DNA of 40,653 bases from Pseudomonadota bacterium. Its GTDB lineage: Bacteria > Desulfobacterota > Desulfarculia > Desulfarculales > Desulfarculaceae. The number at the start of each line of letters is the position of its first letter. Within the stretch, counting starts at the first letter, position 1. Position numbers and translations under genes: made by a program. The notes beneath the pieces are model-generated. The model worked only from the letters and a program-made list of their open reading frames with translations, did no database searches and had not been told where the DNA came from. Of the stretch, positions 1-40,653 are shown one piece after another. The stretch lies in the NCBI GenBank assembly GCA_018819925.1, contig JAHJPG010000101.1, forward strand, positions 1-40,653, in the 5' to 3' direction.

Positions 1-969
1 AGTCTGATGAACCAGGTGGGTTACATGATGTGCGGCATCGGCATCGGCACCACCCTGGCCATCAACGGCACGGTCAGCCACGCCTTTTGCCACATCCTCT
101 ACAAGGCCCTGCTGTTCATGGCCGCTGGTAGCGTGCTCACCATGACCGGGCGCAGCCGCTGCACCGATCTGGGCGGGCTGTACAAGACCATGCCGCTCAC
201 CGCCGTGTTCTGCATGGTGGGCTCGGCCTCCATCAGCGCCTTCCCCCTTTTCAGCGGCTTCGTGTCCAAGTCCATGATCGTCAGCGCGGCCGGCCTGCAA
301 CACCTGACCACCATATGGTTCATGCTCCAGTTCGCCTCGGTGGGCGTCATCGACCACGCGGGCATCAAGGTGCCTTACTTCACCTTTTTCGGCCACGACT
401 CGGGAATCAGGGCCAGCGACCCGCCCTGGAACATGACCTGGGCCATGGGCATCGCCGCCTTCTTCTGCCTGGGCATCGGCATCTTCCCTCAGCCGCTGTA
501 CAACATCCTGCCCTTCCCGGTGGACTACGCCCCCTACACCGGGGCCCACGTGGTGGGCCAGCTGCAACTGCTGCTTTTCGGAGCCCTGGCCTTCGTGCTG
601 TTGATCTACTCCGGCTACTACCCGGCCGAGATCCGGGCCATCAACCTGGACTTCGACTGGTTCTACCGCAAGGGCGGCCGGGCCTTTTACCGCCTGGTGG
701 ACTGGGGCCTCAACGGGATCAACGCGGCCGGCGACCGCTGGCTGGTGGGCGGCCTCACCGGGGCGGTCAACCGTTTCGCCCGACAAGCCCCGGCGGTGGC
801 GGCCAAGCTGGTGCTGGTGCCGGTGTGGTGGCTGTTCAGGGTGCGCGGCTGGCCCTTGGAGCAGCGCAAACGCGCCCTGGAGCGGGGATTGGCCCGGGGA
901 GCCTTGCCCGTGGGCGTGGGCGCCCTGGCCGCGGCCATAATGCTGCTGGTGATTTACGTTTTAGCGTAA
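1..969 (+). CDS. Proton-conducting antiporter subunit (MrpD/NuoN-like), 3' part
   Basis: The reading frame is open from base 1, so the gene begins outside the window; the ATG at 7 lies inside the family core and is not the start. The visible part holds the membrane core of the proton-translocating subunits shared by Mrp antiporters, hydrogenases and complex I: a SHAFCHILYKALLFM helix with the conserved His/Lys, followed by DLGGLYKTMPLTAVFCMVG and a SAFPLFSGFVSKS loop. A long helical arm with a basic amphipathic stretch and a last membrane segment (about residues 300-318) ends the protein. The family moves H+ or Na+ across the inner membrane. Closest in style to Na+/H+ antiporter subunit D; which complex it serves cannot be told, because the upstream genes are missing. 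The next gene follows after 55 bp. Confidence 0.85.
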   Translation, partial: SLMNQVGYMMCGIGIGTTLAINGTVSHAFCHILYKALLFMAAGSVLTMTGRSRCTDLGGLYKTMPLTAVFCMVGSASISAFPLFSGFVSKSMIVSAAGLQHLTTIWFMLQFASVGVIDHAGIKVPYFTFFGHDSGIRASDPPWNMTWAMGIAAFFCLGIGIFPQPLYNILPFPVDYAPYTGAHVVGQLQLLLFGALAFVLLIYSGYYPAEIRAINLDFDWFYRKGGRAFYRLVDWGLNGINAAGDRWLVGGLTGAVNRFARQAPAVAAKLVLVPVWWLFRVRGWPLEQRKRALERGLARGALPVGVGALAAAIMLLVIYVLA

Positions 970-1024
970 GATAGATAAAAGGCTACTGAAAACCTAACCA
1001 AACGCGCTTTAGAGGGGAGAAGCC

Positions 1025-1498
1025 ATGGCTTCGATCAGTGAGTTGAAGCAAATTTTTCTGCTCCAAAATCTGGAAACCCAGATGCTGGAGAGGCTGGCCC
1101 CCCTGGTCCAGAAAAGGCAGCACGAGGAAAAGGACATCATTTTCGAGGAGGGCCAGGAGGCCGACAACTTTTTCATGCTTTTAAGCGGCAAGGTGTTGCT
1201 CAAGGTGGATGTGTCCCCGGCGGTAACCATTTCCCTGGGCGCGGTGAAGCCTGGTTATTCCTTTGGATGGTCCTCCCTGCTTGGGCTGACCTACACCTCC
1301 CAGGCCGCCTGCGTCGAGCCCTGTGAAGTCCTGGTGGTCAGAGGCGCCGCCTTCAAGGACGTTTTGGACGCCGACCACACCATGGGCTATCAGGTGATGG
1401 AAGGCGTGGTGCGCATTTTGGAAAACCGCCTCAAGCGGCGCACCGAGCAGTTCACCAAGACCCTGCGCAAGCAGATGGAGATCTGGGACCTGTTCTAG
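1025..1498 (+). CDS. Stand-alone cyclic-nucleotide-binding-fold protein
   Basis: A 157-residue protein that is almost entirely one cNMP-binding (Crp-type) beta-roll, about residues 8-125, with IIFEEGQEADNFFMLLSGKV as its recognisable core, then a basic amphipathic helix (about 130-157). There is no helix-turn-helix, so it is not a classical Crp/Fnr regulator; such single-domain proteins usually act as regulatory subunits or partners. The phosphate-binding cassette is altered: the usual G-E and R-x-A positions read GWSSLL and TSQAAC (residues 81-96), so the glutamate and arginine that hold cAMP are missing. It may bind another ligand or none. GAGGGGAG lies just upstream of the ATG. A nucleotide cyclase is encoded about 2 kb downstream on the other strand, a tempting but unproven link. 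Confidence 0.8.
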   Translation: MASISELKQIFLLQNLETQMLERLAPLVQKRQHEEKDIIFEEGQEADNFFMLLSGKVLLKVDVSPAVTISLGAVKPGYSFGWSSLLGLTYTSQAACVEPCEVLVVRGAAFKDVLDADHTMGYQVMEGVVRILENRLKRRTEQFTKTLRKQMEIWDLF

Positions 1499-1639
1499 CC
1501 TGGGTGCTCCGGGCTACGGCCCTTCCTTTTCCACGGCCGCGTATGCCTGTCGCGCCGTAATCGAGCAGGGGTTCGTCCGTGTCGCGCGGCCGGGCCCCTG
1601 CCTGTGGTCAGCGGCGATCTCTCTTGATTTTTTGCGGGC

Positions 1640-1668
1640 TTGACACGCTTTGGCCGCCAGCGTATGTG
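1640..1668 (+). promoter_or_regulatory. Candidate sigma70-type promoter for cobO
   Basis: A perfect -35 hexamer TTGACA (1640-1645) is followed after 17 bp by TATGTG (1663-1668), a poor -10 (3 of 6). It sits 36 bp upstream of the cobO ATG, in the 205-bp gap after the cNMP-fold gene. No cobalamin riboswitch B12 box was recognised in this gap. Confidence 0.4.
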
Positions 1669-1703
1669 TTTCCTATTCCAATCATCCTGTGACGGGGGCA
1701 AGC

Positions 1704-2228
1704 ATGGCGCAGCGCAAGGGCCTGGTGATGATCAACACCGGCGACGGCAAGGGCAAGACCACCGCCGCCCTGGGCTTGACTCTCAGGGCCTCGGGCTACG
1801 GCTGGAACATCCTCATCATCCAGTTCATCAAGAGCGGCCAGGGCTACAGCGAGATGGAAACGGCCGGAAACTTGCCCGGGGTGGAGATAAGGGCCACGGG
1901 GCTGGGGTTGATCTTGCCGGGCAAGGACCGTGCGCCCCACCAGGAGGCGGCTCGCCAGGGCTGGGAAATGGCCAAGGCCGAGGTGGCCTCGGGCAAGTGG
2001 GACCTGGTCGTCCTGGACGAGATCAACAACGCCATGGCCATGGGCTTCTTGGAGGCCGCCGAGGTGGCCGAATTGATAAAGAACAAGCCCGAACAATTGC
2101 ACCTGGTGCTTACCGGCCGGGGCTGCCCTAAGGAGATCATGGAACTGGCCGACATGGTCACGGTCATGGACCCCTGGCGGCACCACTCCGACAAGGGAGT
2201 GCCGGCCCAAGAGGGGGTGGAGTTCTAG
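1704..2228 (+). CDS. cobO: Cob(I)yrinic acid a,c-diamide adenosyltransferase
   Basis: A 174-residue ATP:corrinoid adenosyltransferase of the CobA/CobO/BtuR type. It transfers the 5'-deoxyadenosyl group of ATP to the cobalt of cob(I)yrinates or cobalamin, making coenzyme B12 in the cytoplasm. The unusual P-loop of the family is plain near the N-terminus (NTGDGKGKTTAALG, residues 11-24), followed by IQFIKSGQGYSE, the Walker B-like LVVLDEINNA and the C-terminal LVLTGRG and ADMVT motifs. The length is slightly below the roughly 195 of E. coli BtuR. The ATG at 1704 was chosen because a TTG 18 codons upstream would add residues outside the family core. No other B12 gene is adjacent, so this may be a salvage/activation gene standing alone. 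Confidence 0.93.
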   Translation: MAQRKGLVMINTGDGKGKTTAALGLTLRASGYGWNILIIQFIKSGQGYSEMETAGNLPGVEIRATGLGLILPGKDRAPHQEAARQGWEMAKAEVASGKWDLVVLDEINNAMAMGFLEAAEVAELIKNKPEQLHLVLTGRGCPKEIMELADMVTVMDPWRHHSDKGVPAQEGVEF

Positions 2229-2403
2229 TTTTTCGCCCCGCCCGGCCCGCGGTTTGGTCATGCTGCGCGGCGGCGTGGGCTACTGCCGCCGCAGCCAAGA
2301 GATCGAGCGACGCCCCGCCCGGGGCCGTGAGACTTATAAAAACGACCTGGAATCCCGCCGCATCTCTCCCGGCAAGCAAATCCCCATCAGCTACCCGGCA
2401 AGT

Positions 2404-2432
2404 TTGCTTCGCGCCTAATGCGAACCTATCCT
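2404..2432 (+). promoter_or_regulatory. Weak candidate promoter for msrA
   Basis: TTGCTT (2404-2409), a 17-bp spacer and TATCCT (2427-2432, 4 of 6) precede the msrA ATG by 33 bp. The match is modest. The rest of the 2229-2465 gap shows no convincing gene. Confidence 0.3.
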
Positions 2433-2465
2433 AATAAGGGTAAGGCTATTCGCGAGGAGACGCGC

Positions 2466-3092
2466 ATGACCTTGAGCAAATTTACTAAGCGCTGGCTGCT
2501 AACGGCCCTGTTGGTGGCGAGCCTGCTGCCGGGAGCCACGGCCATGGGGGATGCCATGAGCGAGGAAAAAATCAACACGGCCACGGCCACCTTTGCCGGC
2601 GGCTGCTTCTGGTGCATGGAGCCACCTTTTGACACGCTGGATGGGGTGGTCTCCACCACCTCGGGCTACACCGGCGGCCATCTGAAGGACCCCAGCTATG
2701 AGGAGGTTTCCGCCGGAGGCACCGGCCACGCCGAGGCGATCCAGGTGGTCTACGACCCCTCCCGGGTGAGCTATGCCGAGCTGCTGGAGGTGTTTTGGCG
2801 CAACATCGACCCCACGGTGAAGGACCGCCAGTTTTGCGACGTGGGCAGCCAGTACCGGACGGCCATCTTTTTTCACGACGATGAACAGAAACGCCTGGCC
2901 CTGGAGTCCAAGCAGCGCTTCGATAAAAGCGGCAGGCTGGGAGCCATCCATACCGAGATAGTGGCCGCCGGGCCCTTTTATCCCGCCGAGGACTACCACC
3001 AGGACTATTACAAAAAGAACCCCGTCCGCTACAAGTACTACCGCTGGAGCTGCGGCCGCGATCAGCGGCTGGAGGAGCTTTGGGGTGAATAG
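2466..3092 (+). CDS. msrA: Peptide-methionine (S)-S-oxide reductase, exported form
   Basis: MsrA repairs methionine-S-sulfoxide in proteins using a catalytic cysteine. The signature GGCFWCMEPPF places the nucleophile at Cys47 with Cys50 nearby, and GYTGG, the GTGHAEAIQVVYDP core and the EDYHQDYY motif follow; a further Cys near the C-terminus (SCGRDQ) may resolve the sulfenic acid. The first 30 residues are a basic stretch plus a hydrophobic run (WLLTALLVASLLPGATAMG), which reads as a signal peptide and suggests action in the periplasm. The start at 2466 is favoured over an in-frame ATG at 2418 because GAGGAG lies 6 bp before it and because it puts the signal sequence at the N-terminus. The gene converges with the cyclase gene, whose stop is 27 bp away. 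Length (208) is normal with a signal peptide. Confidence 0.93.
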   Translation: MTLSKFTKRWLLTALLVASLLPGATAMGDAMSEEKINTATATFAGGCFWCMEPPFDTLDGVVSTTSGYTGGHLKDPSYEEVSAGGTGHAEAIQVVYDPSRVSYAELLEVFWRNIDPTVKDRQFCDVGSQYRTAIFFHDDEQKRLALESKQRFDKSGRLGAIHTEIVAAGPFYPAEDYHQDYYKKNPVRYKYYRWSCGRDQRLEELWGE

Positions 3093-3119
3093 GGGGCGCG
3101 GCGCGGGGCCTGGGTTTGC

Positions 3120-5003
3120 CTAGGCCTCTTTGGCTCCCAGCACCTGGAACACCTCGATGGCCTCGGCCACGTTCTTCAGGCGCTGGGGGCCGATGCTTTC
3201 AAGGTCAAAGCGGTCCCCCACCCGCTTCGCGGTCTCCGGGCCGATGTATATCCGGCCCTCGGTGGCCAGGGCGCCGATGCGCGCGGCGTTGTTGGTCACC
3301 GACCCGCTGGCGGTGAAGGTCCAGCGGGTGCCGGCGAGGCCCTCGAAGCGGGAGCTGCCCACCAGGGCGGTGCCGGAGTTCACCCCGATGTTGATGGACA
3401 CCGGCTGGAAGCGACCGGCCAACTCCTGGTTGACCTTGGCCACCTTGCGCCCCACGGCCAGAGCGGTGTTCACCGCGTTCACGGCGTGCTGCACCGGGTC
3501 GTCGTCCTGGAAGATTATCATCAACCCGTCCCCGGCGGTCTCATTGATGTCGCCGTGGTTTTGGTAGATGTCGTCCAGGAAGCTGGAGAAATAGCGCTCG
3601 ATCAAGAAGTTCATGTCCTCGCCGGTCACCTGCTCGCTCATCTTGGTGTAACCGGCCACGTCCAGGAAAAGCACCGATACGTCGGTTTCGCGCTTGTTCA
3701 AGTCCGGGGCCTCGGGGGCCTCGTCGATGCGCGCCTTCACCGAGGCGGGCACGAACTTGCTCAGGGTGGTTTCGATGTTCTCCAAAAGCACGATGCGGTG
3801 CAGGCTGTCCTCCAGCTGCTGCTTTTTGCGCTTTAGCTCCTCCACATGGGCGTGCAGGTCGGTGGCCATGGTGTTGAAGGTGTGGGCCAACTCGCCTACT
3901 TCGTCGCCGGGGCGAATGCCGGTGACCCGGGTGAGCAGATCGCCGCTGGCCAGGCGCTTGGCCCCGCTGGTGAGCATCTTCACCGGCTTGGTGAGACCCA
4001 CCACCATGAGCAGCACCACAATCCCCATGATGGTCAGGCCACTCAGGGCGAAATAGAGCTGATGGCGGGTAAGATCGGCCACCGGGGCCAGGACCGCCTC
4101 CTCCGGGGCCACCACCCCAAAGCTCCAGCCCACTCCCTTCACCGGGGCGTAAGCCAGCCAGACGTCCTTTTTAGTCAGGGGGTCGTTGAGCCTGATCACC
4201 CCGCTGGCTCCGCGCACCATGCGCCTTCCCAGTTGGCGCAGCCCGGGGCGGTTCAGCTCCTCGGCCAGGGAAAAGATGCTCTGGCGCATGACCAACTCAT
4301 CTTTGGGGCTGGCCAAGAAATTGCCCTGACGGGTGATCAAAAAGGCGTAGCCTCCCTGGGTCACCGTCAGGGAGTGCACCTCCCGGCCCAGGTTGCCCAG
4401 GTCCACGTCGGCGGTGATCACCCCCAGCACCTTGCCGTCCTTGACCATGGGGGCCGAGTAGGTGGTCATGAGGATGTTGCCCGCTCCCTCGTCGTAGTAG
4501 GGCTCGCTCCACACAGGACGGCCCAGGAGGGCCGGCACCAAATACCAGTTTTGGCTGGGGTAGTCATAGACCGGGCTGTTGAGGTCCATGATCTTTAGCC
4601 CTTGGGGCGAGCGAAAGGCATAGGAGGAAAAGGCGCGCTGGTCCGGTGAGAAGGAATAGGGGGCCAGGGCCAGGGCCATGCCGTAGACCCGGGGGTTGGC
4701 CACCAGACTCTGGCTGATCAACTGGTTGGCCATGGTTTCGCTGGCCACACCCACAACCTCCAGGGTCACCGCCAGGTCCCGGGCCGGGGCGGACACCTTT
4801 TCCAGGCGGCGGGCCAATTCCGAGGCTTGGGAATTGGCCAGGGCCAGCAGGTGCTCCTGGCTGGAATCAAGCAAGGCCTGGGAGGCTTCCTGATGACTGA
4901 CCACGGCCATGGCCGTGGCCACCAAGGCCACCCCGCTGAGCACGAAGATGACGAAGCGGGCCCTGAGGCGCAGCCAGCGCGGCTTTAGTCCTTCGGAGGT
5001 CAC
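3120..5003 (-). CDS. dCache-HAMP transmembrane class III adenylate/guanylate cyclase
   Basis: A 627-residue membrane receptor cyclase. A short cytoplasmic tail and TM1 (about 17-35) lead to a large extracellular Cache sensor (about 40-300, with YDYPSQNWYLVPALLGRPVWS and ADVDLGNLG), then TM2 (about 312-335), a HAMP linker (TKPVKMLTSGAKRLASGDLL...) and a coiled-coil segment. The catalytic domain starts near 438: metal-binding Asp448 in LFLDVAGYT and Asp492 in TAGDGLMIIF, and the transition-state Asn/Arg in SVTNNAARIG (Arg575) are all present, so it should be active. ATP or GTP preference cannot be settled by eye. The start is a GTG with GGAGG upstream; its GTG overlaps the TGA of the binding-protein gene by 4 bp, which implies translational coupling and joint function. 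Confidence 0.93.
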   Translation of the reverse strand: MTSEGLKPRWLRLRARFVIFVLSGVALVATAMAVVSHQEASQALLDSSQEHLLALANSQASELARRLEKVSAPARDLAVTLEVVGVASETMANQLISQSLVANPRVYGMALALAPYSFSPDQRAFSSYAFRSPQGLKIMDLNSPVYDYPSQNWYLVPALLGRPVWSEPYYDEGAGNILMTTYSAPMVKDGKVLGVITADVDLGNLGREVHSLTVTQGGYAFLITRQGNFLASPKDELVMRQSIFSLAEELNRPGLRQLGRRMVRGASGVIRLNDPLTKKDVWLAYAPVKGVGWSFGVVAPEEAVLAPVADLTRHQLYFALSGLTIMGIVVLLMVVGLTKPVKMLTSGAKRLASGDLLTRVTGIRPGDEVGELAHTFNTMATDLHAHVEELKRKKQQLEDSLHRIVLLENIETTLSKFVPASVKARIDEAPEAPDLNKRETDVSVLFLDVAGYTKMSEQVTGEDMNFLIERYFSSFLDDIYQNHGDINETAGDGLMIIFQDDDPVQHAVNAVNTALAVGRKVAKVNQELAGRFQPVSINIGVNSGTALVGSSRFEGLAGTRWTFTASGSVTNNAARIGALATEGRIYIGPETAKRVGDRFDLESIGPQRLKNVAEAIEVFQVLGAKEA

Positions 5004-5989
5004 GGCTGCCTCCAGGCCTCGGCCACGAAATCCTTGGCCTCTATGGGCTCGGGGATGAAGCCCTGCTCCACCAGGACTCGGTTGACCTGTCTGAGATCAT
5101 AGGGCGAAAGCTGGCCCATGAGGGCCGTTCCCACCCGGTGAGTGTAAAGCTGCTGCATGCTTTTTAGCATCCAGCGCTGATGGGCCAGGTTGCTGGCCAG
5201 GTTGGCTTCGTTCACCCGCTTCATCACCGAGGCCAGGGCACGCTCTTGGTCAATAAAAGCCCGGCGCCATCCCTCCAGGCTGGCCTGCACAAAGGCCTGG
5301 CACACCTGACGGCGCTCCCGCCAGGTGTCCTCCATGGTGTAGACACCGTCTTCGGGAAAGTTGAGGCCGTGCTCGGCAAAGTCGAACACGGTGATCTCGT
5401 CGCGGTCCACGCCGGCCTGGTACAACTGGTGGTACTCGTTGTAGAACATGGCCGTGGCCGCCTCCACCGCCCGCTGCAGGAAAGGGGCCATGGACACGTT
5501 CTGGCTCACCTCGTCCACCCGTATTCCCAGTTTGGCGAACAGGGCCCGGGGGGGCACCGCGAACTGGCGCCGCCATAGCCCCACCTTGCGGCCGTCCAGG
5601 TCCTTGATCTGGCTGATGCCGCGGTCGTTGAACACCACCAGCATCAGGGCCGAGCGCTGGATAAGCTGGGCTAGGTTGACCAGGTCCACTCCCTTGGAGC
5701 GCATGACCAGGGCCTCGGAGAGCCAGCTCATGGCGAAGTCGCAGCGCAGGGTGGCCAACTCGCTAAGGGGGTCAATGCCGGGTCCGCCGGGCCGAATCTC
5801 CACCTCCAGGCCGGCCTGGCGGTACAGGCCCAGATCCTGGGCCAGGTAAAACCCGGCGAACTGGGCCTGATGCACCCACTGCAACTGCAGGCTCACCTTG
5901 GTAAGGGCGCCGGCGGTGGCCGGAGCCAGGAGCAGGGCGCAGACCACAAGCATGGCCGAGGCATATTTCAGTTTGCCCAGAAGGCGCAT
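5000..5989 (-). CDS. NMT1/THI5-like periplasmic substrate-binding protein
   Basis: A 329-residue solute-binding protein of the NMT1/THI5/SsuA type. A signal peptide (residues 1 to about 28, LVVCALLLAPATAGA) is followed by the family opening VSLQLQWVHQAQFAGFYLAQDLGLY, then EVEIRPGGPGIDPLSEL and the NDRGISQIKDLDGRKVGLW segment. Family members deliver thiamine-pyrimidine-like compounds, sulfonates, nitrate or aromatic acids to ABC transporters, but no permease or ATPase gene is adjacent. Instead the gene overlaps the receptor cyclase by 4 bp, suggesting that it works as the ligand-binding arm of that sensor. GGAGGT 9 bp upstream supports the ATG at 5989. The ligand is unknown. Confidence 0.88.
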   Translation of the reverse strand: MRLLGKLKYASAMLVVCALLLAPATAGALTKVSLQLQWVHQAQFAGFYLAQDLGLYRQAGLEVEIRPGGPGIDPLSELATLRCDFAMSWLSEALVMRSKGVDLVNLAQLIQRSALMLVVFNDRGISQIKDLDGRKVGLWRRQFAVPPRALFAKLGIRVDEVSQNVSMAPFLQRAVEAATAMFYNEYHQLYQAGVDRDEITVFDFAEHGLNFPEDGVYTMEDTWRERRQVCQAFVQASLEGWRRAFIDQERALASVMKRVNEANLASNLAHQRWMLKSMQQLYTHRVGTALMGQLSPYDLRQVNRVLVEQGFIPEPIEAKDFVAEAWRQP

Positions 5990-6075
5990 GTAGGCATTAC
6001 CTCCGGCTCCATGGTATATCCGCCGCCCCGGGCTGGCAAGGCCGCGCTGTAAGGGCTGTTACGGCTAAACAATAT

Positions 6076-6129
6076 AAAGTGAAGAGTGGCACTTTGCACT
6101 TGACATTAAGGGCGGGCCCGGCCTAGCCT
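6076..6129 (+). promoter_or_regulatory. Divergent intergenic region with dyad and TTGACA
   Basis: Between the divergent binding-protein and MerR-like genes lies an inverted repeat AAAGTG (6076-6081), 8 bp, CACTTT (6090-6095), a candidate operator. TTGACA (6100-6105) follows on the + strand, with only a poor -10 candidate, TAGCCT (6124-6129, 18-bp spacing). If used, that promoter would start transcription almost at the ATG at 6136, which also lacks a good ribosome binding site, so a leaderless message is possible. Confidence 0.35.
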
Positions 6130-6135
6130 GGGGTC

Positions 6136-6870
6136 ATGAGCAAGCAAACACCAAATAAACCCCAAAAACTTAAGGGGACTAAGCCCGTAGCTTCCGGCCT
6201 GCGTATGAAGCAGCTAATGGCCGCCACCGGCCTGCCCAAGTCCACCTTGCTGTATTACGCGGAGCAGGGGCTTTTGCCCCCGCCGGTGAAGACCAGCCCC
6301 AACATGGCCTATTATGACCCGGCCTGTGTGGAACGAGCCCGGCGCATAAAGCAACTGCAAAGCCAGCACCGCCTGCCTCTGAGCAAGATCAAGGTCGTTT
6401 TGGAGGCCCAGGACCGGGGTGAGGCGCCCGAGGCGCTCATAGCCCTGGGACAGGAGATATTCGGCCAGGAGCAGGGGCCTTTGTTGGGTAAGGAGGAGTT
6501 CCGCCGCCAGAGCGGCCTGAGCCGCAAGGCCCTGGAGGAGTTTCTGGCCGCCGGGCTCTTGCTGCCCCTGGAGCCAGGGCGCTTTAATCAGCAAGACCTG
6601 GCCATGGGACGGCTTTTGGCCCAGGCCTGGGCCCGGGGGGTCGGCCCCAAAAATCTGGCTTATTACAACCGCCTGGGGCAGCGGATCGTGGACGAGGAAA
6701 TGGCCCTGCGCCGCAGTTTGACCCAAGACCTTCCCCCGGCTGTCGATGCCGAGGTCACCCTGGCCCTCACCCAGGCCGCCCGGGCCATGCGGGGCTATGT
6801 CATCGACCGCCTTTTCCAGCACCGGGTGGCCGGAGCCCGCCACCTAAAGGACGAGGAGATGCTCTCGTGA
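6136..6870 (+). CDS. MerR-family-like transcriptional regulator
   Basis: A 244-residue protein with a basic N-terminal tail and a MerR-type winged helix at about 22-90 (MKQLMAATGLPKSTLLYYAEQGLLPPP, then a YYDPACVERARRIKQLQ wing and helix). A second HTH-like segment (KEEFRRQSGLSRKALEEFLAAGLLLP, about 117-143) repeats the same logic, so the protein may hold two MerR-like DNA-binding modules. No effector cysteine cluster is visible and the C-terminus (about 160-244) is helical, without a recognised ligand domain. It ends in a GTGA overlap with the membrane flavoprotein gene, so it is co-transcribed with the redox genes and is their probable regulator. The AAAGTG/CACTTT dyad upstream is a plausible autoregulatory site. 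Confidence 0.8.
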   Translation: MSKQTPNKPQKLKGTKPVASGLRMKQLMAATGLPKSTLLYYAEQGLLPPPVKTSPNMAYYDPACVERARRIKQLQSQHRLPLSKIKVVLEAQDRGEAPEALIALGQEIFGQEQGPLLGKEEFRRQSGLSRKALEEFLAAGLLLPLEPGRFNQQDLAMGRLLAQAWARGVGPKNLAYYNRLGQRIVDEEMALRRSLTQDLPPAVDAEVTLALTQAARAMRGYVIDRLFQHRVAGARHLKDEEMLS

Positions 6871-8756
6871 ACTCTGAGCGCCGGTGGGGTTTGCTGGGCT
6901 TGGCGCCCATCATGGCCTCTGTGGTTTTGATCGCCGTGGGAGAAGCGAGCGGCTGGCCCCTTGCCGTCGTCCGTTGGCTTTCCCTGCTGCTGTTGGCCGT
7001 TTCCCTGGCCGCCCTGATTCCCCTGCACCGGGCGGGCCGCGCCACGGCCATAAACCTGGGTTTTGGGGCATTTCTGCTGTTGGCCGCAGCCGGTTTCTGG
7101 CTGTGGCCCGATGGGCTGGGCCGCGCCCTGGCCGCCGGGCCCATCGCCTGGCTCTACTGGGTGCTTCTGGCCGGGGTAAGCCTGCCCTGGGCATTCGGCG
7201 CGCCGCCTTTCACCGAGGCCTTTGCCAAGCGCACCACCCCCGAGGCGGTATGGCAGACCGACATCTTCAAACGCATCAACCGCAATATGACCCTGGTGTG
7301 GTGCCTGCTGTTCTTGGCCGCCGCCCTCTCCGCCACCCTGGCAACGGTGTTGGACGCCCTCAAGGGCTCCATCGCCCAGGCCGTATGCACTGGGGCCATT
7401 CCCCTAGGCCTTATGCTGGGCATCGGGCTGCCCTTTACCAAAAAATATCCCGCCTATTACCAACGCAAGCTGGGGCTGGAGCCGGTGAGAGAGGGGGCCG
7501 AACCCCTTCCCGCCGATCAATCTCCGGCCCCGACTTCTGCGCCGGCCCCCGCGCCGCGCCCAATCCGGGAGGAAACCATGTCTGGACAAAAAACTATCGT
7601 GGCGATAAACGGCTCACCCCACGGCGGTATCGGCAACACCTCACAGATGATCGAGATGCTGCGCCCCACCCTGGAGGCCGAGGGCCTGGCCCTTGAGGTG
7701 ATAACCCTGCACGACAAGGAGATCGACTACTGCACCGGCTGCGCCCTGTGCCTGGAAAAGGGCAAATGCTGGATTCCCGATGACCATAGGGGCTTGGTGA
7801 AAAAGCTCCTGGACGCCGACGGCATCATCCTGGCCTCGCCGGTGTATTTCCTGCACGTCACCGCCCAGATGAAAACTTTCCTGGACCGCAGCCTGGCCTG
7901 GGGGCACAAACCCCGGGACACCTACAAGCCCGGCCTGGCCATCAGCGTGGCCGCCGCCTTCGAGGAGAAGGAGGTGGCCGACTACCTGGCTGGAATGCTG
8001 CACGTATATGGGGCTTTTTCGGTGGGCACCCTCACCGCCATGGCCACCGGCCCCGGCGGCTTCCTGGGCCGGGAGACGGTTCAGGCTCGGGCCCAGGACC
8101 TGGCCCGGGACCTGGCCCGGGCGGTCAATCAAAAGCGGCGCTATCCGGTTACCAGCCAGGAACTCTTCTTCTATTTACACATGGGCTGGCTGGTAAGCGC
8201 CAACAAAGACGGAGTGATGAAGGACGACTACCGCCACTGGGAGGAGAAGGGCTTCTTCCAGGGGTTCGAGAAGTACGTGAATCAACAATGGGCCGAAGTC
8301 GAGGGCCTGGGCGGGGAGGCCCGCGACGCCTGGATCAAGCAGATGATCGCCGATCGCAAGGCCCGCAAGGCAGGGCAAACGTCACCTCCAGCACCCCAGC
8401 CCCAGGAAGCCGAGGCCACCGGACCCCAGGCGGCCACCACCTGCCAAGAGCTTTTGGAGATGATGCCCCTGGGCTTCAACCCCGACGAGGCGGGCGATCT
8501 CAAGGCCTCGGTGCAGTTCGAGATAAGCGGCGGCGAGGAGTTCGTGGCCCATCTGGACATCGGCGGCGGCAAGTGCGTATTCGCGTCGGGGCCGGTGGAT
8601 AATCCCTCCCTGGTCATCAAGAGCCCGGCCGAGGTATGGCTGGCCGTGTCCCAGGGCCGATTAGACGGCCAGGCCGCCTTTATGAGTGGCAAATACCAGA
8701 CCCAGGGCGACATCACCTTGCTGATGCGCTTTAATAAGCTTTTTTCCAGCCGCTAG
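6867..8756 (+). CDS. Membrane domain - iron-sulfur flavoprotein - SCP2 fusion
   Basis: A 629-residue three-part protein. Residues 1 to about 205 carry some six hydrophobic segments of no family I recognise. A Pro/Ala linker (about 212-235) leads to a flavodoxin-fold NADPH-dependent FMN reductase/Isf-type domain (about 240-430): FMN loop INGSPHGGIGNTSQM, then the compact cysteine motif Cys289-x2-Cys292-x2-Cys295-x5-Cys301, which in Isf proteins binds a 4Fe-4S cluster, and SPVYFLHVTAQMKTFLDR. After a second linker, residues 526-629 form an SCP2 sterol-carrier-like domain. The start is GTG, overlapping the previous TGA, with AGGAG upstream. An internal ATG at 7578 (residue 238) is preceded by GGGAGGAAACC, an excellent ribosome binding site, so a soluble flavoprotein-SCP2 product may also be made. 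Function in electron transfer or lipid/quinone-linked reduction is inference. Confidence 0.85.
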   Translation: MNSERRWGLLGLAPIMASVVLIAVGEASGWPLAVVRWLSLLLLAVSLAALIPLHRAGRATAINLGFGAFLLLAAAGFWLWPDGLGRALAAGPIAWLYWVLLAGVSLPWAFGAPPFTEAFAKRTTPEAVWQTDIFKRINRNMTLVWCLLFLAAALSATLATVLDALKGSIAQAVCTGAIPLGLMLGIGLPFTKKYPAYYQRKLGLEPVREGAEPLPADQSPAPTSAPAPAPRPIREETMSGQKTIVAINGSPHGGIGNTSQMIEMLRPTLEAEGLALEVITLHDKEIDYCTGCALCLEKGKCWIPDDHRGLVKKLLDADGIILASPVYFLHVTAQMKTFLDRSLAWGHKPRDTYKPGLAISVAAAFEEKEVADYLAGMLHVYGAFSVGTLTAMATGPGGFLGRETVQARAQDLARDLARAVNQKRRYPVTSQELFFYLHMGWLVSANKDGVMKDDYRHWEEKGFFQGFEKYVNQQWAEVEGLGGEARDAWIKQMIADRKARKAGQTSPPAPQPQEAEATGPQAATTCQELLEMMPLGFNPDEAGDLKASVQFEISGGEEFVAHLDIGGGKCVFASGPVDNPSLVIKSPAEVWLAVSQGRLDGQAAFMSGKYQTQGDITLLMRFNKLFSSR

Positions 8757-8767
8757 GGGAGATGACG

Positions 8768-9325
8768 ATGACCAGGCTGAAGATGATAGGGCTGGGGCTG
8801 GTGGCCGCCCTGTGGGTGGGCACGGCCCTGGCCGGGAGCTTGGCCGTGGGTCAGGCGGCCCCGGAATTCTCGGTGCGCTCGGGCGACGGCCAGGTGCTCA
8901 CCCTGGCCGATCTGAAAGGCAAGGTGGCGGTGGTGTTCTACGAGGGCCGGGACCAGGTGGAGTACGGCCGGGCCCTCAAGGACTATCTGAACCGGCTCTT
9001 TGCCGCCCAGCCGCCTGACACCCGAAAGTCGGTTGTCAGGGTGGCGGTGGTGGACTGCTCCCCGGCCAACTGGCTGACCAAGGGCTTCTGGGCCGACGGA
9101 CTGAAGGAAGCCAGCCAAAAAGAGGGCCTCACCGTGTATGGCGACTGGGACGGGGCCATGCGCCGGGCCTACGGCCTGCCCGAGGACGGCTCCAGCTTCC
9201 TGGTGGTGGGGCCGGGGGGCGAGATCCGTTACCTGGCCCGGGACACGCGGCAGTTGGGGCCGCCGCAATACCAGATAATTCGGGGCGCCATCACCCAAAC
9301 CACCACCGAGGCCTTGGCCCGTTAG
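8768..9325 (+). CDS. Secreted thioredoxin-fold protein lacking CxxC
   Basis: A 185-residue protein with a signal peptide (residues 1 to about 21, LKMIGLGLVAALWVGTALAG) and a thioredoxin/AhpC-TSA-like fold: GQAAPEFSVRSGDGQVLTLADLKGK and VAVVFYEGRDQ are the usual strand-helix opening, and SSFLVVGPGGEIRYLARD the closing hairpin. Where redox-active family members have CxxC or a peroxidatic Cys, this one reads FYEGRDQVE. Its only cysteine is Cys97 (VVDCSPANW). It is therefore unlikely to be an ordinary thiol oxidoreductase; a structural or binding role, or a one-Cys chemistry, is possible. The start at 8768 was preferred over the ATG at 8762 because GGGGAG lies 6 bp before it. It follows the membrane flavoprotein by 11 bp in the same operon. 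Confidence 0.75.
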   Translation: MTRLKMIGLGLVAALWVGTALAGSLAVGQAAPEFSVRSGDGQVLTLADLKGKVAVVFYEGRDQVEYGRALKDYLNRLFAAQPPDTRKSVVRVAVVDCSPANWLTKGFWADGLKEASQKEGLTVYGDWDGAMRRAYGLPEDGSSFLVVGPGGEIRYLARDTRQLGPPQYQIIRGAITQTTTEALAR

Positions 9326-9381
9326 GCGAGTTAATGGCCGCGCACCGAGAGTCCCGGAGTCAACGGCCCAAGGAAATTGTC

Positions 9382-10344
9382 ATGGATGACCGCAGGTCTT
9401 TTCTGAAAAAGAGCGCCATTGCCTCGGTGGCGTTGTCGCTCCCCGCCATTTCCAGTTGCGCGTGCTTTGATACGATACGCGCCAGCGTTCCCATGAAAAC
9501 CCGGCGGGTGGGCAGCGCGCTGGTCGCCTGGTACAGCCAGACCGGCAACACCCGAAGATATGGCCGGTTATTGGCCAAAACCATGCAAGAGGCCGGGATA
9601 AGGGTCACTGCTTCCGACCTGCGGGAAGTAGACAAAAGCAAGATAGGGGCCTACGACCTCATCATCATCGGCTCACCGGTTTTCTATTACGACGCGCCGT
9701 TGTTTGTGCAGCAATGGGTCCGGTCCCTGCCCGATCTTAAAGGCATGCCCGTGGCCGTCTACGTCAGCTTCGGGGGGCCGGAGGGAAACCAGCACAATGC
9801 GGCTTGTTCCATACTGGAATGCCTGGTGCAAAGGCAGGGAGTGCCGGTGGCGCAGAGAGCCTTCGTGAACATCGGTGCGTATCCCTTGTCATGGGCGGGA
9901 GACAAGATCAAGAAAACTCCCTGGAAGCACCGCGACCTTCCAGACCGGCAAACCTATGATCGGGTGCGGGAGTATGCCCGGCACGTGCTGGGCCAGGTGG
10001 CCCAGGGACAGGCCGCCGAATTCTCCAAAAAGCTCACCCTGCGGGAGGGGCTCACTTTTTTGGGGCCGATCTATTGGACCAAGCGCTCCATTGAAGAGCA
10101 TTATCTGATCCGGGACAAGTGCATCGAGTGCGGAACCTGCGGCGACAACTGCCCGGCCGGCGCCATAAACCTGGCTGATTATTCCGTGGATAGACAGGCC
10201 TGCGTTCTTTGCTTCGGATGCCTCAACAACTGCCCGGCCCAGGCGGTGTACATGCAATACGATGGAGTCAGGTTGATTGGGTTCCAAGAGTTCCTGAAAT
10301 TGAAAAACATCAAGATCATGGAGCCGGCGGAGTTGAAGGCCTGA
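9382..10344 (+). CDS. Tat-targeted flavodoxin - 2[4Fe-4S] ferredoxin protein
   Basis: A 320-residue redox protein. The N-terminus reads RRSFLKKSAIASVALSLPAISSC: a twin-arginine signal (Arg4-Arg5), a hydrophobic core and a lipobox-like ISSC ending at Cys26, so it is probably exported folded and possibly lipid-anchored. A flavodoxin domain follows (about 45-200) with the FMN phosphate loop WYSQTGNTRRYG and IIIGSPVFYYDAP. The C-terminus holds two ferredoxin motifs: Cys247/250/253/257 (CIECGTCGDNCP) and Cys274/277/280/284 (CVLCFGCLNNCP), which should bind two 4Fe-4S clusters. The layout matches cytoplasmic flavodoxin-ferredoxin (EFR1-type) proteins, but the export signal is unusual for them. The ATG at 9382 has AAGGAA upstream and starts exactly at the Tat signal. 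It is the last gene of the 6136-10344 unit. Confidence 0.85.
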   Translation: MDDRRSFLKKSAIASVALSLPAISSCACFDTIRASVPMKTRRVGSALVAWYSQTGNTRRYGRLLAKTMQEAGIRVTASDLREVDKSKIGAYDLIIIGSPVFYYDAPLFVQQWVRSLPDLKGMPVAVYVSFGGPEGNQHNAACSILECLVQRQGVPVAQRAFVNIGAYPLSWAGDKIKKTPWKHRDLPDRQTYDRVREYARHVLGQVAQGQAAEFSKKLTLREGLTFLGPIYWTKRSIEEHYLIRDKCIECGTCGDNCPAGAINLADYSVDRQACVLCFGCLNNCPAQAVYMQYDGVRLIGFQEFLKLKNIKIMEPAELKA

Positions 10345-10673
10345 CGAGCTGATAGTCGGGCGTAAGGCCGCCGCTAGGCGGCCTCTCCAACCAGAATCCG
10401 CGAGCATGCCGCGCATGGAGCGTGATGTCCTCGGGCCTCCCGGGGTCCTCTCCGGGAAGACCCTATGGCCATGGGCCGCCAATGACTATTGTCAGCGCCA
10501 ACGCTTTGGCATAACCTAGGGGAACCGGGCCAAGGCCCGGGCGGATGGCTGGTGCAGGGGTGATGGCGCCGGCGCCCGGTGCAAGGTGAAATCTAAAATC
10601 AGTGAACGCGTTCCGGCCGCCCAAGGCTGGGCGTGGCGGTGTTTTTCCTTCCCCAAACCTCGGGAGAGGCGCA
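10345..10673. other. Intergenic region with several palindromes
   Basis: No gene is evident. A perfect 8-bp hairpin AGGCCGCC-GCTA-GGCGGCCT (10365-10384) lies 20 bp after the flavodoxin-ferredoxin stop; without a T-tract it is at best a weak or factor-aided terminator. Further dyads are CCGGGCC-AA-GGCCCGG (10525-10540), GGCGCCGGCGCC (10565-10576) and GAACGCGTTC (10604-10613); the last could be an operator for tkt. No convincing promoter hexamers were found. Confidence 0.5.
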
Positions 10674-12674
10674 ATGAGCGACAAGGACCTGGAGCAGTTG
10701 GCCGTAAACACCATCCGCATGCTGGCCGCCGACATGGTTGAGCAGGCCAACAGCGGCCATCCGGGCATGCCCCTGGGCGCGGCTCCCATGGCTTATCTGC
10801 TATGGACCCGCTTCATGCGCTACAACCCCTCCGACCCCCAGTGGGCCAACCGCGACCGCTTCGTGCTCAGCGCTGGGCACGGCTCGGCCCTGCTCTACGC
10901 CATGCTGCACCTGAGCGGCTACGACCTTTCCCTGGAGGATCTCAAGGACTTCCGCCAGTGGGGCAGCAAGACCCCCGGTCACCCCGAATACGGCGTGGCC
11001 CCCGGGGTGGAAGCCACCACCGGGCCCTTGGGCCAGGGCTTCGGCATGGGCGTGGGCATGGCTCTGGCCGAGCGCTTCTTGGCCCAGCAGTTCAACCGCC
11101 CCGGCTTGGAGGTGGTGGATCACCACACCTACGCCATCGTAAGCGATGGCGATTTGATGGAGGGCGTGGCCAGCGAGGCCGCCTCACTGGCCGCCACCCT
11201 GGGCCTGGGCAAGCTCGTCTATCTCTACGACGACAACCACATCTCCATCGAGGGCGGCACCGAGCTGACCTTCACCGAAGACGCCATGGCCCGCTTCCAG
11301 GCCTACGGCTGGCACACCCAGAAGGTGGACGACGGCAACGGCCTGGAGGCCATGGCCGCGGCCATCGAGGCGGCCCGGGCCGAGACCGCCCGGCCCAGCA
11401 TCATCGCGGTGCGTACCCACATCGGCTACGGCAGCCCCAAGGTGGACACCTCGGGCGTGCATGGCGAGCCCCTGGGGGCCGAGGCCATCGAGGCCACCCG
11501 CAAGACCCTGGGCTGCGCCCCGGACAATTTCTGCATCCCCCGCGAGGCGCTCAAGCTTTTCCGCTCCGCCCAGCAGCGGGGCATGGACCAGCAGGAACAG
11601 TGGCAGAAGACCTTCGCCCGTTACAGCCACGAATATCCCGAGTTGGCCGGCCAGTTCCAGGACCAACTGGCCGGCGTGTTGCCCTCCGGCTGGGACTCCG
11701 AGGTGCCAGCCTTCGCCGCCGGCGAAAAAATCGCCACCCGGGCGGCCAGCGGCAAGGTCTTGAACGCCTTGGCCCTGAAGGTGCCCAACCTGGTGGGAGG
11801 CTCGGCCGACCTGGCCCCCAGCACCAAGACCCTCATCGCCGGCAGCGGGGACATGCGCCCCGGCCAGGAGCCCGGCGGGCGCAACATCCACTTCGGGGTG
11901 CGCGAGTTGGGCATGGGCGCGGTGGTCAACGGCATGGCTCTGCACGGCGGGGTGATCCCCTACGGGGCCACCTTCTTCGTGTTCAGCGACTACATGCGCC
12001 CGGCGCTCCGCCTATCGGCCATCATGGGCTGTCACAGCATTTGGGTCTTCACCCACGACAGCATCGGGGTGGGTGAGGACGGCCCGACCCACCAGCCGGT
12101 GGAGCAGTTGATGTCGCTGAGGCTCATGCCCGGCTTCACGGTGATCCGCCCGGCCGAGGGCAACGAAACCGCCGCCGCCTGGCGGGTGGCCATGGAGCAT
12201 AAAAATGGCCCGGTGGCCCTGGTGCTCACCCGCCAAAAACTGCCCTGCCTGGACCCGGAGGCCTATCCCATGGCCAAGGGCGTGGCCAGGGGAGCCTACG
12301 TCCTCGAGGACTGCGTAGGCCAGCCCGAGCTTATTCTTCTGGCCACCGGCTCGGAAGTGACCCTGGCCCTGGCCGCGGCCGAAAAGCTGGCCTCCAGGGG
12401 GCTGTTGGTGCGGGTGGTGTCCATGCCCTGCTGGGAGCTTTTCGAGGCCCAGGACCAGGCCTACCGGGACAAGGTGCTGCCCCCCAAGGTAACCGCCCGC
12501 CTGGCCATCGAGGCCGGAGTCACTCTGGGCTGGGAACGCTGGGTGGGATTGCGCGGCGCGGTGATCGGCTTGGACCGCTTTGGCGAAAGCGCCCCCGGCC
12601 CCACGGTCATGGACAAGTTCGGCTTCAACCTGGACAACGTGGTCAGCCGCGCCCAGAAGCTCTTCGACAAGTAA
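10674..12674 (+). CDS. tkt: Transketolase
   Basis: A 666-residue thiamine-diphosphate enzyme moving two-carbon units between sugar phosphates in the non-oxidative pentose phosphate pathway or Calvin-type cycles. Visible marks: the N-terminal [17 protein letters not shown], the TPP/Mg motif [31 protein letters not shown], and in the second half [11 protein letters not shown] and [20 protein letters not shown], followed by the C-terminal domain. The length is that of full single-chain transketolases. The ATG at 10674 was preferred over an in-frame ATG at 10602 because GGGAGAGG lies just before it and the family starts there. A strong terminator follows, so tkt is probably its own transcription unit next to the gnd-zwf-pgl operon. 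Confidence 0.96.
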
Positions 12675-12695
12675 AACCAACCCCCTTGGTTATAT

Positions 12696-12734
12696 GCCCG
12701 GACGGGAGCGCGCCTCCCGTCCGGGCTTGTTTTT
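12696..12734 (+). terminator. Rho-independent terminator after tkt
   Basis: A perfect 13-bp stem, GCCCGGACGGGAG (12696-12708) pairing with CTCCCGTCCGGGC (12714-12726), closes a 5-nt loop and is followed by TTGTTTTT. It lies 21 bp after the tkt stop. Confidence 0.92.
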
Positions 12735-12828
12735 GGGCTCGCCAGCGGTTGGGGCAGGTCTGTTATTCTAAAAAAGGTGACTGAACTTTGCGGGCACGGG
12801 CCATGGGCCCGGTAGCGGGAGGCAGGGG

Positions 12829-13737
12829 ATGCAGATAGCCATGGTGGGGCTGGGGCGCATGGGGCTGAACATGGCCAAGCGCCTGGCCCGGGGCGGCCAC
12901 GCGGTGGTGGCCTATAACCGCACCGCGCAAAAGGCCTGGGACCTGGCCGCCCAGGAGGCCAACATAACCCCGGTGGAGAGCCTGGCCCAACTGAGTGACG
13001 CCATGGCGCCCCCCCGGGTGGTGTGGCTCATGCTGCCCGCCGGGGCGGTGGACGGGCACCTGGAGGAGTTGGCCGGCATCCTGGACCCCGGCGACCTGTT
13101 GGTGGAGGGGGGCAACAGCCTTTACAAGGACGACCTGCGCCGGGCCCCGCTGCTCCAGGCCAGGGGCATCGCCTACATGGACGCTGGGGTCAGCGGGGGC
13201 GTTTGGGGCCTGAGCGAGGGCTACTGCATCATGGCCGGCGGCGCGCCGGAGGACTTCGCCCGCCTGGAGCCGGCCCTGGCCGCCCTGTGCCAACCCGGGG
13301 GTTTTTTGCACACCGGCCCGGTGGGCAGCGGCCACTTCGTCAAGATGATCCACAACGGCATCGAGTACGGCATGATGCAGGCCTATGCCGAAGGCTTCGA
13401 GCTGATGAAGCAGGGGCCGTTCAGCGAGCATCACGATTTCGCGGCCATCTGCGGCCTGTGGCAAAACGGCAGCGTGGTGCGCTCCTGGCTGCTGGGGCTG
13501 TTGCAGCGGGCTTTCGCCGAGCAACCCGGCCTGGAGGGCATCGCCGGGTACGTGGAGGATTCGGGCGAGGGGCGCTGGAGCGTGCAGCAGGCGGTGGAGA
13601 GCGCGGTGAGCGCCCCGGTGATAACCATGGCCCTCATGGAGCGCTTCCGCTCGCGCCGGGATGATACCTTCAGCGGCAAGGTGCTGGCCGCCCTGCGCAA
13701 CCAGTTCGGGGGCCACGCGGTCAAAAAAGCGGAGTGA
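12829..13737 (+). CDS. gnd: 6-phosphogluconate dehydrogenase (decarboxylating), short form
   Basis: Converts 6-phosphogluconate to ribulose 5-phosphate and CO2 with reduction of NAD(P)+. At 302 residues it is the short form found in many bacteria rather than the 470-residue E. coli type. The Rossmann motif AMVGLGRMGLNMAKRL opens the protein; NRT at the second strand end, WLMLPAG, the GGNSLYKDD substrate segment, GVSGGVWGL and the catalytic KMIHNGIEYGMMQAYAEGFE helix follow. The usual NADP-binding R-S-x after the second strand reads YNRT, so cofactor choice is uncertain. GGGAGGCAGGGG precedes the ATG. It heads the gnd-zwf-pgl run; zwf begins 11 bp after its stop. Confidence 0.93.
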   Translation: MQIAMVGLGRMGLNMAKRLARGGHAVVAYNRTAQKAWDLAAQEANITPVESLAQLSDAMAPPRVVWLMLPAGAVDGHLEELAGILDPGDLLVEGGNSLYKDDLRRAPLLQARGIAYMDAGVSGGVWGLSEGYCIMAGGAPEDFARLEPALAALCQPGGFLHTGPVGSGHFVKMIHNGIEYGMMQAYAEGFELMKQGPFSEHHDFAAICGLWQNGSVVRSWLLGLLQRAFAEQPGLEGIAGYVEDSGEGRWSVQQAVESAVSAPVITMALMERFRSRRDDTFSGKVLAALRNQFGGHAVKKAE

Positions 13738-13748
13738 CGGGGAGGACC

Positions 13749-15278
<1,530 letters not shown>

Positions 15279-15283
15279 GGCCC

Positions 15284-15994
15284 GTGCGGGTGGAGGTGTT
15301 CCCCGACCCAGCGGCGCTGGCCCAGGCCGCCGCCGCTTTTATAAAGGGCGCGGCGCGCCGGGCGGTGGAGGAGCGGGGAAGGTTCAGCTTGGCCCTGGCC
15401 GGGGGCTCCACCCCCCTGGAGACCTACCGCCTGCTGGGCCAAGACCCCGCCTTCCCCTGGGCTGAAACCCAGCTCTTTTGGGGCGACGAGCGTTGCGTGC
15501 CCGCTGACCACCCGGAGAGCAACCGGGGCGCGGCCCTGAAGGCTTTGGGCCCCCCGGCCACGCTGCCCAGGGACAACCTTCACCCCATCCGGGGGCAGCT
15601 TTCCCCCCAGGAGGCGGCCCGGGACTACGAGTGGCGGCTCAAGGGCTTTTTCGCGGACCAGGGGCGGCCCGCCTTTGATCTGGTGCTTCTGGGCCTGGGG
15701 CCGGACGGCCACGTGGCCAGCCTTTTTCCGGGCAGCCCGGCCCTGGCCGAAAACGAGGCCTGGGTGATCCCCGTGGCCACGCCAGTCAGCATGGAGCCCC
15801 AGGTGCCCCGGGTGAGCCTGAGCCTGTGGGCCATCAACCAGGCCCGGCGGGTGCTGCTGTTGGTCAGCGGCGCGGCCAAGGCCCCGGCGGTGCGCCGGCT
15901 CATGGCCGAGGAAGACACGGAACTGACCGCCTTCCGGGTGCGGCCCCGGGAAGAGATGCTGCTCTACCTGGACCGGGCGGCGGCGGGCGATTGA
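15284..15994 (+). CDS. pgl: 6-phosphogluconolactonase
   Basis: Hydrolyses 6-phosphogluconolactone to 6-phosphogluconate. The 236-residue protein fits the DevB/Pgl family: VFPDPAALAQAAAAF at the N-terminus, LALAGGSTPLETYRLL, the FWGDERCVP motif, NLHPI, and LVLLGLGPDGHVASLFPGSPAL, which includes the catalytic His. The start is taken as the GTG at 15284 (VRVEVFPDP), only 5 bp after the zwf stop with GGGGTAGGG before it; the frame stays open further upstream inside zwf, but those residues do not belong to the family. Confidence 0.93.
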   Translation: MRVEVFPDPAALAQAAAAFIKGAARRAVEERGRFSLALAGGSTPLETYRLLGQDPAFPWAETQLFWGDERCVPADHPESNRGAALKALGPPATLPRDNLHPIRGQLSPQEAARDYEWRLKGFFADQGRPAFDLVLLGLGPDGHVASLFPGSPALAENEAWVIPVATPVSMEPQVPRVSLSLWAINQARRVLLLVSGAAKAPAVRRLMAEEDTELTAFRVRPREEMLLYLDRAAAGD

Positions 15995-16028
15995 TTCCCT
16001 TCCCCCACTATGCTCAAATGGACCCACC

Positions 16029-16733
16029 ATGTGCGGCCGTTTCACTCAAAGCAAAAGCCTCGGCGAATATCAGGAGCGTTTCGGCTTTTCAGGGGAGCCG
16101 GTGGCCTTCCGGCCCCGCTTCAATCTGGCCCCTGGCCAAGAGGCCCTGGCCGTGCTGGCCGGGGAAGGGGGACGGCAAGGGGAGATGCTGCGCTGGGGCC
16201 TGGCGCCCTCCTGGGCCCAGGATGAACGGGTTGGCTACAAGATGATAAACGCCCGGGCCGAGACCGTGGCCGACAAGCCGGCCTTCCGGGGACCCTTCAG
16301 ACGCTCCCGCTGCTTGGTGCCGGTGGATGGTTTCTTTGAGTGGGCCCCGGCCCCGGGCGGCAAGCAGCCCTTTTTCCTGGCCCGGCAAGACCGTGAGCCC
16401 TTTGCCCTGGCCGGGCTGTGGGACCAGTGGACGGGGCCCAAGGGAGAAAAGCTCAGGAGCTTCACCATCGTCACCACCTCGGCCAACTCGCTGGTGGAGC
16501 CCATTCATCCGCGCATGCCGGTGATGCTCCAGCCCCAGGACGAAGGCCGTTGGCTGGACATGGGCGCTTCGCCCGAGCAATTGGCCGGGCTGCTGCGCCC
16601 CTATCCCGCCCAGGACATGGAGGCCCATGCCGTGTCCCGGCGGGTGAACTCGCCAGTTAATGAGGGCCCGGAGCTTATAGAGTCCGTGGCCACGGCTGGC
16701 GATTTGTTTGCAACCAAGGGGGAGGGGCCATGA
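16029..16733 (+). CDS. SRAP-domain protein (YedK/HMCES family)
   Basis: SOS-response-associated peptidase-fold protein of 234 residues. The family covalently traps abasic sites in single-stranded DNA through the N-terminal cysteine, and removes its own Met1 to expose it. The sequence has MCGRF with Cys2, the INARAET motif (Asn75), DGFFEW with Glu104, and VEPIHPRMPV with His160: all the expected active-site positions. Length is normal. It begins 34 bp after pgl and its TGA overlaps the ATG of the DUF362 gene by 4 bp. Its presence among pentose phosphate genes is unexpected. No LexA-type box was recognised upstream. Confidence 0.95.
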   Translation: MCGRFTQSKSLGEYQERFGFSGEPVAFRPRFNLAPGQEALAVLAGEGGRQGEMLRWGLAPSWAQDERVGYKMINARAETVADKPAFRGPFRRSRCLVPVDGFFEWAPAPGGKQPFFLARQDREPFALAGLWDQWTGPKGEKLRSFTIVTTSANSLVEPIHPRMPVMLQPQDEGRWLDMGASPEQLAGLLRPYPAQDMEAHAVSRRVNSPVNEGPELIESVATAGDLFATKGEGP

Positions 16734-18160
16734 AACTCAAGGTCATTATCCGGCGCTGCGACCGTTACGATCCGCAACTTATCGCCGGGATCATCGCCGA
16801 GGGCATGGCCGAGTTGGGGGTCAAACCCCGGGGCAAGGTGTTGGTCAAGCCCAACGTGGTGCTGGCCCACCGCCAGGTGTTCCCCCATGCCTTCACCCGG
16901 GCCGAGTTTCTGGAGGGGGCCCTCATGGCGGCCAAGGCCGTGGGCGGCGGCGAGGTGAGCGAGTTGGGGGTGGGCGAGCGCTCGGGCATCACCGTGCCCA
17001 CCCGCTTCTGCTTTGCCCAGGCCGGCTATCCCGGGGTAATCAAGCGCCAGGGGGCCAAGGCCCATTACTTTGACGAAAGCCCCCACCAACGGGTGGCCGT
17101 GGGCTCCGGCGGCCTGCGCCGGGAGGTCTACCTGCCCAAGCCGGTGGTGGAGGCTGACTTCATGTTCAACCTGCCCAAGTTCAAGGCCCATCCCTGGACC
17201 CGCATGACCCTGAGCCTAAAGAACTTCATCGGCATCCAGGACGACTCCCACCGCTTGCTGGACCACAACACCTTCTTGGAGCACAAGATCGCCGATCTCA
17301 ACCAGGCCGCCCGCCAGGATTTCATCGCCATCGACGGCATCGTGGCCGGGCAAAAGATGATGCTCACCCCCGACCCCTTTGACCTGGGGGCCATCGTGAT
17401 GGGGACCAACCCCTGCGCGGTGGACGCGGTGGGCTGCGCCATGGTGGGGGTGGAGCCGGACCAACTCATCCACCTGAAGCTGGCCAGCCAGCGAGGCCTG
17501 GGGCCTCTGGACCTGGAGCAGATCGAGATCGGCGGCGACTTTCCCCTGGATGAGGTGCGGCGGCGCACCGAGAACTTCCAATTCTGCTTGGAGCGGGTGG
17601 ACCACTACTTCCAGGGCGGCCCGCTAACCTGCACCGTGGGCGCTTTTCCCGAGGCCCACTCCCGGGACTACTGCTGGGGCGGCTGTCCCGGGGCCTTGCA
17701 GGAGGCCATGCACATCCTGCGGGGCTTCGACCCCCAGGTGGAGCGCAAGATGGGCAAGGTGCGCTACGTGGTGGGCCGGGTGGAGGGGCCGCTGAACCTA
17801 GCCCCGGACGAGAAGGTGCTCTTCGCCGGGGCCTGCACCTCCTGGCAGGGGGAGATCGATGGCAAACGGGTGGTGATCAAGCCATCCTACCTGCCGCCCG
17901 AGGCCCACAACCCCCACCGCCGCCCCAGCAACGACATGATCCTCAAGACCGCCCAGGCCATGGCCCGCTGTGTGGCCAGCCGGGGGCGGCGTTGGCTGCA
18001 CGCCCCGGCCTGTACCATGAGCGTGGCCGATCATGTACACTACCTCTCCGCCTTGGGCGGGGTGGCCAACCCCAACTTCGACCCGCGCCTGCTGTTGCCC
18101 ATCAACCTGGCCTATCTGCGTATGAGGGTCAGCCGCCTGGGCCAACGCCTGCTGGCCTGA
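16730..18160 (+). CDS. DUF362 domain-containing protein
   Basis: A 476-residue protein of the DUF362 family, whose biochemical role is not established; members often occur with ferredoxin domains in anaerobes. Family marks are KVLVKPNVVLAH near residue 38, the GERSG segment, and MFNLPKFKAHPWTRMTLSLKNFIGIQ (about 145-170), followed by the DAVGCAMVGVEPDQL region. No CxxCxxCxxxCP ferredoxin motif is present here, but a Cys pair (CWGGCPGA) and further cysteines occur in the C-terminal third. The start overlaps the SRAP stop (ATGA), so translation is coupled, and the aldehyde dehydrogenase follows after 19 bp. Confidence 0.88.
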   Translation: MKLKVIIRRCDRYDPQLIAGIIAEGMAELGVKPRGKVLVKPNVVLAHRQVFPHAFTRAEFLEGALMAAKAVGGGEVSELGVGERSGITVPTRFCFAQAGYPGVIKRQGAKAHYFDESPHQRVAVGSGGLRREVYLPKPVVEADFMFNLPKFKAHPWTRMTLSLKNFIGIQDDSHRLLDHNTFLEHKIADLNQAARQDFIAIDGIVAGQKMMLTPDPFDLGAIVMGTNPCAVDAVGCAMVGVEPDQLIHLKLASQRGLGPLDLEQIEIGGDFPLDEVRRRTENFQFCLERVDHYFQGGPLTCTVGAFPEAHSRDYCWGGCPGALQEAMHILRGFDPQVERKMGKVRYVVGRVEGPLNLAPDEKVLFAGACTSWQGEIDGKRVVIKPSYLPPEAHNPHRRPSNDMILKTAQAMARCVASRGRRWLHAPACTMSVADHVHYLSALGGVANPNFDPRLLLPINLAYLRMRVSRLGQRLLA

Positions 18161-18179
18161 GCCTGCCGGAAGGGACGCT

Positions 18180-19739
18180 ATGAGCATGTCCGAAACCATC
18201 TGTCTGAACCCCGCCACCGGCCAAGAGCTGGGTCGGGTGCCCCTGCAAGGCCCAGAGGATGTGGTGGCAGCGGCCCAGGCCGCCCGCGCCGCCCATCCCG
18301 CCTGGGCGGCTACGCCCATCAAACAGCGAGCCAAGGCCATCAAGAAGGTGCGCGACTATTTGGCCGACCACGCCGATGAGCTGGCCGAGACCATCGCCCG
18401 GGACAACGGCAAGACCCGCACCGACGCCCTGTTGGCCGAGGTGCTGCCGGCCACGGCGGCGGCCAACTATTACGCCAAGAAAGCGGCGGGGTGGCTGGGG
18501 GACAGAAAGCCCGGTCCGGCCCTGTGGCTGCTGGCCAACAAGCGCACCCGCCTGGTGCGCCAGCCCTGGGGGGTGGTGGGCATCATCAGCCCCTGGAACT
18601 ACCCCTTCACCATTCCCTTTTCCGAGGTGGTCTGCGGACTGCTGGCCGGCAACTGCGTGCTGCTCAAGGTGGCCAGTGAAACCCAGATGGTGGGCCAGGC
18701 CCTGGCCCGCTGCTTGGCCGCCGCCGGCCTGCCTCCGGGGGTGTTCACCTGCCTCAACCTGCCCGGCCGCCAGGCGGGCCCGGCCATGCTGGAGGCCGGG
18801 GTGGACAAGCTGTTTTTCACCGGCTCGGTGGGGGTGGGCAAGCAGCTCATGGCCCTGGCCGCCCAAAGCCTGACCCCGGTGAATCTGGAGCTGGGGGGCA
18901 ACGACGCCATGCTGGTGTGCCCGGACGCGGACCTGGAGCGGGCGGCGGCCGGCGCGGCCTGGGGCGGCCTGGTCAACACCGGCCAGACCTGCGGCGGGGT
19001 GGAGCGCGTCTACGTGCACCAAAGCGTGGCTCAGGAGTTCCTGCAACTGCTGGGGGAAAAGGTCAAGGCGCTCCGGGTGGGCTATGACACCGATTTCAAC
19101 GTGGACCTGGGGGCCATGACCACCACCCGGCAGGTGGAGTTGGTCAGGGCGCATGTGCACGACGCCCTGGCCCGGGGGGCGGTTATTTACGCCCAGAGCG
19201 CCTGTTCCCCGGGGCCCAACTTCCTGCCGGCCACGGTGCTCACCCAGGTGGACCACTCCATGCGGGTGATGCGCGAGGAGACCTTCGGCCCGGTGATCGC
19301 GGTGATGGTGGTGGGCAACATGGATCAGGCCCTGCACCTGGCCAACGACAGCGACCTGGGGCTCACCGGCTCGGTGTGGTCGGGCGACCGCCGCGCCGCC
19401 CTGCGCCTGGCCCGGCGCATCAAGGCCGGGGTGGTGGCGATCAACGACCACCTGATGAGCCACGGCCTGGCCGAGGCCCCCTGGGGCGGCTTCAAGAACT
19501 CGGGCATGGGCCGCAGCCACGGCCGGGACGGCTTTGCCGAGATGACCCAGGTGCAGGCCATCGTGGACGACCTGCTGCCCTGGGCCAAGCGGGATCTTTG
19601 GTGGTATCCCCAAAGCCGGGAGCAGTACCAGGGCCTCAAGGGCATCACCGAGTTTCTCTATGGCCACGGCCTGGGCCGGCGGCTGGAGGGGCTGCGCAGG
19701 CTAATTAAACTTCTGCCCCGCATGTTCCGGGCCGACTGA
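18180..19739 (+). CDS. Aldehyde dehydrogenase family protein
   Basis: A 519-residue NAD(P)+-dependent aldehyde dehydrogenase. The Rossmann-fold cofactor region has GVVGIISPWNYPFTIPFSE and the FTGSVGVGKQL loop; the general base is Glu237 in LELGGND and the nucleophile Cys271 in NTGQTCGG; the ETFGPVIAVM and GGFKNSGMGRSHG motifs close the fold. All catalytic residues are intact. The roughly 50 residues after the core (LWWYPQSREQYQGLKG...) form a C-terminal tail seen in some membrane-associated long-chain aldehyde dehydrogenases. The natural aldehyde is unknown. GGAAGGGA precedes the ATG, and a radical SAM gene follows 7 bp after the stop. Confidence 0.93.
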   Translation: MSMSETICLNPATGQELGRVPLQGPEDVVAAAQAARAAHPAWAATPIKQRAKAIKKVRDYLADHADELAETIARDNGKTRTDALLAEVLPATAAANYYAKKAAGWLGDRKPGPALWLLANKRTRLVRQPWGVVGIISPWNYPFTIPFSEVVCGLLAGNCVLLKVASETQMVGQALARCLAAAGLPPGVFTCLNLPGRQAGPAMLEAGVDKLFFTGSVGVGKQLMALAAQSLTPVNLELGGNDAMLVCPDADLERAAAGAAWGGLVNTGQTCGGVERVYVHQSVAQEFLQLLGEKVKALRVGYDTDFNVDLGAMTTTRQVELVRAHVHDALARGAVIYAQSACSPGPNFLPATVLTQVDHSMRVMREETFGPVIAVMVVGNMDQALHLANDSDLGLTGSVWSGDRRAALRLARRIKAGVVAINDHLMSHGLAEAPWGGFKNSGMGRSHGRDGFAEMTQVQAIVDDLLPWAKRDLWWYPQSREQYQGLKGITEFLYGHGLGRRLEGLRRLIKLLPRMFRAD

Positions 19740-19746
19740 GGAATAA

Positions 19747-20694
19747 ATGACCGCCGAGCTCTTCGCCCCTCCGGGGGCCTATGAACTGGCCGCCGTGCGC
19801 CTGGAAAAGGCCCTTCGCTCCTGCGTGCTCTGCCCACGCCGCTGCCGGGTGAACCGCCTGGAGGGCGAGTTGGGCTTTTGCCGGGCATCGGCCCACACTG
19901 CGGCGGTGAACACCAGCCAGCTCCACCACGGCGAGGAGCCGCCCATAAGCGGAAGCAAGGGTTCGGGCACGGTTTTTTTCGCCGGCTGCACCCTGGCCTG
20001 CCGTTTTTGCCAGAATTGGCAGATCAGCCAGGGCGGGGGCGGCGAGGAAACCACCCCCGAGGACTTGGCCGGAATTTTCCTGGGACTGGAGATGGCCGGA
20101 GCCCACAACATCAACCTTGTCACCCCCACCCCACACCTGGTGGTGATCCTCAAGGCTCTGGCCATGGCCCGAGGCTACGGCTTGGCCATTCCGGTGGTCT
20201 ACAACACCTCGGGATACGAGAGCGCGGCGGTGGTGCGCCAGCTTGACGGCCTGGTCGAAGTGTATCTGCCCGATTTCAAGTACGCCGACGACGCGGTGGC
20301 CGAGCGCCTGTCCCAGGCTCCCAACTACGTGGCCAGCGCCCGGGCCTCCCTGGCCGAGATGCACCGCCAGGTGGGCAACCTCAAGCTGGAGGACGACGGC
20401 ACCGCCTACCGGGGGGTGATGGTGCGCCATCTGGTGCTGCCGAATGGGCTCTCGGGCACCCCGCAGGTGCTGGCCGAGATCGCCGAGATCTGCGGGCCGG
20501 GCGCCTGGATCAGCCTCATGAGCCAGTACTTCCCCACCTACAAGGCCGCCGAGACCCCGGGCCTGGAGCGGCGCATCAACCAGGCAGAGTACCAGGAGGC
20601 CACCGATGCCCTGGAGCGCCTGGGCCTGTACCGGGGCTTTGTGCAGGGCCTGGCCTCGGCCACGGATGAGTTGGTTCCCCGGTGGCGGGAGTGA
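19747..20694 (+). CDS. Radical SAM protein, PflX-like (COG1313 type)
   Basis: A 315-residue radical S-adenosylmethionine enzyme related to uncharacterised pyruvate formate-lyase-activase-like proteins. The cluster motif is Cys81-x3-Cys85-x2-Cys88 (CTLACRFCQN). An extra N-terminal cysteine set, Cys26/29/33 and Cys45 (SCVLCPRRC and GFCRAS), is typical of this group and may hold a second metal centre. The barrel continues through NLVTPTPHLV, VVYNTSGYES, YLPDFKYAD and VMVRHLVLPNG. Its substrate is unknown; no glycyl-radical enzyme is next to it. It is the last gene in the run that starts at gnd. Confidence 0.87.
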   Translation: MTAELFAPPGAYELAAVRLEKALRSCVLCPRRCRVNRLEGELGFCRASAHTAAVNTSQLHHGEEPPISGSKGSGTVFFAGCTLACRFCQNWQISQGGGGEETTPEDLAGIFLGLEMAGAHNINLVTPTPHLVVILKALAMARGYGLAIPVVYNTSGYESAAVVRQLDGLVEVYLPDFKYADDAVAERLSQAPNYVASARASLAEMHRQVGNLKLEDDGTAYRGVMVRHLVLPNGLSGTPQVLAEIAEICGPGAWISLMSQYFPTYKAAETPGLERRINQAEYQEATDALERLGLYRGFVQGLASATDELVPRWRE

Positions 20695-20730
20695 GGATAA
20701 GCGAATTCTGACCTAATCAGGAGGGGGAAA

Positions 20731-20916
20731 ATGGCGGAAGAAAATGGTTGGGTGGTGTTTGCCCAGGTAGCCGGCCCCATCGTGGCTCTGGCGCTGGGGG
20801 TAGTTGGGGTTTGGAATGAAAAGATAAAAAACTGGTTGTTTGGGCCCAAGCTGGAATTGGAAGCTGACGAGCCGCTGAATATGAACAGGTTTTGCTTGCC
20901 TTCGCCTAGCAGGTGA
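20731..20916 (+). CDS. Small single-pass membrane protein
   Basis: A 61-residue ORF with a strong ribosome binding site (AGGAGGGGG) before the ATG. It has one membrane segment (about 8-27, VFAQVAGPIVALALGVVGVW), then a basic, aromatic stretch (NEKIKNWLFGPKLELEAD) and a short tail. I do not recognise the family. The tail stops abruptly, and 13 bp later a second open frame (20930-21067) continues with a soluble-looking sequence, so this may be the 5' piece of a broken larger gene rather than an intact small protein. Confidence 0.45.
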   Translation: MAEENGWVVFAQVAGPIVALALGVVGVWNEKIKNWLFGPKLELEADEPLNMNRFCLPSPSR

Positions 20917-20929
20917 ACCCCCTGGCACC

Positions 20930-21067
20930 ATGAAAATCGGTTTGGAGATCCAGGCCGACAATCTCCCTCCTTCCAAACCCAAACACCTGATGCTCACCTG
21001 GAAGGATAATCAACCGACACCCGAGTGCCCCTGGCCCGCCATTCCCGTGTTCAGCCTGGCGGAGTGA
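20930..21067 (+). pseudogene. Possible 3' remnant of the preceding small membrane gene
   Basis: A 45-codon open frame in a different frame from the small membrane ORF: it starts MKIGLEIQADNLPPSKPK and ends at TGA 21065. It has no clear ribosome binding site. Together with the upstream ORF it could be the remains of one single-pass protein broken by frameshift or deletion. This rests on position and composition only. Confidence 0.25.
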
Positions 21068-21282
21068 CCACCACGGGCGCGGCGGCTTGCCCCTTTTTCA
21101 TAACCAAACGGGGCCTGAGGGAAACGGAAGATCACCACGTCGCGGCGGGAAGGCAGTGGTTAGTCAACGCTACGCCCCGGCCGCCGCTCCTCGTGATGAC
21201 AGCTAATGCTGGAAGGCGGAAGCGTAGGGCTGAGCCGAGCCCGGCGGGGCATGGCGGGCCGATTGGCTTTTTAGGGGGGCTT

Positions 21283-21347
21283 AAAAAAGAATCCCTGCGT
21301 GCCACCGCCCAGTAAAAATTTTACAAAGCGGACGGCGGCACGCAGGG
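21283..21347 (-). terminator. Rho-independent terminator after porB
   Basis: On the minus strand an 11-bp perfect stem (CCCTGCGTGCC against GGCACGCAGGG, arms 21337-21347 and 21293-21303) with further imperfect pairing inside is followed by ATTCTTTTTT. The loop also holds a GTAAAA/TTTTAC dyad. It lies 17 bp past the porB stop. The remaining 21068-21282 shows no gene. Confidence 0.8.
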
Positions 21348-21363
21348 GTGGGGGGCTATGTAA

Positions 21364-22320
21364 TTAGGCCTCCGGAGCGGTGACCTGAACTAACTTTAAC
21401 AGACGCTCATAGTCGGCGTCCACACGTTTTTGTATGTACGCGATATCTTCCGGTTTTAGGTGACTGAAGCGCCGCTGGGTCTTGAGGTATTCCTCCACCG
21501 GCTTGGGCTTCTTGATGTCGCGGCTCAGAATGAACTGGCCGTCGATCACCTCGAACAGGGGGAAGACCTTGCTCTGCACCGCTAGGCGGGCGGTTTCGAT
21601 GGAAGTCTCGGGTCCGCAACGCCAGCCGGTGGGGCAGGGGCTGAAGATGTGGATGTAGGCCGGACCGGGAATGGTCACCGCCTTCTTCACCTTGTTCATC
21701 AGGTCCACATGCCAGGCCGGGGAAGCGGTGGCCACGTAGGGTACGTTGTGGGCCGCCGCGATCATGGGCATGTTTTTCTTCCAGGTCATCTGACCCTTTG
21801 ACTTGGGCCCCGGAGGGCTGGTCGTGGTCATGGCCCCATAGGGGGTGGAGCTGGAACGCTGGATGCCCGTGTTCATGTAGGCTTCGTTGTCCAGGCAGAT
21901 GTAGGTGAAGTCGTGGCCGCGCTCCAGAGCCCCGGACAGGGCCTGCAGGCCGATGTCGGCGGTGGCGCCGTCACCGGCGAAAGCCACCACCTTGGCCCCC
22001 GCGTCCTTGATCCTACCCTTGCGGATAAGCGCCTTTCGCCCGGCCTCGACGCCGCTGGCCACGGCGGCCGCGTTTTCGAAGGCCACGTGAATCCAGGGGG
22101 TTTCCCAGGCGGTCTGGTAGGACGAGGAGATGATCTCCATGCAGCCGGTGGCGCTGACCGCGATCATGTCCATGCCTACCGCCTTGGCGACCATCCTCAG
22201 GGCCAAGACTTCGCCGCAGCCCTGGCAGGCGCGGTGACCCTTGCTGAAAGGCTCCACCAAGGGAATGGTCTTGGGGGTTATTTTCTGGAAATCCTTTAGT
22301 GCTTCGGCTGCGCTAATCAT
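21364..22320 (-). CDS. porB: 2-oxoacid (pyruvate):ferredoxin oxidoreductase, beta subunit
   Basis: The thiamine-diphosphate and 4Fe-4S subunit of a four-subunit pyruvate:ferredoxin oxidoreductase, which interconverts pyruvate + CoA and acetyl-CoA + CO2 with low-potential ferredoxin. Residues 29-35 (HRACQGC, Cys32/35), Cys60 in ATGCMEI and a later cysteine pair near CPTGWRC supply cluster ligands. The TPP site is AFAGDGATADIGLQALSGALERG, then CLDNEAYMNTGIQRS. The 318-residue length is usual. The start is the ATG at 22320, which overlaps the porA stop by 4 bp; the frame stays open further upstream, but that region codes for porA in another frame. Confidence 0.93.
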   Translation of the reverse strand: MISAAEALKDFQKITPKTIPLVEPFSKGHRACQGCGEVLALRMVAKAVGMDMIAVSATGCMEIISSSYQTAWETPWIHVAFENAAAVASGVEAGRKALIRKGRIKDAGAKVVAFAGDGATADIGLQALSGALERGHDFTYICLDNEAYMNTGIQRSSSTPYGAMTTTSPPGPKSKGQMTWKKNMPMIAAAHNVPYVATASPAWHVDLMNKVKKAVTIPGPAYIHIFSPCPTGWRCGPETSIETARLAVQSKVFPLFEVIDGQFILSRDIKKPKPVEEYLKTQRRFSHLKPEDIAYIQKRVDADYERLLKLVQVTAPEA

Positions 22321-23492
22321 TCTTTCACCCCCACCATCCGGCAGGACATTTCTTCGCCGCTGGCCGCCGCCTTTTGGGCCTCGTTCACCATCTCGATGAA
22401 CTGGGACCGGGTCACGTCGCGGCCGCCCAGGCCACATACGAAGTTGGCCACGTATTGCTTGGCGCCTTTGGCGTACATCATGCCCCTGAGCTCGGTGGCC
22501 ACCGGACCAGCCGGCAGACCGGGGCACAGGGCGCGGTCGATCACTATCAGGGTCTTGGCCCCGGCGATGGCTTCCATGAAGTCATCCAAGGGGAAGGGCC
22601 GCCACAGGCGGATGCGCACCTGGCCGACCTTGATGCCGTCGTCACGCATCTGGTCCACCGCGCTCATCACCGTCTCGCCCAGGGAGCCCATGGTCACGAA
22701 TAGCACTTCCGCATCGTCGGTGCGGTAGGTTTCAATGGGTTTGTAAGTGCGGCCGAACTGCTTGGCCAGGCCTTCCCAATGCTCCTTGATCACCGAATAG
22801 GAGTCTTCCAGGGCTGCGGCGTTGGCCTTTTTGGCCTCGGTGTATATCTCGGGCATACCCACCACGCCCATGGAGATGGGGTTGGCCGGGTCCAGGCTCT
22901 GGCTGGGCTCGAAGGGCGGCAGGTAGGCGTCCACCTCTTCCTGGTCCGGCATCTCGATGGGCTCGATGACGTGGGTCAGGATGAAGCCGTCCAGGTTCAC
23001 CGCCACCGGCAGGCAGACCCGCTTGTCCTCGGCCACCTTGAAGGCGTGCAGAGTTAGGTCCACCACCTCCTGGCCGTTTTCGGCGAAGGTCTGGATCCAG
23101 CCGATGTCACGCTCGGCCATGATATCGCTGTGGTCGTTCCAGATGCTGATGGGGCCGCTCAGGGAGCGGTTGGCCGTGGCCATGACGATGGGCAGCCTGA
23201 GGGATGCGGCGATGAACAGGATTTCGTGCATCAGGGCCAGGCCCTGGCTGCTGGTGCTGGTGAAGGTGCGGGCGCCCGCCGCGCTGCTGCCAATGCAGCA
23301 ACTCATGGCGCTGTGCTCGCTCTCCACGGGTACGAACTCGGCGTCCAGGTGGCCCTCGGCCACCAGCTCCGAGAGATGTTCAACTATATGAGTTTGGGGA
23401 GTGATGGGATATGCCGCCACCACGTCCGCATTGCAAAGTCCAACGGCCTCGGCGCAGGCCAAGGAAACCTCAAGCCCCACACGCCGGCCCAT
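22317..23492 (-). CDS. porA: 2-oxoacid (pyruvate):ferredoxin oxidoreductase, alpha subunit
   Basis: The 391-residue alpha subunit, holding the pyrimidine-binding half of the TPP site and the domain that faces the substrate. Visible marks are NADVVAAYPITPQTHIVEHL, the VESEHSAMSCCIGSSAAGARTFTSTSSQGLALM stretch (conserved Glu and TSSQG) and TVMSAVDQMRDDGIKVGQVRIRLWRPFP. The start at 23492 (MGRRVGLEVS) has AGGAGG upstream and matches the family start; the ORF runs 30 codons further in front, but those lie inside porD. The first 23 bp overlap the 3' end of porD. Pyruvate as substrate follows from family resemblance and is not certain against other 2-oxoacids. Confidence 0.93.
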   Translation of the reverse strand: MGRRVGLEVSLACAEAVGLCNADVVAAYPITPQTHIVEHLSELVAEGHLDAEFVPVESEHSAMSCCIGSSAAGARTFTSTSSQGLALMHEILFIAASLRLPIVMATANRSLSGPISIWNDHSDIMAERDIGWIQTFAENGQEVVDLTLHAFKVAEDKRVCLPVAVNLDGFILTHVIEPIEMPDQEEVDAYLPPFEPSQSLDPANPISMGVVGMPEIYTEAKKANAAALEDSYSVIKEHWEGLAKQFGRTYKPIETYRTDDAEVLFVTMGSLGETVMSAVDQMRDDGIKVGQVRIRLWRPFPLDDFMEAIAGAKTLIVIDRALCPGLPAGPVATELRGMMYAKGAKQYVANFVCGLGGRDVTRSQFIEMVNEAQKAAASGEEMSCRMVGVKE

Positions 23493-23799
23493 ATTTGTCC
23501 TCCTCTTTTTCTTCTTTCCAGCTGATGGCGTCTTTGGGGCATTCTTCAATGCAGATGCCACAGCCCTTGCAGTAGTAACCATCCCAGGTGTAATAGCCCT
23601 CGTCTTTGGGGTCGGGGCTATATGCCATATCCGGGCAGATGATCCAGCACAGGCCGCATTTGATGCAGGTCTCCCGGTCGGTCACCGGGTAGCGGCGGCT
23701 GCGCCAGTCGCCGGTGTTAAAGCGGCGGCTGGAGCCCGGTTCGGTCGCGGCGCAACCCAAGGCCAAATCTTTCCATGGGAACATGCCTTCGTCGGCCAT
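23470..23799 (-). CDS. porD: 2-oxoacid (pyruvate):ferredoxin oxidoreductase, delta subunit
   Basis: The ferredoxin-like delta subunit, 109 residues. Two classic motifs, CIKCGLCWIICP and CKGCGICIEECP, each with a following Pro, bind two 4Fe-4S clusters that pass electrons out of the complex. The N-terminal 40 residues (MADEGMFPWKDLALGCAATEP...) dock to the other subunits in this family. The 3' end overlaps porA by 23 bp and the gene starts 4 bp after porG, so the four subunits are tightly coupled. Confidence 0.95.
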   Translation of the reverse strand: MADEGMFPWKDLALGCAATEPGSSRRFNTGDWRSRRYPVTDRETCIKCGLCWIICPDMAYSPDPKDEGYYTWDGYYCKGCGICIEECPKDAISWKEEKEEDKYGPACGA

Positions 23800-23803
23800 G
23801 GTC

Positions 23804-24352
23804 CTACTCCTCGATTACAGTTTCGGAATATGCCCGGTTCAGGGCGTTCCAGTTCTTTGCGGCGATCTTGCCGAAGCGATGCTCGATGGGGCCCTTGATG
23901 GCGTTCAGGTCGATAAGACCCGCCGCCTTGAGCAGAGCGCCCAGCATGGTGGTGTTGGTGATGGGCACCCCCAACTCCTCCTCGGCGATCTTGCCGGCGT
24001 CCACCACCGCGGTGCGGCCGTTGAAGCCGCACTCGCCGCGCACCGCGCTCACGTCTTTGGCGCTGTTAGCCACCAGGGTGCCGCCGGGCTTGAGCCCGTT
24101 TTTTACGCCGCCGGTGGCCAAGAGGGAGGGATCCAAAACCAAAACCACGTCCGGCTCGTAGATCTTTTCGCGCAGCCGTATGGGCTGGTCGCTTATGCGT
24201 AGAAAGGCCTGAACCGGCGCTCCGCGGCGCTCAGGGCCGAAGCTGGGGAAGGCTTGAGCGTATTTGCCTTCCTCTATGGCCGCCAGGGCCATAAGCTCGG
24301 CCGAGGTGACAGCCCCCTGGCCGCCGCGGCCATGGAAACGAACCTCAATCAT
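23804..24352 (-). CDS. porG: 2-oxoacid (pyruvate):ferredoxin oxidoreductase, gamma subunit
   Basis: The 182-residue gamma subunit. It opens with MIEVRFHGRGGQGAVTSAELMALAAIEEGK, the family hallmark, followed by FPSFGPERRGAPVQAFLRIS and NTTMLGALLKAAGLI. Gamma subunits form the domain that in single-chain enzymes precedes the ferredoxin domain. The ATG at 24352 has AAGGAG 7 bp before it; 23 extra in-frame codons upstream are not part of the family. It is the first gene of porGDAB and lies about 48 bp downstream of a near-consensus promoter. Confidence 0.94.
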   Translation of the reverse strand: MIEVRFHGRGGQGAVTSAELMALAAIEEGKYAQAFPSFGPERRGAPVQAFLRISDQPIRLREKIYEPDVVLVLDPSLLATGGVKNGLKPGGTLVANSAKDVSAVRGECGFNGRTAVVDAGKIAEEELGVPITNTTMLGALLKAAGLIDLNAIKGPIEHRFGKIAAKNWNALNRAYSETVIEE

Positions 24353-24400
24353 GGGAAACTCCTTGTAAAAATGCTCTCTCATGCAAATCAAAATCAGAAT

Positions 24401-24428
24401 TCTATAGGCAGGTTCACGCACCTGTCAA
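24401..24428 (-). promoter_or_regulatory. Sigma70-type promoter of porGDAB
   Basis: Read on the minus strand: TTGACA (24428-24423), a 16-bp spacer, then TATAGA (24406-24401, 5 of 6). Transcription should start near 24393, giving a leader of about 40 nt before porG. Confidence 0.8.
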
Positions 24429-24470
24429 GGCGCGGAGTGAATCTAATTCATTGGCATGGGGCCGAGGGGG

Positions 24471-25202
24471 CTAGCGCCGGTCGCCCAACACCCGAAGCAG
24501 CATCAAAAACAGGTTGATGAAATCCAGGTAAAGCTTCAGGGCGCCCACGATGGCCATCTTGTTGCCGGTCTCCGCGTCCATCTGGCCCGACAAGGCGGCT
24601 TGCTTTAGCCACTGGGTGTCATAAGCGGTGAGCCCCACGAAGATGCCCACCCCCACGTAGCTGACGATCCAGTAGATCATGGACGAGGCCATGAACATGT
24701 TCACCAGCGAGGCGATGACGATGCCGATGAGGCCCATGAACAGGAATTGGCCCCAGCCGCTGAGGTCGCGCTTGGTGGTGTAGGCCCATACGCTGACCAC
24801 GCCGAAGGTGCCGGCGGTTATCAAGAAGGTGCTTACCAGCGAGGCCTGGGTGTAGAGCAAGAAAATGAAGGACAGGGTCAGGCCGTTGAGGGCGGAGTAA
24901 AGGGCGAAGAGCAGGCCGGCCGTGGAGGCGCTGAGACGGTTGATCATGCCGCTGATGCCGAAGACCAGGGCCAACTCGCCTATGGCCAGGACCCAGAAGA
25001 GCATGGTGGGGCCGCCGGTCTGGGGATTGAACAAGGCCCCGATGACCGCTTCGCTGCCCTGAGCCCACCAGGCCACCAGTCCAGTGAGCGCCAGTCCGCC
25101 GGCCATCCAGTTGTACACGCGGCGCATGAAGGCGCTTACCATCTCCTGCTGCTGGGTGTTCAGGGCCGCCGGCAGGGGGGGTGGGGTGAAGGCGGTTTGC
25201 AT
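24471..25202 (-). CDS. Bax inhibitor-1/YccA family membrane protein
   Basis: A 243-residue inner-membrane protein with about seven hydrophobic segments, of the BI-1/YccA/YbhL family. In bacteria these proteins are pH-sensitive calcium-leak channels or partners of the FtsH protease. Family marks are MRRVYNWMAGGLALTGLVAW near the N-terminus, LSFIFLLYTQASLVSTFLITAGTFG in the middle, the GLTAYDTQWLKQ segment and GALKLYLDFINLFLMLLRVLG at the end. The spaced acidic residues of the C-terminal half (Asp in YDTQ, Asp in LDFIN), which gate the channel in BI-1 structures, are present. It has its own upstream promoter and ends 118 bp before porG. Confidence 0.93.
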   Translation of the reverse strand: MQTAFTPPPLPAALNTQQQEMVSAFMRRVYNWMAGGLALTGLVAWWAQGSEAVIGALFNPQTGGPTMLFWVLAIGELALVFGISGMINRLSASTAGLLFALYSALNGLTLSFIFLLYTQASLVSTFLITAGTFGVVSVWAYTTKRDLSGWGQFLFMGLIGIVIASLVNMFMASSMIYWIVSYVGVGIFVGLTAYDTQWLKQAALSGQMDAETGNKMAIVGALKLYLDFINLFLMLLRVLGDRR

Positions 25203-25255
25203 GGCTGCCAGTACTCCGTGATAAATTTATATCTTTAGGATCATAACTCGCCCTA

Positions 25256-25284
25256 ATATTAAGGCCCACCCGGCCAACGGTCAA
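25256..25284 (-). promoter_or_regulatory. Sigma70-type promoter of the BI-1 gene
   Basis: On the minus strand TTGACC (25284-25279), a 17-bp spacer and TAATAT (25261-25256). The predicted start lies about 45 nt upstream of the BI-1 ATG. Confidence 0.65.
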
Positions 25285-25432
25285 CCGAATCCGGGCATGC
25301 TTGCTCCGCGCGGCCCTTGGCGTATACCATGTGGCCAAGCGTTTTTGCCGAAAACCCGGGGAGCGATTAAATGGTTAGCCCAATCAGGCCCAGGAGCCGC
25401 GGCCGCGCGGACGGCCGCCAAGGGGAGCGGCC

Positions 25433-26554
25433 ATGCTGACCCCACAACCCTACACTTTGGACCGGGTGGTGCGCCTGGCCTTGGGCGGAGCGGTGCTGGT
25501 CGGGCTGGTTTGGCTGCTGGCCTATCTCAGCGACGTGCTCATGCCCTTTGCCGCCGCCCTGGTGCTGGCCTACCTGCTCAATCCCTTGGTGGAGTTGTTG
25601 CAGCGCCTGGTCAAGAACCGCTTGGCCGCAGTGTTGTTGTCCCTTTTGCTGTGCCTGGCCGCCGGCGTGGCCTTGCTGTGGGTGGTGGCGCCCATGGTGG
25701 GCCAGGAGATCGGCCGGGCCGCCGGGCTGGTGCAAGAGTTGGCCAACAACTCGGAACTGGCCCAAAAGGCGGCCGAGCAGCTTCCGGCAAAGCTGTGGCC
25801 GCTCATCCAGTCCATTTTGGACCGCCCCGCCGTGAAGGAGTTCCTGGGCTCCAGCGACATGTGGAGCCTTTTGGCCACGGCGGCCCGCAAGATACTCCCG
25901 GGCCTGTGGGGGCTACTCAGCCAGGTGGGTAGTCTTTTCGCCGCCCTGGCCGGGCTGGTGGTGGTGCTGCTGTACATGTTTTTCTTGATGCTGGACCTGG
26001 ATCAGGTCAGCCAGGGCTGGCGCGAGGCCATCCCCCCGGCCTATCGCCAGCGCTCCCTGGAGCTGGTGGACGACTTCAAACAGGCCCTTAGGGACTATTT
26101 CCGGGCCCAGGCCGCAGTGGCCGGGCTGGTGGGCGTTCTCTTTGCCATGGGCTTCGCCATCATCGGCCTGCCCCTGGGCATACTGCTGGGTCTTTTGATG
26201 GGCCTGTTCAATATGGTTCCCTATCTGCAATTAGTGGGCTTGGTGCCGGCCTTTTTCCTGGCCCTGCTGGCCGCCCTTCAGACGGGGGGGAGCATCTGGC
26301 CCATGCTGGGGCTCACCGCCGGGGTGTTCGCGGTGGTGCAGATCATCCAAGACGCCATCTTGACCCCGCGCATCGTGGGCAAGACCATGAGCTTGAGCCC
26401 GGCTTTTTTGCTGCTGTCGTTGTCGGTGTGGGGAAAGCTGCTGGGCTTTTTGGGCCTTTTGTTGGCCATTCCCTTCACCTGCCTGGCCTGGGCCTGGTAC
26501 CAGCGTTTCGTGGTGAACAAGGGCTCGGAAAAACAGCAGACCCTGGGCTTTTAG
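25433..26554 (+). CDS. AI-2E family transporter (PerM/TqsA-like)
   Basis: A 373-residue inner-membrane protein with about eight hydrophobic segments. The family (AI-2 exporter, PerM) includes putative autoinducer-2 exporters and Na+(Li+)/H+ antiporters, so the substrate cannot be named. Marks: the opening pair of helices ending in LMPFAAALVLAYLLNPLVELLQ, an amphipathic periplasmic-type region (about 100-150), the double-helix core around FAMGFAIIGLPLGILLGLLMGLFNMVPYLQ, and the C-terminal VVQIIQDAILTPRIVGKTMSLSP, highly typical of the family. AAGGGGAGC lies before the ATG. A bidirectional terminator follows. Confidence 0.92.
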   Translation: MLTPQPYTLDRVVRLALGGAVLVGLVWLLAYLSDVLMPFAAALVLAYLLNPLVELLQRLVKNRLAAVLLSLLLCLAAGVALLWVVAPMVGQEIGRAAGLVQELANNSELAQKAAEQLPAKLWPLIQSILDRPAVKEFLGSSDMWSLLATAARKILPGLWGLLSQVGSLFAALAGLVVVLLYMFFLMLDLDQVSQGWREAIPPAYRQRSLELVDDFKQALRDYFRAQAAVAGLVGVLFAMGFAIIGLPLGILLGLLMGLFNMVPYLQLVGLVPAFFLALLAALQTGGSIWPMLGLTAGVFAVVQIIQDAILTPRIVGKTMSLSPAFLLLSLSVWGKLLGFLGLLLAIPFTCLAWAWYQRFVVNKGSEKQQTLGF

Positions 26555-26572
26555 CAAACCTGGGCCTTGCCC

Positions 26573-26616
26573 AAAAAAAACAGGGCGTCCGGTGCATCCG
26601 GACGCCCTGTCGTGTT
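26573..26616. terminator. Bidirectional rho-independent terminator
   Basis: A perfect 13-bp stem ACAGGGCGTCCGG/CCGGACGCCCTGT (26580-26592 and 26598-26610) with a 5-nt loop. On the minus strand it is followed by eight Ts (A-tract 26573-26580), an ideal terminator for the lipoprotein gene. On the plus strand it is followed by CGTGTTT and may also stop the AI-2E gene. Confidence 0.92.
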
Positions 26617-26629
26617 TAGATGGTCCGCC

Positions 26630-27061
26630 CTAGCGCCAGCCGCCCCGCCACTGGCTGTGGTTGGGGTAGTTGTCGCAGACGCCGTCGCCGTTGTTGTCCA
26701 CCCAAGCGCCGGAGTGGTCCCGGGACCACAGCTTGGGGTCCTGGGCGTAGTCGCAGACGCCGTCACCGTTGCTGTCGCGCCATTGGGGCGCCGGCTTGCC
26801 TTTGCCGCGCCAGGCCCGTTGCTGGGCGGCGAAGGCCAGGCGCGGCCCCAGCCAGGAGGGAGCAGCCGCCGAGGTCATGCTGTTCATATCATTCCAAAGG
26901 GACTGATCCTGGTAGGGGTCGTAAATGCCGTCGTTGTTGTTGTCCAGCCAGTCGCCGCTTTTGGCGAAAGTGGTGCTGCTGCCGCCGCCGCCGCCGCTAC
27001 AAGCCACGGCCAAAACCAAGGCCGCCAAAATCAAGATTGCTTTAAACGAGTTAGATATCAT
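26630..27061 (-). CDS. Lipoprotein with three Trp-bracketed calcium-binding-like repeats
   Basis: A 143-residue lipoprotein of no family I recognise. A lipoprotein signal (residues 1-20) ends in the lipobox LAVAC (Cys21), followed by a Gly-rich tether. The mature part holds three repeats of exactly 19 residues: 38-56, 94-112 and 120-138. Each begins and ends with Trp and contains DxNxDGxxD (Asp40/Asn42/Asp44/Asp48, Asp96/Asn98/Asp100/Asp104, Asp122/Asn124/Asp126/Asp130). This spacing is that of EF-hand, dockerin and thrombospondin type 3 calcium loops. Repeats 2 and 3 each carry one Cys (103, 129), which could form a disulfide. GGAAGG lies before the ATG and a perfect terminator follows, so it is transcribed alone. 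An envelope calcium-binding or matrix role is inference. Confidence 0.8.
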   Translation of the reverse strand: MISNSFKAILILAALVLAVACSGGGGGSSTTFAKSGDWLDNNNDGIYDPYQDQSLWNDMNSMTSAAAPSWLGPRLAFAAQQRAWRGKGKPAPQWRDSNGDGVCDYAQDPKLWSRDHSGAWVDNNGDGVCDNYPNHSQWRGGWR

Positions 27062-27483
27062 GCTTGCCTTCCGCTGGCGGTTGTAATAGTGCTTTCAGGA
27101 TTAAGTCTTACTAAGTAAAGACTCCTAAAAGTTACCGGGTATTTGCTGGTAAGGCAAGCCCCAAAAGCCAAATAAATTGATGGGGTAGGTGCGAAAAAAT
27201 TAGTCATTAAGCTTGGTTAACAGGTGTTGCCCGTTAAGGGGCGGGAGGAAAACAAGGCTCTGTAAACATAGTTGTTTAGTGGCGTTTTGTGGCCGGGCGA
27301 GGCGAGGCAAGCGATTTTTCCCATTTCTACTTAAGTCTCGCCCGTGGCTATTGAATCCTTGTTCGCCAGTTGCTCGCATGAGGCAATAACCGGCGGGGAC
27401 TGGTTGCATCTCAATCCCCGCCGGCTCATATGCCATCATGTGTTCGAGTCAAGGCAACACCCTAATAAAAGAGCGTTCCTTTA
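27062..27483. other. AT-richer intergenic region with a stable hairpin
   Basis: No convincing gene. The base composition drops compared with the flanks. A perfect 10-bp stem CCGGCGGGGA/TCCCCGCCGG (27390-27399 and 27415-27424) with a 15-nt loop is the strongest structure; it lacks a T-tract on either side. An AT-rich TAATAAA/TTTATTA dyad (27463-27469, 27480-27486) overlaps the rsgA stop codon and might act in its 3' end. A minus-strand 79-codon frame at 27200-27439 has no ribosome binding site or protein-like pattern. Confidence 0.45.
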
Positions 27484-28584
27484 TTATCTGCGTTTTTTCA
27501 TGGCTTTTATTTTCAAAGCCACCTCTTTCCAGCGCTCCTTTTCCACACGGTCGGCGCTTTTGTGCCGGCGATTGGACATGTATTCCAACTCACGTTTCAT
27601 TTTCAGGTAGTTTCCCACCCTGTTCCTTGGGATTTTACTTTCAGCGACTGCCTCAAGGACCCGGCAGCCGGGCTCATGGGTGTGGCTACAGTTAGCAAAA
27701 CGGCATCCCAGAGCAAACTTCTCGATTTCGGGAAACGCGGCTTCGATCCCACCATCAATTTCCCAGAAGGCAATTTCCCGAATTCCGGGATTGTCGATCA
27801 CCATTCCCCCCTGGGGCACCATGATCAGATCCCGGGTGGTGGTGGCGTGTCTGCCCTTGCCCACATGAGTGCTTATGGAACGAGTAAACTGCACGATTTC
27901 ACCGTAAAGGCGATTCACCAGGGTGGACTTACCCACACCGGAAGACCCCACCATGGCAGTGGTCCGGCCTGGAGACAAATATGGTTCCAGTGAGGCCAGG
28001 CAGGCGTCGTCTGATGCGGAAACCAGGTGGACGGGGACGCCCATGGCCACAGCCTCCACTTCACCGACGCAAGACTCCGGATCCTGGTGAATATCCGCTT
28101 TTGTCAGGATAATGACAGGATTCAGGTCGCAGTTATAGACCAGGGTCAAGTACCGCTCGATGCGGCGCAGGTTAAAATCCTGGTCAAGCCCGCAGACGAT
28201 GAATATGGTGTCAAGGTTGGCCGCGAATACCTGTTCCTTTTTCGAGCGTTCATCCTGTTTGTTACGAGTGCCCGAAGCGCCTCTGGATAAGGCATTCTTT
28301 CGTACCAGCACCCTGGAAATCACGGTATCGGCCATGAGGACCCAATCCCCCGTGACCGGGAACATGCCGCCGGCGTCATGCCTGACCCTGCCGGCCAGGG
28401 TGGCGAGCCATTCGCGGTTGCCGTCGCTTGTCCGAAAGCTGTTTTTCCTTACTCCAACCACTCTGGCCGGAGTAAAGCATTCGTTGGAAACGTGTTCGAG
28501 TTGGGCCTGAAAATGGGGAGTCCACCCCAGCCCGAAAAGGTGACGCATGCTTGCGTTCTCGTTTGCACTTTGATTGATGCTCAT
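27484..28584 (-). CDS. rsgA: Ribosome small subunit-dependent GTPase A
   Basis: RsgA (YjeQ/YloQ) is a circularly permuted GTPase that checks late 30S ribosome assembly in the cytoplasm. The 366-residue protein has an N-terminal OB-like domain (about 38-110), then the GTPase motifs in permuted order: G4 LTKAD, G1 GSSGVGKSTLVNRL, a TTTRD switch, and G3 DNPGIRE. The C-terminal zinc finger reads CRFANCSHTHEPGC with the C-x5-C... His...Cys ligands. The final stretch is very basic (ERWKEVALKIKAMKKRR). The ATG at 28584 was chosen over a TTG two codons upstream. GC content is lower than in the neighbouring genes, which may mean a separate origin. Confidence 0.93.
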   Translation of the reverse strand: MSINQSANENASMRHLFGLGWTPHFQAQLEHVSNECFTPARVVGVRKNSFRTSDGNREWLATLAGRVRHDAGGMFPVTGDWVLMADTVISRVLVRKNALSRGASGTRNKQDERSKKEQVFAANLDTIFIVCGLDQDFNLRRIERYLTLVYNCDLNPVIILTKADIHQDPESCVGEVEAVAMGVPVHLVSASDDACLASLEPYLSPGRTTAMVGSSGVGKSTLVNRLYGEIVQFTRSISTHVGKGRHATTTRDLIMVPQGGMVIDNPGIREIAFWEIDGGIEAAFPEIEKFALGCRFANCSHTHEPGCRVLEAVAESKIPRNRVGNYLKMKRELEYMSNRRHKSADRVEKERWKEVALKIKAMKKRR

Positions 28585-29005
28585 CGTCAAGACCTATCTA
28601 TACCTTTAATGCTTACCAGCATTGTCGGCGCGTGAAACCGCCCGAGGCGGAACACACAACCTACCGCTGCTTTTATGGTTTTCGGATATCTTGATGTAGG
28701 CGACGTTGCTGACGGAGGACGCAACTATAGTGGTAGAGTCTCAATCAGAGATCTGCGGGGGTACAGACAGAAAGGAATAAGCCTGTCTTTATAACGGAAC
28801 AGCTTTTTTAGGACGCTGCAGAACTATGATCAATCAGCTACCGGCAGGTTGCTTCCCTTGTCGGCAACGATTGACACAATATCCACTGATTTAATAAACA
28901 AAAAATCTCCTTCAGATACTTTTAGTGGAGGCCCACTAAACTACTGGAAACTAGGTCGCTGTCAAGCATAACCTGTGTGGCGGCCATTAATGATATTCCA
29001 AAATT
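28585..29005. other. AT-richer intergenic region, nothing recognised
   Basis: About 420 bp between the starts of rsgA and the stop of the ComM-like gene. Stop codons are frequent in all frames and no RNA gene was recognised. TATAGA (minus strand, near 28600) could be the -10 of rsgA but has no good -35 partner. The composition is clearly more AT-rich than the rest of the window. Confidence 0.4.
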
Positions 29006-30535
29006 CTACGCAATAGCCCGATCCAGGCTCCTATACCCTATGGCCTCGCTGAGGTGGGGCAGCTCAATGGCCTCGCTGTCCTCCAGGTCGGCGATGGTGC
29101 GGGCGATCTTGTGGATGCGGCCATAGGCCCGGGCCGAGAGCCCCAGGCGCTCCATGGCTGTCTCCAGCAGACGCAGGCCGGCGTTGCTCAGGCGGCAGTG
29201 CCGGCGGGTGAGGGCGGCGCCCATCTGGGCGTTGCAGAACGCACCGCTGTCCCGCAGGCGCTGGGCTTGGCGCTGGCGGGCGGCCACCACCTTTTGCCGC
29301 ACCATTTCCGAGGAGGGTCCGGCGGTGTCGGCGCTAAGTTCCTTGAAAGGCACCGCCGGCACCTCCACTTGGATATCGATGCGGTCCATCAGGGGGCCGC
29401 TGACCCGGTTCAAGTAGTTGCGCACCTGCTGGGGGGCGCAGGAGCATTGGCGCTTAGGGTCGCCGTAATAGCCGCAGGGGCATGGGTTCATGGCCGCCAC
29501 CAGCATGACCCTGGCCGGGAAGTCCACGGTGGCCGCCGCCCGGGTGATGGTTACCTGGCCAGACTCCAAGGGCTGCCTGAGCACCTCCAACACGCTTTTT
29601 TTGAACTCGGGCAACTCGTCCAAAAACAACACCCCCTGGTGGGCCAGGCTAACCTCGCCGGGGCGGGGGATGGTGCCCCCGCCGATGAGCCCGGCGTCGC
29701 TCACCGTGTGGTGGGGCGAGCGGAAGGGGCGGGCGGTGACCAGGGCCTGGCCGGGCATCAGGGTGCCGGCCACCGAGGCCACCTGGGTGACCTGTAGGGC
29801 CTCTTCAAAGCTCAACGGCGGCAATATGCCCGGTAAACGGCGGGCCAGCATGGTCTTGCCGCTGCCCGGCGGACCAACCATCATGACGTTGTGCCCCCCG
29901 GCCGCGGCGATGGTCAGGGCCCGCTTCACGTGCTCCTGGCCCCGCACCTCGTTGAGGTCCAAGCCGCCGGAGTCTTGGCCCAGAGCCAGCAGAGCGGGGT
30001 CGGCCTGGGCTCGGGGCAGCTCCTCGCGCCCCAGCAGGTGGGCCGCCGCCTGGTCCAGGCGCTTCACCGTATATACCGTGAGCCCTTCCACCACCGCCGC
30101 CTCGGGGCCGTTGTCCTCGGGCACGATAAAGGCTCTGAGCCCCAGGTCGCGGGCCCGGGCGGCCATGGGCAGCACTCCGCGCACCGCGCGGATGGCTCCG
30201 TCCAGGGCCAGCTCTCCCACCACCCCCAGGCCCAGAAGCTCCTCGGCGGGCACCGCGCCCGAGGCTGCCAAAATGCCTAGGGCCATGGGAAGATCAAAGG
30301 CCGCGCCTTCCTTCTTGATATCCGCCGGAGCCAAGTTAACTGTGATGCGGTTCACGGGCAGGTAAAAGCCGCTGTTGGCCAGGGCGGCGCGCACCCGTTC
30401 CTTGGATTCGCGCACCGCCCCGTCGGGCAGGCCCACGGTGTTGAAGGCAGGCAGGCCGGGAGCCAAGTCCACCTCCACCTGCACCGGATAGGCGCGAACT
30501 CCCAACACAGCTAGTGACGTCACGGTTGCCAGCAT
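29006..30535 (-). CDS. comM: YifB/ComM-family Mg chelatase-like AAA+ ATPase
   Basis: A 509-residue protein of the YifB/ComM family. ComM is a hexameric helicase promoting branch migration during natural transformation in some bacteria; whether it does so here is not known. An N-terminal Lon-protease-like fold (about 1-170, starting TSLAVLGVRAYPVQVEVDLAPGLPAFNTVGLPD) is followed by an AAA+ module with Walker A GPPGSGKTMLARRLPGILPP, the FRSPHHTVSDAGLIGGG segment, Walker B GVLFLDELPEF, and the metal-binding-like NPCPCGYYGDP...CSC motif. The C-terminal Mg-chelatase helical domain is complete. The ATG at 30535 has GGGGGG just before it and matches the family start; 17 in-frame codons further upstream do not belong. 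Confidence 0.93.
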   Translation of the reverse strand: MLATVTSLAVLGVRAYPVQVEVDLAPGLPAFNTVGLPDGAVRESKERVRAALANSGFYLPVNRITVNLAPADIKKEGAAFDLPMALGILAASGAVPAEELLGLGVVGELALDGAIRAVRGVLPMAARARDLGLRAFIVPEDNGPEAAVVEGLTVYTVKRLDQAAAHLLGREELPRAQADPALLALGQDSGGLDLNEVRGQEHVKRALTIAAAGGHNVMMVGPPGSGKTMLARRLPGILPPLSFEEALQVTQVASVAGTLMPGQALVTARPFRSPHHTVSDAGLIGGGTIPRPGEVSLAHQGVLFLDELPEFKKSVLEVLRQPLESGQVTITRAAATVDFPARVMLVAAMNPCPCGYYGDPKRQCSCAPQQVRNYLNRVSGPLMDRIDIQVEVPAVPFKELSADTAGPSSEMVRQKVVAARQRQAQRLRDSGAFCNAQMGAALTRRHCRLSNAGLRLLETAMERLGLSARAYGRIHKIARTIADLEDSEAIELPHLSEAIGYRSLDRAIA

Positions 30536-30609
30536 GTTCCCCCCACGGCCAGGACAAAGCAAACTCCCTGTAAATAGCAAAAGCACCCGGTTTAAGCAAG
30601 GCTTAGGCC

Positions 30610-30638
30610 TTGACGCCTTAAAAGAGGGAAGGTATAAA
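30610..30638 (+). promoter_or_regulatory. Sigma70-type promoter of tRNA-Phe
   Basis: TTGACG (30610-30615), a 17-bp spacer and TATAAA (30633-30638). Transcription should begin near 30645, about 50 bp before the mature tRNA. Confidence 0.8.
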
Positions 30639-30694
30639 AAGCCTGGATTCCAGCCACGGCCGTTTCGGTGGCGGCGGGAATTCAGGCATTGCGG

Positions 30695-30770
30695 GCCGAG
30701 GTAGCTCAGTTGGTAGAGCAGGGGACTGAAAATCCCCGTGTCGGCGGTTCAACTCCGTCCCTCGGCACCA
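30695..30770 (+). tRNA. tRNA-Phe (anticodon GAA)
   Basis: A 76-nt cloverleaf with acceptor stem GCCGAGG/CCTCGGC, D-arm AGCTCAGTTGGTAGAGC, anticodon stem GGGGA/TCCCC around the loop CTGAAAA (GAA at 30728-30730), and the T-arm with GTTCAA. The 3' ACCA is encoded. A promoter and terminator flank it, so it is a single-gene unit. Confidence 0.97.
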
Positions 30771-30780
30771 TAATAAAAAC

Positions 30781-30820
30781 AAGCACTTAGCCCTTAATTG
30801 GGCTAGGTGCTTTTTTGTTT
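30781..30820 (+). terminator. Rho-independent terminator after tRNA-Phe
   Basis: A 13-bp stem AAGCACTTAGCCC/GGGCTAGGTGCTT (one U-G pair) with loop TTAATT (30794-30799), followed by TTTTTTGTTT. It starts 11 bp after the tRNA. Confidence 0.92.
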
Positions 30821-31177
30821 CGGCGAAGCGTGGGCGAAGGGTTAGCTGGGGATTGTGTGAGCTAGTTGTGATTATTCTAGCCATCTGATTTTTCATAAGA
30901 TGCCGCTTCAAAACCTTTAGAAAACTTTAGATATGGAGGGGGCGCGCACGGTAGCGGCGTCCTGCAGGTTGAAAAGTGGGATATCAAATTGTGCCCGGTC
31001 AGTATTAGAACACGGATTAAATCGCTAATGGTAGACTCCGATATGCCGCTTTGTTTATGATTAATTAGCCTGCCCATCACAAGGTTTGATTATTAGACTG
31101 GTTGAACACGTGTGCGCTGCACACGCCGTCGCGTTTGCTCCCGTTTTTGCCTAAGCAGGGAGAGTTGGGCCACCAGC
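30821..31177 (+). promoter_or_regulatory. Leader region of the cas operon
   Basis: AT-richer gap between the tRNA-Phe terminator and cas3. A candidate promoter is TAGACT (31032-31037), an 18-bp spacer, TATGAT (31056-31061, 5 of 6). Downstream lies a perfect 7-bp hairpin CGTGTGC-GCT-GCACACG (31109-31125), which would be in the 5' untranslated region of cas3 and might be an operator or an RNA structure. No gene is evident; a 22-codon in-frame extension of cas3 from a GTG at 31112 crosses the hairpin and is not favoured. Confidence 0.4.
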
Positions 31178-33892
31178 ATGAGGGCATACTGGCAGTACTG
31201 GGCCAAGGGAGGCAGCGCAACCAACCAAAGCTCAGTCGTCTGCCACCTACTGCCGTTCCACCTAATTGACGTGGCGGCCGTAGGACGTGAACTAATATCC
31301 CAAGACCACATTCTACGAATCCGCCTGTGCCGCCTGCTGGCCGTCGATTCCCCGGCGCTGAACGACTTGGTCACCTTGTTCCTGGCCCTGCATGACATCG
31401 GTAAATTCGCTGACTCCTTCCAAAAGGGCCTGCCAGAACTTTACCGGCGACTACTTGGTAGGTCCCGCTCCAAACCCCAACAAATCCGTCACAGCGACCT
31501 TGGTTATCTCCTATGGCAGGAGCATCTCATCCAGCAAATCCAGCACGGGTTGCCTCAAGGCGAGGGAGTTGGGGTGCCTGACTTCTGGGATGTAGAAGAA
31601 CTCCTGACGCCGTTGGCGCGGGCGGCCATGGGACATCATGGCCAGCCGCCAACGGAGGCTAACGGCCTATCCGTATCACTAAATGACAGCTTTTTTCCCG
31701 AAGACATTGAAGCCGCCAAGGCCTGGCTCGCCACCCTGTTGAATATCGCGCCACTGACATGGTTGCCTGCCACCCTGAACGGCGAAGTCGAAAGTGACGT
31801 TGCCACGGCCTCCTGGCTGCTGGCCGGTCTGGTGGTCCTGTGTGACTGGCTCGGTTCCAACACGGAGTTCTTCCCCGCCCGCGACCAGCCCATGGACCCA
31901 ATGGAGTATCTGGCAAACGTGGCCATCCCCCAGGCGCGAAAAGCCTTGGCGGCAACCCATGCCATCCCCCCGCCAGCCAACGTTTACGAGGGGGCGATCT
32001 CATTATTCCCAAAGCTTCAAAGCCTCACACCCCTCCAGCAAGAAGCCGACACTTGGGTCCCTTCGGATAAACCCCAGTTATTCATCATCGAGGACGCCAC
32101 CGGGGCAGGCAAAACCGAGGCAGCCCTGACCCTGGCGCATAAGCTGATGGCCAGCGGGGCGGGAGAGGGATTGTTTTTCGCCCTGCCCACCATGGCCACC
32201 AGCAACGCCATGTACGGCCGCCTGGCCGAGGTGTACCGCCGCTTATTTGCACCAGAATCCGACCCTTCCCTGGTGCTGGCCCACAGTTCCAGCAGGCTGC
32301 ATAGCGGCTTCCTGGAATCCTGGCGTGGGGCAGCTATGGATGCTGCAAGCCCGGACGGCGAAGGCGCCGCTTATTGTTCAGCCTGGCTGGCCGACAACCG
32401 CAAGAAGGCCTTGCTGGCCCCGGTGGGCGTGGGGACCATAGACCAGGCCTTGATGGGCGTCCTGCCCTCGCGCCATCAAAGCCTCAGGCTCTTGGGCCTG
32501 GGGCGCAATGTCCTGGTGGTGGACGAAGTTCACGCCTACGACCCCTACATGCACCAGCTCCTTTGCAATCTACTCAAGTTCCATGCCGCGTTTGGCGGCA
32601 GCGCTGTCCTGCTTTCCGCCAGCCTGCCGCAAAAGATGCGCCAGGAGTTGCTCAACGCCTTTCGTCAGGGAAGCAACCACGGACCGTGTGAAGTTAACCA
32701 GGCGCGATACCCCCTGCTGACCGTGGCCTCCGAGACTGATGTCAGAGAGGTTCCAGTGGCCTCGTGGGAGCAAAGCCGCAGGGAAGTAAGGGTGGAATTC
32801 GTTCACAGAGAGGAGGAAGTGCGGGTCCGCCTCCTGGAGGCGGCGCGCAAGGGACAGTGCGCCTGTTGGATAAGAAACACCGTCTCCGAGGCAATGGAAG
32901 CCTGGGAAGAGTTGAGTCACGACCTGCCGGATGATGAGCTGCTCCTGTTCCACGCCCGGTTCCCTCTTTGCGACCGGCTGGCCAGGGAAGCCGAGGTCGT
33001 CAGTCTCTTCGGCAAACAAAGCACCGTCGCGGATAGAACCGGCAAGGTGCTGGTGGCCACCCAGGTGGTGGAACAGTCCCTGGACCTGGACTTCGACGTA
33101 CTGGTCAGCGACTTGGCCCCGGTGGACCTGCTCATCCAGAGGGCGGGACGCCTGCATCGCCATCCCAGGGGGGATAGGGGCCGGCCGGCCCTGGCGGTTC
33201 ACTCTCCGCCCTTTGCCGCTGATCCGGCGGCGGACTGGTTTTCAGCCCAGTTCCCCAAGGCTGCGTATGTTTATCCCGACCACGGGCGTCTGTGGCTCAC
33301 CGCCATGCTCCTTCGAGAAGCCGGGGCCATAAGGGTTCCCGGAGGCGTCCGCGATCTGATCGAAGGCGTCTATGGCCAAGGGTCGGACGGGCGCATCCCA
33401 GAGGGGCTCAGGGCCAGCACCGGCAAGGCTGTCGGCAGGGATATGAGTCACCTGTCCCTGGCCCAGTACAACCAGCTGAATCTGGAGGACGGATACTCCG
33501 ATAACGGAGACAAATGGATGCCCGACACCCAGACCCCCACCCGGCTGGGCGAAAGCACAACCATTCTGTGCCTGGCCAAATGGGATGGCGTTGAACTGGT
33601 TCCATGGTGCGGACACGACGACTCTAGATTCGCCTGGGCCTTGAGCCAGGTCAGCGTGGCCAGCCACTGGGTGGCCGGCCCGGCCAAACATCCGCCCGAG
33701 TTGGCGCTGGCGGTGGAGGCGGCCCAAGCCCAAATGCTGGACCAGGGGCGCTGGAGCGTGTTGGTGCCCTTGGAGCAAGACGAAGAGGGAGGGGTGTGGA
33801 GGGGGAAGGCCTTAAACCAGCAGGGAGGCCTCGTGCAGGTCCTTTGCGGCGAAGCGCGAGGTTTGGCAATAAGCAAAAAATCTATGATCTAG
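31178..33892 (+). CDS. cas3: CRISPR-associated helicase-nuclease Cas3 (type I-E)
   Basis: The effector nuclease of the type I-E system: recruited by Cascade, it nicks and reels in target DNA. The 904 residues (E. coli 888) hold an HD nuclease domain first, with the His at HLIDVA (about 28), His72-Asp73 (LHDIGKF) and MGHHGQP (153-154), then an SF2 helicase: Walker A DATGAGKTE (about 306-314), FFALPTMATSNAM, motif II DEVH (449-452), LLSASLPQ, and motifs V-VI VVEQSLDLDFD and QRAGRLHRH. The start at 31178 (MRAYWQYWAKG) fits the family; an in-frame GTG at 31112 would add a Cys/Arg-rich stretch. All visible catalytic motifs are intact. Cse1 begins 10 bp after its stop. Confidence 0.96.
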   Translation: MRAYWQYWAKGGSATNQSSVVCHLLPFHLIDVAAVGRELISQDHILRIRLCRLLAVDSPALNDLVTLFLALHDIGKFADSFQKGLPELYRRLLGRSRSKPQQIRHSDLGYLLWQEHLIQQIQHGLPQGEGVGVPDFWDVEELLTPLARAAMGHHGQPPTEANGLSVSLNDSFFPEDIEAAKAWLATLLNIAPLTWLPATLNGEVESDVATASWLLAGLVVLCDWLGSNTEFFPARDQPMDPMEYLANVAIPQARKALAATHAIPPPANVYEGAISLFPKLQSLTPLQQEADTWVPSDKPQLFIIEDATGAGKTEAALTLAHKLMASGAGEGLFFALPTMATSNAMYGRLAEVYRRLFAPESDPSLVLAHSSSRLHSGFLESWRGAAMDAASPDGEGAAYCSAWLADNRKKALLAPVGVGTIDQALMGVLPSRHQSLRLLGLGRNVLVVDEVHAYDPYMHQLLCNLLKFHAAFGGSAVLLSASLPQKMRQELLNAFRQGSNHGPCEVNQARYPLLTVASETDVREVPVASWEQSRREVRVEFVHREEEVRVRLLEAARKGQCACWIRNTVSEAMEAWEELSHDLPDDELLLFHARFPLCDRLAREAEVVSLFGKQSTVADRTGKVLVATQVVEQSLDLDFDVLVSDLAPVDLLIQRAGRLHRHPRGDRGRPALAVHSPPFAADPAADWFSAQFPKAAYVYPDHGRLWLTAMLLREAGAIRVPGGVRDLIEGVYGQGSDGRIPEGLRASTGKAVGRDMSHLSLAQYNQLNLEDGYSDNGDKWMPDTQTPTRLGESTTILCLAKWDGVELVPWCGHDDSRFAWALSQVSVASHWVAGPAKHPPELALAVEAAQAQMLDQGRWSVLVPLEQDEEGGVWRGKALNQQGGLVQVLCGEARGLAISKKSMI

Positions 33893-33902
33893 GGGGGCAA
33901 AC

Positions 33903-35507
33903 ATGACCTTAAACCTTATCTCCGACGCTTGGATTCCCGTGCGCCGCCGCAGCGGAGCACGGGAAATCATCGCGCCGTGGCAGATGACCACGGACCTGGA
34001 CAAGGATCCCATCATCAGCCTTGACGCGCCCAGGCCAGATTTCAACGGCTCGTTTATTCAGTTTTTTATCGGCCTGCTCCAGACCGCCGCGCCTCCCGCG
34101 ACGGAAAAGGATTGGAGGACGTGGTTCGAGGAGCCGCCTCCCCCTGAAATCCTTCGGCAAGCCTTTAGCCCTTTCGAGGCGTTCTTTGCCCTGGGTGGCG
34201 AGGGGCCCCGTTTCATGCAGGATATGGAGCTATCTGAAGGGGCTGAAGTCAGTCTGGCCAACCTGCTGTTGGAAACACCTGGGGGCAATACCGAGCGCAA
34301 CAACAGCGATCTATTCATCAAACGGGGCCGGTCGGCCCACCAATGCCCTGCCTGTCTGGCCATGGCCCTGTACACCCTGCAAACCAACGCCCCCTCCGGA
34401 GGCGTCGGTCATCGCACCTCCCTGCGGGGCGGCGGTCCGCTTACCACGGTGATCATGGCCGACACGCTGTGGCGCACGGCCTGGGTCAATGTTTTGCCTC
34501 GGCCGTCTTATGAGGCCCTGGCCGGCGACCCCGGCAAGGGCCAGAGCAGCGACATCTTCCCTTGGCTGGCTCCCTGCCGCACCAGCGAAAAAAACACCGG
34601 CAAGGCGACCACTCCACTGGATGTGCATCCACTCCAAATGTACTGGGGCATGCCGCGGCGCATCCGAGTGGACATGGACCACGCCGGACAGGGGGTGTGC
34701 GGGCTCTGCGGACAAAACAGCCCCACTCTGTTCAGGACTTACCTGACCAAGAACTATGGCGTCAACTACGATGGCGCCTGGCAGCACCCGCTGAGTCCCT
34801 ATGGCCGAGACAAGAAGGAAGGCATGCCCCTGCCCCGCCATCCCCAGCCAGGCGGGCTGGTCTACCGCCATTGGCTGGGCCTGGTGGTGTCCGACCAGGA
34901 GCGCGGCATCCGTCCCGCCGCCGTGGTCGCCCATTACTTCAATGCGCGACGCTGGCGGAGCGTGGAAAAGAACCAGAGCCGCCAATTGCCGCGCCTGTGG
35001 TGCTTTGGCTACGACATGGACAATATGAAAGCCCGCTGCTGGTACGAGAGCACCATGCCCCTGGTCCACGTGCAGGAGGAAGCGGCCGGCCAGTTCGCCA
35101 CGGAAACGGCGCGCCTGGTCGGGGCCGCTAATTTGGTGGCGTTTCTCCTGCGAAGCAACCTCAAAGCAGCATGGTTCAAGAGGCCCGGCGACGCCAAGGG
35201 CGACTTTTCCTTCACCGACAGCCGCTTCTGGCAGGAGACCGAGCCGGGCTTTTACCAAAGTGTGGAAAGCATCGTCCGCTGCCTGGAAAGCGGTGGCGAC
35301 GCCGAAGATCTCCGGCGTGAGTGGCTGAATATCCTGCGCAAGCATGCCCTGGGCATCTTCGATGACCTTTCCCAGGGCGGGCGCTTCGATGCCCCCGATC
35401 CCAAGCGCATCGCCCTGGCCCGGCGCGACCTCGAGCGGGCCATGAGGCCCGGTTCCAAAAAAATGGCCCGGCTTCTGGTCTTGTCCCAGGACCGACAAGC
35501 GGCCTGA
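33903..35507 (+). CDS. cse1: Cascade large subunit Cse1 (Cas8e/CasA)
   Basis: The 534-residue large subunit (E. coli 502) reads the PAM and recruits Cas3. The family start NLISDAWIPVRRRSG is plain. Further marks are the Cys-containing stretch around CPACLAMALYTLQT, the GVGHRTSLRGGGPLTTVI loop, and VCGLCGQNSPTLF, which together with the earlier CPAC could form a zinc site as seen in some Cse1 proteins. The C-terminal four-helix bundle follows (about 400-534). A G-rich ribosome binding site lies before the ATG. Confidence 0.94.
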   Translation: MTLNLISDAWIPVRRRSGAREIIAPWQMTTDLDKDPIISLDAPRPDFNGSFIQFFIGLLQTAAPPATEKDWRTWFEEPPPPEILRQAFSPFEAFFALGGEGPRFMQDMELSEGAEVSLANLLLETPGGNTERNNSDLFIKRGRSAHQCPACLAMALYTLQTNAPSGGVGHRTSLRGGGPLTTVIMADTLWRTAWVNVLPRPSYEALAGDPGKGQSSDIFPWLAPCRTSEKNTGKATTPLDVHPLQMYWGMPRRIRVDMDHAGQGVCGLCGQNSPTLFRTYLTKNYGVNYDGAWQHPLSPYGRDKKEGMPLPRHPQPGGLVYRHWLGLVVSDQERGIRPAAVVAHYFNARRWRSVEKNQSRQLPRLWCFGYDMDNMKARCWYESTMPLVHVQEEAAGQFATETARLVGAANLVAFLLRSNLKAAWFKRPGDAKGDFSFTDSRFWQETEPGFYQSVESIVRCLESGGDAEDLRREWLNILRKHALGIFDDLSQGGRFDAPDPKRIALARRDLERAMRPGSKKMARLLVLSQDRQAA

Positions 35508-35536
35508 ATGCGACCCATCCAAGAAAGGGGGGACTT

Positions 35537-36073
35537 ATGAACCGCAAACCCTACGTCTCTTTTTCCAAACCCGAGCAGCCGGACTCGGCGGCGCTCACAG
35601 ACTGGTGGAAAACCCTGGAGGATAACCCGGGAGGCAGGGCCTGCCTGCGGCGCTCGCGCAGCCCCGACGAGGCGGCCCTGTGCCCCAGCTATCACAATCT
35701 CCTGCGGCAGCTAAGAGCGGCGGGTTATGCGGTGGGGCCCCGGCAAGCCCAAAAGTTGGCGGCGGTGGCCGGCTTGGCCGCTCACCTAAAGCAACGAGAC
35801 CCCAAGACGCCCCTGCCCAAATTGCCCCTGGCCAAACAGATGGCCACGCCCGCCAAGGAGCAGGACAAGTCCCGCGTGAGCGGACTGAGGTTCCGCCGAT
35901 TGCTGGAAAAGCAGGAGGCCGAAGACCTTTACCTGCCCCTGATGCGCGTCGTGAAGATGCTCGACGGCAATTGCAACCTGTTCGATCTGGCCCGTTCGGT
36001 GTTCTGGTGGAACGACCGGACTCGGCGGCAGTGGGCCTCCCAATACTATGAAACCGCCCCCAACGAGGACTGA
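35537..36073 (+). CDS. cse2: Cascade small subunit Cse2 (Cas11/CasB)
   Basis: The 178-residue small subunit (E. coli 160) that forms a dimer along the Cascade belly and stabilises the crRNA-target hybrid and displaced strand. It is rich in helices and basic residues, with WWKTLEDNPGGRACLRRSRSPDEAAL near the start, FRRLLEKQEAEDLYLPLMRVVKML in the middle and NLFDLARSVFWWNDRTRRQWASQYYE at the end, all typical of the family. AAGGGGGG precedes the ATG. It lies 29 bp after cse1. Confidence 0.93.
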   Translation: MNRKPYVSFSKPEQPDSAALTDWWKTLEDNPGGRACLRRSRSPDEAALCPSYHNLLRQLRAAGYAVGPRQAQKLAAVAGLAAHLKQRDPKTPLPKLPLAKQMATPAKEQDKSRVSGLRFRRLLEKQEAEDLYLPLMRVVKMLDGNCNLFDLARSVFWWNDRTRRQWASQYYETAPNED

Positions 36074-36100
36074 GATCAGTCCCGTCGAAAGGAGCTTCCC

Positions 36101-37138
36101 ATGAGTCAGTTCATCCAACTGCACATGCTCACCTCATATCCCCCCGCCAACCTCAACCGCGACGACCTGGGCCGCCCCAAGACGGCCGTGATGGGGGGCA
36201 AGCAGCGTCTACGCGTATCCTCCCAGTGCCTGAAGCGAACCTGGCGCACCTCGGAGATCATGCAGGAGGCGCTCAGGGGACACCTGGGCACCCGCACCCG
36301 CCGCATGGGTCTGGAGCTGCTCACGCGTCTTAGGGAAAAAGGGGCCGAGGAAAAACAGGCCCAGGAATGGGCCGGCAAGCTGGCCGGTGAATTCGGCACC
36401 TTGGACAAGGACAAGCTCAAGATCAAGGAGCTGTTTTTCTTTACCCCCGAGGAGCGTGAGGCCCTGGATCAGTTGGCCGAACACCTGGTCCAAGGAGGGG
36501 GCGAGCCCAGCGACAAAGACCTAAAAGAACTGTTGGGCAAAACCACCTCCGCGGTGGACGTGGCCATGTTCGGCCGCATGATGGCCAAGCACCCGGTCTA
36601 CAACATCGAGGCCGCCGTACAGGTGGCCCACGCCATCAGCGTTCACGAGGTGGCGGTGGAAGAAGATTACTTCAGCGCGGTGGACGACCTGAACGAAGGC
36701 TCGGAAGACCTGGGGGCCGGCCACATAGGCGAGGCCGAGTTCGCGGCGGGGGTGTTCTACCTCTACGCCTGCATCAACCGCGACCTGTTGGTGGATAACC
36801 TGGGAGGCGACGAGGAACTGGCCGATCAGGGCATCCGCGCCCTGGTGGAGGCCATGGCCACCACCGCCCCCAAAGGCAAACGCGCCTCCTACGGCTCCTA
36901 TGCCTATGCCAGCTACTGCCTGGCCGAAAAGGGCTCCCGCCAGCCGCGCTCGCTGTCCGTGGCCTTCCTGAAGGCCGTTAGCAATCGCGACATGCTCGAT
37001 GGAGCCGTCAAGGCGCTGGACGAGGCCCGCCAGAAAATGGACCATTGTTACGGCCCCTGCACCGAGGCGTCGTATACCCTTAACGTAGCCGAGGGCTCCG
37101 GCGCCCTGCCCGAGCTGCTCGACTTTGTCACGGGGTGA
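36101..37138 (+). CDS. cas7: Cascade backbone Cas7e (Cse4/CasC)
   Basis: The backbone subunit, six copies of which hold the crRNA. The 345 residues (E. coli 363) start FIQLHMLTSYPPANLNRDDLGRPKTAVMGG, the family signature, with QRLRVSSQCLKRTWRTS after it. Later marks are VDVAMFGRMMAKHPVYNIEAAVQVAHAISVHEV, the FYLYACINRDLL strand and the KRASYGSYAYASYCL region. AAAGGAG lies 7 bp before the ATG. Cas5 begins 4 bp after its stop. Confidence 0.96.
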   Translation: MSQFIQLHMLTSYPPANLNRDDLGRPKTAVMGGKQRLRVSSQCLKRTWRTSEIMQEALRGHLGTRTRRMGLELLTRLREKGAEEKQAQEWAGKLAGEFGTLDKDKLKIKELFFFTPEEREALDQLAEHLVQGGGEPSDKDLKELLGKTTSAVDVAMFGRMMAKHPVYNIEAAVQVAHAISVHEVAVEEDYFSAVDDLNEGSEDLGAGHIGEAEFAAGVFYLYACINRDLLVDNLGGDEELADQGIRALVEAMATTAPKGKRASYGSYAYASYCLAEKGSRQPRSLSVAFLKAVSNRDMLDGAVKALDEARQKMDHCYGPCTEASYTLNVAEGSGALPELLDFVTG

Positions 37139-37142
37139 GGCC

Positions 37143-37874
37143 ATGCGGGAGTATCTCACCTTTAGACTCTACGGGCCCATGGCCAGTTGGGGGGACATAG
37201 CGGTGGGGGAAACCCGGCCCAGCCATGCCCAGCCCAGCAAGTCGGCCATTCTGGGGCTGCTGGCCGCCGCCCTGGGGGTGGACCGGCAAGAAGAAGACAT
37301 CCACCGCCGCCTCCAGCAATCCTACGGCTTCGCCGTGCTGGTGGAGAGGCCCGGCACACCCTTACGCGATTATCACACCACCCAAACTCCCACTCAGGCC
37401 TCCCTGAAAAGGCAAGGCGGTGCAAACACTAGGGGCCAGGAGCTGCAAGCCGATGACCTCGGCACCATACTATCCAGCCGCGACTACCGCTGCGAGGCCT
37501 TGTACGGCATCTTCCTTTGGACGGAAGGCCCTGATGCTCCTTTCTCGCTCCAAGAGATGTCCCTGGCCCTGGAAAACCCCAGATTCCACCTTTACCTGGG
37601 GCGCAAATCTTGCCCGCCAGCCTTGCCCCTGAGGCCCCAAATCATCCAGGTGGACAACTTGGCCCAGGCCGTGGAGCAGGCCGATTTTGATGACTGCGAC
37701 CTACTGGCATCACTGCCCCGCAAGGGCCCTAAAGGCTTCTACTGGGAGGGCGACCGGAATGAGGGATTTGAGCCACGCTACAGCTTCCAAAGGCGTGACG
37801 CGTTGTTCAGCCGACGGCGCTGGCAGTTCCTAGCGCGCGACGAGCACTATCTGCCCTTGGACGAGCAGGCGTAA
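37143..37874 (+). CDS. cas5: Cascade subunit Cas5e (CasD)
   Basis: A 243-residue protein (E. coli 224) that caps the 5' handle of the crRNA. It opens with YLTFRLYGPMASWGDIAVGETRPS, then HAQPSKSAILGLLAAALG, the conserved Cas5 N-terminal RAMP motif. RDYHTTQTPT and FHLYLGRKSCPPALPL are further family marks. The ATG at 37143 was preferred over one at 37125 because the family begins there. Confidence 0.95.
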   Translation: MREYLTFRLYGPMASWGDIAVGETRPSHAQPSKSAILGLLAAALGVDRQEEDIHRRLQQSYGFAVLVERPGTPLRDYHTTQTPTQASLKRQGGANTRGQELQADDLGTILSSRDYRCEALYGIFLWTEGPDAPFSLQEMSLALENPRFHLYLGRKSCPPALPLRPQIIQVDNLAQAVEQADFDDCDLLASLPRKGPKGFYWEGDRNEGFEPRYSFQRRDALFSRRRWQFLARDEHYLPLDEQA

Positions 37875-37885
37875 AGGAGGGCGCG

Positions 37886-38559
37886 ATGTACATGAGCAGG
37901 ATAACCCTGCGGCCGGACGCCGGAAGGGATTCGCATTTCTGGCGATTGGCGGCCGGACAGGGACAGCAGGACCACAAGTTTCTCTGGCAGATTTTCAGCG
38001 ATGGCCCGGACCGCAAACGGGACTTTGTATTCCGCCGCAGTGATGACGCGCGGGGCGCGATGGGCTACCTGGCGGTTTCCGCCCGGCGGCCCCAGGAAGA
38101 CGGCATGTGGCGTACCGAGGTTAAACCATACCAGCCCAAGCTGAGACTAGGCCAGCGCCTGGCCTTCAGCCTGCGGGTGAACCCGGTGGTAAGCCGCAGG
38201 GACCAAAACGGCAAGCAGCAGCGTCACGATGTGGTCATGGACGCCAAAAAGACGCTGGAGGCAAACAAACTGCCGCGTGAGCAATGGCCCCGCCAATCCG
38301 TGCTGGTGCAGGAGGCCGGTGCTCGGTGGCTTGCTGAGAGAGCCCAGGGGCACGGCTTCCAGGTGATGCCGGAGCAGGTGCGGGCCGAGGGACACCACCA
38401 GGTGAGCTTCCGCAAGGGCAGCCGGGTGGTGAGCCTGTCCAGCCTGGATCTAGACGGTTTTTTGACCGTAACTGATCCCAGCAGATTCGTTGAAACTCTC
38501 TACGGCGGAATGGGTCCGGCCAAGGGGTACGGTTTTGGCCTGATGCTGGTGAGGCCGGC

Positions 38560-38563
<4 letters not shown>
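37886..38563 (+). CDS. cas6e: crRNA endoribonuclease Cas6e (CasE)
   Basis: The 225-residue processing nuclease (E. coli 199) that cuts the repeat RNA at the base of its hairpin and stays bound. The N-terminus YMSRITLRPDAGRDSHFWRL resembles E. coli CasE but has about ten extra residues before the DHKFLWQIF helix, whose His30 is the likely equivalent of the catalytic His20. The C-terminal Gly-rich loop GMGPAKGYGFGLMLVRP is intact. AAAGGAGG precedes the ATG, and its stop overlaps the cas1 start by 4 bp. Confidence 0.95.
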
Positions 38564-39802
<1,239 letters not shown>

Positions 39803-39834
39803 TAACGCCATAATTTTGGTGAGTTCCAACAAGA
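39803..39834 (+). promoter_or_regulatory. Very short CRISPR leader segment
   Basis: Only 32 bp separate the cas2 stop from repeat 1. The stretch is AT-rich in its first half (TAACGCCATAATTTTGG) and contains GAGTTCC 14 bp before the first repeat, resembling the start of a type I-E repeat. CATAAT (39809-39814) might be a -10, without a good -35. No IHF-like site was recognised with confidence. Confidence 0.45.
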
Positions 39835-40653
39835 GTGTTCCCCGCAGGGGCGGGGATGAACCGGTATTGGCCCGTGAGGTTGCTTGACCGCCAGAGTGTT
39901 CCCCGCAGGGGCGGGGATGAACCGGTCGAGGGCAACCCCTACGAGCCATTGAGCGAGTGTTCCCCGCAGGGGCGGGGATGAACCGGTCAACAGCACGGAC
40001 TGCATGCCCATCACGGCGTGTTCCCCGCAGGGGCGGGGATGAACCGTTCTCAATGTTGGTCATCATCTGATAAATGGTGTGTTCCCCGCAGGGGCGGGGA
40101 TGAACCGCATTTGCATCGTTTGCAAAAACAATTACCCCCGTGTTCCCCGCAGGGGCGGGGATGAACCGCTTTGGGAATTCCATCCCGAGGGCAAACAGCA
40201 GTGTTCCCCGCAGGGGCGGGGATGAACCGGCCCGCACGGTCAGGCGGTACTCGCTGGTCTGGTGTTCCCCGCAGGGGCGGGGATGAACCGCACCCGGATT
40301 ACAGGATTTACAGCCCGCTGTGGTGTTCCCCGCAGGGGCGGGGATGAACCGGGTGAGTTGGACCTCAAGACCAAATCCCGCATGTGTTCCCCGCAGGGGC
40401 GGGGATGAACCGACACCCCATAGCGAAAAGTTGTATTTGCCGTGGTGTTCCCCGCAGGGGCGGGGATGAACCGGGGGTGGTCACGATGTCGGTTTCGCTA
40501 TCGATGTGTTCCCCGCAGGGGCGGGGATGAACCGTTCGCCCACGGTCAGGCCGTTCCACGACAGAGGTGTTCCCCGCAGGGGCGGGGATGAACCGCGCCA
40601 CGGGCTCACCTAGCCCCGAGGTGCACGGTGTTCCCCGCAGGGGCGGGGATGAA
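39835..40653 (+). CRISPR. Type I-E CRISPR array, 14 repeats, open at window end
   Basis: Fourteen copies of a 29-nt repeat start at 39835 and then every 61 bp (39896, 39957, 40018 ... 40567, 40628); the last is cut by the window end after 26 nt. All copies read identically. The repeat begins GTGTTCCCCGC and ends GCGGGGATGAACCG. Positions 6-11 (CCCCGC) and 16-21 (GCGGGG) form a perfect 6-bp stem with loop AGGG; Cas6e cleavage at its base would leave the 8-nt handle ATGAACCG. All 13 spacers are exactly 32 nt. The repeat orientation matches E. coli, so transcription runs away from cas2 and the newest spacers should be nearest cas2. Confidence 0.99.

Follow-up and report, generated by a model that had tools for sequence, protein, structure and literature searches.

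What does an NMT1-type binding protein do when its gene overlaps that of a receptor cyclase and no transporter gene lies beside the two? This question is raised by the window studied here, by which we mean the whole 40,653-nucleotide stretch of DNA that was analysed. A first-pass annotation had described an NMT1-type protein overlapping a dCache-HAMP-class III cyclase by GTGA, an arrangement that the open reading frames and Pfam searches confirm.

We propose that the binding protein and the receptor act as a two-protein periplasmic sensor. The NMT1 protein would bind a small molecule, the likeliest candidate being a nucleobase-like heteroaromatic, and once loaded it would dock on the receptor's dCache domain. 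HAMP would relay the resulting change to the cyclase dimer and so alter synthesis of a cyclic nucleotide that is likelier to be cGMP than cAMP. The same input would serve other outputs, usually a PP2C phosphatase beside partner-switching genes, with a cyclase as the version in the window. We give this reading, in which a ligand-loaded NMT1 protein docks on dCache and the output is exchangeable, a probability of roughly two in three; the export of the binding protein, the docking, the class of ligand, the preference for GTP and the effect of ligand on activity are the parts that we infer.

The gene pair and its surroundings

The pair is encoded on the minus strand, and its features are as follows.

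5000..5989, minus strand: NMT1/THI5-type binding protein, predicted periplasmic (open reading frame, 329 aa, ATG start)
3120..5003, minus strand: dCache-HAMP-class III nucleotidyl cyclase receptor (open reading frame, 627 aa, GTG start)
5000..5003, minus strand: GTGA overlap in the sequence, made of the receptor GTG start and the binding-protein TGA stop
4113..4877, minus strand: dCache domain, predicted periplasmic, receptor residues 43-297 (Pfam PF02743, E 1.3e-24)
3852..3995, minus strand: HAMP domain, receptor residues 337-384 (Pfam PF00672, E 2.5e-13)
3150..3695, minus strand: class III cyclase catalytic domain, receptor residues 437-618 (Pfam PF00211, E 2.9e-16)
6011..6039, minus strand: weak sigma-70-like promoter match (9 of 12), upstream of the binding-protein gene

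The binding protein matches the Pfam NMT1 profile (PF09084) over positions 2-216 of 216, with an E-value of 2.2e-36 and 126 bits (cut-off 20.5), and its PDB matches are 4nmy and the formylaminopyrimidine-binding protein 3ix1. Read by eye, its N-terminus is hydrophobic and of the Sec-signal type, without a lipobox cysteine, and we predict that the protein is exported to the periplasm. The receptor matches MCP-like PDC_1, dCache_1, HAMP and Guanylate_cyc, all above the Pfam cut-offs, and has no Pfam match to SpoIIE, the PP2C output of receptors of the RsbU/SiaA type. The single sigma-70-like match compares with 0.1 expected in shuffled sequence, which is not evidence of function.

The neighbouring genes encode MsrA, CobO and a cNMP-binding protein on one side of the pair, and MerR followed by an FMN-reductase/SCP2 protein on the other. 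As the first-pass annotation had stated, no permease or ATPase gene adjoins the pair, judging from the open reading frames and Pfam matches of the neighbourhood. A binding-protein gene linked to a receptor gene without transporter genes is the arrangement of a binding-protein-stimulated receptor.

Two of these neighbours have features of their own. The gene at 6867-8756 encodes a 629-aa protein with a hydrophobic N-terminal region followed by NADPH-dependent FMN reductase-like and SCP2 domains; it overlaps the upstream MerR-type regulator (6136-6870) and is kept in the genus. The gene at 1025-1498 encodes a small stand-alone cNMP-binding-domain protein whose position near the cyclase is kept in the window and four related genomes, and the classical phosphate-binding Arg of such domains appears by eye to be absent from it. 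We did not adopt this protein as the effector of the cyclase: its position is kept in the genus, but the genome has ten such domains.

Conservation of the pair and exchange of the output enzyme

The first-pass annotation had asked whether the pair is conserved in other genomes. The host is a relative of sulfate reducers, and its lineage has Desulfarculaceae MAGs as named relatives. We searched for the NMT1 subfamily in 60 relatives and then in 395 genomes sampled evenly from the phylum, all of these relatives being genomes or MAGs known from sequence alone. The subfamily is sharply bounded, with matches from 1e-221 to 1e-63 before the next drop to 1e-34, and it was found in 66 of the 395 phylum genomes. 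Seventy-six loci were fetched, one of which (L100) ends at a contig edge. Of the 75 that could be evaluated, 73 have a homologous dCache-HAMP receptor as the next gene downstream in the same orientation, across many families and with binding-protein identity down to 36%. The coupling of binding protein to receptor is thus well supported. The two loci without a receptor beside the binding protein (L144 and L147) belong to one genus, and their binding proteins might use an unlinked receptor.

Most of the gene junctions overlap, and -4 is the commonest offset in the wider set; single offsets are approximate, as start codons were picked by nearness to the preceding stop. The overlap is not a chance event, because the two genes persist with their order, strand and tight junction throughout the genus and well outside it. 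The trees of the binding proteins and of the sensors have a distance correlation of 0.94, with no permutation as high, a value to which shared descent contributes. The sensor pair is also not confined to one phylum, since the gammaproteobacterial plasmid pTs417 of Candidatus Thiodictyon syntrophicum carries four consecutive genes, for STAS, NMT1, dCache-HAMP-SpoIIE and an ATP-binding protein, with a sensor match of 5e-80. A reverse search with the sensor half returned the NMT1-linked orthologues together with two sensors, 49% identical, that have no adjacent NMT1 gene. These NMT1-less paralogous receptors are L175 (G008:C24) and L176 (G002:C25), and the latter adjoins xanthine-dehydrogenase-type genes and a STAS gene.

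The output domain is much less constant. Fifty-four receptors carry a SpoIIE/PP2C phosphatase and 18 a cyclase, with one cut off; the phosphatase count includes L061, where the phosphatase is a separate reading frame. The cyclase is found in all eight congeners, window included, and in one further genus (L055). In other genera of the family, for instance in the complete 3.66-Mb genome G009, that place is taken by a SpoIIE/PP2C phosphatase. What stood of the NMT1-cyclase pairing highlighted in the first-pass annotation is the dCache-HAMP partner; the cyclase is not the constant part, the output being usually a PP2C phosphatase, and we rejected the idea that the pair is cyclase-specific.

We then asked how the outputs are distributed on a tree built only from the sensor half, from which the output columns were omitted and which assumes that the sensor alignment is correct. 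The starred branches of this tree force at least three output changes. A single clade of all cyclase-bearing sensors is rejected (AU p = 6e-61), as is a single clade of the nine type-B cyclase sensors (p 2e-5). The cyclases themselves fall into two modules that are unrelated at close range, type A, which includes that of the window, and type B, whose catalytic modules group with those of HAMP-cyclases from adjacent genes in several genomes. At four loci (L102, L112, L129 and L131), type-B receptors adjoin one or two further HAMP-cyclases whose catalytic domains closely resemble theirs, which gives the impression that a neighbouring gene was the source of the output module. STAS and RsbW-like genes lie beside 24 of the 54 phosphatase loci versus none of the 18 cyclase loci, a contrast (Fisher p 3e-4, from a near-identical count) that is indicative only, the loci being related. 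The spread of the phosphatase output suggests that it is ancestral. The output was swapped while the input pair stayed, which marks the input pair as the evolutionary unit. Judged from the aligned genes, where the pair, its conservation, the output swaps and the intact catalytic residues can all be read, the conserved unit is the binding protein together with dCache-HAMP, and the output is exchangeable.

Ligand, sensor domain and predicted product

To what would such an input respond? Across 71 receptor-linked NMT1 proteins, the invariant or nearly invariant residues include Trp38, Gln41, Gln43, Gln108 and Trp139, as well as Tyr183-Asn184-Glu185, Glu213-Asp214-Gly215, Gly240-Trp241 and Gln271, and we regard these as putative pocket residues. 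All of the strictly invariant ones, bar one or two at most, recur in NMT1 proteins that belong to ABC transporters; among those compared, three are encoded in operons with dihydropyrimidinase. The conserved residues are mostly missing in NMT1-kinase and NMT1-GGDEF fusions, in the NMT1 protein paired with a Cache-HAMP-kinase and in the NMT1 protein that serves a transporter in the window genome.

In 10 of 37 genomes, xanthine-dehydrogenase-type genes are found no more than 10 kb from the pair, versus 0.73 expected from about one such gene per Mb (Poisson p 6e-9, which ignores relatedness). They occur near phosphatase-type pairs, their products do not reach the NCBIfam thresholds set for true xanthine dehydrogenase, and none lies near the pair in the window. 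An NCS2 xanthine/uracil-type permease and an MTA phosphorylase adjoin single pairs only. Because relatives from pyrimidine operons share the putative pocket residues, xanthine-dehydrogenase-type genes lie near pairs, and the chemistry of 3ix1 points the same way, a nucleobase-like heteroaromatic is our leading guess for the ligand, with the odds leaning slightly against it.

The sensor domain of the receptor might instead do the sensing. The solved sensors nearest to the window dCache are 3li8, 3lib and 3lic, and if this domain bound its own ligand directly, the binding protein would be an accessory that concentrates or scavenges the ligand, or a leftover from a lost transporter. The domain retains most of the dCache_1 pocket residues, with the positions of Y121, W128, Y129, Y144 and D173 (PctA numbering) almost invariant in the receptor family, and the two sensors from G008 and G002 that lack an adjacent NMT1 gene fit direct sensing as well. 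The dCache_1AA amino-acid-sensor motif, however, includes R126 of PctA (PMC10104139), and the position of this carboxylate-binding Arg is variable, with Gln151 in the window and Arg in 3 of 72 family members. We therefore did not class the domain as an amino-acid sensor, since the Arg of the full motif is missing even though the other positions are kept. The leftover version is also hard to reconcile with the 73 of 75 loci in which the binding-protein gene is still complete and next to the receptor gene despite the changes of output domain. Overall, we consider direct sensing by dCache improbable. AlphaFold2 models of the receptor (pLDDT 43, 5 sequences) and of the binding protein (pLDDT 41, 7 sequences) were too poor for use.

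Another explanation is that the binding protein works for an ABC transporter encoded elsewhere and shares no more than a transcript with the receptor, which would regulate something related. NMT1 proteins 33-37% identical to that of the window, with the same putative pocket residues, are encoded on plasmids of Proteobacteria, mostly in complete ABC operons, and dihydropyrimidinase is found in three of the five of these operons that are annotated. Because these relatives belong to ABC transporters, the subfamily is not purely sensory, and by its sequence the binding protein is common to the sensor pair and a transporter lineage. On an Azospirillum thermophilum plasmid (L179), the gene after an ABC operon with a related NMT1 protein encodes a methyl-accepting chemotaxis protein with HAMP. 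An ABC transporter elsewhere using this protein was also the counter-case named in the first-pass annotation, and we looked for it in the window genome, a draft about 96% complete, by family searches and in selected stretches. This draft has 16 BPD-type permease domains. Its two NMT1-type systems, C74 (binding protein, permease and ATPase) and C94, have binding proteins of their own, two other permease loci are molybdate/tungstate-like, and several weak NMT1 matches are TAXI-type proteins adjoining TRAP-like membrane proteins. We found no unpartnered NMT1-type permease in the draft and no near match to the pyrimidine-operon permeases in the transporter loci examined, where the best identity was 23%. 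An unlinked transporter is therefore the explanation that we consider very unlikely.

A further alternative keeps the two-protein sensor and reverses its sign: the unliganded binding protein would hold the receptor in one state, and ligand would release it, lowering the cyclic nucleotide. A precedent is Vibrio NspS-MbaA, where the outcome depends on the polyamine bound (PMC9993111). We find this unlikely, although less so than direct sensing; the sequence is compatible with either sign, and docking of the loaded binding protein on the receptor is the preferred reading.

For the output in the window, alignment with solved cyclases, including 2w01 (Cya2) and 3r5g, places the metal-binding Asp448 and Asp492 and the transition-state pair Asn571 and Arg575; all four are invariant among the aligned genus members, in keeping with the earlier report that both metal Asp and the Asn/Arg pair are retained. 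The purine-specifying positions are Glu488 and Thr564, which are kept in all aligned type-A cyclases. These positions hold Lys and Asp in adenylate cyclases; in guanylate cyclases the first is Glu and the second varies, Thr being among the residues that occur there (PMC4215837). In Cya2, Glu at the first position accompanies guanylate cyclase activity, and the E488K variant is an adenylate cyclase (PMC5995499). By this sequence rule, which is not infallible, the window cyclase, with Glu rather than Lys at the first position and a residue other than Asp at the second, is of the guanylate type. Because Glu488 and Thr564 fit the rule and the Cya2 precedent, cGMP is a likelier product than cAMP, and we extend this prediction to both the type-A and type-B cyclases. 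The first-pass annotation had proposed a change in cAMP or cGMP, and these two residues favour the latter.

Significance and comparison with known systems

Bacterial cGMP synthesis has few known inputs, and the pair, if confirmed, would offer a candidate signal for it. It would also provide a set of natural variants with one input pair driving several chemistries, useful for learning how signals from dCache-HAMP are interpreted and for sensor engineering, and the putative pocket common with transporters of pyrimidine-catabolic operons narrows the ligands to a small, concrete panel. The pair looks like a chemical sensor that can be detached from its output enzyme, perhaps one for nucleobases. 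Binding-protein-stimulated receptors have been reviewed as chemoreceptors, sensor kinases, diguanylate cyclases/phosphodiesterases and Ser/Thr kinases, a list from which class III cyclases and PP2C phosphatases are absent (PMC9602780); both would join it if our reading is confirmed. In the open-access literature, we found no NMT1 or other binding protein coupled to a class III cyclase. The strongest form of the proposal, in which a transporter-derived NMT1 protein and the receptor make up a phylum-wide, self-contained nucleobase sensor with a repeatedly exchanged cytoplasmic enzyme, and thereby provide the first class III (guanylate) cyclases and PP2C phosphatases under a separate binding protein, is less likely than not.

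How does the pair compare with systems already described? The ABC importers of the SsuA/TauA/ThiY kind also use NMT1 proteins, with a permease and an ATPase that the window neighbourhood lacks. The sister receptors of the window family, dCache-HAMP-SpoIIE/PP2C proteins often accompanied by STAS and RsbW-like genes, resemble the SiaA/RsbU type; the window receptor differs in having a cyclase and no adjoining STAS or RsbW-like gene, and we know of no binding protein for SiaA. Fusions of NMT1 to PAS-histidine kinase or to GGDEF likewise use NMT1 as a sensor input, but as one chain, and most of the residues invariant in the window family are missing from them. In the same lineage (L064-L069), NMT1 is joined by a single transmembrane helix to PAS, histidine kinase or GGDEF, and these proteins are only about 27% identical to the window binding protein. 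A further split NMT1 sensor, recognizable by a sequence signature of its own, is found at L150-L152 (G336, G180 and G285), where a different, lipoprotein-like NMT1 subfamily overlaps a Cache-HAMP-histidine kinase by four bases. Cya2 of Synechocystis shares with the window cyclase a class III catalytic domain and Glu at the first purine position, and differs in its CHASE2 sensor, in Gly instead of Thr at the second position and in having no binding protein.

In systems of the LuxP-LuxQ kind, a binding protein acts through a periplasmic receptor domain, as we propose here, although their output is a histidine kinase. The nearest parallel is NspS-MbaA of Vibrio cholerae and Sinorhizobium meliloti, which has overlapping genes and signals without transport through c-di-GMP (PMC9993111). 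NspS is PotD-like rather than NMT1, the MbaA output is GGDEF-EAL (c-di-GMP) rather than a class III cyclase, and the NspS-MbaA interaction has experimental support, whereas the window pair is known from its genes. In both cases, the gene for a soluble periplasmic binding protein lies just upstream of, and overlaps, that of a HAMP membrane receptor, and the output is the metabolism of a nucleotide second messenger. By analogy, NspS-MbaA is the closest working model for the window pair.
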